Below, piece after piece: positions 1 to 56,321 of a stretch of 56,321 nt of DNA. Position 1 is the stretch's first letter, and each line of letters starts with the position of its first letter. The DNA is from Martelella mediterranea. Lineage in GTDB: Bacteria; Pseudomonadota; Alphaproteobacteria; Rhizobiales; Rhizobiaceae. The stretch covers positions 1-56,321 of the forward strand of contig NZ_JAINWJ010000053.1 of assembly GCF_021021415.1 (NCBI RefSeq), written 5' to 3'. A program made the translations under genes and the position numbers. Under the pieces are notes generated by a model. That model did no database searches and was not told the origin of the DNA. It saw nothing but the letters and a program-made list of their open reading frames with translations.

Positions 1-43
1 AAGCCGCCGGCTATGAACCTATATGATCGGAAACTGCTCTAGC

Positions 44-300
44 TTAGTCCCAGCATTTGATCGATCGGATCAATGATGAAACGATCCGGTTCGATTGTCC
101 CTCGTTTGCTTTGAAGACCCGGTTTGACAACCAGTTCTGACGGATGAACTACCGGAGGTTTTCGACCGGGCTCATCTCGGGCGACTTCAACGGCAGCGGC
201 AGGATGGCAATGTTTTCGGGCACGACGAGATTGTTGAACATGTGCGAGCGCGCCTGATCCATAATGAGGATGGCGTGCGCGTCATCGGCGACATGACCGC
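44..300 (-). pseudogene. IS630-family transposase remnant
   Basis: On the minus strand a reading frame gives HAILIMDQARSHM, then PENIAILPLPLKSPEMSPVE, then FIRQNWLSNRVF. This is the DDE-domain C-terminal part typical of IS630-family transposases, with the aspartate in LIMDQA and the glutamate in SPVEN. The frame carries a TAG stop at 149-151, where the family has a Trp-Gln or similar after VENL. The similarity fades after the NRVF segment, and the frame ends at TAA 44-46. The N-terminal half is not recognisable upstream of about position 300. It is a dead insertion-sequence fragment, not a functional gene. The family assignment is from remembered motifs; the left limit of the element may lie outside the window. 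Confidence 0.75.
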
Positions 301-642
301 AGGCTTTCACCACACTGTTGTTGTGACACTGCCAGCATTGAGAGAGAACAGCGGTCTTGAAGGGAAGCGAACCGCCGACCTCTTAAGTCTCACCTATTTC
401 GTAGACAAAACAAGGTTTAGAGGATCGCGGCGGTTAATAATTCCTTGGTCGGGAGACCACCCCGTCATCGTCGCCCATCGCATTGCGTTTCGGCGACGGG
501 AAATGTCTGGTTGGATCAAATCACTCTGAAGTGTTCGGCGATGGGCTTCACGCCTTCAGCTGTCGCTGTGGCAATCTGGAAACCTGCAGTCGCCGGAAGA
601 GATCCACAAGGCCCTACGTTCACCAGACCTGCATCACCGGCC
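301..642. other. Gene-free stretch between IS remnant and copper promoter
   Basis: About 340 bases separate the transposase remnant from the copper-type promoter. Open frames run through it on both strands, but none has a recognisable product or a convincing ribosome binding site. I see no repeat or RNA structure worth naming. Confidence 0.5.
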
Positions 643-673
643 TTGACCTTCCAGTTGCTGGAAGGACCATATT
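643..673 (+). promoter_or_regulatory. CueR/HmrR-type copper-responsive promoter
   Basis: A TTGACC -35 box (643-648) and a CATATT -10 box (668-673) are 19 bp apart, the over-long spacing that is the hallmark of MerR-family activated promoters. The spacer contains a perfect inverted repeat, CCTTCCAG (647-654) and CTGGAAGG (658-665), separated by TTG. This matches the ACCTTCC...GGAAGG operator of CueR/HmrR copper regulators. It lies 33 bp upstream of the P-type ATPase start, so copper-induced transcription of that gene is the natural reading. No merR-family gene is present in the window, so the regulator must act from elsewhere. Confidence 0.8.
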
Positions 674-705
674 GTGGAAGACCGACATCATCAGGAGGCC
701 ACACA

Positions 706-3189
706 ATGCAGCATTCGCACACCAACCACTGGTCCGGATCCGGCAACGACGGACATGCTGCGAGTGAGACCGTAACGCGCGATCCAGTCTGCGGGATGAC
801 GGTCGAACCGGACGCCGGGAAGCCTTCTGTCGAGCATGATCACCGGCAATTTCACTTCTGCTCGGAAAAATGCCGGGATCGCTTCGCGGCAGACCCGACG
901 GTCTATCTGAGTGCTGAGAATCCGGTCTGCGGCATGTCCGTCGACCGCGCCCGTGCCCGCCACATGGCGAAGCACGGCGGCGAAAGCTATTACTTCTGCT
1001 CCGGCGGCTGCCAGGCGAAGTTCGAGGCGGATCCGGAGCGCTACGCGTCCGGTCCCGCCGAGGCCGAAGCGCAGCCGGAAGGCACGCTCTATACCTGCCC
1101 GATGCATCCCGAGATCGTGCGCGATCACCCCGGAAATTGCCCGAAATGCGGGATGGCGCTGGAGCCGATGACGCCTTCAGCCGATGCCGGGCCCAACCCT
1201 GAATCTGTCGATTTCAAGCGCCGACTGATGATTGCCGCGCCGCTGGCGCTCGCCGTCTTCGCTCTCGAAATGGGCAGCCATCTGGGCCTGCCCTTCGAGA
1301 ACTGGTTCGGCCGCACGCTGTTCGGCTGGCTGCAATTCGCGCTGGCGACGCCCGTCATGGTGATCTGCTGGCCGTTCTTCCAGCGCGGTTGGTCGTCGAT
1401 CGTCAACAAAAGCCCCAACATGTGGACGCTGATCGCGCTCGGAACCGGGGCGGCCTATGTTTTCTCCGTCGTCTCGCTTGTCGCGCCCGGGCTGTTTCCC
1501 GCGGCGATGCGCGACGCTATGGGCATGGCCCCGGTCTACTTTGAAGCCGCCGCCGTCATTCTCGTACTGGTGCTGATCGGCCAGGTGATGGAGCTTGCCG
1601 CGCACGAACGGACGGGCGATGCGATCCGGGCGCTGCTGGATCTCGCGCCGAAGACCGCGCGCAAGGTCACCGACGGCGGCGAGGAGGACGTCCCCGTCGA
1701 AACGCTGCAGGCGGGCGACGTGCTGCGCGTGCGGCCCGGCGAGAGCGTGCCTGTCGACGGCATCGTCATCGAAGGTCGCTCGTCGGTTGACGAAAGCATG
1801 ATTACCGGGGAGCCGGTCCCGGTCGAAAAGAGCGAAGGCGAGCCGGTGACCGGCGGGACGCTCAACAAGAACGGCAGCTTCCTGATGCGCGCCGAAAGCG
1901 TCGGCGCGGAGACGACGCTCTCCCGGATCGTCGACATGGTCTCCAAGGCCCAGCGTTCCCGCGCGCCGATCCAGGCGATGGCAGACCGGGTGGCATCCTA
2001 TTTCGTGCCGGCCGTCGTCGCGGTGGCGGTGATCGCCTTTCTGGCATGGCTGGCATTCGGCCCCTCACCCGCGCTTTCCTATGCCTTTGTCGCGGCGGTT
2101 TCGGTGCTGATCATCGCCTGCCCCTGCGCGCTGGGGCTTGCAACCCCGATGTCGATCATGGTCGCTACCGGACGTGGCGCGAATGCAGGCGTGCTGATCC
2201 GCGATGCGGAAGCGCTGGAGCGCTTTTCAAAGGTCGACGTGCTGGTGGTGAACAAGACCGGCACGTTGACAGAAGGCAAGCCGACGCTCACCGACGCCGA
2301 GCCGCGGGACGGCTTCGACCGCATGGACCTGCTTTCGATTGCGGCAGCGCTTGAGCGCGGCTCGGAGCATCCTCTCGCCGAAGCGATCGTCGCCGGTGCT
2401 CGCGAAGCGGAAGCGCCGGAACGGGAAAGCAGTGATTTCGCTGCCGTCACCGGCCAGGGCGTGACGGGAACGGTCGACGGACGCAGGGCGGCGCTTGGAA
2501 ACGCCGCGCTGATGGAGGCGGAAGGTATCGATGTCATCGCCTTGCGGGAGCGCGTCGCCACGCTTCAGGGCGAGGGCAAGACTGCGATGTACGTCGCCGC
2601 CGATGGCCATGCTGCCGGAATTGTCGCCGTCGCTGATCGCATCAAGGAAACCACCCCGGATGCGATCCGCGCGCTGCACGAAGCGGGCATGCGCATCGTG
2701 ATGGCAACAGGCGATGCCGAGGCAACCGCGAAAGCCGTGGCGCGGACACTCGGGATCGATGAGCTCCATGCCGGGGTGAGCCCGCAGGACAAGCACGACC
2801 TGATCGAGCGCCTGCGCCGCGACGGCCACGCGGTCGCCATGGCCGGCGACGGGGTCAACGATGCGCCAGCGCTCGCGGTCGCTGATGTCGGGATCGCCAT
2901 GGGCACCGGCGCGGATGTCGCAGTCGAAAGCGCCGGCATCACCCTGATCAAGGGCGACCTGACCGGGATCGTGCGCGTCCGTCACCTTGCCGAGGCGACG
3001 ATGGCCAATATCCGCCAGAACCTGTTCTTCGCGTTCGTCTACAACACCGCAGGCGTGCCGCTTGCCGCCGGGATCCTCTACCCCTTCTTCGGCCTGCTGC
3101 TTTCGCCGATCGTCGCGGCCGCGGCGATGAGCCTGTCCTCGGTCTCGGTCATCGGCAATGCGCTGAGGCTGCGGGCGACGAAGCTTTAG
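706..3189 (+). CDS. copB: CopB-type P1B copper-translocating ATPase with Asp-to-Asn change in the DKTGT motif
   Basis: A predicted inner-membrane heavy-metal P-type ATPase of 827 residues. Start ATG 706 has AGGAGG at 693-698; upstream in-frame codons are unlikely to be used. In order: a YHS-like cysteine motif (DPVCGM, about 26-70), a second one (NPVCGM, about 70-112), a heavy-metal-binding YTCPMHPEI...CPKCGM segment (129-155), then eight predicted membrane helices. The metal site CPC is Cys472-Pro473-Cys474. The TGE actuator motif, SEHP motif and GDGVNDAP hinge are all intact. The oddity is the phosphorylation motif: codon 516 is AAC (2251-2253), giving NKTGTLT instead of the invariant DKTGTLT. 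In this family that Asp forms the aspartyl-phosphate intermediate, so the protein as encoded should not transport. The family call is firm; the functional state is doubtful. Confidence 0.93.
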
Positions 3190-3320
3190 GACGGCTCATG
3201 CATCGGGACCCGCAGCACGCCGCGACACGGCCCAAGATCGGCCATGATCGCCCCGCACTGTCTGCTGATCGCCGGTGCGCCGAGGCATTCCGGCGCCGGC
3301 GCACGGCGAATGGGTTGAAC

Positions 3321-3616
3321 ATGGGGTACATGCGGACAATGAGAGCGGCGGTGAAGGCGCTGTGCATTGTCACGGCCATGCTTCTCGGCGTGCTTTCGCC
3401 CTCCGCGGCGAGCGCCGTCACGCATTGCGCAACCTCGCCCGAAACCGCAATCACCCAGGCGCAGCCCGCCGGCGCCCTGCATGACATGGACCGCCGACGC
3501 CGACTTCGGGCCTGCTGACACGCATTGCCAGAAACCTCACCTTCCCCGATCTCTCCTCGCGCCTGAAGGGCCATCCCGTTCCGCCCGATTTCGAGCCTCC
3601 CCGCTCCCTCGCATGA
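3321..3616 (+). pseudogene. Small exported protein of the copper locus, probably frame-disrupted
   Basis: The frame opens with MGYMRTMRAAVKALCIVTA and a hydrophobic signal-peptide-like core ending in ASA, then a short His/Cys-containing stretch, stopping at 3516-3518 after about 65 residues in a run of arginines. The two other plus frames continue sensibly. One reads ADADFGPADTHCQ. The other reads on to SSRLKGHPVPPDFEPPRSLA and stops at 3614-3616, a tail of the kind seen in small periplasmic proteins beside copper oxidases. I infer an ancestral gene of about 100 residues with one or more frame changes near 3489. Possible starts are 3321, 3330 and 3339. It lies between the ATPase and the multicopper oxidase, in the same orientation. 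An intact short lipoprotein-like product cannot be excluded. Confidence 0.4.
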
Positions 3617-3686
3617 ACCGCCGGCCATGCCGGCCATCCTTCATGTGACAATGCCGGTCCGATGACCGGCCATCGGGAGAACGATC

Positions 3687-5135
3687 ATGTATCGCAGACA
3701 ATTCATGCAGAGGCTCGCGCTTGGCGCGGCAGCCTTCGGACCCGGCCTGCCTATCGCCTGGGCCAGCCCCGCGCGGGCGCGGCAGACGCCCATCGACCTT
3801 CAGATCACCAACCGCACGATCGAGGTGAACGGTCAGTCTGCCAGCGTCTTCGGCCTTACCGGGCCCGGCGGCAAGCCCGGCCTCACCCTTGAGGCGGAAC
3901 GCCCGTTCGATGTGCGCCTTGCAAACAACAGCAACGAGGCGACGCTCGTTCACTGGCATGGCCTGACGCCGCCATGGGAGATGGACGGCGTGCCCGACAA
4001 TCCGGCGCCGATGATCGCGCCGGGGGAAGAACGCCGCTACACTTTCCCGCTCGCCGCCGGCGGCACGCACTGGATGCACGCCCATACGCTTCAGGAACAG
4101 AGCCTGCTGGCAGCGCCGCTGATCATCCTTTCGGAGGAAGACAGAAAGGCCGATGTGCAGGACGTCGTCATCCTGCTCCACGACTTCTCGTTCCGTTCGC
4201 CCGAGGAATTGCTCGCCGGCCTGACGAAAGGTGGAAGCGGCCATGGCGGGATGATGGGCGGTCACGCCATGATGATGCAGGGGCAGAACATGTCCGGCAC
4301 GGCGATGCCCGGCATGGCGATGTCCGGAATGCAGATGGACCTGAACGACATCGACTATGATGCCTACCTCGCCAATGACCGGACGCTGGACGATCCGGAG
4401 GTGTTTGCCGTCGACAAGGGCGGCCGGGTGCGCCTGCGCGTCATCAACGGCGCCACCGCCACCAGCTTCACCATCGACGCCGGCACGCTTCCCGGTCGCC
4501 TGGTGGCCGTCGATGGCCAGCCGGTCCAGCCTGTTTCCGGCGCCCGCTTCGGGATTTCGATGGGGCAACGCCTCGACATCATGCTCGACGTTCCGGCCGA
4601 AGGCGGGGCCTTTCCGGTTCTGGCGCTGCGCGAAGGCGCGCGCGAACGGACCGGCATCATCCTGGCGACGCGCGGCGCGACCGTTACCAGGGTATCAGGC
4701 TTCGGGGCGGAAGACGGCCCAGTGCTGGATCTCACGCTGGAAAGCCGGCTTCGCGGCCTTTCCGCTTCAGAAGCCGGCTCCACAACCCGTAGCCATGACC
4801 TCGTCCTTTCCGGCAGCATGTCCGGCTATGACTGGAGGATCGGCGGCGCGGACCAGTTGCGCGCGCGCCGCGGCGATCACATCCGGCTTTCCATGACCAA
4901 CATGTCGATGATGGGACATCCAATGCATCTGCATGGCCATCACTTCCAGGTTGTCGGCATCAATGGCAGGACGCTGGAGGGCGCGGTGCGCGACACCGTC
5001 TATGTGCCGCCGATGGCAAAGGTCGATATCGCGTTTACCGCCGACAATCCCGGCCGCTGGCCCTTCCACTGCCACCACCTCTATCACATGGCGAGCGGCA
5101 TGATGGCCTACCTGGACTACGAAGGGCCGATCTGA
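3687..5135 (+). CDS. Multicopper oxidase, CueO/CopA-like copper-resistance oxidase
   Basis: A 482-residue periplasmic laccase-type oxidase, expected to oxidise Cu(I) for detoxification. The N terminus MYRRQFMQRLALGAAAF carries a twin-arginine export signal, as expected for an enzyme exported folded with copper. All four copper-ligand blocks are present: HWHG (89-92), HWMHAH (128-133), HPMHLHGHHF (from 411) and HCHHLYHMASGM (461-472), with Cys462 and axial Met472 for the type 1 copper. A methionine/histidine-rich insert at about 181-218 resembles the Cu(I)-binding Met-rich region of CueO. The start has GGGAGA a few bases upstream. It follows the P-type ATPase and disrupted small gene, as in many copper-resistance loci, and unlike its neighbours it looks fully intact. 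Confidence 0.93.
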   Translation: MYRRQFMQRLALGAAAFGPGLPIAWASPARARQTPIDLQITNRTIEVNGQSASVFGLTGPGGKPGLTLEAERPFDVRLANNSNEATLVHWHGLTPPWEMDGVPDNPAPMIAPGEERRYTFPLAAGGTHWMHAHTLQEQSLLAAPLIILSEEDRKADVQDVVILLHDFSFRSPEELLAGLTKGGSGHGGMMGGHAMMMQGQNMSGTAMPGMAMSGMQMDLNDIDYDAYLANDRTLDDPEVFAVDKGGRVRLRVINGATATSFTIDAGTLPGRLVAVDGQPVQPVSGARFGISMGQRLDIMLDVPAEGGAFPVLALREGARERTGIILATRGATVTRVSGFGAEDGPVLDLTLESRLRGLSASEAGSTTRSHDLVLSGSMSGYDWRIGGADQLRARRGDHIRLSMTNMSMMGHPMHLHGHHFQVVGINGRTLEGAVRDTVYVPPMAKVDIAFTADNPGRWPFHCHHLYHMASGMMAYLDYEGPI

Positions 5136-5396
5136 AACGGTTCGGGCAGAGGTTCCAACGGGCGCCTCGGTAGATGGGGCGCTCAGACGATGCTGCCGCT
5201 GGTTGCGACGTCCAATGAATCAGATCGCCCGCTTCCTGCAGAGGCGGCGGGCGTCTTGTGCGAATGGTCGCTCGGAAAGCGACCGTCAATGTGGTAAAGA
5301 CGCTGGCGCTGTGCTCAGGGCAGCGCTTGCCACTAAGTTGAATGCCATAGTAACGATAGCGCCAGGTGCACAACCACACCCGCGTCGACCAGTAAT

Positions 5397-5834
5397 GTGG
5401 ATGGGTTGTTCTCACTAGCCGGGCTTTTCGCAATTGCGTTCGTCGCTGCAACAATCCTGCCTGCCCAGTCGGAGGCCGCCTTGGTCGGCTTGCTGGTTCT
5501 CGGCAAGCAATCGCCTGCCCTGCTGATTGTCGTCGCCACGATCGGCAACGTGCTCGGCTCCGCCGTCAACTGGGCACTCGGATGCTGGATCGAGCGGTTC
5601 CGGCAACGGCGATGGTTTCCAGTGAACGAAAAGGCTCTTGACCGGGCGACACGCTGGTATCATCGATGGGGTCGCTGGAGCCTTCTTCTCAGTTGGGCTC
5701 CCGTTGTTGGCGATGCCCTGACCGTGGTCGCTGGCGTGCTGCGCGAACCGATCTGGAGCTTCCTGCTTCTCGTGACGATCGCCAAGGCCAGTCGCTACAT
5801 TGTATTGACGGTCGTTGCATTGGGGGTGCTGTGA
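5397..5834 (+). CDS. YqaA-family (DedA-like) small membrane protein
   Basis: A 145-residue protein starting at GTG 5397. It has hydrophobic segments at about 4-20, 40-62, 93-110 and 118-143, and the motif ATILPAQSEA near the N terminus followed by VVATIGNVLGSAVNWALG, typical of the YqaA branch of SNARE-associated/DedA proteins. These are inner-membrane proteins whose transport function is not well defined. Members are frequent neighbours of metal-resistance genes. Length is close to the family norm of about 140-150 residues. The stop codon overlaps the ATG of a short downstream frame by one base. No clear Shine-Dalgarno sequence is seen before the GTG. Confidence 0.75.
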   Translation: MDGLFSLAGLFAIAFVAATILPAQSEAALVGLLVLGKQSPALLIVVATIGNVLGSAVNWALGCWIERFRQRRWFPVNEKALDRATRWYHRWGRWSLLLSWAPVVGDALTVVAGVLREPIWSFLLLVTIAKASRYIVLTVVALGVL

Positions 5835-6007
5835 TGTGGCAATTGTCCCAGCACATCCCCGCGCTGCGGCGCGACACCTACCTTGCCTGTGCAACTGTAT
5901 CAGTTTGTCTGAAAGCGCATTTGATCGAGCAACCTCTCTGCGTTTCCGCGAAACCGGCCTCGAAGCGGCGGGCTATTGAGCCTTTTTCAGTCGCGCCAAC
6001 TGGCTGA
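5834..6007 (+). CDS. Short hypothetical ORF translationally coupled to yqaA
   Basis: A 57-residue frame beginning MWQLSQHIPALRRDTYLACA. Its ATG shares one base with the TGA of the YqaA gene (TGATG), an arrangement compatible with translational coupling. The product has no recognisable domain, no clear membrane helix and a Pro/Arg-containing tail. It may be a genuine small protein or simply a chance frame in a decaying region. I cannot assign a function. Confidence 0.3.
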   Translation: MWQLSQHIPALRRDTYLACATVSVCLKAHLIEQPLCVSAKPASKRRAIEPFSVAPTG

Positions 6008-6101
6008 GAAATCCTTTAGGCTTTGATCGCCGAAGTTCCTTTTTTTTTCGGGCCGGCGGCGATGGAGGCGCGACGCGCGGAGGAAACCCAGTGGGCGGCC
6101 G

Positions 6102-6320
6102 TCACGTTTTGTCGGTCACATCCACGAGCAGGCGCCCCAACGCCCCAATCAGCATGAAAAAGGAGCCGACGATAAAGAGCCAGACGCCCAGCGTTTTGTA
6201 TTGCTCCAAAGAAGGCAGGAAGAAGATGCTTCCGACGAAGAAGCCGATATTGCCGAGAAGGCCGAGGGAAAGGTGGATCCATCCATATTACCTGACCAGC
6301 GTGCGAATAGGGCTGTTCAT
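6102..6320 (-). pseudogene. YrhK-domain membrane protein, nonsense-disrupted
   Basis: On the minus strand an ATG at 6318-6320, preceded by GGGAGCG, opens a frame reading MNSPIRTLVR, then a TAA stop at 6288-6290, then YGWIHLSLGLLGNIGFFVGS and an IFFLPSLEQYKTLGVWLFIV segment through to a stop at 6102-6104. The post-stop sequence is a textbook YrhK domain: aromatic-W-I/V-H, LGLLGN, a second hydrophobic helix and GSFFMLIGALGR. A single base change, such as AAA or GAA to TAA, would produce this stop, and the rest of the 72-residue frame is undamaged, so inactivation looks recent. YrhK proteins are small two- or three-helix membrane proteins of unknown role. Confidence 0.75.
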
Positions 6321-6626
6321 TGTGCTCGCTCCCTTCAGTTGTGTGTAAGAAAATCAACGCGCATTCGCTAAGCCAGTTCCAGCAAGAACGGGTCCAAGTC
6401 GGCAGCCGCTGGTATGGCGAAACCACTGGTCTCCTGTCAGTCGCTAGCTGGCCCATCTTTGCAAATGGACAGCTTCAGTGATGACACCAAATACAGAAAA
6501 CCCGCGCCTGAGGGCTTCGTGTTCGGTTCACCGGAATGGTCCTCATCTCATGAGGCAAGGCGCCCTGCACAATTGTCTTGACGCCTTGCAGTTGGAGAAC
6601 GCGGGGCAAGCCCGCTTCCTCGCCCA

Positions 6627-6761
6627 TCACTCGGTCTCGATGCCACGCTGACGCAGCCAAGCGCGCATGGCCTCGATCTCCTTCTGCTGCTCGGCAATGA
6701 TATGTTGCGCCAGCGCCATATTGGTGCGATCCGACCCGGCGGCAAGCTGGATGCGGGCCAT
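6627..6761 (-). pseudogene. DUF305 protein, C-terminal fragment only
   Basis: The minus strand encodes DMARIQLAAGSDRTNMALAQ followed by HIIAEQQKEIEAMRAWLRQR and GIETE, ending at TGA 6627-6629. This is the C-terminal helix pair of DUF305 proteins, a copper-locus-associated family normally of 100-200 residues with HHxxA motifs in the missing part. The sequence breaks at the GAC-ATG corresponding to the family VDMAR, immediately next to the 92-bp repeat copy A. About 45 residues remain, without promoter or start signal, so this is a relic. Its presence supports an originally larger copper-resistance locus on this side of the repeat. Confidence 0.65.
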
Positions 6762-6764
6762 GTC

Positions 6765-6856
6765 TGTAAATCTGCATAGGGGTTCTACGCCGATCGGTAT
6801 GATAAGTCTTTGAAAGGGTTAAAGCGTGTGGGGTCCCGGTGTCACGCCGAATGACA
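6765..6856 (-). repeat. 92-bp TGT...ACA element, copy A
   Basis: A 92-bp element read on the minus strand, starting TGTCATTCGGCGTG and ending GCAGATTTACA. The internal core TTTCAAAGACTTATC followed by CGATCGGCGT is shared with copies B (23953-24044) and C (39665-39757). The ends form imperfect terminal inverted repeats, TGTCATTCGGCGT against TGTAAATCTGCAT. One side abuts the truncated aldo/keto reductase and the other the truncated DUF305 gene, so the copy sits exactly at a chimeric junction. It has no coding potential of its own. It behaves like a miniature element or the fused ends of a deleted insertion sequence. Confidence 0.85.
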
Positions 6857-7035
6857 TCAAAGAACGTCATGCCTTGCCGCCAGGCTCTTTCGACGGTCAG
6901 GATGGACCGTTTCATCTCGGTGCCCTCCCACCCGGAAGGCACACCGTCACGGTAAGCAACGCCCCCAAGCGCCCAGCCGCCGAAGCCGATTTCCGACACT
7001 TTCAGGCCGGTCGCTCCCAAGTCCCGATAGATCAT
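6857..7035 (-). pseudogene. Aldo/keto reductase, N-terminal fragment
   Basis: ATG at 7033-7035, preceded by AAGGGA, starts MIYRDLGATGLKVSEIGFGG and runs to RAWRQGMTFFDV. This is the N-terminal strand-helix unit of aldo/keto reductases, where the next residues should be T-A-x-x-Y-G with the catalytic tyrosine. The match ends precisely at the TTTGAT preceding repeat copy A; downstream the frame reads through the repeat into unrelated DUF305 sequence. About 60 of roughly 320 residues survive. It follows tctA1 by about 70 bp in the same direction, so it was probably the last gene of that catabolic operon. Confidence 0.8.
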
Positions 7036-7105
7036 GTGATTCCCTTCTTTTTCCTGGTCTGAGCGAGGTCGTGCGGACGGATCTTCAGTGTAGACCCGCG
7101 GAGGG

Positions 7106-8611
7106 TCACGAACCGGAGACTTCCTGTGCCCGACGTCTCCCCAGCTTCATGATTTGCGGCATCACAATCATGAGGCCGATTCCGGCAAACGCCAAAAGGC
7201 TGATCGGATGGTCGACAAAGCCGCTGATGTCGCCATCGTCCAGAATGATTGCGCGGCGCAGGTTGTCCTCGATCAACGGGCCGAGAATGAAGCCAAGCAC
7301 CATCGGCGCGATCGGAATGTACAACTTTCGCATGAAGAAACCGAATGCGCCGAACCCCAGCGCCAGCCAGGCGTCGAACAGGCTGGCCGACGCTGCATAG
7401 GAGCCGATCAGACACAGCGAGATCACGACCGGCAAGAGATATCGCGGCCGGGTTTCGAGAATCTTGAGCAGAACCGGCAAGCCCGCCAGGCCGATGGCCA
7501 GGAAGAATATATTGCCCATGACGAACAGCAGGAACAAACTGGACACCAGTTCCGGCTGCTCCAGGAACATCGCCGGCCCGGGCTGCAACCCGTGGATCAG
7601 CAGGGCGCCGATCAAGATGGCGGTGACGGCATCGCCTGGAATGCCGAGGGCGAACATCGGAACCAGCGCGCCGCCGGTGCCACTGTTGTTGGCCGCCTCT
7701 GCGGCGATGACGCCCTCGGGCGCGCCACGCCCCATCTGCGCGCGGTTCCGGCCTATGCTCTTTTCCAGCCCGTAGGACATGACAGATCCGATGGTGGGTC
7801 CGGATCCCGGCATGATGCCAATCACGAGGCCCGTGATGATCGAACGGACCAAGACCGTGAACCGGACCAACGGCTCCAACAGGCTCTGATAGACGCCTTT
7901 CAGCTTCTGCGTTACTGGCGGTCGGTCGGCCAGCCCCCTGTCCACCACGGTCAGAACTTCGGCAATCCCGAAGAGGCCGATCATGACCGGCACGAATTGC
8001 AGGCCGCCGACCATCTCGGACTGTCCGAAGGTAAACCGGGGGTACGCCCCGGCGGGATCATTGCCTGCGGTCGCAAGAAGGAGCCCCACCGCACCGGAAA
8101 GCATGCCTGCGACCGGTGCGTCGCTGACGAAGGCGATCACCACGAGGCCGAACAGCGCGACCGCGAAATATTCATGCGCGCCGAGCTTCAACGCCCATAG
8201 CGCTGCCGCCGGAGCAATGGCCATGAGGACGGCCGCGCTGGCCAGCCCGCCGAGGACCGATGCCGAAATGGCCAATCCGATCGCGCGCCCGGCCTGCCCC
8301 TGTTCGCGGAGCGGCGAGCCGTCCAGCGTTGTCATGATGGCCGCGCCAGTGCCCGGGATGTTCAACAATATGGCTGCAACCGATCCGCCGAACGTGCCGG
8401 CCGCGTAGGCGGGCAGGAGAATGGCAAAGGCCTGTTCCGGCGACAGGGTGTAGGTCATCGGCACCAGAAGAGCGACGGCCATGGCCGAGGTCAGGCCTGG
8501 CAAGGCCCCGATCAGCAGCCCCGCGACGGTTCCGATAAAAACCAGGATCAGGATATCCAGCTTGAACACAAGTGGAATGCCCAGAGAGACGGCGTCGAAA
8601 AAGCTGTACAT
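7106..8611 (-). CDS. tctA: Tripartite tricarboxylate transporter large permease TctA (system 1)
   Basis: A 501-residue integral membrane protein, the large subunit of a TctABC carboxylate importer. It shows the family signatures GTVAGLLIGALPGLTSAMAV near the N terminus, LNIPGTGAAIMTTLDG, GIMPGSGPTIGSVMSYGLEK and EAANNSGTGGALVPMFALGI, with about ten to twelve predicted helices. Length fits the usual 500. It is the last intact gene of the tctC1-tctB1-tctA1 set, 18 bp downstream of tctB1. The substrate cannot be read from sequence; TctA systems carry di- and tricarboxylates and many other organic acids. The truncated aldo/keto reductase follows. Confidence 0.95.
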   Translation of the reverse strand: MYSFFDAVSLGIPLVFKLDILILVFIGTVAGLLIGALPGLTSAMAVALLVPMTYTLSPEQAFAILLPAYAAGTFGGSVAAILLNIPGTGAAIMTTLDGSPLREQGQAGRAIGLAISASVLGGLASAAVLMAIAPAAALWALKLGAHEYFAVALFGLVVIAFVSDAPVAGMLSGAVGLLLATAGNDPAGAYPRFTFGQSEMVGGLQFVPVMIGLFGIAEVLTVVDRGLADRPPVTQKLKGVYQSLLEPLVRFTVLVRSIITGLVIGIMPGSGPTIGSVMSYGLEKSIGRNRAQMGRGAPEGVIAAEAANNSGTGGALVPMFALGIPGDAVTAILIGALLIHGLQPGPAMFLEQPELVSSLFLLFVMGNIFFLAIGLAGLPVLLKILETRPRYLLPVVISLCLIGSYAASASLFDAWLALGFGAFGFFMRKLYIPIAPMVLGFILGPLIEDNLRRAIILDDGDISGFVDHPISLLAFAGIGLMIVMPQIMKLGRRRAQEVSGS

Positions 8612-8629
8612 GGTCTTCCTACTCCGGAC

Positions 8630-9061
8630 CTATGGTAGCGGCATTTGCAAGACATGAACGAACAAGCCGTAGACGGCGCCGCCCGCAATCGTCCCGACGG
8701 CTGCAGCGGACAGCAAAGATGCGCCCAGAACAAACATCAGCCCGACGATGAGGATGATCACCGGCACCAGCAGTCCGACCTGACCGAACAGGAAGGTAAA
8801 CACGACGAGTGACAGTAGCAGGGTCGCCGCCTGGGGGGTGCCCTTTCGTACAAGAGTTACCGGGCGCGCGCGCCCGCTTTTTGCAAGTCCGACGGCGATG
8901 GAAGTCAGCGAAAGCAGGGCGATCAGCCCGATGATGAGGAGCGGGAAGAAACCCGCTCCAAGACCGTTTTCAAGGCTTTGCAAAGGAAAGTTCCGGGCCG
9001 TCAGCCATGCGCAAAAGGCGATGACCAGGCCCAGAAATCCGGTTGCGATATCCGTGTTCAT
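8630..9061 (-). CDS. tctB: Tripartite tricarboxylate transporter small permease TctB (system 1)
   Basis: A 143-residue protein starting MNTDIATGFLGLVIAFCAW. It has four predicted membrane helices and the G-x-GFFP motif (GLGAGFFPLLIIGLIALLSL) typical of TctB. Its role is to assist TctA in proton- or sodium-driven uptake with the TctC binding protein. It lies between tctC1 (26 bp upstream) and tctA1 (18 bp downstream) in one operon. Length is normal for the family. Substrate unknown. Confidence 0.92.
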   Translation of the reverse strand: MNTDIATGFLGLVIAFCAWLTARNFPLQSLENGLGAGFFPLLIIGLIALLSLTSIAVGLAKSGRARPVTLVRKGTPQAATLLLSLVVFTFLFGQVGLLVPVIILIVGLMFVLGASLLSAAAVGTIAGGAVYGLFVHVLQMPLP

Positions 9062-9087
9062 TATCCGCTACCCGCTTTTCGCGCCGG

Positions 9088-10059
9088 TCAGCGCAGCATA
9101 CCTGCGCTATCAATCAAGGATTTGAACTCGGCGTCGACGCTCTCGACGTAGGCCTCGCTCTCCTCCGGCGTAAGGTACCAGCCGCCTTGGCCGCTTTTTT
9201 CAAGGTGAGATTGGTATCCCTTGGAGTCATAGGCAGCCTTGACAGCGTCGGCAAGCACTTGAACCACGTCATCGGGAGTGCCGGCCGGAACCGCGAAGCC
9301 GCGGGACGGACCGAAGATAAAGTCGAAACCCTGTTCGCGGAAAGTCGGCACATCCGGCGCCTTGGGATTGCGGTCTTCGGCTGCGATACCGACCATCTTG
9401 ACCAGACCCGCCCGGGCCATGGAACTGGCCTCGGGCGCACCAGAGCCGGCCGCCACGACTTCGCCGCCGGCAACAGCCTTCAAACCTCCGGCAGTCCCGC
9501 CCTTATAGGTCACGGTCTTCAGCCCCAGGCCGTATTTCTCGTTGAGCGCTTCCCAAGCCCAGTGGTACGCCGTGGCCGGACCGCCGTCGCTGACCTTGGC
9601 GCCGGGGTTCTGCCGCGCCCATTCCACGAATCCTTCGACATCGTCGTAAGGCTGATCGGCCCGGACCGCGATGCCCCAGGCATCGGCGTTCACCATGCCC
9701 AGAAGCCGGATGTCCTCAAGCGGATCAATCCAGGATTCAGATGTTTTCAGGTACTTCTGGATCGCGGCATTCAACGGCAGAAAGATCGCCATGGTGTAGC
9801 CGTCGGGTTCGGCAGCCACCAGCTCCTGCCAGGAGACCAGACCGCCGCCGCCGGGCTTGTTCACCACGACGACCGGCTGACCCAGAACCTCTTCCATTTC
9901 CACGGCGATCTTGCGCCCGATCGCGTCCGTGCCGCCACCGGCTCCAAAACCGACCAGCATCGTGAGCGGCTTTTCGGGATACTCGGCCAGCGCGCTCGCC
10001 CCGCTAAAGGCAAATGCCATGGTGGCTGCCAGCGCCGTCTTCCACGTTCGAAGTGTCAT
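9088..10059 (-). CDS. tctC: TctC-family periplasmic solute-binding protein (system 1)
   Basis: A 323-residue binding protein with a signal peptide (MTLRTWKTALAATMAFAFSG, likely cleaved after ALA) and the family opening YPEKPLTMLVGFGAGGGTDA, followed by VVVVNKPGGGG. It belongs to the Bug/TctC family, which delivers organic acids to TctAB. The first gene of the tctCBA1 operon, it has an ATTGTCAACAAT operator-like site at 10112-10123, about 52 bp before the start. A 97-bp gap separates it from tctA2 upstream, so the two transporter sets can be controlled separately. Bug-family proteins have many ligands; this sequence does not show which. Confidence 0.95.
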   Translation of the reverse strand: MTLRTWKTALAATMAFAFSGASALAEYPEKPLTMLVGFGAGGGTDAIGRKIAVEMEEVLGQPVVVVNKPGGGGLVSWQELVAAEPDGYTMAIFLPLNAAIQKYLKTSESWIDPLEDIRLLGMVNADAWGIAVRADQPYDDVEGFVEWARQNPGAKVSDGGPATAYHWAWEALNEKYGLGLKTVTYKGGTAGGLKAVAGGEVVAAGSGAPEASSMARAGLVKMVGIAAEDRNPKAPDVPTFREQGFDFIFGPSRGFAVPAGTPDDVVQVLADAVKAAYDSKGYQSHLEKSGQGGWYLTPEESEAYVESVDAEFKSLIDSAGMLR

Positions 10060-10111
10060 TGTATAGTTCCTCCCGTTTCGTTCGATTCAGATTGTCGACG
10101 CTCCAACACTT

Positions 10112-10123
10112 ATTGTCAACAAT
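10112..10123. promoter_or_regulatory. ATTGTCNACAAT operator-like site upstream of tctC1
   Basis: ATTGTCAACAAT, an imperfect palindrome found five times in this island. A related half-site, ATTGTCGAC, lies at 10091-10099. The position upstream of tctC1 and the resemblance to the perfect palindrome in front of the GntR gene suggest an operator for that regulator. Confidence 0.6.
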
Positions 10124-10156
10124 CTCTATGTCATCAATTTTGACTTCTCCCTCGTA

Positions 10157-11656
10157 TCACGCCGTCCTGCGGCGCAGCATCCACTTGATCGCCGGCATGA
10201 ACAGCAGCAGGGCGCTGAGTGCGAGCAGCCCGAGTGCGATCGGCCTCTCGAAAACGGCGGTATAGTCACCGCCCGAGATCATCAGACCAGTGCGCAGTTT
10301 CGCCTCGGCAATCGGAGCAAGCACGAAGCCGATCACGAACGGAGCCAGGGGAATGCGCGCCTTGTTCATCAGAACCCCCAGTGCACCGCAGCCAATCATC
10401 ACCCAGACATCGAACATCCGGTTGTTGAGCGCAAAGGAGCCGACGACACAGAAAACCAGGATCGGCGGGAACAGCAGCGACAAAGGTATGTCGGTCAAAC
10501 GCCTCAGGAAGCGGATCGTGCTCAGCATTACGGCAAACATGACGAGATTGGCAAACAGCGCCGCGCCCATGATCACATAGACCAACTCGGCGTTGGTGGT
10601 GAAGAGCAGGGGCCCGGGCGTGATGCCATGGATCACCATTGCGCTCATCAGGAAAGCATCCGCGATGCTTCCGGGGATGCCCAAGGAGATCAACGGAATG
10701 AGTGCGCCGCCGACGGTGGCGTTGTTGCCCGCCTCGGAGGCGACGATTCCCTCTTCCGAGCCGTGGCCGAACTCTTCCGGCGTGCGGGAGGATTTCTTGG
10801 CGACCAGATACGACATGACCGACCCGATATTCGCGCCGACCCCGGGCAGGATGCCCACCATCGTTCCGATCACTGCCGAGCGTGCCAGATTGACCCGGTG
10901 CCGCACGACATCGGCGATACGAACCGTGATCGTCCTGACCGGACCGCTGGAATCGACCGCGCGCGTATCGGATAGCAGATCACCGACGACCTGGCTGATG
11001 GCATAGACGCCAACCAGAACCGGTAGCATGGAGAAACCGGCCTCCATGCTGGGCATGCCGAAGGTGAGACGCGGCATACCGATAGACGGGTCTTCTCCCG
11101 GCAAGGCCAGCAGCACGCCCAAGAGCCCGGACAAGAGGGCCTTGGCCATGCTGCCGTCGCGAACCGCCGAGATCAGCAGCAGCGCCAGAAGTGCCATAGA
11201 GAAATACTCCCAGGGCCCGAACTGCACCGCGACCGAAGCCAGCGGCATTGCCAGCAGCACAAGAAACAGCCACGACATCAGCCCGCCCGCGAGCGAGGCC
11301 ATGGTGCCAAGTCCAAGCGCCCGGCCCGGCTGACCACCGGCCGCCATGGGATATCCGTCAAGCGTTGTCATGACGCTGGCCGGTGTGCCGGGCATGCTGA
11401 GCAATGTCGCCGAAATGAGACCACCGCTCACCGATCCGACATATTCGGCGACCAGCAGCGCCATTGCCTGCTCGGGCGTCAGGAAAAAGGTCGCCGGCAA
11501 GGACAGGGCGATCAACATGCTGCCTGTCAGGCCGGGGATCGCGCCGACCGTCACACCAAGAAACACGCCGATCAGCAAGTACGGCAGGATCGAAAGCGAC
11601 AGCACCGTGGCCGTTCCGCCAGCCAGACCCGCGAATAGACCGAAGACTTCTGTCAT
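10157..11656 (-). CDS. tctA: Tripartite tricarboxylate transporter large permease TctA (system 2)
   Basis: A 499-residue multi-helix permease with the same motif order as the first TctA: FLGVTVGAIPGLTGSMLIAL, LLSMPGTPASVMTTLDGYP, MVGILPGVGANIGSVMSYL and SEAGNNATVGGALIPLISLG. It forms an operon with tctB2, 16 bp upstream. The two TctA proteins share family motifs but differ widely between them, so they are paralogous systems, not a recent tandem duplication. Predicted to import an organic acid with TctC2; substrate unknown. Confidence 0.95.
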   Translation of the reverse strand: MTEVFGLFAGLAGGTATVLSLSILPYLLIGVFLGVTVGAIPGLTGSMLIALSLPATFFLTPEQAMALLVAEYVGSVSGGLISATLLSMPGTPASVMTTLDGYPMAAGGQPGRALGLGTMASLAGGLMSWLFLVLLAMPLASVAVQFGPWEYFSMALLALLLISAVRDGSMAKALLSGLLGVLLALPGEDPSIGMPRLTFGMPSMEAGFSMLPVLVGVYAISQVVGDLLSDTRAVDSSGPVRTITVRIADVVRHRVNLARSAVIGTMVGILPGVGANIGSVMSYLVAKKSSRTPEEFGHGSEEGIVASEAGNNATVGGALIPLISLGIPGSIADAFLMSAMVIHGITPGPLLFTTNAELVYVIMGAALFANLVMFAVMLSTIRFLRRLTDIPLSLLFPPILVFCVVGSFALNNRMFDVWVMIGCGALGVLMNKARIPLAPFVIGFVLAPIAEAKLRTGLMISGGDYTAVFERPIALGLLALSALLLFMPAIKWMLRRRTA

Positions 11657-11672
11657 GGGTTCATACCTCTTT

Positions 11673-12173
11673 TCAGGGGAGCTCGATCAACAGGAACCGC
11701 GCGAAGATCACGTCCAGGGCCACGCCGAGGCCCAGTGACAGCAGAAGCGACAAGATCAGCCACTGCCGGAGACTCCCTTCGATCACACGGCTGGCGAGGA
11801 AAAGGAATACTGCGGTCAGCAACCAGAACGGTGCGCGGGTCGCCTCGAGAAGCACGACGAAGATCAGAAACAATCCAATCGTGCCCGTGCCCTTGAAGAT
11901 GCCGTGCTGCATGTATGGTTTCGCGCGCCGCGCCTTCAGGGCCTCGGGGTTGACGATCGGAAGGTCCTCGAATTCATTGGCCCTCTTCAACCAGGCCTCG
12001 ACGACCATGAAGACCGACAGGATGATCAGGCTAACGGCAACAGCCAGCGGTGCCGTGCCCGAACCAAACTGATCGACGCTGATGTCCGGCGCCACACCGG
12101 CCTGTTGTATCGCCATCGCGGAAAGACCGATGACCACGATGGCCATTGCCCATATTGATCTCGAGCTATTCAT
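11673..12173 (-). CDS. tctB: Tripartite tricarboxylate transporter small permease TctB (system 2)
   Basis: A 166-residue protein starting at ATG 12173 (MNSSRSIWAMAIVVIGLSAM) with AGGTG just upstream; a longer frame to 12218 exists but lacks a ribosome binding site. It carries about four hydrophobic segments and a DQFGSGTAPLAVAV stretch matching the GSG/AxxFP position of TctB. It lies between the intra-operon hairpin after tctC2 and tctA2. It is more diverged than TctB1, and the call leans partly on its place between tctC and tctA. Confidence 0.88.
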   Translation of the reverse strand: MNSSRSIWAMAIVVIGLSAMAIQQAGVAPDISVDQFGSGTAPLAVAVSLIILSVFMVVEAWLKRANEFEDLPIVNPEALKARRAKPYMQHGIFKGTGTIGLFLIFVVLLEATRAPFWLLTAVFLFLASRVIEGSLRQWLILSLLLSLGLGVALDVIFARFLLIELP

Positions 12174-12193
12174 GTCACCTCCGGCGCTCGACA

Positions 12194-12225
12194 CAACCCG
12201 ACGCCGCAGGCGCGGCACCGGGTTG
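12194..12225 (-). promoter_or_regulatory. Intra-operon hairpin between tctC2 and tctB2
   Basis: CAACCCG (12194-12200) pairs with CGGGTTG (12219-12225), and inside it GCCGC (12203-12207) pairs with GCGGC (12212-12216). The two helices are separated by a symmetric AC/AC internal loop and closed by a 4-nt loop. There is no T-run, so it is probably not a full terminator. In transporter operons such stems often protect the upstream binding-protein message; that role here is inference. Confidence 0.55.
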
Positions 12226-12237
12226 ACGGGTCGCGAT

Positions 12238-13197
12238 CTACTGGCTCATTGCTTGCGCCGCGACCGGTTCGATCTTGGCGTATTCATCCGCGATATAGGC
12301 ATCCAGCTCTGCTCCGCGGCGAAACTCCGGAATGGTCAGGCGGTTTTCGAAGGCCGTCTTGACCTCTTCGGTCTGCATCGCCGCTTCCAGAACGTCGGCG
12401 AGCTTTTCGACGCGATCCTCGGGCGTGCCGGCGGGGACGAACCACCAGTATTCAAAACAGTAGGACACATCGAAGCCCTGCTCCTTCGCCGTGGGAATAT
12501 CCGGAAGCGCCGGATGGCGATCATCGGCCAGGATTGCCAGCCCGCGCAGGCCGGCAGATTCGCTGGCCTTGAACTGGCCGGCCGAAAAGGCGGTGATGTC
12601 GATATGGCCGCCCATCAGGCTGGTGGAATTGGCAACATCGCCGCCGATCTGAACGAAGCGGAACTTCGAGCCTTCGTTGCTGGATTGCAGCAGCAGCCCG
12701 CCCATATGGTTCAGCGCACCGAGGTTCACGCCGTAAGTCAGCGTATCCGGGGTCTCGCTGGCCGCAGCAAGCGCCTCTTCAAGGCTGTCGAAGGGAGAGT
12801 CTTCTGCCACCGCCACCGTCAGACAGACGTCCCCCGTACCCGCAATCGGCTCGAAATCACGATATCCAAAGTCGGCCAGCCCCGTGGCTTCGCTGGTCAG
12901 AAGGGTCATGTGGTTCATCAGGACCGTATAGCCATCCGGTTCCGCGTCCTTTGCAGTCCGCGACCCGATGCGGCCTCCGGGGCCTTCGATATTGGTCACG
13001 ACGATTGGAACATCGACCAGATCATTCGCTTCAATGGCGCTTTGGAAAATGCGCGCGATGGCGTCGGAACCGCCGCCCGACTTGAAAGGCACGATGACCT
13101 TGATCGGGCGTTCCGGAAACTCTTCCGCAATGACTGTGGCGGGTGCCGCCAGCAACGTGGCAACTCCAAGACCAGCCGCTAAAAATTGTGTCAGCAT
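12238..13197 (-). CDS. tctC: TctC-family periplasmic solute-binding protein (system 2)
   Basis: A 319-residue binding protein. The start at 13197 is chosen because GAGGAGG lies just upstream, and the protein then begins with a clean signal peptide (MLTQFLAAGLGVATLLAAPA, cleavage near VIAEE). The family signature EFPERPIKVIVPFKSGGGSD follows. It is the first gene of the second tctCBA set. An ATTGTCTACAAT site lies at 13283-13294, about 86 bp before the start. Together with system 1 this gives two complete Tct importers in tandem, suggesting uptake of two related carboxylates or stereoisomers. Ligand unknown. Confidence 0.95.
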   Translation of the reverse strand: MLTQFLAAGLGVATLLAAPATVIAEEFPERPIKVIVPFKSGGGSDAIARIFQSAIEANDLVDVPIVVTNIEGPGGRIGSRTAKDAEPDGYTVLMNHMTLLTSEATGLADFGYRDFEPIAGTGDVCLTVAVAEDSPFDSLEEALAAASETPDTLTYGVNLGALNHMGGLLLQSSNEGSKFRFVQIGGDVANSTSLMGGHIDITAFSAGQFKASESAGLRGLAILADDRHPALPDIPTAKEQGFDVSYCFEYWWFVPAGTPEDRVEKLADVLEAAMQTEEVKTAFENRLTIPEFRRGAELDAYIADEYAKIEPVAAQAMSQ

Positions 13198-13282
13198 TTT
13201 TTCCTCCTCAGTGGCGGCACAACGTTCATGCCTTCGTGTGACTCCTCCAGCCACGCCATCCAGCCTCTCATACAACTTTGAT

Positions 13283-13294
13283 ATTGTCTACAAT
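13283..13294. promoter_or_regulatory. ATTGTCNACAAT operator-like site upstream of tctC2
   Basis: ATTGTCTACAAT, in the gap between the HAD phosphatase gene and tctC2. It matches the other four copies of the 12-mer in this island at every position except the variable centre. Confidence 0.6.
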
Positions 13295-13340
13295 AAGATT
13301 GTGTTATTTACGAGGATCTTCGGCGCCCTCCGTCTCGCCG

Positions 13341-13985
13341 TCACAGCCCCAAAAGACCTGGCAACGCGCGCATGTCGTCGAACAGGATGTCTGCAAGAGG
13401 CTCCAGTTTCTCGGGCTTCTCGTTGGCAAAAAAACCCAAACTGCGCATGCCCGCGGCGCGCGCGGCGCGCAGCCCAGTCACGCTGTCCTCGATCACGGCA
13501 CAGTCCGACGGCGCCACGCCTGCATCGGCTGCGGCCCTGAGATATACATCGGGCGCCGGTTTGGCTGCGGGCATGTCTTGGGCAGAATAGAGACGTCGGC
13601 TCAGCCTGCCCCACAACCCGACGCGCTCGAACATGATCTCCATCTTGCGAAGTCGGCCGTTCGAGCACACGGCATAGGGAATTCCGGCCGTGTCCAGCGC
13701 ATCAAATACCCCGGATATCCCGGATATGATGCGAACTTCGCGGTCAAGCCGTTCATAGAGATAGACATAGAAGTCTTCCAGCCAGCTCTCCGGCAAGTCA
13801 ACGCCCCGGCGTCGCAGGTCATCTCCCATCGCGGCCAAGGTGGCGCCGCCGGACAGTTCCTTGAGGTCGCCCGAAGTCAGGGCAAGTCCGTACGCCTGCA
13901 GGTTTTCCCGCAAACACTGAAATGTCGTCGCTGCGCTGTCCACGATCACGCCGTCGCAATCGAACAGGACCAGTTTGGCTTGCAT
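13341..13985 (-). CDS. HAD-superfamily phosphatase, beta-phosphoglucomutase-like
   Basis: A 214-residue HAD hydrolase. Motif I is LVLFDCDGVIVDSA (nucleophile and acid/base Asp pair), motif II is VCSNGR, the lysine is in KPAPDVY, and motif III is VIEDSVTG. A C1-type helical cap lies between motifs I and II, as in phosphoglycolate phosphatase and beta-phosphoglucomutase relatives. It probably dephosphorylates a small sugar or acid phosphate. It lies between the DapA-family gene upstream (95 bp) and tctC2 downstream, all on the minus strand, so it likely works on an intermediate of the same pathway. Exact substrate not determinable. Confidence 0.9.
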   Translation of the reverse strand: MQAKLVLFDCDGVIVDSAATTFQCLRENLQAYGLALTSGDLKELSGGATLAAMGDDLRRRGVDLPESWLEDFYVYLYERLDREVRIISGISGVFDALDTAGIPYAVCSNGRLRKMEIMFERVGLWGRLSRRLYSAQDMPAAKPAPDVYLRAAADAGVAPSDCAVIEDSVTGLRAARAAGMRSLGFFANEKPEKLEPLADILFDDMRALPGLLGL

Positions 13986-14044
13986 CGGTCACCTTCGACG
14001 TCAAAGAGAGGGGTGGCACATGACGCGCAGCGTCAGGCAGGCAC

Positions 14045-14066
14045 GGGCGAAGGAACTCCCTCGCCC
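14045..14066 (-). terminator. Short hairpin between the DapA-family gene and the HAD gene
   Basis: GGGCGAAGGA (14045-14054) can pair, with one mismatch, to TCCCTCGCCC (14057-14066) around a tiny loop. It lies 14 bp downstream of the DapA-family stop codon. No T-tract follows, so attenuation or message processing fits better than full termination. Confidence 0.35.
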
Positions 14067-14079
14067 GCCGCAATCCACG

Positions 14080-14970
14080 TCACTCGAAGTGCTTGTACTC
14101 CGCCAGCGCCTTCGCGATGTCCGCTTCCTGCTTTTCGGTTTTCGGCAGCATCGGCAGTTTCGGATGGCCGATGTCGATCCCGCGCGACCTCAGGGCCGCA
14201 TGGTAGAACGGCACCGGGATGCCCGATCCGGTCAACTTGCGAAGCTGGTTGGCTTCGCGCTGCAGTTTCAGGGCGCCTTCGAAATCGCCCTTGTTGGCAG
14301 CATCAAAGATCCCGTTGACCACCTTCGGATAGAGGTTCGAAAGACCCGAAACACAACCCGTGCCGCCGCCGACAAGCGCCGGCAGAAGGATTGTCTGCGA
14401 ACCGACGAGCACGTTGAAATCCTCGAAGTCGAGGGTCGCGGCGACAAGATCGTAAAACAGCTGGATGCTTGCGGAACTGTCCTTAACACCCTTGAGACCG
14501 CGCTCCGCCAGGGCGCGGACTTGCTCGGGCGTGACGCAGAAATTGGTGTATTTCGGGTTGTTGTACAGATAGATCGGCGTCTCCACCGCGTCGATCAGTC
14601 GGTGGAAGTGCGCGTCCACTTCTGCCTGCCCGTGCAGGTAGTAATAGGGCGTCAGCGACGCGATGGCCGAGACCTTCCGCGCCTCTGCAAATTTGGCGAT
14701 GTCGATCGTGGTGTGCGTATCGGGATCGCCGGCGTGGACGACGATCGGAATGCGACCGTCCACTTTTTCGGTAACTACGTCGATCACCTGCTTGCGCTGA
14801 TCGACCGACATGATCGGGCCGGAGCCGTAGGACCCCACGACATAGAGACCGTTCACCTGCGGCACCAGCCAGTCAAGGAAGCTGTTGAACTTGGGAACGT
14901 CGATGTTTCCGTCAGTGTCGAAGGGCGTAATCAGCGCCGGCATGGCGCCTTTGAAGTTCTTCATACTCAT
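14080..14970 (-). CDS. DapA/NanA-family pyruvate-dependent lyase or dehydratase
   Basis: A 296-residue class I aldolase-type TIM barrel, starting at 14970 (MSMKNFKGAMPALITPFDTD). The Schiff-base lysine is Lys163 in GLKGVKDSS and the family tyrosine is Tyr136 in YLYNNP. The GTTGE substrate-carboxylate motif of true DapA is replaced by GSYGSG (about 46-51), so it is probably not lysine-biosynthetic dihydrodipicolinate synthase. In a catabolic cluster with a sugar kinase, a HAD phosphatase and organic-acid importers, a 2-keto-3-deoxy acid aldolase or dehydratase is more likely. An ATTGTCAACAAC site lies at 15059-15070. Family certain, reaction inferred. Confidence 0.9.
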   Translation of the reverse strand: MSMKNFKGAMPALITPFDTDGNIDVPKFNSFLDWLVPQVNGLYVVGSYGSGPIMSVDQRKQVIDVVTEKVDGRIPIVVHAGDPDTHTTIDIAKFAEARKVSAIASLTPYYYLHGQAEVDAHFHRLIDAVETPIYLYNNPKYTNFCVTPEQVRALAERGLKGVKDSSASIQLFYDLVAATLDFEDFNVLVGSQTILLPALVGGGTGCVSGLSNLYPKVVNGIFDAANKGDFEGALKLQREANQLRKLTGSGIPVPFYHAALRSRGIDIGHPKLPMLPKTEKQEADIAKALAEYKHFE

Positions 14971-15058
14971 CTCGCAGGTCCTATCCGTAGTTCGGTTCAA
15001 TCTCAGTGCTTGCCGATCAGGTCAGCACTTGAGCTGATTGATAAGAGTAAACATTACG

Positions 15059-15070
15059 ATTGTCAACAAC
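15059..15070. promoter_or_regulatory. ATTGTCNACAAT operator-like site upstream of the DapA-family gene
   Basis: ATTGTCAACAAC, one mismatch from the island consensus, about 90 bp before the DapA-family start. It lies on the dapA side of the divergent region shared with the GntR gene. Confidence 0.55.
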
Positions 15071-15152
15071 CGCAATGACACAAAATCTTCATCCGTTCCG
15101 TTGATCTGCGAAAGAAAACCATCTCAAAGCTTGCGCTGCCGAGACAAAACTG

Positions 15153-15170
15153 GCTATTGTCGACAATAGC
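15153..15170. promoter_or_regulatory. Perfect 18-bp palindrome upstream of the GntR gene
   Basis: GCTATTGTCGACAATAGC reads identically on both strands and contains the island 12-mer ATTGTCGACAAT (15156-15167). It lies 62 bp before the GntR start and is the best-conserved copy, consistent with autoregulation. FadR-subfamily GntR proteins bind short palindromes of this kind. Confidence 0.65.
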
Positions 15171-15232
15171 AAAAGCCCTCAGCGCGAGACGTGGATGTTG
15201 CAGAGAGGTGCCTGGTAAAACGAGGAGACTAC

Positions 15233-15931
15233 ATGCTGCTGGCAAAAAAGACTGTCCGTAAGACAATGTCTCTGGCTGAGCAGATCGCTCAGCAGGTTGC
15301 CGAGTCCATCGTGCAAGAAGAGCTTGCCCCCGGACAGGCCATCACCGAGCAAAGCCTGTCGGACAGCTTTCAGGTCAGCCGTGGACCGGTCCGCGAGGCA
15401 CTTCGCATCCTCGAAAAGGAAGGCCTGGTCGATATCATCCCGCGCCAGGGCGCACGCGTCACCCACCTGACGATCAACGAGATCAACCAGGTGTTCGAGC
15501 TGCGTGCCGTCCTGCTGGGTTATTGTGCAGCCCGCGCGGCGCACAAGAAAACTCGCGACTGCGTCGAGGCTCTGACCCGCGGATGTGCGGCTCTGGAACG
15601 CAATCTGGTTTCCGACGATTCGCTCGGCGTCCACATGGATGTCAGCGCCGAAATGAACGAAAAACTGGTGACCGAAGCCGAGAATCTTCGCATTCAGGAG
15701 ATGGTTTTTCAGCTGGCCAGGCAGACCGCGCGCTATACACGACTTGGCCTGTCGGAAAAGGCCGCGCGCGAAAACAGTGTCGAAACTTGGCGTGAGTTGA
15801 TCCGCCTGATTGCCGCAGGCAACGAGCGCGAGGCCGAAATGCTGGAACGTCGCAGGGTTCTGGACGTCCGGCAATTCGCCGCGCGGTTCCTGGACGACGA
15901 AACCTCGGCGAATGAGACGGCCGACTCCTGA
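15233..15931 (+). CDS. GntR-family regulator, FadR/FCD subfamily
   Basis: A 232-residue transcription factor. ATG 15233 is chosen over an in-frame ATG at 15191 because GAGGAG lies five to ten bases upstream. A winged helix-turn-helix occupies about residues 13-75, with the GntR signature ITEQSLSDSFQVSRGPVREA then LRILEKEGLV. An all-helical FCD ligand-binding domain follows, rich in Arg and His as in members that bind metal-coordinated organic acids. It is transcribed divergently from the DapA-family gene. Repeats of ATTGTCNACAAT before itself, the lyase, both tctC genes and yeiH make it the probable local regulator. Confidence 0.93.
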   Translation: MLLAKKTVRKTMSLAEQIAQQVAESIVQEELAPGQAITEQSLSDSFQVSRGPVREALRILEKEGLVDIIPRQGARVTHLTINEINQVFELRAVLLGYCAARAAHKKTRDCVEALTRGCAALERNLVSDDSLGVHMDVSAEMNEKLVTEAENLRIQEMVFQLARQTARYTRLGLSEKAARENSVETWRELIRLIAAGNEREAEMLERRRVLDVRQFAARFLDDETSANETADS

Positions 15932-15948
15932 CTTTGCAAGTGTCTGAA

Positions 15949-15989
15949 GCGTCAGAAGGAGTGGGCAGGCAGCCCACTCCTTCTGACGC
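15949..15989. terminator. Perfect 18-bp stem, likely bidirectional terminator
   Basis: GCGTCAGAAGGAGTGGGC (15949-15966) and its exact complement GCCCACTCCTTCTGACGC (15972-15989) flank a 5-nt loop. The structure fills the gap between the convergent GntR gene (stop 15931) and PfkB kinase gene (stop 15996). There is no long T-run on either side, but the very stable stem and convergent position fit termination from both directions. Confidence 0.75.
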
Positions 15990-15995
15990 GCTCAA

Positions 15996-16973
15996 TCAGC
16001 GCACCACGAAATTCGATTCGCTGCGGAACTGATGAAGGTCATCCCAATCGGGCAATGCCTCGATATTACCCGGCAACCGGATGGACCAACCCGCGACCGC
16101 GTTGCCGAGGGAGACCGCCTCGCGCACCGGCAGCTCCTCGAGCAACCCGACCAGGAAACCGGCCGCGAATGAATCACCGACACCGAAACGGTCCACCGGG
16201 CGGTCGGTCAGATAGCTGGCCACTCTTTCGATCGTATTGTCGCCAGACAGGATCGCCCCTTCGCGCCCGAGCTTGAGAATGACCTGGGGCAATCCGAGGC
16301 CGTGCAGATAGCCAAGCAGCTTCTTTTCGCAGGTTACTCCGGTCAGTTTTGCCAGATCTTCCTGTCCCGCCAGCACATGATCCGCGCGCAACATCAGGGG
16401 TTCGAGACATTCGCGCGCTTCCTCGGCGCCCCATACCTTGGCGCGGTAGTTCGGGTCGACCACCACGGTGACGTTATTCGCCTTTGCAATATCGACAGCA
16501 CGGTCGACTGCCGCGCGGCAGGTGGCGGACAGCCCGGGCGTGATGCCCGTCAGATGCAGGATTCGGGCGCTGGCGATATAATCTTCGTCAAGATCGTCGG
16601 GCCCATAGGTCGAAAAGGCCGAGTGCTTCCTGTAGTAATAGACCGAAGACGGTCCCGATGCCCGATTTTCGCGAAAGAACACACCAGTCTGGGCCTCGGC
16701 GCTCTTTCGGACAGAAGATACATCGACATTCTCTCCGCGCATGACGTTCAAGATGTATTCGCCGAACTCGTCGTCGCCGACCTTCGACATCCAGCCCGCG
16801 GAATGTCCCAGGCGCGCGACGCCAACTGCGACGGTGCTTTCGGCCCCACCGGGGCGCCGCTCGAATTCGGATGAATACCGCAGCGGCCCACCGGTTTTAG
16901 CGACCAGCACCGCACAGGTTTCTCCTATTGTTACCAAGTCCGGAATGACCTTGCTCCTTGTACTGCGGCGCAC
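15996..16973 (-). CDS. PfkB-family carbohydrate kinase, 2-keto-3-deoxygluconate-kinase-like
   Basis: A 325-residue ribokinase-fold kinase. It opens with LVTIGETCAVLVAKTGGP, has the GGAESTVAVGVARLG substrate loop, VVVDPNYRAKVW (which in KDG kinases reads DxNxRxxLW), and the C-terminal catalytic block GVGDSFAAGFLVGLL with the base Asp. The order and the DPNYR motif point to 2-keto-3-deoxy sugar-acid kinases. Expected to act in the cytoplasm, making a phosphorylated acid for a lyase such as the DapA-family neighbour. Its start lacks a clear Shine-Dalgarno and could be internal. It is transcribed toward the GntR gene, downstream of yeiH. Confidence 0.85.
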   Translation of the reverse strand: MRRSTRSKVIPDLVTIGETCAVLVAKTGGPLRYSSEFERRPGGAESTVAVGVARLGHSAGWMSKVGDDEFGEYILNVMRGENVDVSSVRKSAEAQTGVFFRENRASGPSSVYYYRKHSAFSTYGPDDLDEDYIASARILHLTGITPGLSATCRAAVDRAVDIAKANNVTVVVDPNYRAKVWGAEEARECLEPLMLRADHVLAGQEDLAKLTGVTCEKKLLGYLHGLGLPQVILKLGREGAILSGDNTIERVASYLTDRPVDRFGVGDSFAAGFLVGLLEELPVREAVSLGNAVAGWSIRLPGNIEALPDWDDLHQFRSESNFVVR

Positions 16974-17053
16974 GAAGGCAGGCGGTGCGCCTCTGTTGAT
17001 CTGAGATTGTTGTCACCGCGAAGGTTTGTATTATTCGGGAATCACCCCCGAGC

Positions 17054-18085
17054 TCAGAAGGTGGCGATCAGCTTCAGCCCACCGAGAACCAGTGTGGCGA
17101 TGAAGATTGTCTCCAGCGTCACGAAGGCAATCGCGCGCCAGCCGACCACCATGACCTGGGCAAGCGAAATCTTCATGCCGACGGCGGCGATAGCGATCAC
17201 GAGCAACCAGCGTGACAGGGTCCCGGTGAACTCCACGACCTCTTCGGGCATCCAGCCGACACTGTTGATGGCCGCGAATATCAGGAACCAGATTACGAAT
17301 TGCGGCAGAATCGGGGTTCCCTCGGCGTGCTGTCCGCCCTTGCGCCGCCAGTAGATCGAAATCACCAGCACGATGGGCGCCAGCATGCTGACCCGCAACA
17401 GCTTGACAAGCGTCGCGATTTCCCCGGTTTCCTCCGAGACCGAAAAGCCTGCACCGACAACCTGTGCGACATCGTGGATCGTCCCGCCGAGGAAGACGCC
17501 GGTCTCTATCATCGACAGATCGAAATACTGAATCAGGATCGGATAGACGATCATCGCCACCGTCGACAGCAACGTAACCGAGAGCACAGTGAAGATCAGA
17601 TTGTTCTCCGAGCGCTCGTCCTTGGGCAGACATGCCGCAATCGCCATCGCCGCCGATGCCCCGCATACCGCGACGGCGCCGCCGGTCAGGATGGCGAAAC
17701 GCGGGCCCTGCCTGAGCGAGGACGCGATGAGAGTGGCGAACAGGATCGTCGCACCGACGCCGAGAACCACCAGAAGAATTGTCCAGACGCCCAGCAAGGC
17801 AAAGATATCGACACTGATCCGGGCGCCCAGCAAGGCAACGCCGGACCGCAGGATTGTCCGCGAGGCAAACTGGATACCCGGCGCCGAGGCGCTTTCCTCG
17901 CTTAGAAAGTTCATGGCAATGCCAAAGAGCAGCGCCATCAGCATCGTCGGCGCCTGATAGTTGTCCGATACGAACTGCGCGGCCCCGGCCACGAGGGTTG
18001 CGGCAAAGATGCCTGGCAGCAGCTGCCGCCACCGGGAGAGGCGTTCGCTCAGAGGACCAGCGCTCATGGTCAATTTCGTTATCAT
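17054..18085 (-). CDS. YeiH-family putative sulfate exporter
   Basis: A 343-residue membrane protein; the start at 18085 (MITKLTMSAG) follows AAGGA, while an in-frame ATG at 18121 is possible. About ten helices carry the YeiH signatures: LLFGIAMNFL, RSGVALLGARIS, VCGASAAMAIAACL and GGTIHDVAQVVGAGF. The family is annotated as putative sulfate exporters, and members occur in organosulfonate-degradation loci, where sulfite or sulfate must leave the cell; others are regulated by LysR proteins and have unproven roles. An ATTGTCNACAAT site (reverse orientation) lies at 18150-18161. Its presence amid acid transporters is the best clue to the island substrate. Confidence 0.88.
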   Translation of the reverse strand: MITKLTMSAGPLSERLSRWRQLLPGIFAATLVAGAAQFVSDNYQAPTMLMALLFGIAMNFLSEESASAPGIQFASRTILRSGVALLGARISVDIFALLGVWTILLVVLGVGATILFATLIASSLRQGPRFAILTGGAVAVCGASAAMAIAACLPKDERSENNLIFTVLSVTLLSTVAMIVYPILIQYFDLSMIETGVFLGGTIHDVAQVVGAGFSVSEETGEIATLVKLLRVSMLAPIVLVISIYWRRKGGQHAEGTPILPQFVIWFLIFAAINSVGWMPEEVVEFTGTLSRWLLVIAIAAVGMKISLAQVMVVGWRAIAFVTLETIFIATLVLGGLKLIATF

Positions 18086-18149
18086 ACCGCGTGCGTCCTT
18101 CAATTGTATGTCACAAGCCATAACTCATCGAGTTTACGATCATAATACG

Positions 18150-18177
18150 ATTGTTGACAATTACACTGTTGTCAATA
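18150..18177. promoter_or_regulatory. ATTGTCNACAAT operator-like site plus half-site upstream of yeiH
   Basis: ATTGTTGACAAT (18150-18161) is the reverse complement of ATTGTCAACAAT. A second, weaker element, TGTTGTCAATAG, follows at 18166-18177. The pair sits about 65-90 bp before the yeiH start and just after the stop of the MmgE/PrpD gene. Confidence 0.6.
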
Positions 18178-18182
18178 GCGCA

Positions 18183-19544
18183 TCATGCCTTAAAGGCCGG
18201 AAACCGCCCCCCGTTGTCGGCAAGGTCGCGAACAACCTCAACCACCCTGTTGCGCTTCATCCCAGCGACCTGCTCCGGCGCAATCGCGAGGAATTTTCGA
18301 CTTACATCGTCGAACTGCAGGGGGTTTGCCGGCATTCCCACCGGCGCATCGGTTTCGAGATGCACGGTACCGCCGCTCGCAAGGTCGATCTCGACCCGTC
18401 CGCAGCGCGCTTTGGGAAACCGTTCCGTGCACTGGCGATCTTCGAACACCTGGGTCCGGGCCGCCAGGGCCTGCACCTCCGATCTTTCGATCACCTCCAT
18501 CCGCATTTCCCGTGCGGAAACGTCGCCGTACAGGGCGGCCAGCGCAAATATCACCGGCAATGAGAATTTCGCCGCCGAAACCGAGGGCACCGGAAACCGG
18601 GTCAGGGCGGCGCTCGCTTTGTACCCATAAATCCGCACCGCGATGATATCGTCGGGATCTGAAGCCTGACCCGCGTGGGATTCCAGCGCCATGGTGATGG
18701 ACGGAATGGCGTGTCCGCAGGCCATGAACCTCTTGTGGTAGGCGTTATGCACCTCGAAATCCTCCGGAGCGGAGGACAGCTGACGGTCGATAAAGCTCCG
18801 GTCGCACTCACCGGCATAGGCGCGGATGAAGCCGTCGGGGGCCTCGAAAACATCGGCCGGGCCCGTGACGCCGCCTTTGGCGGCCAATGCCGCCATCAAT
18901 CCTGTTACACAGGCATTCGCCCCGTGACTGTGGCGCGAAGACGCCCCGGTCGGCAGAAAAGCAAAGAGCCCCCCTGCCCCGTTGGCTGCGATGCCAAACG
19001 CATCGGTCTGCTGTTTGCGCGACAGGCCAAGAATCACCCCCGCGGTCGCGCAGGCCGCAAACGGACCGATCGCCCCGGTCGAGTGGAACCCGGTCTTGCG
19101 CAGACCGGCGTCCATGCTACGCACCAATCGGCCGGCGACTTCATAGCCGGCAACCGCCCCGCGCAAGACCCGCCGCATCGGCAGATTGCCTGATTGCGCC
19201 AGCGCCAGGGCGACAGGAAAGACGGTGGCCGACAAATGCATGCCCGAAGCGAGCGCATGAGCATCGTCGATGTCCTCGACGGTTGCGAGAAAGCCGTGAA
19301 CATAAGCCGCCCCCGCCACGCTGATCCGCTCCGGACGATGCAACAGGCGCGCCGGCCCCTCGCCGAAGGCATTTGCCATCAGCGGCAGGGCCGCGTCCGA
19401 AGGCGCGGCCAGCGTAGCGGCCAGAAAGTCCAGGAAACAAAGCTTGATCTCTTGCGTGACCGCGCCCGGCAACGGGCGCGATCCCACCCATTCAGTCAGT
19501 TCGGCAAGTTGCTCGCTCAGGGTCTGTGTCGGGTCTGGGGACAT
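18183..19544 (-). CDS. MmgE/PrpD-family protein (dehydratase/decarboxylase/epimerase fold)
   Basis: A 453-residue protein from start 19544 (MSPDPTQTLSEQLAELTEWV), preceded by GAAGG. It shows an all-helical first domain with the SVAGAAYVHGFLATVEDIDD segment, followed by HLSATVFPVALALAQ, YEVAGRLVRSMDAGLRKTGF and TGASSRHSHGANA, and ends with a smaller alpha/beta domain. MmgE/PrpD proteins include 2-methylcitrate dehydratase, cis-aconitate decarboxylase and iminodisuccinate epimerase, all acting on polycarboxylates. With two tricarboxylate-type importers nearby, a polycarboxylate substrate is plausible but not shown. Divergent from the SDR operon. Confidence 0.9.
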   Translation of the reverse strand: MSPDPTQTLSEQLAELTEWVGSRPLPGAVTQEIKLCFLDFLAATLAAPSDAALPLMANAFGEGPARLLHRPERISVAGAAYVHGFLATVEDIDDAHALASGMHLSATVFPVALALAQSGNLPMRRVLRGAVAGYEVAGRLVRSMDAGLRKTGFHSTGAIGPFAACATAGVILGLSRKQQTDAFGIAANGAGGLFAFLPTGASSRHSHGANACVTGLMAALAAKGGVTGPADVFEAPDGFIRAYAGECDRSFIDRQLSSAPEDFEVHNAYHKRFMACGHAIPSITMALESHAGQASDPDDIIAVRIYGYKASAALTRFPVPSVSAAKFSLPVIFALAALYGDVSAREMRMEVIERSEVQALAARTQVFEDRQCTERFPKARCGRVEIDLASGGTVHLETDAPVGMPANPLQFDDVSRKFLAIAPEQVAGMKRNRVVEVVRDLADNGGRFPAFKA

Positions 19545-19600
19545 GTACCGTGCCTTCTCTGTCGTGCTGAAAACCTGCACCCGAACTTAGGCCTGTTGAC

Positions 19601-19617
19601 TTGCATGTAGCAACATG
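19601..19617. promoter_or_regulatory. Candidate operator in the MmgE/SDR divergent region
   Basis: Two overlapping interrupted palindromes: TTGC-ATGTA-GCAA (19601-19613) and CATGT-AGCA-ACATG (19604-19617). They lie between divergent genes, where a MarR or GntR dimer could bind. The MarR gene closing the SDR operon is the nearest candidate. No second copy was found. Confidence 0.3.
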
Positions 19618-19682
19618 TTTTTTTGACGCCGAACCGCCAGACCGGCACAGATTACCAATTCCAATCCGAAAAGGCCGCTAAA

Positions 19683-20465
19683 ATGAGCATTCAGATCTCG
19701 CTTGAAGGTAAGGTCGCCATCGTTACGGGCGGGCGCAGACAACTGGGCGCGGCGCAGGCAATCCGGCTTGCCGAATGCGGCGCCGATGTCTGCATCGCCG
19801 ATATCGCCGATGACGATCACATGCAGCAGACCTGCGCCGCGATCGAAGCCCTGGGACGCCGCTCCTTGCCGGTGGTCTGTGACGTAGCAGACCGGGCGCA
19901 GGTCAAACAGATGGTAGCGCGTTGTACAGCGGAACTCGGGCGCATCGACATCCTTGTGAACAATGCCGGGATCTCGAGCCGCGAAACCCTCATGCACGTG
20001 ACCGACGAGGAATGGGACGCGGTTTTCAACATCAATCTCAAAGGGCTGGTGATGTGCGCACGCTATGCCGCCGAGCAGATGATCGCGCAAGGCCAGGGCG
20101 GCACGATCGTCAACCTGTCGTCGTCTACGGGGCTCAACGCCAATGTCAGCCGCGGCCCCTACTCGGTCTCGAAAGCCGGGGTCATCATGGCGACAAAACT
20201 GCTGGCTCGCGAGCTTGGTGAGCACAACATCACTGTCAACGCGCTGGCACCGGGATTTACCTCGACCGCCAAGATCGGCGGGCGCGACGGCCAGATGTTC
20301 TATCGAGGCGAAAACGAAACCGACAAGGTCATGGCCAAGCTGGCGATCCAACGTCAGGGCGAGCCCGTCGATTATGCCAACGCGGTCCTCTACCTCGCCT
20401 CGGAGCTGGGGTCCTATGTCACCGGCATCACCATTCCGGTCGACGGCGGGTTCACCATTCGCTGA
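19683..20465 (+). CDS. Short-chain dehydrogenase/reductase (SDR 1)
   Basis: A 260-residue classical SDR, starting at ATG 19683 (MSIQISLEGKVAIVTGGRRQ). The coenzyme loop is TGGRRQLG (15-22), a slightly unusual form of TGxxxGxG with Arg-Arg in the middle. NNAG is at 93-96; the catalytic set is Ser147/148, Tyr160 and Lys164 (YSVSK). The acidic Asp40 at the end of the second strand favours NAD over NADP. It heads the operon SDR1-DH1-SDR2-DH2-marR, sharing one base with the next gene (TGATG). It probably oxidises a secondary alcohol of an imported hydroxy acid or sugar acid. Confidence 0.93.
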   Translation: MSIQISLEGKVAIVTGGRRQLGAAQAIRLAECGADVCIADIADDDHMQQTCAAIEALGRRSLPVVCDVADRAQVKQMVARCTAELGRIDILVNNAGISSRETLMHVTDEEWDAVFNINLKGLVMCARYAAEQMIAQGQGGTIVNLSSSTGLNANVSRGPYSVSKAGVIMATKLLARELGEHNITVNALAPGFTSTAKIGGRDGQMFYRGENETDKVMAKLAIQRQGEPVDYANAVLYLASELGSYVTGITIPVDGGFTIR

Positions 20466-21466
20466 TGGCTGTCAAACCCATGCGCATTCCGCTCTATGTC
20501 ACCGAACCGATCCATTCCGAAGCCGAGCATCTGCTGCGTAGCAAGACCGACGTCGCTTTCGGAACCGAAGAGCTGACGCGCGAGGCGGTTCTTGAACGGG
20601 TCGCTGGAGCACAGGTCATCCTGTCGAAAACCGATCCAGTCCTGATCGACGCCCAACTGATGACAGCCGCCCCGGCGCTGCGCCATGTCGCCCGGCACGG
20701 CACCGGTTACAGCAACGTGGATCTGGACCACGCCACCCGCAACGGCATCGCGGTATCGATCGCCGCCGGTGTCAACACGGGGGCGATATCGGAGTACACG
20801 ATCGGTCTGATGTTCGCGGCCGCCCGCTGCCTCCCGCAGGCAAGCGCCGCCTGTCTGAATGGCACGCCGGACCGGCAGGCCTTTGCCGGGCTTGAAGTCA
20901 CCGGCAAGACCTTCGGGATCGTCGGTGTCGGGCGGATCGGGCGGGCTGTAGTCGAACGAGTGACGGCACTTGGCATGCGGGTGTTAGCCCATCATCCCCG
21001 GCCCTCATCGCGTGGCCTGTCCGACCTGCCGCTGGAACTGGTCGGACTGGAGCGCCTGCTGGCAGAAAGCGACGTGATCTCCCTGCACACCCCGCTCACC
21101 GCAGAGACCCGCAACCTAATCGGCGCGGACCAGTTCGCGCGGATGAAATCGACCGCCATCCTGCTGAACCTCTCGCGCGGCGGTGTGGTTGACGAAGCAG
21201 CGCTTCATGACGCGCTGGCGGAAAAACGCATCTTTGCGGCGGCGACGGATGTTCTGGCAAACGAGCCGGTGCGCAGCAGCGAGCCGCTCTTGCAGATGAA
21301 CAACTGTATCGTGCTGCCGCATATCGCCGCCATGACGTTCGATACCCAGCGCAACATCGCCATGACGGCGGCACGGCAATGCCTCGCCACCCTGTCCGGC
21401 GGCATCCCCGACAATGTCGTCAACCCGGACGCTCTCGAACATCCGAAATGGAAGGACGTGCATTGA
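20465..21466 (+). CDS. D-isomer-specific 2-hydroxyacid dehydrogenase (DH1)
   Basis: A 333-residue NAD-dependent dehydrogenase of the SerA/D-lactate dehydrogenase family. The Rossmann motif is GIVGVGRIGRAVVERV; the catalytic triad is represented by Arg in NLSRGGVVDE, Glu in LANEPV and His in VLPHIAAMT. The N-terminal substrate domain has RHGTGYSNVDLD, the carboxylate-binding loop. It lacks the regulatory ACT domain of biosynthetic SerA, as expected for a catabolic enzyme. ATG 20465 overlaps the SDR1 stop, and its own stop overlaps SDR2 in the same way, so the genes are tightly coupled. Interconverts a 2-hydroxy acid and its 2-keto acid. Confidence 0.93.
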   Translation: MAVKPMRIPLYVTEPIHSEAEHLLRSKTDVAFGTEELTREAVLERVAGAQVILSKTDPVLIDAQLMTAAPALRHVARHGTGYSNVDLDHATRNGIAVSIAAGVNTGAISEYTIGLMFAAARCLPQASAACLNGTPDRQAFAGLEVTGKTFGIVGVGRIGRAVVERVTALGMRVLAHHPRPSSRGLSDLPLELVGLERLLAESDVISLHTPLTAETRNLIGADQFARMKSTAILLNLSRGGVVDEAALHDALAEKRIFAAATDVLANEPVRSSEPLLQMNNCIVLPHIAAMTFDTQRNIAMTAARQCLATLSGGIPDNVVNPDALEHPKWKDVH

Positions 21467-22287
21467 TGTCGCTTTTTTCTCTCAACGGCAGAACCGCCGT
21501 CATCACCGGCGCATCCGGTGCCATCGGCGGCGCCATCGCCCGCGGATTCGCCGAGGCCGGCGCCAACCTGGCGTTGACCTACAATTCCAATCCCGCCCGG
21601 CTGGAGGCGCTGGCCGATGACCTTGCCGCGCAGGGGGCGCGGCCGGCCGTGTCGCAGGTCGATGTCCAGTCCGAATCCGCGCTCCGGGCGCATTGCGCGG
21701 AGACGCTGGAGCGGTTCGGCGGCATCGACATCCTGGTCAACTGCGCCGGCGGCAATATCAAGGCGGCGATGACCGGTGGCGATACCGGCTTTTTCAACCT
21801 GGACGCCAGCGCCATCAGCGAGACCCTGAACCTGAACATCATGGGCGGGGCCGTACTGCCCTGCCTGGTCTACGGGCCCAGTATTGCGAAGAGCCGGTTC
21901 GGCGGCTCGATGATCAATGTCACCTCGATGAACGCCTTTCGTCCGCTGGAAGGACGCCCCGCCTACGCCGCGGCCAAGGCGGCGGTCAACAACTTCACCC
22001 AATGGCTCGCCTGTCATGTCGCGCAGAACTATTCGCCGGAAATGCGCGTGAACGCGATCGCCCCGGGGTTCTTTCCCAACGAACGCGCCCGGCTGACGCT
22101 CTTCGAGGAGGACGGCTCGCTGTCTGCACGCGGACAGAGAATCGTCGATCTGACGCCGATGGCCCGGCTCGGCGAGGTCGAAGACCTGATCGGGACCGCA
22201 CTCTGGTACGCGTCGAACGCTTCTCGCTACGTGACCGGAACCACCACCGCCGTCGATGGCGGCTTCAACGCCTATTCCGGAGTCTGA
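21466..22287 (+). CDS. Short-chain dehydrogenase/reductase (SDR 2), fructuronate-reductase-like
   Basis: A 273-residue SDR with TGASGAIGGAIA (14-25), NCAGG in place of NNAG, and a catalytic set Ser154, Tyr167 and Lys171 (YAAAK). A long insert around 100-118 (AAMTGGDTGFFNLDASAISE) and the FNERARLTLFEEDG-type tail resemble SDR-type D-mannonate/fructuronate oxidoreductases. ATG 21466 overlaps the DH1 stop by one base. Probably acts on a second stereocentre or second keto acid of the same pathway. The uronate link is from family resemblance only. Confidence 0.9.
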   Translation: MSLFSLNGRTAVITGASGAIGGAIARGFAEAGANLALTYNSNPARLEALADDLAAQGARPAVSQVDVQSESALRAHCAETLERFGGIDILVNCAGGNIKAAMTGGDTGFFNLDASAISETLNLNIMGGAVLPCLVYGPSIAKSRFGGSMINVTSMNAFRPLEGRPAYAAAKAAVNNFTQWLACHVAQNYSPEMRVNAIAPGFFPNERARLTLFEEDGSLSARGQRIVDLTPMARLGEVEDLIGTALWYASNASRYVTGTTTAVDGGFNAYSGV

Positions 22288-22288
22288 G

Positions 22289-23239
22289 ATGCGCAAACCT
22301 TACCACGTCCTCGTGCTTGGAAACGTGCGGCCCGAGGGTCTCGACCTGCTGCGGGAGTTTGCCGAATTGACGATCCTACCCGAACCGCCCCGGAAGGCCG
22401 ATATCCTGAAGGCGATCCCGGCGGCCGATGCCGTGCTGCATAAGATCGCCAAGACGGATGCCGAGATCGTCGCGGCGCAAACCAGGGTGCAGATCATTGC
22501 CCGGCACGGCGTCGGGCTCGACGATCTTGACCTCGATGCGATCCGCGCCGCCAATATCCCGGTCTCGATCACCCCGGCCGCCAATTCCAATGCAGTGGCC
22601 GAGGCGACGCTGGGCCTGACCCTCGCGGCCCTGCGCAAGGTCACGCAGGGCGAGCGGATGATCAAGGAAAGCCGCGCCTGGGCCCGCGAAAACCTGATGG
22701 GGCGCGAACTGGCGCATGCCACCGTCGGCATCGTCGGGTTCGGACGCATCGGGCAGCGCACCGCTCGCTTGTTCCATGCCTTTGGCGCGCGTGTCGTCGT
22801 ATATGACGCCATGCCGGAGATGCTCGACGATTGCCCTTATGAGACCGCCCCGCTCGATGGGCTTCTGGCGCAGGCGGATGTGGTCTGCCTGCATTGTCCG
22901 CTGATGCACGACACGTGGCATCTGATGAACGAAGAGCGTATCGGTCGGATGAAGACCGGATCACTGCTGGTCAACACCTCGCGCGGTGGTCTGATCGACA
23001 CTGCGGCGCTGACCCAGGCCCTCGAAGCCGGCAAGATCGACGGCGCCGCGCTCGACGTGTTCGACGCCGAACCGCCCGATTTCGATGATCCGCTCTTTGC
23101 CCTGCCTCAAGTCGTCACCACACCGCATGTGGCCGCTATGACCCGCGAGGCGCAGATCGCCATGGCTGTCGGCGCGGCAAATGAAATTCGTCGCGTCCTG
23201 GTGGACAACATCGGCCCCTCTAATGATATATTCGCCTGA
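22289..23239 (+). CDS. D-isomer-specific 2-hydroxyacid dehydrogenase (DH2)
   Basis: A 316-residue relative of DH1, starting at ATG 22289 one base after the SDR2 stop. It has ARHGVGLDDLDLD in the substrate loop, GIVGFGRIGQRTARLFHAFG in the Rossmann fold, Arg in NTSRGGLIDT, Glu in DAEPP and His in TPHVAAMT. DH1 and DH2 share layout but differ widely in sequence, so they likely differ in stereo- or substrate specificity. The pairing SDR-DH, SDR-DH in one operon is unusual. No ACT domain; cytoplasmic, NAD-dependent. Confidence 0.93.
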   Translation: MRKPYHVLVLGNVRPEGLDLLREFAELTILPEPPRKADILKAIPAADAVLHKIAKTDAEIVAAQTRVQIIARHGVGLDDLDLDAIRAANIPVSITPAANSNAVAEATLGLTLAALRKVTQGERMIKESRAWARENLMGRELAHATVGIVGFGRIGQRTARLFHAFGARVVVYDAMPEMLDDCPYETAPLDGLLAQADVVCLHCPLMHDTWHLMNEERIGRMKTGSLLVNTSRGGLIDTAALTQALEAGKIDGAALDVFDAEPPDFDDPLFALPQVVTTPHVAAMTREAQIAMAVGAANEIRRVLVDNIGPSNDIFA

Positions 23240-23265
23240 TCGCTTCCCAAAACCTCTGGGCCCGG

Positions 23266-23781
23266 ATGACCGACGACACAGACCTGAAGAACGTACCCGT
23301 CCGACGCCTGCCGGTTGCCCGGTTCAACAAGCAGGTGAACCTTACCCTATCGCGCCTTTTGAAAGCGGCCGACAGCGACCTGTCGCGCGAGCAGGAGGTC
23401 ATTTTACGCCAGTTGCGTGTCAGCGACGGGATCAATCAGGTGGCCCTGTCGACGCTTGTCGACCAGGACAGCAACAATATCTCGCGCACACTCGGCCTGC
23501 TGGAACGACGGGGCCTGATCCGCCGGGTCACCAGCCCGAAAGATCGGCGGAGCCAGATCGTCAAGATCACCGAAAGCGGCATCGCTGCGCATGCAAAGGC
23601 CTATGGCGCGATCACGCAGTATTGGACCGCCGCATTCGACGGTTTCTCCGACGAGGAGATCGAGGCGTTTCGCGACTTAATGTGGCGCATGACCAGCAAC
23701 CTTGAGAGATTTCAGCGGCGTCACGCGGAAGATCAGGCCAAGGATCGCAATGGCAGCCCGACGCCACCGGGATCGCCGTGA
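23266..23781 (+). CDS. MarR-family transcriptional regulator
   Basis: A 171-residue winged-helix regulator. The core runs from about residue 40 to 110: LREQLRVSDG-type recognition region, ALSTLVDQDSNNISRTLGLL (recognition helix), then RRGLIRRVTSPKDRRSQIVK, the wing with its conserved Asp-Arg-Arg. A hydrophilic tail ends in QAKDRNGSPTPPGSP. It lies 26 bp after DH2 as the last gene of the operon and may respond to its substrate. A possible operator is the interrupted palindrome at 19601-19617. Confidence 0.9.
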   Translation: MTDDTDLKNVPVRRLPVARFNKQVNLTLSRLLKAADSDLSREQEVILRQLRVSDGINQVALSTLVDQDSNNISRTLGLLERRGLIRRVTSPKDRRSQIVKITESGIAAHAKAYGAITQYWTAAFDGFSDEEIEAFRDLMWRMTSNLERFQRRHAEDQAKDRNGSPTPPGSP

Positions 23782-23952
23782 GGACAGTTTCGGACCATCC
23801 GAGCACTTCTGGCTCAAGAAAATCGCGACGGGCTCCGACAGTGCATCGGCGTCAACGGCTCGGATTACACACGCACCGTGAGCGCGCGGCGATGGCATCG
23901 TAAAGTTAAAGACCCCGGTCAAAAGCCTCGCCCTCCGCTCTCGCTTATGCGG

Positions 23953-24044
23953 TGTCATTCGGCGTGGTACCGAGTCCCCACACACTTTAAACATTTCAAA
24001 GACTTATCGTGTCGATCGGCGTCGAACCCCTATGCCAATTTACA
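23953..24044 (+). repeat. 92-bp TGT...ACA element, copy B
   Basis: The same element as copies A and C, on the plus strand, starting TGTCATTCGGCGTGG and ending GCCAATTTACA, with the conserved core TTTCAAAGACTTATCG. It fills much of the 309-bp gap between the MarR gene and the thioesterase; the remaining bases show nothing recognisable. It ends 46 bp before the thioesterase GTG, so it may influence that promoter. No flanking target duplication is evident by eye. Confidence 0.85.
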
Positions 24045-24090
24045 GTATAAATCCTCTGTCCCTCCTGCGCTCAGTGCAGAAGGAAAATAG

Positions 24091-24522
24091 GTGGCCGGAT
24101 TTTACTCCGCCCGCGACCGAATTATTCCGCCGCTTCCGTGGCCGACTTTTGCACCGCCGTTCTCACGGCGGGAAGACAGCGGCTTCACCTACGCGCTTGA
24201 AACCGGCGAGGCACATGCCAACGCCATCGGCCTGGTCCATGGCGGGGTGATCGCCGGTCTCGCCGACCAGGCGATCGCACTCGTCGCCTGGCGGGCGGCC
24301 GACCGGGCGCCGGTGGTAACCGTCGAGATGAGCACGCGCTTCACCGACAGCACAAGACCCGGCGCCCGCCTTGAGGCCGAAGCAGCGGTGCGGCAGACAT
24401 CAGGCGCTATGATGTTCGTCGACGCCGCGGTGCGAGAAGGCGAGAGAACCGTCGCGCTGGCGACGGCGGTGATGAAGATCGCGCGTAAGGGAGGGCCGGA
24501 TGGCGCACGCAAACAAGGCTGA
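24091..24522 (+). CDS. PaaI-family hotdog-fold thioesterase
   Basis: A 143-residue protein starting at GTG 24091. The hotdog signature is LVHGGVIAGLADQAIALVAW, with the central helix packed after the HGG motif, followed by VTVEMSTRFTDSTRPGARLE. PaaI-type enzymes hydrolyse acyl-CoA esters. Its end overlaps the CoA-transferase start by 23 bp, so the pair is co-transcribed and probably acts on the same acyl-CoA pool. Substrate unknown; the GTG start is the only one that preserves the full fold. Confidence 0.88.
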   Translation: MAGFYSARDRIIPPLPWPTFAPPFSRREDSGFTYALETGEAHANAIGLVHGGVIAGLADQAIALVAWRAADRAPVVTVEMSTRFTDSTRPGARLEAEAAVRQTSGAMMFVDAAVREGERTVALATAVMKIARKGGPDGARKQG

Positions 24523-25732
24523 GGGGCCGCTTTCGGGCATCAAGGTCCTCGACTTTTCCCGGATTCTCTCCGGCCCCTATGCCTCCATGGTGCTGGCCGA
24601 TCTCGGCGCCGAGGTGATCAAGATCGAGCCGACCGAAAAGGGAGCCGAGACGCGCGGCTTTCCTCCCTTCAAGGGCGGGATGAGCCACTATTACATCGCC
24701 CTCAACCGCTCCAAGAAAAGCGTCGCCCTCGACCTGAAATCGCCCGAGGGCTTGAAGATCGCCCGCGAACTGGCGGCAAAAAGCGATATCGTCCTGGAGA
24801 ATTTCCGCCCCGGCGTGATGGATCGCCTTGGCCTCGGCTATAATGCGTTGAAGGCGGACAATTCGGGCCTGATTTATCGTTCGATCTCCGGTTTCGGCGC
24901 GACAAGCCCGCATCGCGACAGGCCGGCCTTCGACATTGTCGCTCAGGCGTTTTCCGGCGTGATGAGCGTCAACCGCGAGCCGGGACAGCCGCCAAACAAG
25001 CTCGGCCTGCCGCTCGGCGACATGGCGGGCAGCATCTTCTCCGTCTTCGGCATTCTCGCCGCCCTGCACGAACGCGATGTGAAAGGGCATGGGCGGCATG
25101 TCGAAGTGGCGATGCTCGACAGCCTGATAGCGATGCAGGGCTACCTCTCGCAGATCTATTTCCTCACAGGCGAAAACCCGAAGCCGGTCGGCACGCAGCA
25201 TCAAAGCATCGCGCCCTATGGCTCGTTTCCGACCTCGGATGGCTATGTGATCGTCGCCTGTCTGACGGAGCGTTTCTGGCACAATTTCGCACGCTGCCTC
25301 GATCGTGAAAACCTGATCGAAGACCCGCGCTTCGCGCTCTATCAGACTCGCCTCGAAAACCGGGACCTGCTGGAGCCGATCATCAACGCCCGCATGATGC
25401 AGGACGACACAGCCTACTGGCTCGACAGGCTGGCCTCCTTCGACGTACCCAATGCGCCAATCCTTTCGATCGGCGAGGCACTGGAGCAGGATCACGTCAA
25501 GGCGCACGGGCTGATTGAAACCGTCCACCATCCCGAAATCGGCGATCTCCGCATGGTGCGCGGTCCAATCCGCTTCGACGGCAAGACGACCGGCCACAGC
25601 TTTGCGCCTTCGCTTCTTGGGGAGGACACCGAGGCCGTGCTGATGAAAGAACTCGGCTATTCCAGGGAACAATGCGAGGAGCTGCTCGCACGCTCCGCCG
25701 TCGGCGCGCACCGGAAAAGCTGTACGCAGTAA
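24500..25732 (+). CDS. CaiB/BaiF family (class III) CoA-transferase
   Basis: A 410-residue family III CoA-transferase. N terminus GIKVLDFSRILSGPYASMVL then ADLGAEVIKIEP; the catalytic Asp is in GLPLGDMAGSIFSVFG; HVEVAMLDSLIA and the late SIGEALEQDHVKAHG segment complete the two-domain interlocked fold. It moves CoA between carboxylic acids without ATP, activating an imported acid. The gene overlaps the upstream thioesterase. A 27-bp inverted repeat follows its stop codon by about 20 bp. Confidence 0.93.
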   Translation: MAHANKAEGPLSGIKVLDFSRILSGPYASMVLADLGAEVIKIEPTEKGAETRGFPPFKGGMSHYYIALNRSKKSVALDLKSPEGLKIARELAAKSDIVLENFRPGVMDRLGLGYNALKADNSGLIYRSISGFGATSPHRDRPAFDIVAQAFSGVMSVNREPGQPPNKLGLPLGDMAGSIFSVFGILAALHERDVKGHGRHVEVAMLDSLIAMQGYLSQIYFLTGENPKPVGTQHQSIAPYGSFPTSDGYVIVACLTERFWHNFARCLDRENLIEDPRFALYQTRLENRDLLEPIINARMMQDDTAYWLDRLASFDVPNAPILSIGEALEQDHVKAHGLIETVHHPEIGDLRMVRGPIRFDGKTTGHSFAPSLLGEDTEAVLMKELGYSREQCEELLARSAVGAHRKSCTQ

Positions 25733-25752
25733 AGCTGAGACGAAAAGACAAG

Positions 25753-25818
25753 GCTCGCCCTGAAGGGCATTGGCCGGCTCATCAAGATAGAAGCCGGCCA
25801 ATGCCCCTCAGGGCGAGC
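25753..25818. repeat. 27-bp-arm inverted repeat downstream of the CoA-transferase gene
   Basis: Left arm 25753-25779 and right arm 25792-25818 are complementary over 27 bp with one mismatch, around a 12-nt loop. Arms start GCTCGCCCTGAAGGGC and contain ATTGGCCGGCT. It sits between convergent genes and could terminate both, but it lacks a T-run and is far longer than usual. Just beyond it a short open frame (25821-25925, MVDGLRRGNKLIAGNAAVYP) looks like a C-terminal scrap of an unidentified protein. Confidence 0.7.
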
Positions 25819-25952
25819 GGATGGTCGACGGACTGCGCCGCGGCAACAAGCTTATTGCCGGAAACGCCGCAGTCTACCCCGAACTCGAGGCGATGCTCAA
25901 AGGAAACGGGCGACCCTCAGACTGAAATGGAGACAGGGCTTCTTTTCCGCCG

Positions 25953-27419
25953 TCACTGCCGCTTGCTGTCAGGGCGTTCGAGGGGCTCCTGCGGGAGGAC
26001 CTCGTCTGAACCCGGGTAGCGGAAAAATGCCGTTTCCCGTTGGAAATGCCACAGTTCCTCGTCGATGCGGGCCGCGCTCCAGCCAAGCTGGCCAGCAAGT
26101 GCGGCTACCTCGCTAGCCGCATCCGCTTTCCCGCAATCTGCGTCCCACACACGTCCCCGACGCCGCCAGACAACGTCTGCCAGATGGCGCACATGGGTGT
26201 CGTTCGGGCTGATTTCTGGCCCGACGACGGGCGGCTCCCGGCGTTGAGCGCGCGAAAGGCCGAGCAGGTCGGAGATATCGTCGGCCGTTATCGCATGTGC
26301 GCCAAGCGAGCCATTTGTGAGCGCGACGAATTTCGGCCCGCCGGCGCGGCCCAGTTGGTGGATCACCCGATTGCGCGCCGCCATCATCGTGCGCGGCTCG
26401 TGGGTCAGGGGCCTGAGCCCCGCCCAGCCGAGCGCGGTATCTCCGATATCCACATCGAGCCCCGGCAACTGGCCCTTGAGGTCCGCCAGAAGGGCGGCCT
26501 TTTCCGCCGCCTCGGGGCGTACAGTATCGGGGTTCTCGGTGCTGGCCGTCTCCGTTGGGCCGATGAAGTGGCGGTCGCGCCAGGGGAAGCAGTAGAACGG
26601 GTGATCGAGCCCGCTCATGGTCATCACGCCATGCCCCCGGAATTCCAGCCCGAGTTGCATGACGAGATGCGATCCGCGCGTCGTGTTGACCATGCGCGGG
26701 TGCGCCCGCTCCTCAAGTCCCGCCACCTTGTCGACCCAGGGGCCGGCGAGATTGGCGACCGCCTTTGCCTCGACCGCCCCCTCGGGCGTGTCGAGCCGCC
26801 AGATGTCGCCGGTTTCGGAAATGGCCGTCACCGGGCAGTAATTGCGGGCCTCCGCCCCCAGCATCTCCGCCTCCAGCACCATGTCCACGGTCAGGCGCTC
26901 CGGCCAGTCGAACTGATATTCGGTGTAGGCGATAACATGGCGCAGCGGCTTGCGCTTCGGCAGGCAGTCGACGAAGGGAAGCGCCTCGCCCAACCGGTCC
27001 GGGCGGTAGCGGCGATAATCAAGCGGTGCTCCGCCGCGACCGAAATGACGCAGGACCGCGAAAGCCGCGTCGATCTGCCAGCCGCGATAGGTGTCGCCTT
27101 CATAGATCGGAAAGGTCATCCTGATCGGCTTGAGCAGATGCGGGCGCTCGGCGACGAGCGCATTGCGGGCCCGCATGGAACGCTGCACCGTGCGCAGGGC
27201 GCGCGTCAACTGGTCGGGACTGGTCAGGAAACGCGACATCGAACTGCCGGGCGCAAGATAGCGTAGCCCGCAATGCAGAAGCCGCGACGACCGACTGGTG
27301 GAGCCGCTTCCGAAGTCCGCCTTTTCCAGCAGTATGACCTGCGCACCGCGCGCGGCCGCCTCACGCATGAGCGCCGCGCCATTGATGCCGCCACCGATGA
27401 TCGCAAGATCGTAGACCAT
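25953..27419 (-). CDS. glpD: FAD-dependent glycerol-3-phosphate dehydrogenase-like oxidoreductase
   Basis: A 488-residue flavoenzyme starting at 27419, where the FAD-binding MVYDLAIIGGGINGAALMRE begins; longer in-frame starts are shadows of the upstream ATPase. KADFGSGSTSRSSRLLHCGL is the GlpD signature loop, LAGPWVDKVAG and GWAGLRPLTHEP follow, and a C-terminal helical domain of about 100 residues completes a GlpD-like layout. Expected to oxidise sn-glycerol 3-phosphate to dihydroxyacetone phosphate at the membrane. It starts 2 bp after the last Dpp ATPase gene stop, as the final gene of that importer operon, an unusual place that hints at a glycerol-phosphate-bearing substrate. A related oxidase activity is possible. 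Confidence 0.85.
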   Translation of the reverse strand: MVYDLAIIGGGINGAALMREAAARGAQVILLEKADFGSGSTSRSSRLLHCGLRYLAPGSSMSRFLTSPDQLTRALRTVQRSMRARNALVAERPHLLKPIRMTFPIYEGDTYRGWQIDAAFAVLRHFGRGGAPLDYRRYRPDRLGEALPFVDCLPKRKPLRHVIAYTEYQFDWPERLTVDMVLEAEMLGAEARNYCPVTAISETGDIWRLDTPEGAVEAKAVANLAGPWVDKVAGLEERAHPRMVNTTRGSHLVMQLGLEFRGHGVMTMSGLDHPFYCFPWRDRHFIGPTETASTENPDTVRPEAAEKAALLADLKGQLPGLDVDIGDTALGWAGLRPLTHEPRTMMAARNRVIHQLGRAGGPKFVALTNGSLGAHAITADDISDLLGLSRAQRREPPVVGPEISPNDTHVRHLADVVWRRRGRVWDADCGKADAASEVAALAGQLGWSAARIDEELWHFQRETAFFRYPGSDEVLPQEPLERPDSKRQ

Positions 27420-27421
27420 GA

Positions 27422-28471
27422 TCAGGCCGCCTGGCCGCGCAAAGGCGGCATAACCGGCAGATCCGCCGCGAAATGGCAGGCGGCCACATGCCCCGCCTCC
27501 AGCGGGCGCGGCTCCGGCAGACGGGCGCTGCAAAGCTCTTGCGCATGGGCGCAACGCGGATGAAACGGACAGCCCGGCGGCGGCGCGATCGGAGAAGGCA
27601 GTTCGCCGAAGCTTTCCATTTCCTCCAGCCGAAAATCGGGATCGGGCACCGGGGTGGAGCGGATCAGCATGCGCGTATAGGGATGCCGCGGATCCGTGAA
27701 AATCCGGCGACCGGGCCCGACCTCTACCCGGCGGCCGAGATACATGATCACCACCCGATCCGACAGGGCGCGCACGACCGACAGGTCGTGGGAGATGAAG
27801 ATCAGGGTCAGGCCCAGTTTCTGTTTCAATTCTTCTAGAAGACGGATCACCTGTAGCTGGATCGATACGTCGAGTGCGGAAACCGCCTCGTCGGCGATCA
27901 GCACCTCGGGCTCCAGCGCGATGGCGCGGGCGATCATGATGCGCTGCCGCTGGCCGCCGGAAAACTCATGCGGATAGCGGTCGAAATCGGCGCCTGACAG
28001 CCCGACCATGTCGAGAAGCTCGCATACCCGTTCGCGCCAGCCGCGCGGGGCAACGCCATGAACGATCAAAGGTTCGCCGACGATATTGCCGACGGTCTGT
28101 TTGGGCGAGAGCGACGAAAAGGGATCCTGAAACACGATCTGGATGGCCCGGTGAGCCTTCTTCCAGGCCGACTTGCCGCATCTTGCAAGGTCGAGGCCTT
28201 CCGGCCCGAAACCGGACGCTGTGGGATAAAAGCCGATCCTGCCGGAATGCACCGGCACCAGCCCCATCAGCGCCCGCGCCAAGGTCGATTTTCCGCATCC
28301 GCTTTCGCCGACCACGCCCAGCGTCTCGCCGCGACGGACCTTCAGGTTGAAGCCTTCGACCGCCTTCAGCACCTTCCTGCCGCGCCCCATGAAACCACCG
28401 CCCACGTCGAAACGGACCGAGAGGTCGCAAATATCCAGAACGGTATCGTTGTCTGTCTTCATCTCTGTCAT
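27422..28471 (-). CDS. dppF: Oligopeptide-type ABC transporter ATPase, DppF-like
   Basis: A 349-residue ATPase; start 28471 (MTEMKTDNDTVLDICDLSVR) overlaps the DppD stop by the ATGA arrangement. Walker A is GESGCGKST, the Q-loop is FQDPFSSLSP, the signature is FSGGQRQR, Walker B is VLIADE followed by AVSALDVS (Glu then Ala-Val instead of Pro-Thr), and the switch His is in FISHDLSVV. The C-terminal oligopeptide/dipeptide motif includes CPFHPRCAHAQELC, which in relatives holds an iron-sulphur-type cysteine set. Energises import with DppD. Confidence 0.93.
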   Translation of the reverse strand: MTEMKTDNDTVLDICDLSVRFDVGGGFMGRGRKVLKAVEGFNLKVRRGETLGVVGESGCGKSTLARALMGLVPVHSGRIGFYPTASGFGPEGLDLARCGKSAWKKAHRAIQIVFQDPFSSLSPKQTVGNIVGEPLIVHGVAPRGWRERVCELLDMVGLSGADFDRYPHEFSGGQRQRIMIARAIALEPEVLIADEAVSALDVSIQLQVIRLLEELKQKLGLTLIFISHDLSVVRALSDRVVIMYLGRRVEVGPGRRIFTDPRHPYTRMLIRSTPVPDPDFRLEEMESFGELPSPIAPPPGCPFHPRCAHAQELCSARLPEPRPLEAGHVAACHFAADLPVMPPLRGQAA

Positions 28472-29532
28472 CGGATTTCCGCCTCCAGCCAGCATCGTGC
28501 CTTGTGTGTTTCGCTCACCTGAAATTCCGGCGGCGTTTCATGCGCGCAGCGCTTTAGCGCCATGCGACACCGAGGCTGGAATGGACAGGCGGACGGATCT
28601 TCGGGCAGGTCGCGGACCGATCCAGGGATAGGATCCAGCGTCTCCATGTCCGTTTCCTGGTCGCGCGCGAGCGAGGGGACGGAAGCCAGCAGGCCGCGCG
28701 TATAGGGATGGCGCGGGTTCTTGAATATCTCCCGCACCGTGCCGCTTTCGACGATCTTGCCGTGATACATGACATGGACGTGGTCGGCGAGTTGCGCCAC
28801 CACGCCGAGATCATGGGTGATGAACAGCGTCGCGGTATGACGCTTCACGCTGAGTTTGCGGATCTCGTTCAGGATCTGCGCCTGTGTCGTCACGTCCAGC
28901 GCCGTGGTCGGTTCATCGGCCAGCAGCAGCCCCGGATCGCAGGCGAGCGCCAGTGCAATCATCACTCTCTGCCGCATGCCGCCCGAAAGCTGGTGGGGGT
29001 ACTGTTTCGCCCGGATTTCCGGCGAAGGGATGCCGACAAGCCGCAGCATTTCAAGCATCCGATCCCACGCCGCTGCGCGCGACAGGCTGATATGCTGACG
29101 GATCATTTCAACGATCTGGCGGCCATTGCGATGGGCCGGATTAAGCGATGTCATCGGCTCCTGGAAGATCATCGACATTGCCCGTCCGCGCAGGTCGCGA
29201 TAGGCGCTGCCGCGCGGCGTGAGCGCGGCGAGGTCGGTCACGCTATCGCCCTCGCGAAGCAGGATCTGCCCGCCGGTCACCGAAAGCGGCGGGCTTTGCA
29301 GAAGCCCCATGATGGCAAGCGAGGTCACGGACTTTCCGCATCCGCTCTCACCGACGAGACAGACGGTCTCACCGCGCCGTATGTCGAAGCTGATGCCCTT
29401 CACCAGAGGCTTCGCTTCGTCTCTGGTGGTCAGGGTGATCTCCAGATCACGGACGCTGAGTTGCAGGTCGTTGCTGAAATCGGGCATACGATCTGCCGCG
29501 TGGCTGGGCTGGGATGTGGTCATTGTGGACAT
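28468..29532 (-). CDS. dppD: Oligopeptide-type ABC transporter ATPase, DppD-like
   Basis: A 354-residue ATPase starting at 29532 (MSTMTTSQPSHAADRMPDFS). Walker A GESGCGKSVTSLAIMGLL, Q-loop FQEPMTSLNPAHRNG, signature LSGGMRQRVMIA, Walker B LLLADEPTTALDVTTQ, switch FITHDLGVV, and the C-terminal CPFQPRCRMALKRC motif are all intact. It lies 11 bp downstream of the permease gene dppC and overlaps dppF. Works as a heterodimer with DppF on the cytoplasmic face. Confidence 0.94.
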   Translation of the reverse strand: MSTMTTSQPSHAADRMPDFSNDLQLSVRDLEITLTTRDEAKPLVKGISFDIRRGETVCLVGESGCGKSVTSLAIMGLLQSPPLSVTGGQILLREGDSVTDLAALTPRGSAYRDLRGRAMSMIFQEPMTSLNPAHRNGRQIVEMIRQHISLSRAAAWDRMLEMLRLVGIPSPEIRAKQYPHQLSGGMRQRVMIALALACDPGLLLADEPTTALDVTTQAQILNEIRKLSVKRHTATLFITHDLGVVAQLADHVHVMYHGKIVESGTVREIFKNPRHPYTRGLLASVPSLARDQETDMETLDPIPGSVRDLPEDPSACPFQPRCRMALKRCAHETPPEFQVSETHKARCWLEAEIR

Positions 29533-29543
29533 GCGGCCTGATC

Positions 29544-30374
29544 CTAGCGGTAGTGCTTGGGGTCGATGATGTCGCGGACGGAATCGCCGACGAGATTGAA
29601 GAAGATGATCGTCAGGAAAATCGCCGCGCTCGGCACCAGCGCCATCCAGGGCGCGATCGGCAGATAGTCGAGGCCGTCCTTGATCATGTTCCCCCAAGTC
29701 GGCTGCGGCGGCGGCACGCCGATTCCGATGAACGACAGCGACGCCTCGATCTGGATCGCCGTGCCGATCCACAGCGCCCCCACCACCAGCAGTTCACTGA
29801 AGATGTTGGGCAGGATATGCACCCGGAAAATCCGCAGGAAGGGGGCTGACACGGCATTGGCCGCCTCGATGAACTCGCGCGGGCGCACCGTCATGGTCGC
29901 GCCATAGGCAATGCGGGTGAAACGCGGCGTCATGACGATGGCCAGACAGAGGATGACCTTGTCCAGGCCCGAGCCGAGGATCGCCATGACCGCGATGCCG
30001 AGGATCAGCGCCGGAAACGCCATCAGACTGTCGGCGACGCGCATGATCGCGACTTCGGTCCAGCCGCGCCAGTATCCGGCAAGGACGCCGAATATGGTGC
30101 CCACAACCATCGCCACCCCGATCGAGACGATGGAGACCAGAAGCGAAACCCGAGCACCGTAGATCGACCGCGACAGCAGGTCGCGGCCCTGGTTGTCTGT
30201 TCCCAGAATGTGCTCGGCGGACGGAGCGGCCAGGGTATTGTAGGGGTCGTGATCAAGCGGATCGGCGATCGGCAGAACCGGCGCAAGGGCTGCGACCAGA
30301 AGCAGGACGAGAAGCCCGGCAAGGGCGAAGGCGGCGACGCCATTGCCGCGAAAACGGGAAAGAAGCACAGTCAT
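29544..30374 (-). CDS. dppC: Peptide-type ABC transporter permease, DppC-like
   Basis: A 276-residue inner-membrane permease with a leading hydrophobic helix, the HILGTDNQGRDLLSRSIYGARVSL loop region typical of DppC/OppC, and the ATPase-coupling EAA motif EFIEAANAVSAPFLRIFRVHILPN. About six helices. Start 30374 overlaps the DppB stop by four bases. The path is formed with DppB. Confidence 0.94.
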   Translation of the reverse strand: MTVLLSRFRGNGVAAFALAGLLVLLLVAALAPVLPIADPLDHDPYNTLAAPSAEHILGTDNQGRDLLSRSIYGARVSLLVSIVSIGVAMVVGTIFGVLAGYWRGWTEVAIMRVADSLMAFPALILGIAVMAILGSGLDKVILCLAIVMTPRFTRIAYGATMTVRPREFIEAANAVSAPFLRIFRVHILPNIFSELLVVGALWIGTAIQIEASLSFIGIGVPPPQPTWGNMIKDGLDYLPIAPWMALVPSAAIFLTIIFFNLVGDSVRDIIDPKHYR

Positions 30375-31312
30375 TTCGCCCGGATCCTGGGGTTGGCGAT
30401 GCCGTAGAGGATGTCGGCCAGCATGTTCACGAGGATGATCAGAAAGGCGTAGACCACCAGAACGGATTGCAGCGAGACGTAGTCACGCTGGCGCATCGCG
30501 CCGACCAGCAGCCGCCCGAGACCGGGGCGGGAAAAGATGATTTCCACCATCACCGAGGACGAGATCAGCATGATGAAGTTGATCGCGCAAAGCGAGATCA
30601 ACGGCACCAGACAGTTCGGGAAGGCATGGCCGAGAATGACGCGCCATTCCGGGATACCCTTGGCGCGCGCCGTGCGGATATAGTCGTCGCTCAGTACGTT
30701 CAGCATGGCATTGCGGGTGACGCGGGTCACATAGGCCATCATGATCAGCCCCAGCGTTGTCGCCGGCAAGACCAGATGATCCAGAATGCTGAGCACATCG
30801 CCGCGATCACCCCCGCCGACGGCTGGCAGGATCGGTACGTAGATCGCGAAGATCAGCATCAGCACGATCCCCAGCACGAAGCTGGGCACCGAAAGGCCAG
30901 CCAGCGACAAGACGCGGCTGCCGTGATCGACGAAGCTATCGCGCTTCACCGCCGAGATCATGCCGAGCGGCACGCCGAGCAGGATACCGATCGCAAGCGC
31001 TGACAGCGAAAGCTCCAGCGTGTAGGGCAGAGCCGCCAGAATCTGGTCGGCAACCGGGCGGCCGGAAGACAGGGACGTGCCCAGGTCCCCCCGCAAAAGC
31101 CCGGTCAACCCATCCCAGTATTGCACCACAAGCGGACGATCGAGCCCCATCTGCTTCTGCAGATTGGCCACTGCCTCAGCAGAGGCATAATCGCCCAGCA
31201 TGGCGGTTGCAGGGTCGCCGGGGGCGATCCGAAGCAGAAAGAAGACGATCGTGTAGACGAAGAAGCAGATCGGAATGATATTGACCGCCCGCTTCGCGAT
31301 GATCTCTAGCAT
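30371..31312 (-). CDS. dppB: Peptide-type ABC transporter permease, DppB-like
   Basis: A 313-residue permease with RIAPGDPATAMLGDYAS and QMGLDRPLVVQYWDGL after the first helix, as in DppB/OppB, and the EAA-type coupling loop YIRTARAKGIPEWRVILGHAFPN. Six helices. It lies 63 bp after the binding-protein gene; the gap is short and shows no strong terminator, so read-through from the binding-protein promoter is expected. Confidence 0.94.
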   Translation of the reverse strand: MLEIIAKRAVNIIPICFFVYTIVFFLLRIAPGDPATAMLGDYASAEAVANLQKQMGLDRPLVVQYWDGLTGLLRGDLGTSLSSGRPVADQILAALPYTLELSLSALAIGILLGVPLGMISAVKRDSFVDHGSRVLSLAGLSVPSFVLGIVLMLIFAIYVPILPAVGGGDRGDVLSILDHLVLPATTLGLIMMAYVTRVTRNAMLNVLSDDYIRTARAKGIPEWRVILGHAFPNCLVPLISLCAINFIMLISSSVMVEIIFSRPGLGRLLVGAMRQRDYVSLQSVLVVYAFLIILVNMLADILYGIANPRIRAK

Positions 31313-31375
31313 GGCATATTCCCAGTCGGTTGACCGAAGCCCGGAAGAAGGGCTTCGGTCCGCGCTAGCCGAGGT

Positions 31376-32965
31376 TTATTCGGCGATATCTGTCTGTTCG
31401 GTTACCGGCAGGAAAAAGGCAAGGTTGCCCTCCAGCTCGTAACCCAGTTCCAGCGCATCCGTGTGCGCGATAGCGCTGCGACCCTGGAAAACGGGAATGG
31501 CCGGCAGATCACGCAAGATCTGTTCGGACGCCTGTTTCCACAGAGCCGCCTGCTCCTGCGTATCGACCGTGTTGCGCGCCTCGGCGATCAGATCATCAAC
31601 ACCGGAATAATGCGAAAAATTGGTGTCGGGCGAGGATCCGTCGGAGATATCGGAGGCGCTGTCGTAGAAGCGGGTCAGGAAGACATCCGCATTCGGCCGC
31701 CATGCCATGTAATGCACCACCTGGCTGGCGTCGTCGCGGATCAGCGAGTGATAGGTGGCGTGATCCACGACCTGCAGATCCAGGTTGATGCCGGCGTCGC
31801 GAAGCTGGGCCTGGATGTTTTCCATCGGACGCAGCATCACCGACAGTTCGGTATGGATCACCTTCAGGGTGATGCCGTCCGGATAGCCGGCCTCGGCGAG
31901 CAGTTCGCGAGCCTTTTCGGGATCGTAGTCATAGTTCAGACCATCGGCCACGACCTCGTCATTGGTCAGGCCGCCGGGCAGATATTCGCCCGGAAAGGGC
32001 GCAAGAAGCGGCGTTGCCGTTGCCGGGCCGATGGCTGCGACAACGGCGTCGCGGGAAATCGCATGCGCTATCGCCTGGCGCACGCGGATATCATCCAGCG
32101 GCGGATTGTCCATGTTCAGGAACAGCACCGAGGCGGAGCCGGGGCCGAAGACCTCGACATCGATATTCGGGTAGCGCTCCATCAACTGCACCCAGGACTG
32201 CTCGCTGCTGCCCTCGATCACGTCGAGCTCGCCGGTGCGCAGACCGATGCCGCGCGCGGAAACGTCGGCCATGAACAGGATATCGACGCCGGGCAGCTTG
32301 GGCGCGCCGCGGAAATAGTTTTCGTTGGCGACGAGATCCACTTCGCTCTGGGGCGTGTAGGAGGAAAAGCCGAAGGGGCCGGTGCCCACGGGATGGAGGC
32401 GGAAGCCGTCAGCGCCCATGTCCTCATAAGCGCGCTTGGAAATAATGAAACCCGCGCCGTAGTTCATCAGCTTGGCCAGCATCAGGGTTTGCGACAAGGG
32501 TTCCGGCGTGGTGATCGTCACGGTCATCGGGTCAGGAGCGGCAATGGTGATGCCGGCATATTCGCCGGAATAGGCCGACTGTTCCGGGTCCATGGATTTA
32601 TTCAGCGAAAAGACGACGTCTTCCGCCGTCATTTCGTAAGGCTCGCCGCCATCCCATCCCTGGAACATCACGCCCGGGCGCAGATGAAACGTCCAGGTCA
32701 GACCATCCTCGCTCTGCTCCCAGCTTTCCGCAAGGTCGGGTTCGATAGCGCCCATATTGGCGGTGCCCGCGGGCAGTCGCACCAGACCGTTGAAGACCAT
32801 GGATGCAATCGCCCGATCCACGTGACTTGAGGCGCGATGCGGGTCCAGCGAACTGATGTCGCCGACGTCATAGGCGACCCTGAGGTCGCGGTCCGCAGCG
32901 TTCGCCGCCAGGGGGGCGGTCGCGATCAGCAAGGCGGCAAGGCCGGTGGAGATAGACAATTTCAT
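31376..32965 (-). CDS. dppA: Peptide-type (SBP family 5) ABC substrate-binding protein
   Basis: A 529-residue periplasmic protein. The start at 32965 (MKLSISTGLAALLIATAPLA) follows GAAGGAG and gives a classic signal peptide cleaved near ANAADRD. The mature part begins DLRVAYDVGDISSLDPHRAS, the family 5 opening, with LAESWEQSEDGLTWTFHLRP and DVRQAIAHAISRDAVV further on. This family binds peptides, opines, nickel complexes or glycosides; the ligand is not evident. It heads the importer operon and is divergent from the ornithine-cyclodeaminase-like gene, sharing a control region with two copies of a 17-bp direct repeat. Confidence 0.93.
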   Translation of the reverse strand: MKLSISTGLAALLIATAPLAANAADRDLRVAYDVGDISSLDPHRASSHVDRAIASMVFNGLVRLPAGTANMGAIEPDLAESWEQSEDGLTWTFHLRPGVMFQGWDGGEPYEMTAEDVVFSLNKSMDPEQSAYSGEYAGITIAAPDPMTVTITTPEPLSQTLMLAKLMNYGAGFIISKRAYEDMGADGFRLHPVGTGPFGFSSYTPQSEVDLVANENYFRGAPKLPGVDILFMADVSARGIGLRTGELDVIEGSSEQSWVQLMERYPNIDVEVFGPGSASVLFLNMDNPPLDDIRVRQAIAHAISRDAVVAAIGPATATPLLAPFPGEYLPGGLTNDEVVADGLNYDYDPEKARELLAEAGYPDGITLKVIHTELSVMLRPMENIQAQLRDAGINLDLQVVDHATYHSLIRDDASQVVHYMAWRPNADVFLTRFYDSASDISDGSSPDTNFSHYSGVDDLIAEARNTVDTQEQAALWKQASEQILRDLPAIPVFQGRSAIAHTDALELGYELEGNLAFFLPVTEQTDIAE

Positions 32966-32996
32966 AACATTCTCCTTCTGAAGGTCCGTTATACGA

Positions 32997-33133
32997 ACTT
33001 TTTTGTCTGACATTATTCCAAGCGAGAACAGCCCATCTGTCAACCGAAAATGCATATTTCTGAAATTTCGGAGTTTCGCTTGACAGATAATCGCGCTTCG
33101 TGAACCTTTATTATGGACTTTTAAGTCCGACAT
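32997..33133. promoter_or_regulatory. Divergent control region with two direct-repeat operator candidates
   Basis: ACTTTTTTGTCTGACAT (32997-33013) and ACTTTTAAGTCCGACAT (33117-33133) match at 14 of 17 positions, about 100 bp apart, one close to each divergent gene. The second overlaps the short palindrome GGACTT-TT-AAGTCC (33115-33128). The intervening sequence is AT-rich for this genome. The IclR gene two genes away is the likely binder. Operator function is inferred from position and repetition. Confidence 0.5.
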
Positions 33134-33155
33134 ACGAACCTGAAGGATCACCAAA

Positions 33156-34232
33156 GTGTCTAAGCAAGAATTCCTCTATCTGTCCCAAGAGGAGGCTGTC
33201 GCCTGCGGCGCGGATGATATACCCGCGACGGTCGCCGACGTTGATCGCGCAACGCTCCTGCTCTACCGGGGCGACGCCATCGAGGCGACGACGGCGACTT
33301 TGTTCTGGGATCTTCCCAAGGACGACCTGAAGAAGACCGTGGGATACAAGGGCACCAAGCGGGCCAATATCCACGCCGCCTTTCTCGACAATGACGGCGA
33401 CCGGATGGTCGGACTGAAAAACATCCCGTCCAACCCGGAAAACCCGGCCAAGGGCCGCGGCCCGCGCGCTTCCGGCCTGCTGACGATGCTGGATCCCGAA
33501 AGCGGCTATCCGATCGCGCTGATGGATGCGGCCGTGATCAGTTGCATTCGCACTGGCGCGCTTGGCGCGCTCGGCGCGCGCTACCTGCGCAAATCCGGCA
33601 GGAACGACGTGGCCGTGATCGCCACCGGTCCCATCAACCAGGCCGCGATGGAAGCCCTGGTGCATGTCTGCGACGACGGACGCGACATCGGCACAGTGCG
33701 GGTCTTCGATATTTCGACCGAGCGGGCGGAGGCCTTCGCCGAACGCCTGCGCAAGGCGCACGGGCTGGACGTGGCCGTCGCCGCCAGTGCCGAGGAAGCG
33801 GTCCGCGTCAGCGATATCGTCATGCCCGCCACCACGCTGACCGATCCCGAACAGGCGTATATTCGCTACGAATGGCTACGCCCCGGCGCGCTTTTCATCG
33901 ACCTATCGATCTGGGATGCGGAATATGATCTGTTCGCCAGGGCCGACAAGCTTTACGCTAATTCCCACGAAGCGCTGGACCGCAGGAACCTGACGCCGGG
34001 ATGCCTCATCGATGCCGGCATCATCACGCCCGATCGGCTATTGGACCTAGGGGGTGTGATCGCCGGCGACGTTGCAGGCCGCGAGAACGATGAGGAAATC
34101 ATTGTCTATTGCGCCCGCGGCATGGCCATTTACGATGCGATCTGCGGGCACCGCGTCCACAAGACCGCGCGCGAGAAAGAGGCAGGGCGCGACCTGACGC
34201 TTTGGAACGAGCCTTACTGGGCTAGATTCTAG
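33156..34232 (+). CDS. Ornithine cyclodeaminase / mu-crystallin family protein, tyramine-oxidase-subunit-B-like
   Basis: A 358-residue NAD(P)-binding protein starting at GTG 33156, with GAAGGA upstream. The family core includes VGYKGTKRANIHAAFLDNDG, MDAAVISCIRTGALGALGAR (Arg-Thr-Gly-Ala before the Rossmann fold) and DVAVIATGPINQAAMEAL. The group contains ornithine cyclodeaminases, alanine dehydrogenases, ketimine reductases and the poorly defined subunit B of tyramine oxidase, to which the N terminus (FLYLSQEEAVACGA) seems closest. The dinucleotide motif reads ATGPIN instead of GxGxxG. It likely processes an amino or imino acid from the divergent importer. Followed 83 bp later by the IclR gene. 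Confidence 0.82.
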   Translation: MSKQEFLYLSQEEAVACGADDIPATVADVDRATLLLYRGDAIEATTATLFWDLPKDDLKKTVGYKGTKRANIHAAFLDNDGDRMVGLKNIPSNPENPAKGRGPRASGLLTMLDPESGYPIALMDAAVISCIRTGALGALGARYLRKSGRNDVAVIATGPINQAAMEALVHVCDDGRDIGTVRVFDISTERAEAFAERLRKAHGLDVAVAASAEEAVRVSDIVMPATTLTDPEQAYIRYEWLRPGALFIDLSIWDAEYDLFARADKLYANSHEALDRRNLTPGCLIDAGIITPDRLLDLGGVIAGDVAGRENDEEIIVYCARGMAIYDAICGHRVHKTAREKEAGRDLTLWNEPYWARF

Positions 34233-34315
34233 CCGTTGTCCGGTGATCGGGACTTCTCCCGAGGCCGGGCGGCGGTGCAATCGATCGCAATTTGCTGCCG
34301 GAAGAGGAGACAGAG

Positions 34316-35095
34316 ATGGACCAGTTGGACATTGCCAAAAAGACCGAAGCGACGAAGCCGCAGAGTTCCATCCGCAAAAGCATAGATATCCTCTTCCTGC
34401 TGGCGGACGGCGAAACCCGGTTTTCGCGCATCGGCAAACAACTGGGTTTTGGCAACGGCACCACGAGCCGGCTTTTGAAGAATCTGATGGATGCGGGCAT
34501 GGTCACGCAGGACCCGCTGACAAAGGACTATTTCCTGAGCAGCGACATTCTCAAGCTCTCCGCCCGGGTCGAGAGCAGCTACATGCAGGTGGCCATCGCC
34601 GCCCTTGCAGAGATGGAGGCCCTGCGCGACGAAACCCACGAGACGGTCACGCTGTGCAAGCGCATCGGCCTGCGCAAGGTCATCGTGGAGGAAATCACCT
34701 CCCATCACGGCATCAAGTTCGAATATGGCAAGGGGTATTCCTCGTCCTTCCATTCCGGCGCTACGGGGATTGCGCTGATGACCCATCTGCGCCCGCAGGA
34801 ACTGTCCATGCTGCTGGAAAGCGGGCCGCTGGAGGCGGAAACGCAGGCGACCGTCATCAAGCCCAACGAGATCGCCGCGCGCATCGATGCCGCCCGGCGC
34901 GACGGTTATGCGATCAGCTTCGGCGAAGTGACCGTGGGCACCGCGTCGGTGTCCGTTCCGCTCGACGACGGCAGCGGCTCCTATGCGTTGACAGTGGTCG
35001 GACCGGCGAACCGGTTTCATCCTCAAGCCGCCGTCACCGCCGTGAAGGAGGCAGTCAAGAGGATAGAGGCCCGCCTGCGCAGCGCACATGGCTGA
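34316..35095 (+). CDS. IclR-family transcriptional regulator
   Basis: A 259-residue regulator starting at ATG 34316 after GAAGAGGAG. The N-terminal winged helix spans about 15-75 (SIRKSIDILFLLADGETRFS then GNGTTSRLLKNLMDAGMV), and the C-terminal effector domain of about 175 residues contains YSSSFHSGATGIALMTHL and DGYAISFGEVTVGTASVSVP, the IclR signature region. It overlaps the next gene by eight bases. Likely effector is the substrate of the ABC importer or the downstream dehydrogenase; likely targets are the direct repeats at 32997 and 33117. Confidence 0.92.
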   Translation: MDQLDIAKKTEATKPQSSIRKSIDILFLLADGETRFSRIGKQLGFGNGTTSRLLKNLMDAGMVTQDPLTKDYFLSSDILKLSARVESSYMQVAIAALAEMEALRDETHETVTLCKRIGLRKVIVEEITSHHGIKFEYGKGYSSSFHSGATGIALMTHLRPQELSMLLESGPLEAETQATVIKPNEIAARIDAARRDGYAISFGEVTVGTASVSVPLDDGSGSYALTVVGPANRFHPQAAVTAVKEAVKRIEARLRSAHG

Positions 35096-36218
35096 AACAA
35101 AGATGACTGAACCTGCAGACCGGCCCGTGCCGGTCATCACAATCTGCGATGCCGACCCGATGCTGCGCCTGGCCGCCATTGCGCTGCGCGGCGCCAGGGG
35201 CGACGATGACCGATGGCTGACACGCTATTTTTCGCCCGAGCCGGTCGACGTTTCCGCCGTGGAAGGGATCGGCCCACGCCATGGGCTCGCCGGAGTCGAG
35301 GTCCGCGCACTGAGCACTGCGGAAGAGCCCCGTCTGGCGGAACTTAGCGCCGGTTCGGATATTCTGATCTGCCGCAGGGCGGCAATCGGGACCGCAGAAC
35401 TCGCCGCTTCTCCGGCATTGCGGCGGGTGGTGCGGCTCGGGTCGGATGCGACAGGTCTGGATCTGGCCGCCATCCGCACCGCCGGGGCCGATGTGATATG
35501 CATGGAGCGCCCTTCCCTTGCCTACACCGCAGAGCACGCAGTGCTGCTCATGCTCGCCGCGGCGAAGAACCTGGTGCAAAGCGATGCCCTTGCGCGCGAT
35601 GCCCGCTGGGATCGCAACAGGGTGTTTCCCATCGACGGTGTTGCGTACAACTGGCCGGGCCTCAGTGGCCTTGGCGGCCTGTTCAACGCGAAGATCGGCA
35701 TGATCGGCATGGGACAGGTCGGGCTGTTGGTCGCCGAGCGGCTTCGGCCCTTCGGGGCCCGGCTGCTTTATGCCAAGCGCCATCGCCTGCCCGCCGCTCA
35801 GGAGGCGCAATACGGCCTTGAATTCACGACCCGCGACGATCTGCTGGCCCGCTCTGACATCGTCTCGCTGCATGCGCGCTGGACGCCGGAAACGGAGGGG
35901 ATGATGAACGCGGCCGCCTTTGCCCGGATGAAGCGCGGGGCGATATTCATCAACACCAGTCGCGGCTTTCTGGTCGATGAGGCGGCGCTTGCCGATGCAC
36001 TGACTTCCGGCCAACTGGGTTTCGCAGCGCTCGACACCCATGCGCCGGAACCGCGCGCCGCCACATCGCCATTAAACCAGGCGCCGAACACGATCTTCAC
36101 GCCACATGTCGCGGGAGGCTCGCGAGGCGTCCTTGTCAAGGAAATCGACGACCTCGTCAAACAGGTGGGAGCCGTCTTCAGTGACGCCGAAGCCGATGAT
36201 GAGGAAGATCGGAATTGA
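35088..36218 (+). CDS. D-isomer-specific 2-hydroxyacid dehydrogenase family protein (DH3)
   Basis: A 376-residue member of the SerA-like family, with the Rossmann motif GMIGMGQVGLLVAERLRPFG, Arg in NTSRGFLVDE, Glu in HAPEPR and His in TPHVAGG. It is longer than DH1 and DH2 because of an extended N terminus with WLTRYFSPEPVDVSAVEG. It shares an eight-base overlap with the IclR gene. Third gene of its family in the window, suggesting hydroxy- or keto-acid chemistry downstream of more than one importer. Substrate unknown. A GC-rich inverted repeat (CCGCCCC...GGGGCGG, about 36228-36256) follows and may end the transcript. Confidence 0.88.
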   Translation: MAETKMTEPADRPVPVITICDADPMLRLAAIALRGARGDDDRWLTRYFSPEPVDVSAVEGIGPRHGLAGVEVRALSTAEEPRLAELSAGSDILICRRAAIGTAELAASPALRRVVRLGSDATGLDLAAIRTAGADVICMERPSLAYTAEHAVLLMLAAAKNLVQSDALARDARWDRNRVFPIDGVAYNWPGLSGLGGLFNAKIGMIGMGQVGLLVAERLRPFGARLLYAKRHRLPAAQEAQYGLEFTTRDDLLARSDIVSLHARWTPETEGMMNAAAFARMKRGAIFINTSRGFLVDEAALADALTSGQLGFAALDTHAPEPRAATSPLNQAPNTIFTPHVAGGSRGVLVKEIDDLVKQVGAVFSDAEADDEEDRN

Positions 36219-36324
36219 GGCGGTCTGTCACCGCCCCGGTGCCCGTCAAAGGGGCGGAGCTTCTCCGTATCCTCCTGAGACCCTTGCGATCACCCGGCCC
36301 AGACGGACCCAGAGCATTTGGCGA

Positions 36325-37365
36325 TCAGCTCTGGCTGGCATCAACGCGGGTGACCACAGAGAGGCCAGGGACAAGCTTGTCGGCATCGGTCTGGCCGGGA
36401 TCGATTGCGATCCTGACCGGGACCCGCTGGGCGACCTTGGTGAAGTTGCCCGTGGCGTTGTCCGGCGTGATGACCGAGAACTGCGAGCCGGATGCCGGCG
36501 AGAAGCGCTCGATATGGCCGGTAAAGGTTTCGCCGTTGAGCGCGTCGACGGTGAAGGTCACCTTTTGACCAGGCTTCAGCCCGTTGAGCTGGGTTTCCTT
36601 GTAGTTCGCGATTATCCAGCGCGTGTCGGGCACAAGCGCGACGAGCTGCGAGCCGGCGGTGACATACTGGCCCTGATGGGCCTTGACCTGGCCAAGCGTT
36701 CCATCGCGCGGCGCGGTGATCCGCGTGTTCTCCAGATTGATCTCGGCAAGCGCGCGGGCGGCGTCCGCTGCGGCGACATTGGCCTCCAGCGAACGGCGGT
36801 TGACGACCGTGGTCTGCAGCGCCTGCCTGGCGACATCGACCTTGGCCCTGGCCTGCGCGAGCGCGGCCTTTGCCTGATCGAGCGTTGCCCGCGCCTTGTC
36901 CATATCGGTTCCGGTGGAGAGTTCCCTGGCGCTCAGGCGCTCGGTGCGCTCCCATTGCGACCGGGCGTTTTCAAGGCTTGCCTCGGCGCTTTCGATGCCG
37001 GCTTCGGCCGAACTGATATTGGCCTTCGCGGTCTTCTGCGCCTGCGCATTCGCATCGAGCGCAGCCTTGGCAGCATCCAGGCTTGCTTGCGCCTGCGCAA
37101 GCTGCTGGCGATAGATCCGGTCGTCGAGGCGAACCAGAAGGTCTCCTTCCCTGACCGTCTGGAAATCGGTCACCGACACCTCGGCCACGAGCGCGGAGAG
37201 TTGCGGCGAAAGCAGGGTGACCTGGCCCTGGACATAGGCGTCGTCGGTGCGCTCCACCGATCCGTCAAAGGGCGGCAGGTCCCAGGCAAACAGCAGGGCG
37301 GCGATGCCTGCAATGCCGAAGGCGAGGGTCAGATAGGTGGCGAGCGATCGGAATATGCGTGTCAT
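36325..37365 (-). CDS. emrA: EmrA/HlyD-family membrane fusion protein
   Basis: A 346-residue periplasmic adaptor for an MFS efflux pump. Start 37365 (MTRIFRSLATYLTLAFGIAG) gives one N-terminal membrane anchor, then ERTDDAYVQGQVTLLSPQLS, the EmrA signature, a long alpha-helical coiled coil rich in Ala/Gln (about 80-200), and a lipoyl/beta-barrel section with TRITAPRDGTLGQVKAHQGQ and FTVDALNGETFTGHIERFSP. It lies 22 bp after emrB, so translation follows the same message. Connects EmrB to an outer-membrane channel not encoded here. Confidence 0.92.
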   Translation of the reverse strand: MTRIFRSLATYLTLAFGIAGIAALLFAWDLPPFDGSVERTDDAYVQGQVTLLSPQLSALVAEVSVTDFQTVREGDLLVRLDDRIYRQQLAQAQASLDAAKAALDANAQAQKTAKANISSAEAGIESAEASLENARSQWERTERLSARELSTGTDMDKARATLDQAKAALAQARAKVDVARQALQTTVVNRRSLEANVAAADAARALAEINLENTRITAPRDGTLGQVKAHQGQYVTAGSQLVALVPDTRWIIANYKETQLNGLKPGQKVTFTVDALNGETFTGHIERFSPASGSQFSVITPDNATGNFTKVAQRVPVRIAIDPGQTDADKLVPGLSVVTRVDASQS

Positions 37366-37387
37366 TGGAGGCGTCTTTTTGTTGTTG

Positions 37388-39061
37388 TCAGGCCGGCAGC
37401 CCTTCGGCGGCGGCGCGTTTGTGTTCCCATGTCTCGAAGGCCACATCGATGATGAGAACCACAAGGGCCAGGCAGGCCAGGAGGCAGAGGAAACGAAAAC
37501 CGTCATTATAGGCGAGCACATAGGCCTGCTGGCGCACCTGGCTCGCAAAGAGCATGGCACCTTCGGCCTTGCGGACCGCCGCATCGCCGATCGTCTGGCC
37601 ATAGGCTCCGGCAAGCTGGGCGATGCGCTGGCTGACGAGCGGATCGCCGCCCGCCAGGTCCTGAACCAGGGCGGCGGAATGCACCTGTTCGCGCCAGGTG
37701 ACGAAGCTTCCGAGCAGCGCGGAGCCGAGAATTCCGCCGATGCGCTGGGTGGTGAGAAACACGATGATGAAGCTTAGAAGGTAGCTGGGCCCGCGCTTGA
37801 GCGCGGCCATGATCCCGACCAGCATGGCGGGCGGCAGGTAGAGCCCCGCGGCAAAGGCGATCAGCGTCTGGCTCAGATACATCTGCGGCGGACGGGTGAG
37901 GCTTGTCGCCTGGCTGTCGAGCCATGTTCCGATGATCAGCAGCACCAGCGCGAAGGCATGGAGGGCGGCGACCCGTCCCGGCTTCAGCAGCAGCGAACAG
38001 GTTGCCCCGGCCACGATGGTGGCAATGATCATCACGATGTAGAGGCCGCGCATCTGTTCGTTGCCAAGTCCGAGCATCATGAAGAAGGCGCGCGCGCCGC
38101 TCGATTGCTCGGAGAGAATGATGCGGAAGATCAGCAGCGCGCCAGTGAAATGGATGATTTCCGCAGAGGTAAGCCAGCGGACATCGAGAAGCGGGTTTTC
38201 CCTGTGCGTCTCGATCATCGCCATGATCGTCAGCGAAGCGATGCCGACGATCATCAGCCCGCCGATCCACGGCTTTTCCGTCCACCAGTAGATCCGCCCG
38301 ACCGTCAATGCGACCGTGAGCGCGCCCATGCCGATAAACAGGAAGCTGAAGGCGACAAGATCGTTGCGGCTGATGACCTTGACGCGCTCGCCCGAGACCA
38401 GCGGCAGCTTGTAGATCAGGGCAAGCGATATCAGCGCAAGGCCGATCTCGAAGACATAGAGCTGTTGCCAGCCGCCATGGTCCAGAAGCACAGGCGCCAT
38501 CAGGCCGGCAAGCGGCGTGCCCAGCGAAATCACCGTCATCGCCGCACAGATGCCGATCGAGAATTTCTTCTGGGCCGGCAGTCCTTCGAGCATATAGAGG
38601 ATTGCGATCGACGACATCGGCGCTGCGGCGACGCCGGCGAAAAACCGCACGACCAGCGCAGCCTCGTAGCTGTTCACCCAGAGGTGGCAGAGATTGACCA
38701 GCACATAGAGAATGATCGAGAGCTCGGCGAAACGGCGTATGCCGAATTGCTGGCGCATCTTGAACAGCATCAGCGTCAGGCTGGCGTTCGGAACCAGATA
38801 GACCGCGAGCAGCCAGGTCGCCTCCGCCGTGGTCGCCTTCAGCGGGCCGGCGATCTGCTGGATCGTTACCGTGATGAAGGACATGCCCAGCGCCTGCGTG
38901 AGGCCGATCACGGTCGCGGCAAACATGTAGAGCAGCAGTTGAGGCAGCGGTTTCGGCGGCTGGGGCGGCGGCGCGCCGGGATAAAGCGGCCGAGGCGCTT
39001 CCGGCGCCTGCTCGACCGGCTTTTCGTCCTCATGCGCCGCCGGGGGCCGAACGGCGCTCAT
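37388..39061 (-). CDS. emrB: EmrB-type DHA2 MFS multidrug efflux permease
   Basis: A 557-residue transporter with a proline-rich cytoplasmic N terminus (about 1-40) and fourteen predicted helices. WLLAVYLVPNASLTLMLFKM is the first loop region of DHA2 permeases, and RFFAGVAAAPMSSIAILYML the motif C-adjacent segment. Its ATG overlaps the MarR stop (ATGA), and emrA follows, giving a marR-emrB-emrA operon. Predicted to export hydrophobic drugs, bile-salt-like compounds or plant phenolics with proton uptake. Family clear; substrate not. Confidence 0.92.
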   Translation of the reverse strand: MSAVRPPAAHEDEKPVEQAPEAPRPLYPGAPPPQPPKPLPQLLLYMFAATVIGLTQALGMSFITVTIQQIAGPLKATTAEATWLLAVYLVPNASLTLMLFKMRQQFGIRRFAELSIILYVLVNLCHLWVNSYEAALVVRFFAGVAAAPMSSIAILYMLEGLPAQKKFSIGICAAMTVISLGTPLAGLMAPVLLDHGGWQQLYVFEIGLALISLALIYKLPLVSGERVKVISRNDLVAFSFLFIGMGALTVALTVGRIYWWTEKPWIGGLMIVGIASLTIMAMIETHRENPLLDVRWLTSAEIIHFTGALLIFRIILSEQSSGARAFFMMLGLGNEQMRGLYIVMIIATIVAGATCSLLLKPGRVAALHAFALVLLIIGTWLDSQATSLTRPPQMYLSQTLIAFAAGLYLPPAMLVGIMAALKRGPSYLLSFIIVFLTTQRIGGILGSALLGSFVTWREQVHSAALVQDLAGGDPLVSQRIAQLAGAYGQTIGDAAVRKAEGAMLFASQVRQQAYVLAYNDGFRFLCLLACLALVVLIIDVAFETWEHKRAAAEGLPA

Positions 39062-39510
39062 GGTTCGCGCTCCAGCCGCTCGATACGCGCAATGATCGCC
39101 TGCAGCAGGCCCGTCGCCTCTTCGAGCGCTTCATCGTCCTCCGGCGTGAAAAACGCGCCGATAAAGCCGGCACGCTCCGCGAGCAGTTTCCCCGCCATCG
39201 CCTCTCCGTGCGGCCGCAGCTGCACCAGATTGACCCGGCGATCATTCGGATCTGCCACCCGTTCGATCAGGTCGAGTTCGGCCATCCGGTCGAGCGTGCG
39301 CACCAGGGTCGGCTTTTCCAGTTCCAGCTCGCAGGCAAGCGCGCTCTGGCTGCAGCTTCCATGTCTGGCAAGCAGCGTCAGAACCCTTGCGCGCGAAAAC
39401 GTCAATCCCAGCCGCGAAACCCGCGCATCATAAAGTGTGCGCATCTTGCGGCTGGCGACGCCAAGCGTCTCGACGAAGGCAATTTGCAGTTCGGGCGAAG
39501 TCCGGGACAT
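39058..39510 (-). CDS. MarR-family repressor of the efflux operon
   Basis: A 150-residue regulator. The winged helix is seen in RVLTLLARHGSCSQSALACE, LELEKPTLVRTLDRMAELDL and IERVADPNDRRVNLVQLRPH (wing with Asp-Arg-Arg). First gene of the operon with emrB and emrA, so autorepression relieved by pump substrates is the usual scheme. An AT-rich palindromic region lies directly upstream (39531-39559). Confidence 0.92.
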   Translation of the reverse strand: MSRTSPELQIAFVETLGVASRKMRTLYDARVSRLGLTFSRARVLTLLARHGSCSQSALACELELEKPTLVRTLDRMAELDLIERVADPNDRRVNLVQLRPHGEAMAGKLLAERAGFIGAFFTPEDDEALEEATGLLQAIIARIERLEREP

Positions 39511-39530
39511 ATCGATAGAACACTATATGT

Positions 39531-39559
39531 TATGTAGCTATTAGTTAGCATACTACATA
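39531..39559. promoter_or_regulatory. Palindromic operator candidate upstream of marR-emrBA
   Basis: TATGTAG (39531-39537) and CTACATA (39553-39559) form a 7-bp inverted repeat in a markedly AT-rich stretch 21-49 bp before the MarR start codon, with a second TATATGT-like element just before it. MarR dimers bind such sites; here it would cover the promoter and repress the operon. The rest of the 364-bp gap holds repeat copy C and nothing else I recognise. Confidence 0.55.
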
Positions 39560-39664
39560 TAAATTCGACGAAAGCAAGGCAGGGCCGGGCTGCGATCATG
39601 TCAGCCCTGCCCGGCCAGTCAAATGCGGTCAGCCGAGCGAAATGGTGATTTCCTCAACCTCGGC

Positions 39665-39757
39665 TGTTATTCGGCACGGCACCCGGGACCCCACACGCTT
39701 TAAATATTTCAAAGACTTATCGTGCTGATCGGCGTCGAATCCATATGCCGATTTACA
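39665..39757 (+). repeat. 93-bp TGT...ACA element, copy C
   Basis: Third copy of the element, plus strand, starting TGTTATTCGGCACGG and ending GCCGATTTACA, with the conserved core TTTCAAAGACTTATCG. It has one extra C after position 17 relative to the other copies. It lies 117 bp beyond the 3' end of the recombinase gene, between the efflux operon and the integration module. Confidence 0.85.
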
Positions 39758-39874
39758 CGCTGAGGATGCGGCGGTAACAAAAAATCCGCCTTTCATCCGT
39801 CAGGACATATTGCTCTTGAGCGCGCCGACGCTACGCCTGACCGGCTCACCGAAACATCAAAAGCCGTTTACCAA

Positions 39875-41806
39875 TCACGATTTCGAACCAACCTCGAACG
39901 GCTGACAAAACGGCTCCAGGGCAGCAATACGCGGCAAGAGATCGATGGTTGCACGAAGGTTGGCGATGCTGGTGCCGCTGCCATATCTGCTGGAGCCAAT
40001 ACTCTCACCGAGATGACCAAGGAGGTCGTTGCGATACTCACTTTTGACCGAGGAATTGTTGATCACATCGATGATGTAATGCCGGAAGGAATGTAGGGAC
40101 TTTTTATCTACATCGGAGATTTGGTCATTCATCGCGTTTGCGAAAGCCGGGTAGGCTTGGTCTCCGAAATTTCCTGTTGCTTTGCTCGGTTTCAGGTCAG
40201 GAAACAGATCAGCCGTCACACCCCGTCGGCTCCTCGCGTACTTGATCAGGCCCAGATCAAGAAGCTGACCGTGAACGGGGACAAGTCTCTTCGATTGCGC
40301 GTTCTTCAGGCCCCGATTTGCGTTGGGCTTGATATCGAAACACCAGATGCCATCGACCTGAACAATCTCGCGGGCCTTGATACCAGCGATCTCTTCCCGC
40401 CGGGCGCCCGTAAGTGCCAGGATCAATGGCACCCAGTATCGCCCGTCCTTGATTATCTTGGAGCCAGGCACGCGTCGCCGTCGTTTACCGACGCATCCGG
40501 TCCACATCGGATGCTGGAAAATTTTTTGGACCTCTTCCGGTGTATACGCGTGTTTTTCATCGCGCGCCTTGACCGTCTTTCGCGGCTTCAGGCCTTTCAG
40601 GTCGATTTTCGGATCGACGTCATGGCCCTCCGACCTCGCCTTCTGCAAAAGCATACCCAGAAACGTCAGGTTTCGGTTGAGCGTTGAAGCCGACATACCC
40701 TTCTTGTCATCAGGCAGATCTCGCGCTTCCTCGAGAATTTCAATCAATGGACGGTTCCTATCGCGCGGGCTTTTCCGATAGGTCTTGGGCAATTCGCCCA
40801 GCGTGTCCACGTAGCGAGCGAAATGATGCTGCCGCAATTCCTGAATCTTCTGGACGCCGATGATTTCCCGGAAAACACCGAATACCTGATTGAACTGCCG
40901 CAGCGCCTTCTCGTCGGCTCCCTCGCGCTTCTTGATCGCTTTCAGACGGCCAACGACATCAGTGATATCGTCCGAATAGCTGCTCCCCTGGAAAACGAGC
41001 GGTTCGACCTGCTTGACGGATATGGCTTCGGGCTCGGGCGTTGCGCCACCAAGCGCGGAATCCTGTCCTTGCGGGGCCGTTGCCGTGCCGTCGGCAAAGA
41101 TATTGCGGCGAGCGCTTTCCCGCGCCTCGATCACCCTGCTCGCGGCCGCAATGGCGTCGCCCAAGCGGTCATCATCCGGGTTCAGCGAAGCGGAAAGGGC
41201 AACTGACTTGCCTTCCATCTGTATCCGTCTGAGCTCCATGTAAACCAGAGACGATATTTCATCCTGACCAAGCACACGACCGGCTTCGCGCACGGTCTTG
41301 CCATGTCGCGCATCAGACCAGAAATCCCGCTTGTAGATATCCAGCATATAGCCGCCGCGCTCGATCTCCTCGTCGGAAAAGCCACGCGCCGCCAGCGCCT
41401 TGTCTTTTGATGGATCAAATATCGCGCCCTTTCCCTGACTCGCCAGAAGGCGAAAACAATGAGCGGCCAGTTCATCAAGAAGGCGGTTGTCCTCGTATCC
41501 GCCTCCCGAGATATCGTCATGTTCCGCAAGGCGGCGATTGTCGATCGCATCAAGCTCTGTTTTTACGACGTGCTCGAGCCATGTCCTTGCCTGCTCGGCG
41601 GTTAATCGTGAAGCTGCCATCAATTCGAACGCTCTCTCGCTTGTCGCATGCAGGGCTGCACCGATCACGCGAGCCTTGGCGGGATCGTGTGTGTGCAGGC
41701 TTACCTGAATATAACCAGCTTTGGTTGCATTTCCAGAGCGAACGGGAACACGGCGGCGCCAAGTGTAAACGGCGCCTCGGCGGAAAACATGGGCAATCGT
41801 CGGCAT
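39875..41806 (-). CDS. Tyrosine recombinase / phage-type integrase
   Basis: A 643-residue site-specific recombinase; ATG 41806 has GAGG nine bases upstream, a TTG three codons earlier is less likely. The first half is a long DNA-binding region, opening AHVFRRGAVYTWRRRVPVRS. The C-terminal catalytic domain has Arg in LTGARREEIAGIKA, His572-x-x-Arg575 (HSFRH), His598 (LLGHLGE) and nucleophile Tyr608 (SSRYG). It is longer than phage integrases (about 400) and belongs with the large island integrases. It lies 124 bp from the 3' end of tRNA-Gln and is read away from it, the classic layout for a tRNA-integrated island spreading to the left. Confidence 0.93.
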   Translation of the reverse strand: MPTIAHVFRRGAVYTWRRRVPVRSGNATKAGYIQVSLHTHDPAKARVIGAALHATSERAFELMAASRLTAEQARTWLEHVVKTELDAIDNRRLAEHDDISGGGYEDNRLLDELAAHCFRLLASQGKGAIFDPSKDKALAARGFSDEEIERGGYMLDIYKRDFWSDARHGKTVREAGRVLGQDEISSLVYMELRRIQMEGKSVALSASLNPDDDRLGDAIAAASRVIEARESARRNIFADGTATAPQGQDSALGGATPEPEAISVKQVEPLVFQGSSYSDDITDVVGRLKAIKKREGADEKALRQFNQVFGVFREIIGVQKIQELRQHHFARYVDTLGELPKTYRKSPRDRNRPLIEILEEARDLPDDKKGMSASTLNRNLTFLGMLLQKARSEGHDVDPKIDLKGLKPRKTVKARDEKHAYTPEEVQKIFQHPMWTGCVGKRRRRVPGSKIIKDGRYWVPLILALTGARREEIAGIKAREIVQVDGIWCFDIKPNANRGLKNAQSKRLVPVHGQLLDLGLIKYARSRRGVTADLFPDLKPSKATGNFGDQAYPAFANAMNDQISDVDKKSLHSFRHYIIDVINNSSVKSEYRNDLLGHLGESIGSSRYGSGTSIANLRATIDLLPRIAALEPFCQPFEVGSKS

Positions 41807-41930
41807 CGGCTTCAACCTCGTCTGACGCAGCCTGATGCCGTTTGTGTTACAGTCATGTGTGACAATGCGGGTTTGACGCGCAGTGAAACATACAAAACTG
41901 TGTTTTATTTCAATGACTTGACGATAGATT

Positions 41931-42004
41931 TGGCTGGGGAACCTGGATTCGAACCAGGACTAACGGAGTCAGAGTCCGTGGGTCTACCGTTAACCTATTC
42001 CCCA
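41931..42004 (-). tRNA. tRNA-Gln (anticodon CTG)
   Basis: The minus strand folds as a full cloverleaf: acceptor stem TGGGGAA with TTCCCCA, discriminator G and encoded CCA; D-arm TAGGTTAACGGTA; anticodon stem ACGGA/TCCGT with loop CTCTGAC, giving anticodon CTG (Gln); and T-arm CTGGTTCGAATCCAG. Length is 74 nt with CCA. The 3' end faces the recombinase gene, making this the likely integration target. The gene is intact, so the att copy next to the recombinase restored it. Confidence 0.95.
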
Positions 42005-42040
42005 ACGCGGCGCCCGAGGGGCACCGTGGATGTGGTGGGC

Positions 42041-42069
42041 TTATAAACAGAAAGGTCGGGCTTTGCCAA
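42041..42069 (-). promoter_or_regulatory. tRNA-Gln promoter
   Basis: On the minus strand, TTGGCA (42069-42064) and TTATAA (42046-42041) are 17 bp apart, a near-consensus housekeeping promoter ending about 37 bp before the tRNA 5' end. Confidence 0.65.
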
Positions 42070-42412
42070 GGGGGAGACGCAAAATTTTCCTCACTTCGGC
42101 AAGACCGCTTACGAAAGCTTGGGACGGCTGACCCCAATCCCCGCACCCGTTCCGGTTTTGTCGAAGCTGAAGCGTCTGGAACCCGGGTTTCGCCATTTCG
42201 TCCGTCACGCCGGAAAATGGCTTGCAGCAAGAAGACCGCAGCCCCGCCTGCGCGGGACTTTGAAGCAACGGTATGGCGCGTGGCCGGCATCCTCGCAGAA
42301 AAGTCATTGGCCTAGCGGCCTTACGCTGCTATGATTACGTCAACTGAAAATCATATGAGCGCCTTGCTGCGAACTGCCATTGCGGTTTGCGCGGCGTGAT
42401 GGAATTGGCAAA
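42070..42412. other. Gene-free stretch upstream of the ppx-like gene
   Basis: About 340 bp between the tRNA promoter and the Ppx-like start. Several short open frames occur but none is recognisable, and no strong hairpin or repeat stands out. A promoter for the downstream gene presumably lies here but is not obvious. Confidence 0.45.
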
Positions 42413-43948
42413 GTGGAAGACCCCCAAAACAGCGCTGAGCTGTCCGATGGCGGGGCGCGCTTGAACAATGGCGGCAAGGGCAAACGCGCTCGCCGCCGAT
42501 CCCGGAAAGGTCGCCGCAAGGCCGCCGCCGGAGTGCCCGCATCACATGATGCCGCCGTCGCAGGTGGCGATGAACAGGCGCGTTCGCCAGATGGCGGCGA
42601 AACGACGAGAAGCCGCGACGGCAAGGCTGCGCGACACCCCTCTTCGGATCGACAGTCCGACGGCAACCACAAAAACAGCCCGGCTCAAGCCGCCCGCGAC
42701 GGCGACAAGCCCGCTCGGCGCAAACGCAAGCGTCGGCGCGGACGCCGGGCTCATACCAAGGGCCCGCTCGGGGCCGATGGTTGCAAGCATGTAGCCGGGG
42801 AGACGACCGCTCCGGTCGCCGACGCCGCGAAACAGCCCTCGCGCGCCGACGCGCCGCCTCCGCCCCGTCGCGAGGCTCCGCAGGGCAATGCCGCCGCGCC
42901 GCATCGATCGCCCGGCCACAGCCTCTATGCCGCGCTTGATCTCGGCACCAATAATTGTCGGCTGCTGATTGCCCAGCCCACGCGTCACCATCAGTTTCGC
43001 GTGGTCGACGGTTTCTCGCGCATCGTGCGGCTGGGCGAAGGCCTTGCCGCCACCGGCAGCCTGTCGCCCGCCGCCATGGACCGCGCCATCGAGGCGCTTG
43101 CCATGTGCGCCGCCAAGCTCAGGGGCCGGTCCGTCCGGCGCATGCGGCTGATCGCCACCGAGGCCTGCCGCTCGGCCGATAACGGCGAGATCTTCCTCAA
43201 ACGGGTGCGCGAGGAAACCGGGCTGGAGCTCGAAATCGTCAACCGCGAAACCGAAGCGAGACTGGCGGTATCGAGTTGCGCGTCGCTGATCGGCAGGGAA
43301 ACGCGGTCGGCCGTGCTCTTCGATATCGGCGGCGGCTCCTCCGAAATCGCGGTGATAAAACTCGACGAGAACCGGTCCTACCGGCTCGCCAACCACATCT
43401 CGCACTGGACGTCGCTTCCCGTCGGCGTGGTGACGCTGTCGGAACGCTATGGCGGCCATGACGTGACGCCGGAAATCTTCGAGGACATGGTGGCCGAAGT
43501 CACCCGGATGCTCGGCGATTTCAACTGTCCGGGCATCGGCGGCGGAAAGGACGACGAGGGGTTTCACCTGATCGGCACGTCGGGCACCGTCACGACGCTG
43601 GCCGGCGTCCATCTCGACCTGCCGCGCTATGACCGCCGCAAGGTCGACGGCATCTGGCTCTCCGATGACGAGGTCACGGCCATGCAGTCGAAACTGCTGT
43701 CCTGGGATTTCGCCGGCCGCGCCGCCAACCCCTGCATCGGCCCGGATCGCGCCGACCTCGTGCTGGCCGGCTGCGCCATCCTGGAGGCAATCCGAAGGCG
43801 CTGGCCGTCCTCGCGCATGCGGGTTGCCGACCGCGGCCTGCGCGAGGGACTTTTGACCGATATGATGATGCATGACGGGGTCTGGCGCAAACAGCGTCGC
43901 CGCGGCGGCTTCAGCCGCCGCCAGGGCGCGGCCTCAAACAAGGACTGA
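42413..43948 (+). CDS. Ppx/GppA-family phosphatase with a basic N-terminal extension
   Basis: A protein of about 511 residues from GTG 42413 (TTG 42380 also possible). Residues about 1-170 are low-complexity and strongly basic, with blocks [16 protein letters not shown] and [13 protein letters not shown] and no predicted fold. From about 173 comes the ASKHA domain: [14 protein letters not shown] (phosphate 1 motif), [27 protein letters not shown] (phosphate 2 motif) and [11 protein letters not shown]. It lacks the C-terminal HD-type domain of full exopolyphosphatases. Predicted to hydrolyse polyphosphate or pppGpp. It precedes rlmE by 5 bp, a conserved pairing in rhizobial genomes as I recall; the basic arm suggests RNA or ribosome contact. 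Confidence 0.85.
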
Positions 43949-43953
43949 ATGTT

Positions 43954-44658
43954 GTGACCAAACCACCCGCCAAACCGGCCAGAACGGGTCGCAAGATCGG
44001 CCAGAAGGTCAAGAAGACCAAGCTGAAGGCGTCCTCGCGTCGCTGGCTGGAGCGCCATCTCAACGATCCCTATGTGCAGCGCGCCAAGACCGAGGGTTTT
44101 CGCGCGCGCGCGGCCTACAAGCTGCTGGAGATCGACGAGAAGCATCAGATCCTGAAAGGCGCGCGCCGGATCATCGATCTGGGGGCGGCACCCGGAAGCT
44201 GGTCGCAGATCGCCGCCAAGGTCACCGGCTCCACCGATACCGACATTCGCGTCGCGGCGATCGACTTTCTCGAAATGGACGGCGTTCCGGGCGTGGCGTT
44301 CTTTCAGATGGATTTTCTCGACGAGACCGCCCCCGATCTTTTACGCGAGGCGCTGGACGGGCCGCCGGATGTCGTCATCTCCGATATGGCCGCGCCCACC
44401 ACCGGCCACCGCCGCACCGACCATCTGCGCACCATGTATCTGTGCGAGGTCGCGGCCTATTTCGCGGTGGAGACGCTTGCCGAGGGCGGGCATTTTCTCG
44501 CCAAGACCTTCCAGGGCGGGGCAGAACACGATCTTCTGACCATGCTCAAGCAGAACTTCCGTCAGGTGATCCACGTCAAGCCCGCGGCCTCACGCTCCGA
44601 ATCCGTGGAAATGTTCGTGCTCGCCAAATCTTTCAAGGGCAGGCCGACAGAGGCGTAG
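43954..44658 (+). CDS. rlmE: 23S rRNA 2'-O-methyltransferase (RrmJ/FtsJ)
   Basis: A 234-residue enzyme starting at GTG 43954, five bases after the previous stop. It methylates the 2'-OH of U2552 in 23S rRNA during late 50S assembly. The SAM-binding motif is [20 protein letters not shown]; the KDKE catalytic tetrad is represented by Lys in [10 protein letters not shown], Asp in [12 protein letters not shown], Lys in FLAKTFQGG and Glu in [13 protein letters not shown] lysine-rich N-terminal tail is typical of alphaproteobacterial members. Length normal. Confidence 0.96.
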
Positions 44659-44681
44659 CGCCGCTTCGGCCCACCCGGAAT

Positions 44682-45980
44682 TCAGCGGTGCGGGCCGCCT
44701 TCGGCCATCACCATATCCCGCAGCCGTTCGAAAACCGCCGGGCTCTGGCGCACGCCGTCATGCTCATATTCATTGGTGACCCAGATCCGGCAATTGCCAA
44801 GACGGTTCGCGGTTTCCAGCGACAGGCCCGCGTCGACATACATGTCGTCGTGATAGATGGCGGCGGCCACCGGAACGTCATTGGCGAACAGCCGCGTGGC
44901 GTCATAAAGCGGCGGATTGTCCGTTCTTGCCGCAAGCGCCTCGACGGCGGCGGCGAACGGACGCAGCGACCGGATTTCCTCGAACATCCATGGGTAGATC
45001 ATCTCGCCGGTGAACAGCAGCGGCCGGCGTGCCGGATCGAAGCGCGGGAATTCGCCCCTTATCCGTTCAGCGGCGGAGGCAGTGGGCCGGGGCCCCTGGG
45101 CATAGATGCTCTCCTGCAGCACCGCGAACAGCGGATTGCCGGCAAAACCGGTCTCGGCCATCACGGAAAACAGGAAACTCTCCGACAGGCGCGTTTCGTC
45201 GGGATCCGCAAAGGCCTCGTCGAGCAGGAAATGAAGCGCCTCATGTCCGGGGCCCATGCCGAGCCCCAGCCCCAGGGTCTGCAGCCGGCGCACGCTCAGC
45301 CGGTCGCCGTCCGGCAGGTGAACCGGGTTGTCTTCGATGAAATCGGCAATGCGGGCGGCAAGCCGCTCATCTTCTGGATAGCGCTGATAATAGCGCCGGT
45401 TCTTGGAAAGAACGCGCGGATAGGTGCGGCGATAGACCTCCTCCGCCTCGGCGGCAAGTCCGGCAAGCCCGCCCGTGACATAGCAGGCGGCGAGCCCCTC
45501 CGGCGCGCGCGAAAGATAGGTGAGCGTGATGAACCCGCCGAAGCTCTGGCCGAGCGTCTCCCATTTGACATCGCCCAGCAATTGTTTGCGGATGTGCTCG
45601 CAATCGGCGACGATGCTGTCGGCGCGGAAATGCATCAGGTAGTCCGCGGCCGCCTCGCCACTTTCGAAACGGGAGATGACATGACCGTCGATCGGGCTGC
45701 TACGGCCGGTTCCGCGCTGGTCGATCAGCACCACCCGGTGGGTTTTCAGCGCGGCCTTCAGCCATGGCGGGCCGCCGGCGACCGGACGCGGCGACTTGCC
45801 GCCCGGCCCGCCCTGCAGAAAGGCGAGCACCGGCAAATCCTCCCGCCGCTTGACCGGATCGACGATCTCGCGGGCGAAAACCTGCAGCACCGGCCCCTCC
45901 GAACGGCTCCAGTCGAGCGGCACCGGCACCAGCATGTCCCGGATCATCATGCCGGGAATGATATATTGCTTCGGCATCAT
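44682..45980 (-). CDS. Alpha/beta-hydrolase, prolyl aminopeptidase (S33) family
   Basis: A 432-residue hydrolase. FLQGGPGGKSPRP provides the oxyanion region (HGGPG in relatives), LIDQRGTGRSSPIDG is the family motif, and the nucleophile elbow is GQSFGG. A long cap region follows, including HFRADSIVADCEHIRKQLLG before the elbow and the DEAFADPDETRLSESFLF section. The catalytic His is probably His in EYEHDGVR. It likely removes N-terminal proline from small peptides in the cytoplasm; lack of a signal peptide agrees. Monocistronic, convergent with rlmE. Confidence 0.88.
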   Translation of the reverse strand: MMPKQYIIPGMMIRDMLVPVPLDWSRSEGPVLQVFAREIVDPVKRREDLPVLAFLQGGPGGKSPRPVAGGPPWLKAALKTHRVVLIDQRGTGRSSPIDGHVISRFESGEAAADYLMHFRADSIVADCEHIRKQLLGDVKWETLGQSFGGFITLTYLSRAPEGLAACYVTGGLAGLAAEAEEVYRRTYPRVLSKNRRYYQRYPEDERLAARIADFIEDNPVHLPDGDRLSVRRLQTLGLGLGMGPGHEALHFLLDEAFADPDETRLSESFLFSVMAETGFAGNPLFAVLQESIYAQGPRPTASAAERIRGEFPRFDPARRPLLFTGEMIYPWMFEEIRSLRPFAAAVEALAARTDNPPLYDATRLFANDVPVAAAIYHDDMYVDAGLSLETANRLGNCRIWVTNEYEHDGVRQSPAVFERLRDMVMAEGGPHR

Positions 45981-46053
45981 GGCGGCCTATCTCCTTCTGT
46001 CTCTGCCGTGGCCTAGAGCAGTTCGGGTCCAAGGGCAACCATGCTTCGCGGAC

Positions 46054-46085
46054 ACAACAAAAAAGCGGGCGCCAGGGCCCGCTTT
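46054..46085 (-). terminator. Rho-independent terminator after doxX
   Basis: On the minus strand, stem AAAGCGGGC paired with GCCCGCTTT (plus-strand 46077-46085 and 46062-46070), a six-base loop, then a T-rich run (complement of AACAAAAA, 46054-46061). It begins 25 bp downstream of the DoxX stop codon. Confidence 0.85.
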
Positions 46086-46109
46086 CGATTGTCTTGAATG
46101 CGCTGAGGC

Positions 46110-46499
46110 TTATTTGCGCTTGCCGTCGAGGCTGAAGGAGCCGGGGCCGGCGAAGACGAGATAGAGGAAGATGAAGCAGAACAGGATCGCCGCATCGCCG
46201 CCGTTATTGGCTGGATAGAGGCTCGAGGGCGCATGGAACATGAAATAGGCGACCGCCATCATGCCGGACAGCACGAAGGCCGAGATGCGGGTGAACAGTC
46301 CGAGCACGATCAGCGCGCCGCCGACGATTTCGAGAATGCCGCCCACCCAAAGCAGCGAAAACATCGGGGGATGCATCTCCGAGACCGGGAAGTGCAGGAT
46401 TTTTTGCGTACCGTGTTCAAATAGCAGAATCCCTGCCACGACACGCAGAATGGCCAGGAAAATCGGCGCCATCGGCTGCAGCATGCGGTTTGTGCTCAT
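46110..46499 (-). CDS. DoxX-family membrane protein
   Basis: A 129-residue protein with four predicted helices: FLAILRVVAGILLFEHGTQK (family opening), SLLWVGGILEIVGGALIVLG, SAFVLSGMMAVAYFMFHAPS and AILFCFIFLYLVFAGPGSFS followed by LDGKRK. DoxX proteins are small inner-membrane subunits linked to redox or respiratory functions, the exact role being variable. Monocistronic, ended by a clear terminator, read away from maeB. Confidence 0.92.
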   Translation of the reverse strand: MSTNRMLQPMAPIFLAILRVVAGILLFEHGTQKILHFPVSEMHPPMFSLLWVGGILEIVGGALIVLGLFTRISAFVLSGMMAVAYFMFHAPSSLYPANNGGDAAILFCFIFLYLVFAGPGSFSLDGKRK

Positions 46500-46737
46500 A
46501 AATCAGCTCCGTGATAATGGTTGCCCGCGCGGGCGCGGCTTCAGAAGACGCTAACATACGCGAAAAAACGGATCGCGGAAGACGAGGATGTGTAAACACT
46601 GCGTCGCCAACCGCACCGCCTCCCGAATTCCAAAAATGCTTGAAGCGATCCCGATGGATTGCAGTTCCTTTTTTCCGACCATATAGTCGCCCGACTTTAT
46701 GGGGACCGGATTTTTCGCCGTGCAAGGAGACCAGACG

Positions 46738-49062
<2,325 letters not shown>

Positions 49063-49432
49063 GCAATTTAGCAGGTCGCAATCGGCGATTATCCGGCGTC
49101 GGGCCAGCGGCGTGCCGCCGCTTACCCCTGAGAGTTTCCCGGCGGCGCGCGGGCCTGCGCATTTACCGCGCTTTGCGCCAGGGCGAGAAGTCTGGCCGGG
49201 ATCCCCTCCGCACCATCGTCAAACCACGGGCAGATCGCAGTCCGAACGAGGATATTCACATCTCATTTACAACCATAGCTTGATTTTTACATGTCGAAAG
49301 GTTTATCAAACTAAAGACAATGTTCGCCTGCAAAGAGTTTCCGTGTCAACTCAAGAGGGAATAGTCCGCGAACATTATTCTCATAATATTCCTCGGGAGG
49401 TCGCCGACCTTCATCGACCATCTTGGGCTGAA
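49063..49432. other. Intergenic region upstream of the luxR-type gene
   Basis: The first 180 bp are GC-rich without features. From about 49250 the sequence turns AT-rich (poly-A and poly-T runs), the usual look of a regulated promoter. An in-frame GTG at 49343 could extend the regulator by 30 residues. No lux-box palindrome was recognised. Confidence 0.45.
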
Positions 49433-50194
49433 ATGCGAAAAATGCTTAAGATAAAACAAGTTATGGCAGAAATAGCGATGATGATGGACGAATCCAGAAT
49501 TCTGGAGTTGCGGGCGCGGGTCGCGCGTTCGGACACAACGGCGGAGCTTATCGTAGCGCTTGGAGAGATAACATCAACCTTTGGTTTCAACCACTTTACG
49601 TTGACTGACATTCCCCGGAGCAAGGACGCGCTGCTGCAGTCCCTGATTCACTTTACTTCGCTCCCCTACCCCCTGATCGCGGCCTATGATCAGGCGGAGA
49701 TCCTGCAAAATTCCGCCTTTGTCCGGTCTTGGAGAGCCGCGACCTCGCCGATCGAGTGGGATATCGACCAGTTCGAACTGGATGACAGGGAGGCGGCTTT
49801 CGGCCAGCGCCTCAAGACCATCCATGTCCGCATGGGGGTTGTCTTCACCGCGCCGGACTGTCAGCCGGAGCCCCTGGCCTTCCTGCTGTTCGGGGATCGC
49901 GAACCGCTCGACGACGCGGAAAAGGCGGAGCTCGACCGGCTGGCGGTCGCCGCCTGCCGGCGGTTCGAGCAGTTACGGCCGGTTTCCGCCCACCACCTGA
50001 AGAGCCTTTCCTCGCGCGAATTGGAGGTCATCAAATGGACCGCCGAGGGCAAGACATCGCACGAGATCGGCAGAATCCTCAATCTCTCCGATCATACCGT
50101 CAATGCCTATCTGGCGAACGCGATCCGCAAGATGGAATGCGTCAACAGGGCCCAGTTGGTGGCAAAGGCGATCCGTCTCAAGCTGATCGAATAA
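49433..50194 (+). CDS. LuxR-type regulator with autoinducer-binding-like domain (LuxR solo)
   Basis: About 253 residues from ATG 49433; starts at 49343 (GTG), 49442 or 49463 are also possible since no strong ribosome binding site is seen. An autoinducer-binding-like domain (about 30-170) contains YDQAEILQNSAFVRSWRAAT and SPIEWD; the Asp-Pro that contacts acyl-homoserine lactone in TraR/LasR is replaced by Asn-Ser, while the Trp in IEWD is kept. The C-terminal helix-turn-helix is LSSRELEVIKWTAEGKTSHE then IGRILNLSDHTVNAYLANAI. No luxI-type synthase is near, so it is a solo that may bind a different ligand, as with rhizobial VjbR-like regulators. Confidence 0.85.
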   Translation: MRKMLKIKQVMAEIAMMMDESRILELRARVARSDTTAELIVALGEITSTFGFNHFTLTDIPRSKDALLQSLIHFTSLPYPLIAAYDQAEILQNSAFVRSWRAATSPIEWDIDQFELDDREAAFGQRLKTIHVRMGVVFTAPDCQPEPLAFLLFGDREPLDDAEKAELDRLAVAACRRFEQLRPVSAHHLKSLSSRELEVIKWTAEGKTSHEIGRILNLSDHTVNAYLANAIRKMECVNRAQLVAKAIRLKLIE

Positions 50195-50227
50195 GCGTTC
50201 GGCGCAGATCAGGCCGAAGACGAAGCT

Positions 50228-50809
50228 CTACCGGCGGCCGGTTTTTTCCTTCCAATGGAGGCGGCAATAGGAGACATAGCGGTCATTGCCGCCGACCTCG
50301 ATCTGGGGGCCTTCGAGCAGCGCGTTGCCGGCCTGATCCAGACGCACGACCATGGTGGCCTTGCGGCCGCAATGGCAGATCGTCCGCACCTCCCTCGCTT
50401 CATCCGCGAGCACGAACAGCTCGGCCGATGCCGGAAACAGCCGGCCCATGAAATCCGATCTGAGGCCATAGGCCATCACGGGAATCTTGAGTTCATCGAC
50501 GACCCGCGCCAGTTGCCACGCATGCTCGGCGGTGGCGAAATGGGCCTCGTCAACGAACAGACAATCGATCGTGCGCTCTGCGTTGAGTGCGCTTGCGCAT
50601 TCGAACAGGTCGGTATCCTGCCCGAACGTGACCGCATCGGCCTTGAGCCCGATCCGCGAGGAAACCACGCCCTTGCCGCCGCGATCATCGAGTTCGGCAA
50701 GCAGGATGACGGCATGCATGCCGCGCTCGCGGTAATTATAGGCGGCCTGAAGCAGCAGGGTCGATTTGCCGGCGTTCATCGTGGCATAGTAAAAGTGAAG
50801 TTTCGCCAT
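50228..50809 (-). CDS. tdk: Thymidine kinase
   Basis: A 193-residue type II thymidine kinase. Start 50809 (MAKLHFYYATMNAGKSTLLL) puts the P-loop MNAGKST at residues 11-17. CLFVDEAHFAT is the Walker B, and the zinc-binding lasso is shown by ICHCGRKATMVVR and YVSYCRLHW near the end. Phosphorylates thymidine in the salvage pathway. It is convergent with the LuxR gene and divergent from choV. Confidence 0.95.
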   Translation of the reverse strand: MAKLHFYYATMNAGKSTLLLQAAYNYRERGMHAVILLAELDDRGGKGVVSSRIGLKADAVTFGQDTDLFECASALNAERTIDCLFVDEAHFATAEHAWQLARVVDELKIPVMAYGLRSDFMGRLFPASAELFVLADEAREVRTICHCGRKATMVVRLDQAGNALLEGPQIEVGGNDRYVSYCRLHWKEKTGRR

Positions 50810-50986
50810 TTTTGCGGTCCTTTTTCTTCTTTCTTGCCGCGAACGGCGGCCCGCAAAAAGCCTGAATCGCAGAAAGCCACAGAAAAGCGCGGGCCGCCGC
50901 TTTCGCGCGGCGCATCTTGCCGCTTGTGCGCGAATATGAGAAACAACCGCCTGCCATCCCCTCCTGCCCATGCTGACGCAGAACCC

Positions 50987-52051
50987 ATGGAAACAGTCGT
51001 CGAGATCAACGCAATCGATATCGTCTATGGCAGGCATGCGCGCCGCGCCCTGCCGCTCATCGATGCCGGTTTTTCGCGTGATGATATTCACGCCCGCACC
51101 GGAAGCCTCGTCGGGGTCTCCAATGCCTCGCTGAAGCTTGGGCGCGGTGAGATCGTCGTGCTGATGGGCCTTTCGGGCTCAGGAAAATCGACCTTGCTGC
51201 GCGCCGTCAATGGCCTGGCGCCGGTCGTGCGCGGCGACGTCGACGTGCATACCGAAGACGGTGTCATCAATCCCTATACCGCGAGCGCCAAAGCGCTCAG
51301 GGCGCTGAGGGCCCGGTCCGTTTCCATGGTGTTCCAGCAGTTCGCGCTGCTGCCCTGGCTGAGCGTTGCCGAGAATGTCGGCCTCGGCCTGGAACTTTCG
51401 GGCGTGCCCAAACGCGAGCGGCGCGAACGCATCGAAGAACAGCTCGCGCTGGTCAACCTTTCCGACTGGGCCGACAGCCCGATCGACGCGCTTTCAGGCG
51501 GCATGCAGCAGCGGGTCGGCCTTGCGCGCGCCTTTGCCACCGGCGCGCCAATCCTGTTGATGGACGAGCCGTTTTCGGCGCTCGATCCGCTGATCCGCGC
51601 GCATCTGCAGGATGAGTTGCTGGAGCTGCAGCAGCGCCTCAGAAAATCGATCCTGTTCGTCAGCCACGATCTCGACGAAGCCATCAAACTCGGCGATCGC
51701 ATCGCGATCATGGAAGGCGGCAAGATAATCCAGACGGACACGCCGCGCGTAATCATCAAGAACCCGGCAAACGACTATGTTGCCGACTTCGTCGCCAATA
51801 CCAACCCGCTCACGGTTCTCACGGCAGGAGACATCATGAACCCGGTATCCTCGCGCAGCCAGCTGGACACGCAGATCGCCGCGACCGTCAAAGCCGCAAC
51901 GCCGGCCATGACGCTGATACGCCTGCTGGCGGAACGGCCCGGAACGATCGGCGTTGTCGAGGGCGGACGGATTGCCGGAACGATCTCGCACCGCGAGATT
52001 GCCGCCGGCCTTTCGCCACGGCGGCCGCAATCGGCAGGGCCTTTGGCATGA
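50987..52051 (+). CDS. choV: Choline/glycine-betaine ABC transporter ATPase, ChoV-like
   Basis: A 354-residue ATPase, ATG 50987, opening METVVEINAIDIVYGRHARR as in ChoV; an ATG at 50936 is possible. Walker A GLSGSGKSTLLRAVNG, Q-loop FQQFALLPWLSV, signature LSGGMQQRVGLA, Walker B ILLMDEPFSALDPLIR, switch FVSHDLDEAI. A short C-terminal domain after 285 replaces full CBS repeats. Energises uptake of quaternary amines for osmoprotection or carbon. Its usual partners choX and choW are absent: the upstream gene is tdk on the other strand and the next gene is a HugZ-like protein, overlapping by ATGA. Confidence 0.88.
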   Translation: METVVEINAIDIVYGRHARRALPLIDAGFSRDDIHARTGSLVGVSNASLKLGRGEIVVLMGLSGSGKSTLLRAVNGLAPVVRGDVDVHTEDGVINPYTASAKALRALRARSVSMVFQQFALLPWLSVAENVGLGLELSGVPKRERRERIEEQLALVNLSDWADSPIDALSGGMQQRVGLARAFATGAPILLMDEPFSALDPLIRAHLQDELLELQQRLRKSILFVSHDLDEAIKLGDRIAIMEGGKIIQTDTPRVIIKNPANDYVADFVANTNPLTVLTAGDIMNPVSSRSQLDTQIAATVKAATPAMTLIRLLAERPGTIGVVEGGRIAGTISHREIAAGLSPRRPQSAGPLA

Positions 52052-52542
52052 ACGAGAAAGCCTCTCCCCTGCGCGAAACCGACGAAGCGGCGATCCGGCT
52101 GGCAAAATCGCTTCTGCGCGATGCCGGCTTTGCCGCCCTTGCCGTCAACGAACCGGAGACCGGTTTTCCACTTGCAAGCCGTGTGCTGATCGCGACCGAT
52201 GTCGACGGCGCGCCCGTGATCCTGATTTCGGCGCTATCGAGCCATACCAGGGCGATCCAGCGCGACGGCAGGGTATCGCTTTTGACGGGGGAACCCGGAA
52301 AGGGCGACCCGATGGCCCATCCGCGCATGACGACGCGGTGCCTGGCCGGGGTTATCGAACGCGGCAGCGAAGACCACGCGCGGATGCGGAAGCGGTTCCT
52401 CGAACGTCACCCGAAGGCAAAGACCTACATCGATTTCCCCGATTTCAACCTGTTCCGCCTGACGCCGGTGTCGGCGAACCTCAATGGCGGCTTTGGCAAG
52501 GCCTACGCCATCGAGGGCAAGGACCTGATCGACCCCGGGTAA
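52048..52542 (+). CDS. Pyridoxamine-5'-phosphate-oxidase-like (HugZ-type) protein
   Basis: A 164-residue split-barrel FMN-binding-fold protein: AIRLAKSLLRDAGFAALAVN, ASRVLIATDVDGAPVILISA, LSSHTRAIQRDGRVSLLTGE and HPKAKTYIDFPDFNLFRLTP. The order is that of the N-terminal domain of HugZ-like heme-utilisation proteins; the C-terminal DUF2470 domain is missing, as in the shorter members of the group. Start ATG overlaps the choV stop by four bases, so the genes are coupled, although no functional link is known. True heme oxygenase activity is uncertain. Confidence 0.83.
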   Translation: MNEKASPLRETDEAAIRLAKSLLRDAGFAALAVNEPETGFPLASRVLIATDVDGAPVILISALSSHTRAIQRDGRVSLLTGEPGKGDPMAHPRMTTRCLAGVIERGSEDHARMRKRFLERHPKAKTYIDFPDFNLFRLTPVSANLNGGFGKAYAIEGKDLIDPG

Positions 52543-52779
52543 AGACCCGACCGCGGGACGCGCCGCATCCAGACCGGTTCCAGTTTGTCATTTATCAGTA
52601 ATCAATCGAGTTGAATTGGCGCAGCGGGCAGATGGAAATGGGATTTTCCTTTATTTTCGGCGACCCTGTTAAAAAATACCCTAAATTTCGTATTATTTTT
52701 TTCCAGACGACTCAGTTACATTCCATTTTAGGCATTGGGAAAATTATTGACACTTCGTTGCAAGCCAAGGAGTACTGAT

Positions 52780-53100
52780 GTGAGCGCAAACAAACTGTCA
52801 GACAAGACCTCTCCGGCCGCCAGCCTGCTTTCTGCGATGGCAAACCCGAAGCGTCTTCAGATTCTCTGCGTGCTGATCGAACGGGAGATGCCGGTCGGCG
52901 CACTCGCGGTCCGCGTCGGCCTCAGTCAATCCGCCCTGTCGCAGCATCTGTCGAAGCTGCGCGCCCAGAACCTCGTGGAAACGCGGCGCGAAGCGCAGAC
53001 CATCTATTACAGCACGCATGCCGAACCGGTCCGCAAGCTTCTCGATACGCTCGGCGAGATCTACGACGAGGAAATGATCGCCAGCCGCAAGGCGGGCTGA
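52780..53100 (+). CDS. ArsR-family winged-helix regulator
   Basis: A 106-residue repressor-type protein. GTG 52780 is chosen because AAGGAG lies 8 bp upstream; a longer TTG start at 52735 lacks one. Helix-turn-helix: LLSAMANPKRLQILCVLIER then VGLSQSALSQHLSKLRAQNL and wing VETRREAQTIYYST. It has no cysteine pair of the ArsR/SmtB metal-sensing type (CxC in alpha3), so it may sense something other than a metal, as do SqrR/BigR-type or NolR-like members. The AT-rich upstream region (52600-52740) is the likely promoter. Confidence 0.9.
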   Translation: MSANKLSDKTSPAASLLSAMANPKRLQILCVLIEREMPVGALAVRVGLSQSALSQHLSKLRAQNLVETRREAQTIYYSTHAEPVRKLLDTLGEIYDEEMIASRKAG

Positions 53101-53104
53101 GCCT

Positions 53105-53133
53105 CTGTCGGTCGGCGCATCGCGGGCCGACAG
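53105..53133 (+). terminator. Hairpin after the arsR-type gene
   Basis: CTGTCGG (53105-53111) pairs with CCGACAG (53127-53133) around a 15-nt GC-rich loop that can itself pair partly. It begins 5 bp after the stop codon. No clear T-run follows. Confidence 0.45.
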
Positions 53134-53277
53134 GGATAGTCAGGGCGATGCCTGACGGATTGTGCCTTTTGGCAGAGGCTTTCGCTTGACGGCGGCGGTG
53201 CCGCTGATAACGTGCTCTCCAATAGTATTGAAGCAACAGGGCCCGGCGACGGGTCGCTTTCTTTTGTGGAGCAGCTC

Positions 53278-54606
53278 ATGTCCGACAGCACCAATGTGAC
53301 GCCCAACAATCTCGACGCATTCTGGATGCCGTTTACCGCCAACCGGCAGTTCAAGAAGGCCCCGCGCATGTTCGTGGCCGCCAAGGACATGTATTATACC
53401 ACCGCCGACGGGCGCAAGGTTCTGGACGCGACCGCGGGGCTCTGGTGCGTTAACGCCGGTCACTGCCGGCCGAAGATCGTCGAGGCGATCCGCAAACAGG
53501 CCGGCGAACTCGATTACGCTCCCGCCTTCCAGCTCGCCCATCCCAAGGCCTTCGAACTCGCCAACCGGCTGGTCGATATCGCGCCGGAGGGCATGAACCA
53601 TGTGCTCTACACCAATTCGGGCTCTGAATCGGTCGAGACCGCGCTCAAGGTCGCGCTCGCCTATCACCGGGCGAAGGGCGAGGGCTCGCGGTTCCGGCTG
53701 ATCGGCCGCGAGCGGGGCTATCACGGCGTCAATTTCGGCGGTATCTCGGTCGGCGGCATCGTGGCCAACCGCAAGATGTTCGGCACGCTTCTGACCGGCG
53801 TCGACCATCTGCCCCACACCCACCTGCCCGAGAAGAACGCCTTCACCAAGGGCCAGCCGGAGCATGGCGGCGATCTTGCGAGCGAACTGGAGCGGATCGT
53901 CACGCTCCACGACCCCTCGACCGTGGCGGCCGTCATCGTCGAGCCGGTCGCCGGCTCCACAGGCGTCCTGATTCCGCCGAAGGGCTATCTCAAGAAGCTG
54001 CGCGAGATCTGCACCAAATACGGCATCCTGCTGGTCTTTGACGAGGTGATCACCGGTTACGGCCGACTGGGCACGCCCTTTGCCGCGCAGTATTATGACG
54101 TCAAACCGGACATCATCATCACCGCCAAGGGCCTGACCAACGGCGTCATTCCGATGGGCGCGGTGTTCGTGACCTCCGCGATCCATGACGCCTTCATGAG
54201 CGGCCCGGAGCACATGATCGAGTTCTTCCACGGCTATACCTATTCCGGCAATCCGATGGCGTCGGCAGCGGCGCTCGCCACGCTCGACACCTACAAGGAA
54301 GAGGGCCTGCTGACGCGGGCAGCAGAACTCGCGCCCTATTGGGAAGAACAGCTCCACAGCCTGCGCGACTGCCCCTATGTCATCGACATCCGCAACACCG
54401 GGCTGATCGGCGCGATCGAGCTGGAACCGATCGCGGGCGAGCCGACCAAACGCGCCTTCACCGCTTTCCTGAAAGCCTATGAAGACGGCCTGCTGATCCG
54501 CACCACCGGCGATATCATCGCCCTGTCGCCGCCGCTGATCATTTCCAAATCCGAGATCGACGAATTGTTCGAGAAGCTGCGCAAGGTGCTGATGAACAGT
54601 ATCTGA
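53278..54606 (+). CDS. Omega-amino acid:pyruvate aminotransferase (beta-alanine type)
   Basis: A 442-residue class III aminotransferase. ATG 53278 follows GTGGAGCAGC. It opens LDAFWMPFTANRQFKKAPRM, the marker of beta-alanine:pyruvate transaminases; DATAGLWCVNAGHCRPKIVE, YTNSGSESVETALKVALAYH (PLP phosphate loop), VFDEVITGYGRLG (Asp contacting PLP nitrogen) and the Schiff-base Lys in ITAKGLTNGVIPMG are all present. Transfers amino groups from beta-alanine or similar amines to pyruvate, giving malonate semialdehyde and alanine. Likely monocistronic; the 177-bp upstream gap contains the arsR hairpin. Confidence 0.93.
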   Translation: MSDSTNVTPNNLDAFWMPFTANRQFKKAPRMFVAAKDMYYTTADGRKVLDATAGLWCVNAGHCRPKIVEAIRKQAGELDYAPAFQLAHPKAFELANRLVDIAPEGMNHVLYTNSGSESVETALKVALAYHRAKGEGSRFRLIGRERGYHGVNFGGISVGGIVANRKMFGTLLTGVDHLPHTHLPEKNAFTKGQPEHGGDLASELERIVTLHDPSTVAAVIVEPVAGSTGVLIPPKGYLKKLREICTKYGILLVFDEVITGYGRLGTPFAAQYYDVKPDIIITAKGLTNGVIPMGAVFVTSAIHDAFMSGPEHMIEFFHGYTYSGNPMASAAALATLDTYKEEGLLTRAAELAPYWEEQLHSLRDCPYVIDIRNTGLIGAIELEPIAGEPTKRAFTAFLKAYEDGLLIRTTGDIIALSPPLIISKSEIDELFEKLRKVLMNSI

Positions 54607-54859
54607 GGCCGCCTCGCATGATAGCGGGCGTGAAAGCCGGCGCATCGGGTTTTCTCGCCGCGCCGCTTTCCGCCGCCGCCTCGGATTTGGCGAGAACCGG
54701 TTCCGCTTTTTCGCCGTTCTCCACTAGAGCCATTCCGCGTTTCACGGAAAGGCGAAAAGGCCCTATCTCTTTGTTTTACGCAATTCCGGACGGTGAACCG
54801 GTATCCACTTCACCTGGAATTGCTCTACTGTTGCATTACCGCAAACGGGAGATGCAGTC

Positions 54860-55732
54860 ATGTCCGACGACATTCTGATCAAGAACGAACGCCTCGCCGT
54901 CGCGGTCTCGCCGCTTGGCGCCGAGACCCGATCTCTCACCAGCAAGGACGGGCGCGAATGGCTCTGGGATGGCGACCCGGCCTACTGGACCGGACGCGCG
55001 CCCATCCTGTTTCCGATCGTCGGCAAGGCGCCGGATAACAGGGTGACGATCGAGGGCATGGCATTCCCGATGCAACAGCATGGCTTTGCCCGCAAGAACG
55101 TGTTCGCGCTCGAGGACAGCTCGTCCTCCTCCTGCCGCTTCCGGCTCGACCCGACCGACGAGACGCGGCTGGCCTATCCATTCGAATTCTCGCTCTCGAT
55201 CACCCATGCGCTGTCGGACGCGACGCTGACGGTGACCGCCGAGGTGGAAAACCGGGACGACCGGCCGATGCCCTTCGGCTTCGGCTTTCATCCCGCCTTC
55301 CGCTGGCCGATGCCGGGCCTCACCAGGGGCCATGTCCATCACATCGCGCTCGCAAACCGCGCCGCGCCCGCCATGATCCGCCTGCGCGACGGCCTGTTGG
55401 ACCTGACGCCGCTCGCCTCCCCCTTCTCAGGCGGCTTGCTCGCCCTCGACCATGATTATTTCGAGGAGGATGCGATGATCTTTCCCGAAGGCGCGGGCGA
55501 TCGGCTGAGCCTCAGCGCAGAGGATGGCCCGTCGCTGCATTTCCGCTTCGAAAACCTGCCCAATCTGGCGCTCTGGACCAAGCCCGGCGCGCCCTATATC
55601 TGCGTCGAGCCCTGGCACGGCATGGCCGCGGCCCACGGCAAGGGGCCGGCGATCGAAGACCGGCCTTTCACCGTCACCCTGCCCGCCGGCAAGTCCGCGC
55701 GCTTCGGCTGGTCCGTGACGATAGACGGATAG
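54860..55732 (+). CDS. Aldose 1-epimerase family protein
   Basis: A 290-residue beta-sandwich protein. GREWLWDGDPAYWTGRAPIL then FPIVGKAPDN and MQQHGFARKNVFAL place the first conserved His; GFGFHPAFRWP holds the second; the catalytic Glu is probable in YICVEPWHGMA. These match the LacX/YeaD-like branch of the galactose-mutarotase superfamily, which is often fused to other metabolism. Catalyses anomer interconversion of an aldose or phosphosugar. The start has GGAGATG just upstream. The 253-bp gap before it shows no feature. Confidence 0.9.
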   Translation: MSDDILIKNERLAVAVSPLGAETRSLTSKDGREWLWDGDPAYWTGRAPILFPIVGKAPDNRVTIEGMAFPMQQHGFARKNVFALEDSSSSSCRFRLDPTDETRLAYPFEFSLSITHALSDATLTVTAEVENRDDRPMPFGFGFHPAFRWPMPGLTRGHVHHIALANRAAPAMIRLRDGLLDLTPLASPFSGGLLALDHDYFEEDAMIFPEGAGDRLSLSAEDGPSLHFRFENLPNLALWTKPGAPYICVEPWHGMAAAHGKGPAIEDRPFTVTLPAGKSARFGWSVTIDG

Positions 55733-55876
55733 GTTGCCGCTCTCTTATTTTGCTTGCTAAACGCGAATCAATCGCGCATATCTCGAAAAAAACACCTGGG
55801 TCGCTCCACATTGATCGTTCAATTGTCGGCGAGCCGCTCGGGGAATGGGGGCCGCCGTTTTTTCGGGGTCCTCAAC

Positions 55877-56321
55877 ATGAAGAAACTCGTGGCAGAATTT
55901 ATCGGCACGGCCGTGCTTGTGCTGTTTGGCTGCGGCGCGGCCGTTCTGGGCGGCGATGCCATAGGCCAGACCGGCATCGCCTTTGCCTTCGGTCTTGCCA
56001 TCGTCGCCATGGCCTATTGCATCGGGCCGATCTCCGGTTGCCACATCAATCCCGCCGTCAGCCTCGGCGTATTTGTCGCGGGCCGCATGCCGGCCGGCGA
56101 AATGCTGCGCTACTGGGTCGCCCAGTTCTCCGGCGGGCTGGTGGGCGCATTCGTTCTGGCAATCATCGCCGGCTCCACGGCCAGCCTTGGACAGAACGGC
56201 TGGGGTCCGGGCTATCTCGGCGAATATGCGCTGCCGGCGGCGCTGGTCTTCGAGGTCGTGTTCACCGCGATCTTCGTGATCGTCATCAACTCTGTTGTTC
56301 TTGATGGTCCCTTATCCTTGC
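55877..56321 (+). CDS. aqpZ: Aquaporin Z, cut by the window end (possibly disrupted)
   Basis: ATG 55877 opens MKKLVAEFIGTAVLVLFGCG and the frame stays open to the window end (148 codons). The first NPA box is in CHINPAVSLGVFVAGRMPAG, preceded by the helix 2 motif AYCIGPISG; the third and fourth helices follow, with Gly/Ala-rich packing. It forms a tetrameric water channel. After residue about 137 (VFEVVFTAIFVIVI) the expected L/H-G-A-T-D is replaced by NSVVLDGPLSL, unlike any family member I recall. This may mean an insertion begins near 56286, or only a divergent loop. The second NPA box lies outside the window. Confidence 0.85.
   Translation, partial: MKKLVAEFIGTAVLVLFGCGAAVLGGDAIGQTGIAFAFGLAIVAMAYCIGPISGCHINPAVSLGVFVAGRMPAGEMLRYWVAQFSGGLVGAFVLAIIAGSTASLGQNGWGPGYLGEYALPAALVFEVVFTAIFVIVINSVVLDGPLSL

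Follow-up and report, generated by a model that had tools for sequence, protein, structure and literature searches.

A CopA-like copper ATPase of Martelella with asparagine at its phosphorylation site: probable recent missense loss in a decaying copper island

Does a copper pump whose gene is open from end to end still work when its phosphate-accepting aspartate has become asparagine, or is it a pump that has been lost? This question is raised by a P-type ATPase gene near the start of the stretch of Martelella DNA analysed here (the window, 56,321 nucleotides). The original prediction offered two outcomes: either the pump died recently while the multicopper oxidase next to it stayed intact, or the protein survives in a metal-binding or regulatory role. 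P-type ATPases share a transport cycle; in the window pump, we infer, Cu+ would normally be passed to the CPC site, ATP would phosphorylate Asp516 and the E1P-E2P step would drive export, with the neighbouring oxidase oxidising Cu+ in the periplasm. With Asn516 no aspartyl-phosphate would form, so that binding of ATP and copper may be kept and cycling would not. The sequence comparisons described below indicate that this CopA-like P1B-1b Cu+ exporter has probably lost catalysis recently through a missense change, within a redundant and decaying copper island, and ordinary gene loss is most likely, rather than a new kind of protein.

The pump is encoded by a single uninterrupted ORF without stops (Table 1), and the motifs and coordinates first reported for it proved correct. 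Codon 516 is AAC, turning DKTGT into NKTGTLT, and the other P-type motifs said to be intact are all present, namely CPC, TGE (residue 367), HP within SEHP (residue 555) and GDGVND (GDGxND); MATGD lies at residue 666, and further motif stretches lie at 472 and 714. Among the sequence hallmarks of an active P-type ATPase, only the phosphorylatable Asp of DKTGT is missing. Pfam models recognised the E1-E2 ATPase (PF00122) and HAD hydrolase (PF00702) domains, two YHS stretches (PF04945) and HMBD (PF19335), and the copper-subfamily model TIGR01511 scored above its cut-off. The long N-terminus has an H-rich start, two YHS domains and HMBD/CPKC, and the membrane region carries CPC in TM6, YNTAGVP (matching YN(X)4P) in TM7 and MSLSS in TM8. 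These features coincide with those given in a section of PMC5552934 for the P1B-1b subtype, which was defined for Rhizobiales as part of group VII and shares an H-rich start, two YHS/TRASH domains, CPKC, CPC, YN(X)4P and MSLSS. By its motifs, the window pump is a P1B-1b Cu+-ATPase of the CopA-like Cu+ exporter type, and it differs from the Rhizobiales P1B-1b enzymes in having Asn for the catalytic Asp. The best solved relative, the copper efflux ATPase of PDB 3rfu (aligned over residues 118-825, E 5.9e-249), has D at the position of N516.

Table 1. Features of the copper island at the start of the window, with positions in the window.
Feature	Positions	Strand	Basis
CueR-type promoter: TTGACC (643-648), CCTTCCAGTTGCTGGAAGG dyad, then CATATTGT (668-675)	643..675	+	sequence
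P1B-1b Cu+-ATPase, 827 aa, catalytic Asp replaced	706..3189	+	Pfam, TIGR01511, motifs
Codon 300 His; Arg in 83/85 homologues, Lys in the other 2	1603..1605	+	conservation, change polarised
Codon 516 AAC (Asn) at the phosphorylated Asp of DKTGT	2251..2253	+	alignments to homologues
Codon 758 Val; Ala in 83/84 homologues	2977..2979	+	conservation, change polarised
Small Cys-containing protein gene remnant, frame lost	3330..3613	+	comparison with relatives
Multicopper oxidase, 482 aa, TAT signal, ORF whole	3687..5135	+	PF07731, PF07732, PF00394
YqaA family (VTT domain) membrane protein, 145 aa, ORF whole	5397..5834	+	PF09335
YrhK family gene, in-frame stop at codon 11	6105..6320	-	comparison with M. 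mediterranea
DUF305 gene, last 45 codons (485 in M. mediterranea)	6630..6764	-	comparison with M. mediterranea

Asparagine at this position was private to the window copy among the homologues compared. A tblastn search of the window protein against 122 loci gave 129 alignments over the position, a figure that includes paralogues and two genes counted twice (L013=L015, L014=L021); 128 carried D, and the single N was the window itself. Across the 13 Martelella genomes compared, including that of the window, distinct orthologues other than the window copy came from nine of the 12 other genomes, the remaining three being without a close orthologue, and all ten of these (84-94% identical, one truncated) carry Asp. 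The same residue stands at the equivalent of position 516 in all 85 wider homologues (80 from genome contigs and five in-genus paralogues).

A search for other homologues carrying Asn, which the original prediction had suggested, was run by DNA pattern over the order and the phylum, and no intact one came to light. NKTGT(L/F)T occurred in two of 397 genomes of the order, the window genome and G209, and the D version of the pattern in 373 of the same 397. The G209 match arose by chance, within a 380-aa ORF for an unrelated protein. The longer pattern NKTGT(L/F)TxG likewise occurred in two of 398 genomes of the phylum, the window genome and G750. The latter match was rejected as an intact ATPase: it sits in a 98-aa ORF, which might be a short ATPase remnant, and tblastn at 1e-3 matched none of nine P-type ATPase ORFs from the window genome to the 14 kb around it. 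No other intact P-type ATPase with the NKTGTLT pattern was found in the 397 order or 398 phylum genomes, two samples that partly overlap and were searched with patterns covering Asn motifs followed by L or F. Among open-library papers, we recognised no natural P-type ATPase with N for D, and NKTGT appeared together with ATPase only in connection with another subject. The passages of PMC6592433 on degenerated P4-ATPase domains in protists concern a different kind of change from an Asp-to-Asn substitution. On the genomes sampled, the NKTGT observation is real and rare.

The functional consequence can be judged from mutants of related enzymes. The Asp of DKTGT is described as the phosphate acceptor of the superfamily in an excerpt of PMC10654040. 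In Drs2p the same substitution as in the window pump, D560N, abolished stimulated ATPase activity and complementation, in a mutant that was also poorly expressed (a passage of PMC4230938), and ATP7B D1027A serves as an inactive control (a passage of PMC12259332). These mutants were made on purpose, whereas the Asn of the window pump is natural. From the inactive catalytic-Asp mutants of Drs2p and ATP7B we infer that the window protein would lack pump activity too; selection on it would now be relaxed.

We took as near-invariant the 217 columns in which conservation among the 85 homologues was 95% or higher, and the window copy breaks three of them, R300H, D516N and A758V, each through a G>A or C>T change. 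The nine other full-length orthologues break one column in all (L023), with none in M. mediterranea and the seven others. When branches were weighted by length, the window branch making up 5.6% of the tree, the occurrence of three or more of the four violations on it had p=0.0007; with D516N left out, because it had prompted the look, two of three remained (p=0.009). When the weights were taken instead from private replacements at columns that are invariant otherwise (76 altogether, of which the window copy has 15, G012 15 and M. mediterranea 11), the clustering was weaker, with p=0.026, or 0.10 without D516N. The window copy does carry replacements at near-invariant sites beyond D516N, as a pseudogene would, and as a sign of decay their clustering is suggestive only. 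Polarisation against four outgroups gave nonsynonymous/synonymous counts of 20/26 for the window copy and 15/15 for M. mediterranea, partial counts from which sites without unanimity among the four outgroups were dropped; six of the 20 polarised replacements of the window copy fall in residues 41-83, in or beside the YHS domains.

Selection on the gene as a whole has been strong. In a codon model fitted with our own script to ten orthologues, the window branch had an omega of 0.092 against 0.071 for the rest of the tree, a difference that was not significant (2dlnL 1.09), and an omega of 1 on the window branch, the value near which a pseudogene would lie, was rejected (2dlnL 85.7). The M. mediterranea branch, whose copy has Asp, gave 0.110, slightly above the window's. 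The pump has been constrained for nearly all its history. The lack of a significant rise in omega on the window branch speaks against long-standing decay, and the low omega means that a loss of the pump, if any, was recent. The likelihood profile of the window branch (2dlnL 3.2 at omega 0.14 and 5.6 at 0.16) leaves at most about 8% of the branch to neutral evolution. For the oxidase, the window branch is very short, with an omega of 0.48 that cannot be told apart from 1 (2dlnL 0.58) or from the background of 0.13 (2dlnL 3.0).

The state of the neighbouring genes bears more strongly on decay. The closest annotated plasmid relative is the island on pMM593 of M. mediterranea DSM 17316 (WP_018066923.1 and neighbours), whose ATPase is 94% identical and whose gene order, pump, small Cys protein, oxidase, YqaA, YrhK and DUF305, is the same. 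In contrast to the window, all of these genes are annotated as whole there and the pump has DKTGT. The pump ORF of the window is itself free of the frame disruptions that mark pseudogenes; the disruptions are in its neighbours. A 67-bp deletion at about 3496/3497 has cost the small Cys-containing gene, which separates pump and oxidase, its reading frame. The protein has 117 aa in M. mediterranea, and the gene was located in five distinct relatives, in each of which its frame is open. Neither this gene nor the oxidase had a match in four further orthologue neighbourhoods or with the truncated G012 copy. The YrhK gene, despite its stop, agrees with that of M. mediterranea at 71 of 72 positions, and DUF305 is cut where similarity to pMM593 ends at 6764, the shared blocks being 419-3496 and 3525-6764. 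A deletion of 67 bp is not what base-calling errors would create, and we consider the damaged neighbours stronger evidence of decay than the near-invariant columns.

Around the 67-bp deletion (3401-3600) the window diverges from M. mediterranea by 15%, against about 2% over the following 200 bp, and the tail of the gene remnant looks, by eye, like the allele of Martelella sp. AD-3. Because of this jump in divergence and the AD-3-like tail, recombination may have been involved near the deletion.

Other parts of the island are in good order. The oxidase next to the pump has a whole ORF, in line with the intact neighbour that had been proposed, and is 85-93% identical over its length to those of five distinct relatives; TIGR01409 scored above its cut-off, and TIGR01480, the model for CopA-type oxidases, matched below its own. 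It is 10 residues shorter than the M. mediterranea protein, with the gap in a Met-rich stretch. The length of this stretch (window 4201-4400) varies among relatives. The YqaA protein is 92% identical to that of M. mediterranea. Upstream of the pump, a CueR-type promoter is kept, which we take to resemble the E. coli copA promoter; in a four-sequence alignment M. mediterranea shares its CCTTCCAGTTGCTGGAAGG dyad exactly, whereas G012 and AD-3 carry it in partly altered form. Two other places in the genome matched the CueR model TIGR02044 above its cut-off. Pfam recognised no family in the small ORFs at 242-529, 3330-3518, 6016-6456 and 6475-7035. A full-length pump ORF, a low omega, a kept CueR-type site and a whole oxidase ORF all count against loss.

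Why might the loss of a copper exporter be tolerated? The same genome encodes a second pump (C31:40389-42845), 61% identical to the window pump and with DKTGT, CPKC, CPC and MSLSS, followed by an oxidase gene (C31:42910-44406), and the DKTGTLT pattern occurs at ten places in the genome. The loss would have been tolerable because of this second copper operon, in which a D-bearing P1B-1b-like pump stands beside its own oxidase, and because of the several other metal ATPases in the genome. Contig C31 forms a metal-resistance region with several P-type ATPases, the pump-oxidase pair and CueR-type regulators. A suspected internal TGA in the paralogue L002 was dismissed, as no stop lies within the alignment (query residues 2-819) and the ORF of 812 aa reads whole. 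In G012, a related species, a 263-kb contig holds a second island copy in which a deletion has fused the ATPase, near codon 553, with the YrhK-DUF305 region, and another pump copy, full length and with D, lies on a different contig. The two matching blocks overlap by 8 bp at this deletion (L132, about 9738-9745). Judging from the window copy and the second G012 copy together, members of the genus seem to have lost a spare pump on at least two occasions.

The possibility that the window pump was recently lost beside an intact oxidase is the one of the two original outcomes that the analysis supports, through the private Asn, R300H and A758V, the three damaged neighbours, the whole oxidase ORF and a second pump-oxidase pair with Asp. 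The other outcome, that the protein lives on in a metal-binding or regulatory role, found no positive support; the full-length ORF and purifying selection over most of the branch leave some room for it but also fit a very recent loss. In its fullest form it would make the protein a membrane copper buffer or sensor that does not transport and holds copper through its YHS, CPKC and CPC sites. We regard such a retained protein as unlikely. The open frame, the recognisable YHS and HMBD domains, the preserved CueR-type site and strong purifying selection over most of the branch would agree with it; however, the variant is confined to a single genome, with no other intact ATPase matching the N pattern in either genome sample, the near-invariant residues 300 and 758 have changed, the three genes beside it are damaged, and the six replacements in residues 41-83 lie in or beside its YHS domains. 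The time preceding a recent loss accounts for the selection signal. The more specific proposal of a transporter pseudoenzyme, a dead P1B-ATPase whose expression is induced by copper and which is kept as a buffer or sensor beside a working oxidase, is decidedly unlikely.

There is also a slim chance that the organism really has Asp and that the A in codon 516 is a base error, as the difference is a single base in one draft assembly of 106 contigs. Base errors in such draft assemblies are rare, and one wrong base would explain neither the 67-bp deletion, the truncation and the stop in the neighbouring genes nor R300H and A758V. It is very improbable that Asn516 is compatible with pump activity, a reading favoured by nothing more than the intact ORF and opposed by the Asp of all 85 homologues, by the role of this residue as phosphate acceptor across the superfamily (PMC10654040, in the excerpt cited) and by the inactive Drs2p D560N mutant (PMC4230938, in the passage cited). 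Rescue, whether by A-to-I editing at the first position of codon 516 or by deamidation of Asn to Asp in part of the protein, is barely credible. A strong RNA hairpin is predicted at window 2233-2270 (-25 kcal/mol, z -5.0), and codon 516 does sit in its loop, but the known bacterial editor TadA needs UACG according to a passage of PMC12255301 and the context here, GAAC, departs from that motif at all three flanking positions. In nine D-bearing orthologues the folding energy ranges from -13.4 to -24.8 kcal/mol and the stem is uneven; by eye, the hairpin follows from the near-palindromic GC-rich coding of VDVLVVDKTGTLT. Editing was rejected on the motif and the uneven stem.

In summary, recent missense loss in a redundant copper island remains our preferred explanation for the window pump. 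Its gene passes ordinary annotation, being full length and matching its family models, yet should not work, and copper tolerance predicted from gene content would be an overestimate here. A missense loss at a catalytic residue can be recognised from the conservation of one codon together with the state of the neighbouring genes. Should the protein prove to have been kept after all, nature would have provided a parallel to the dead mutants made in the laboratory.
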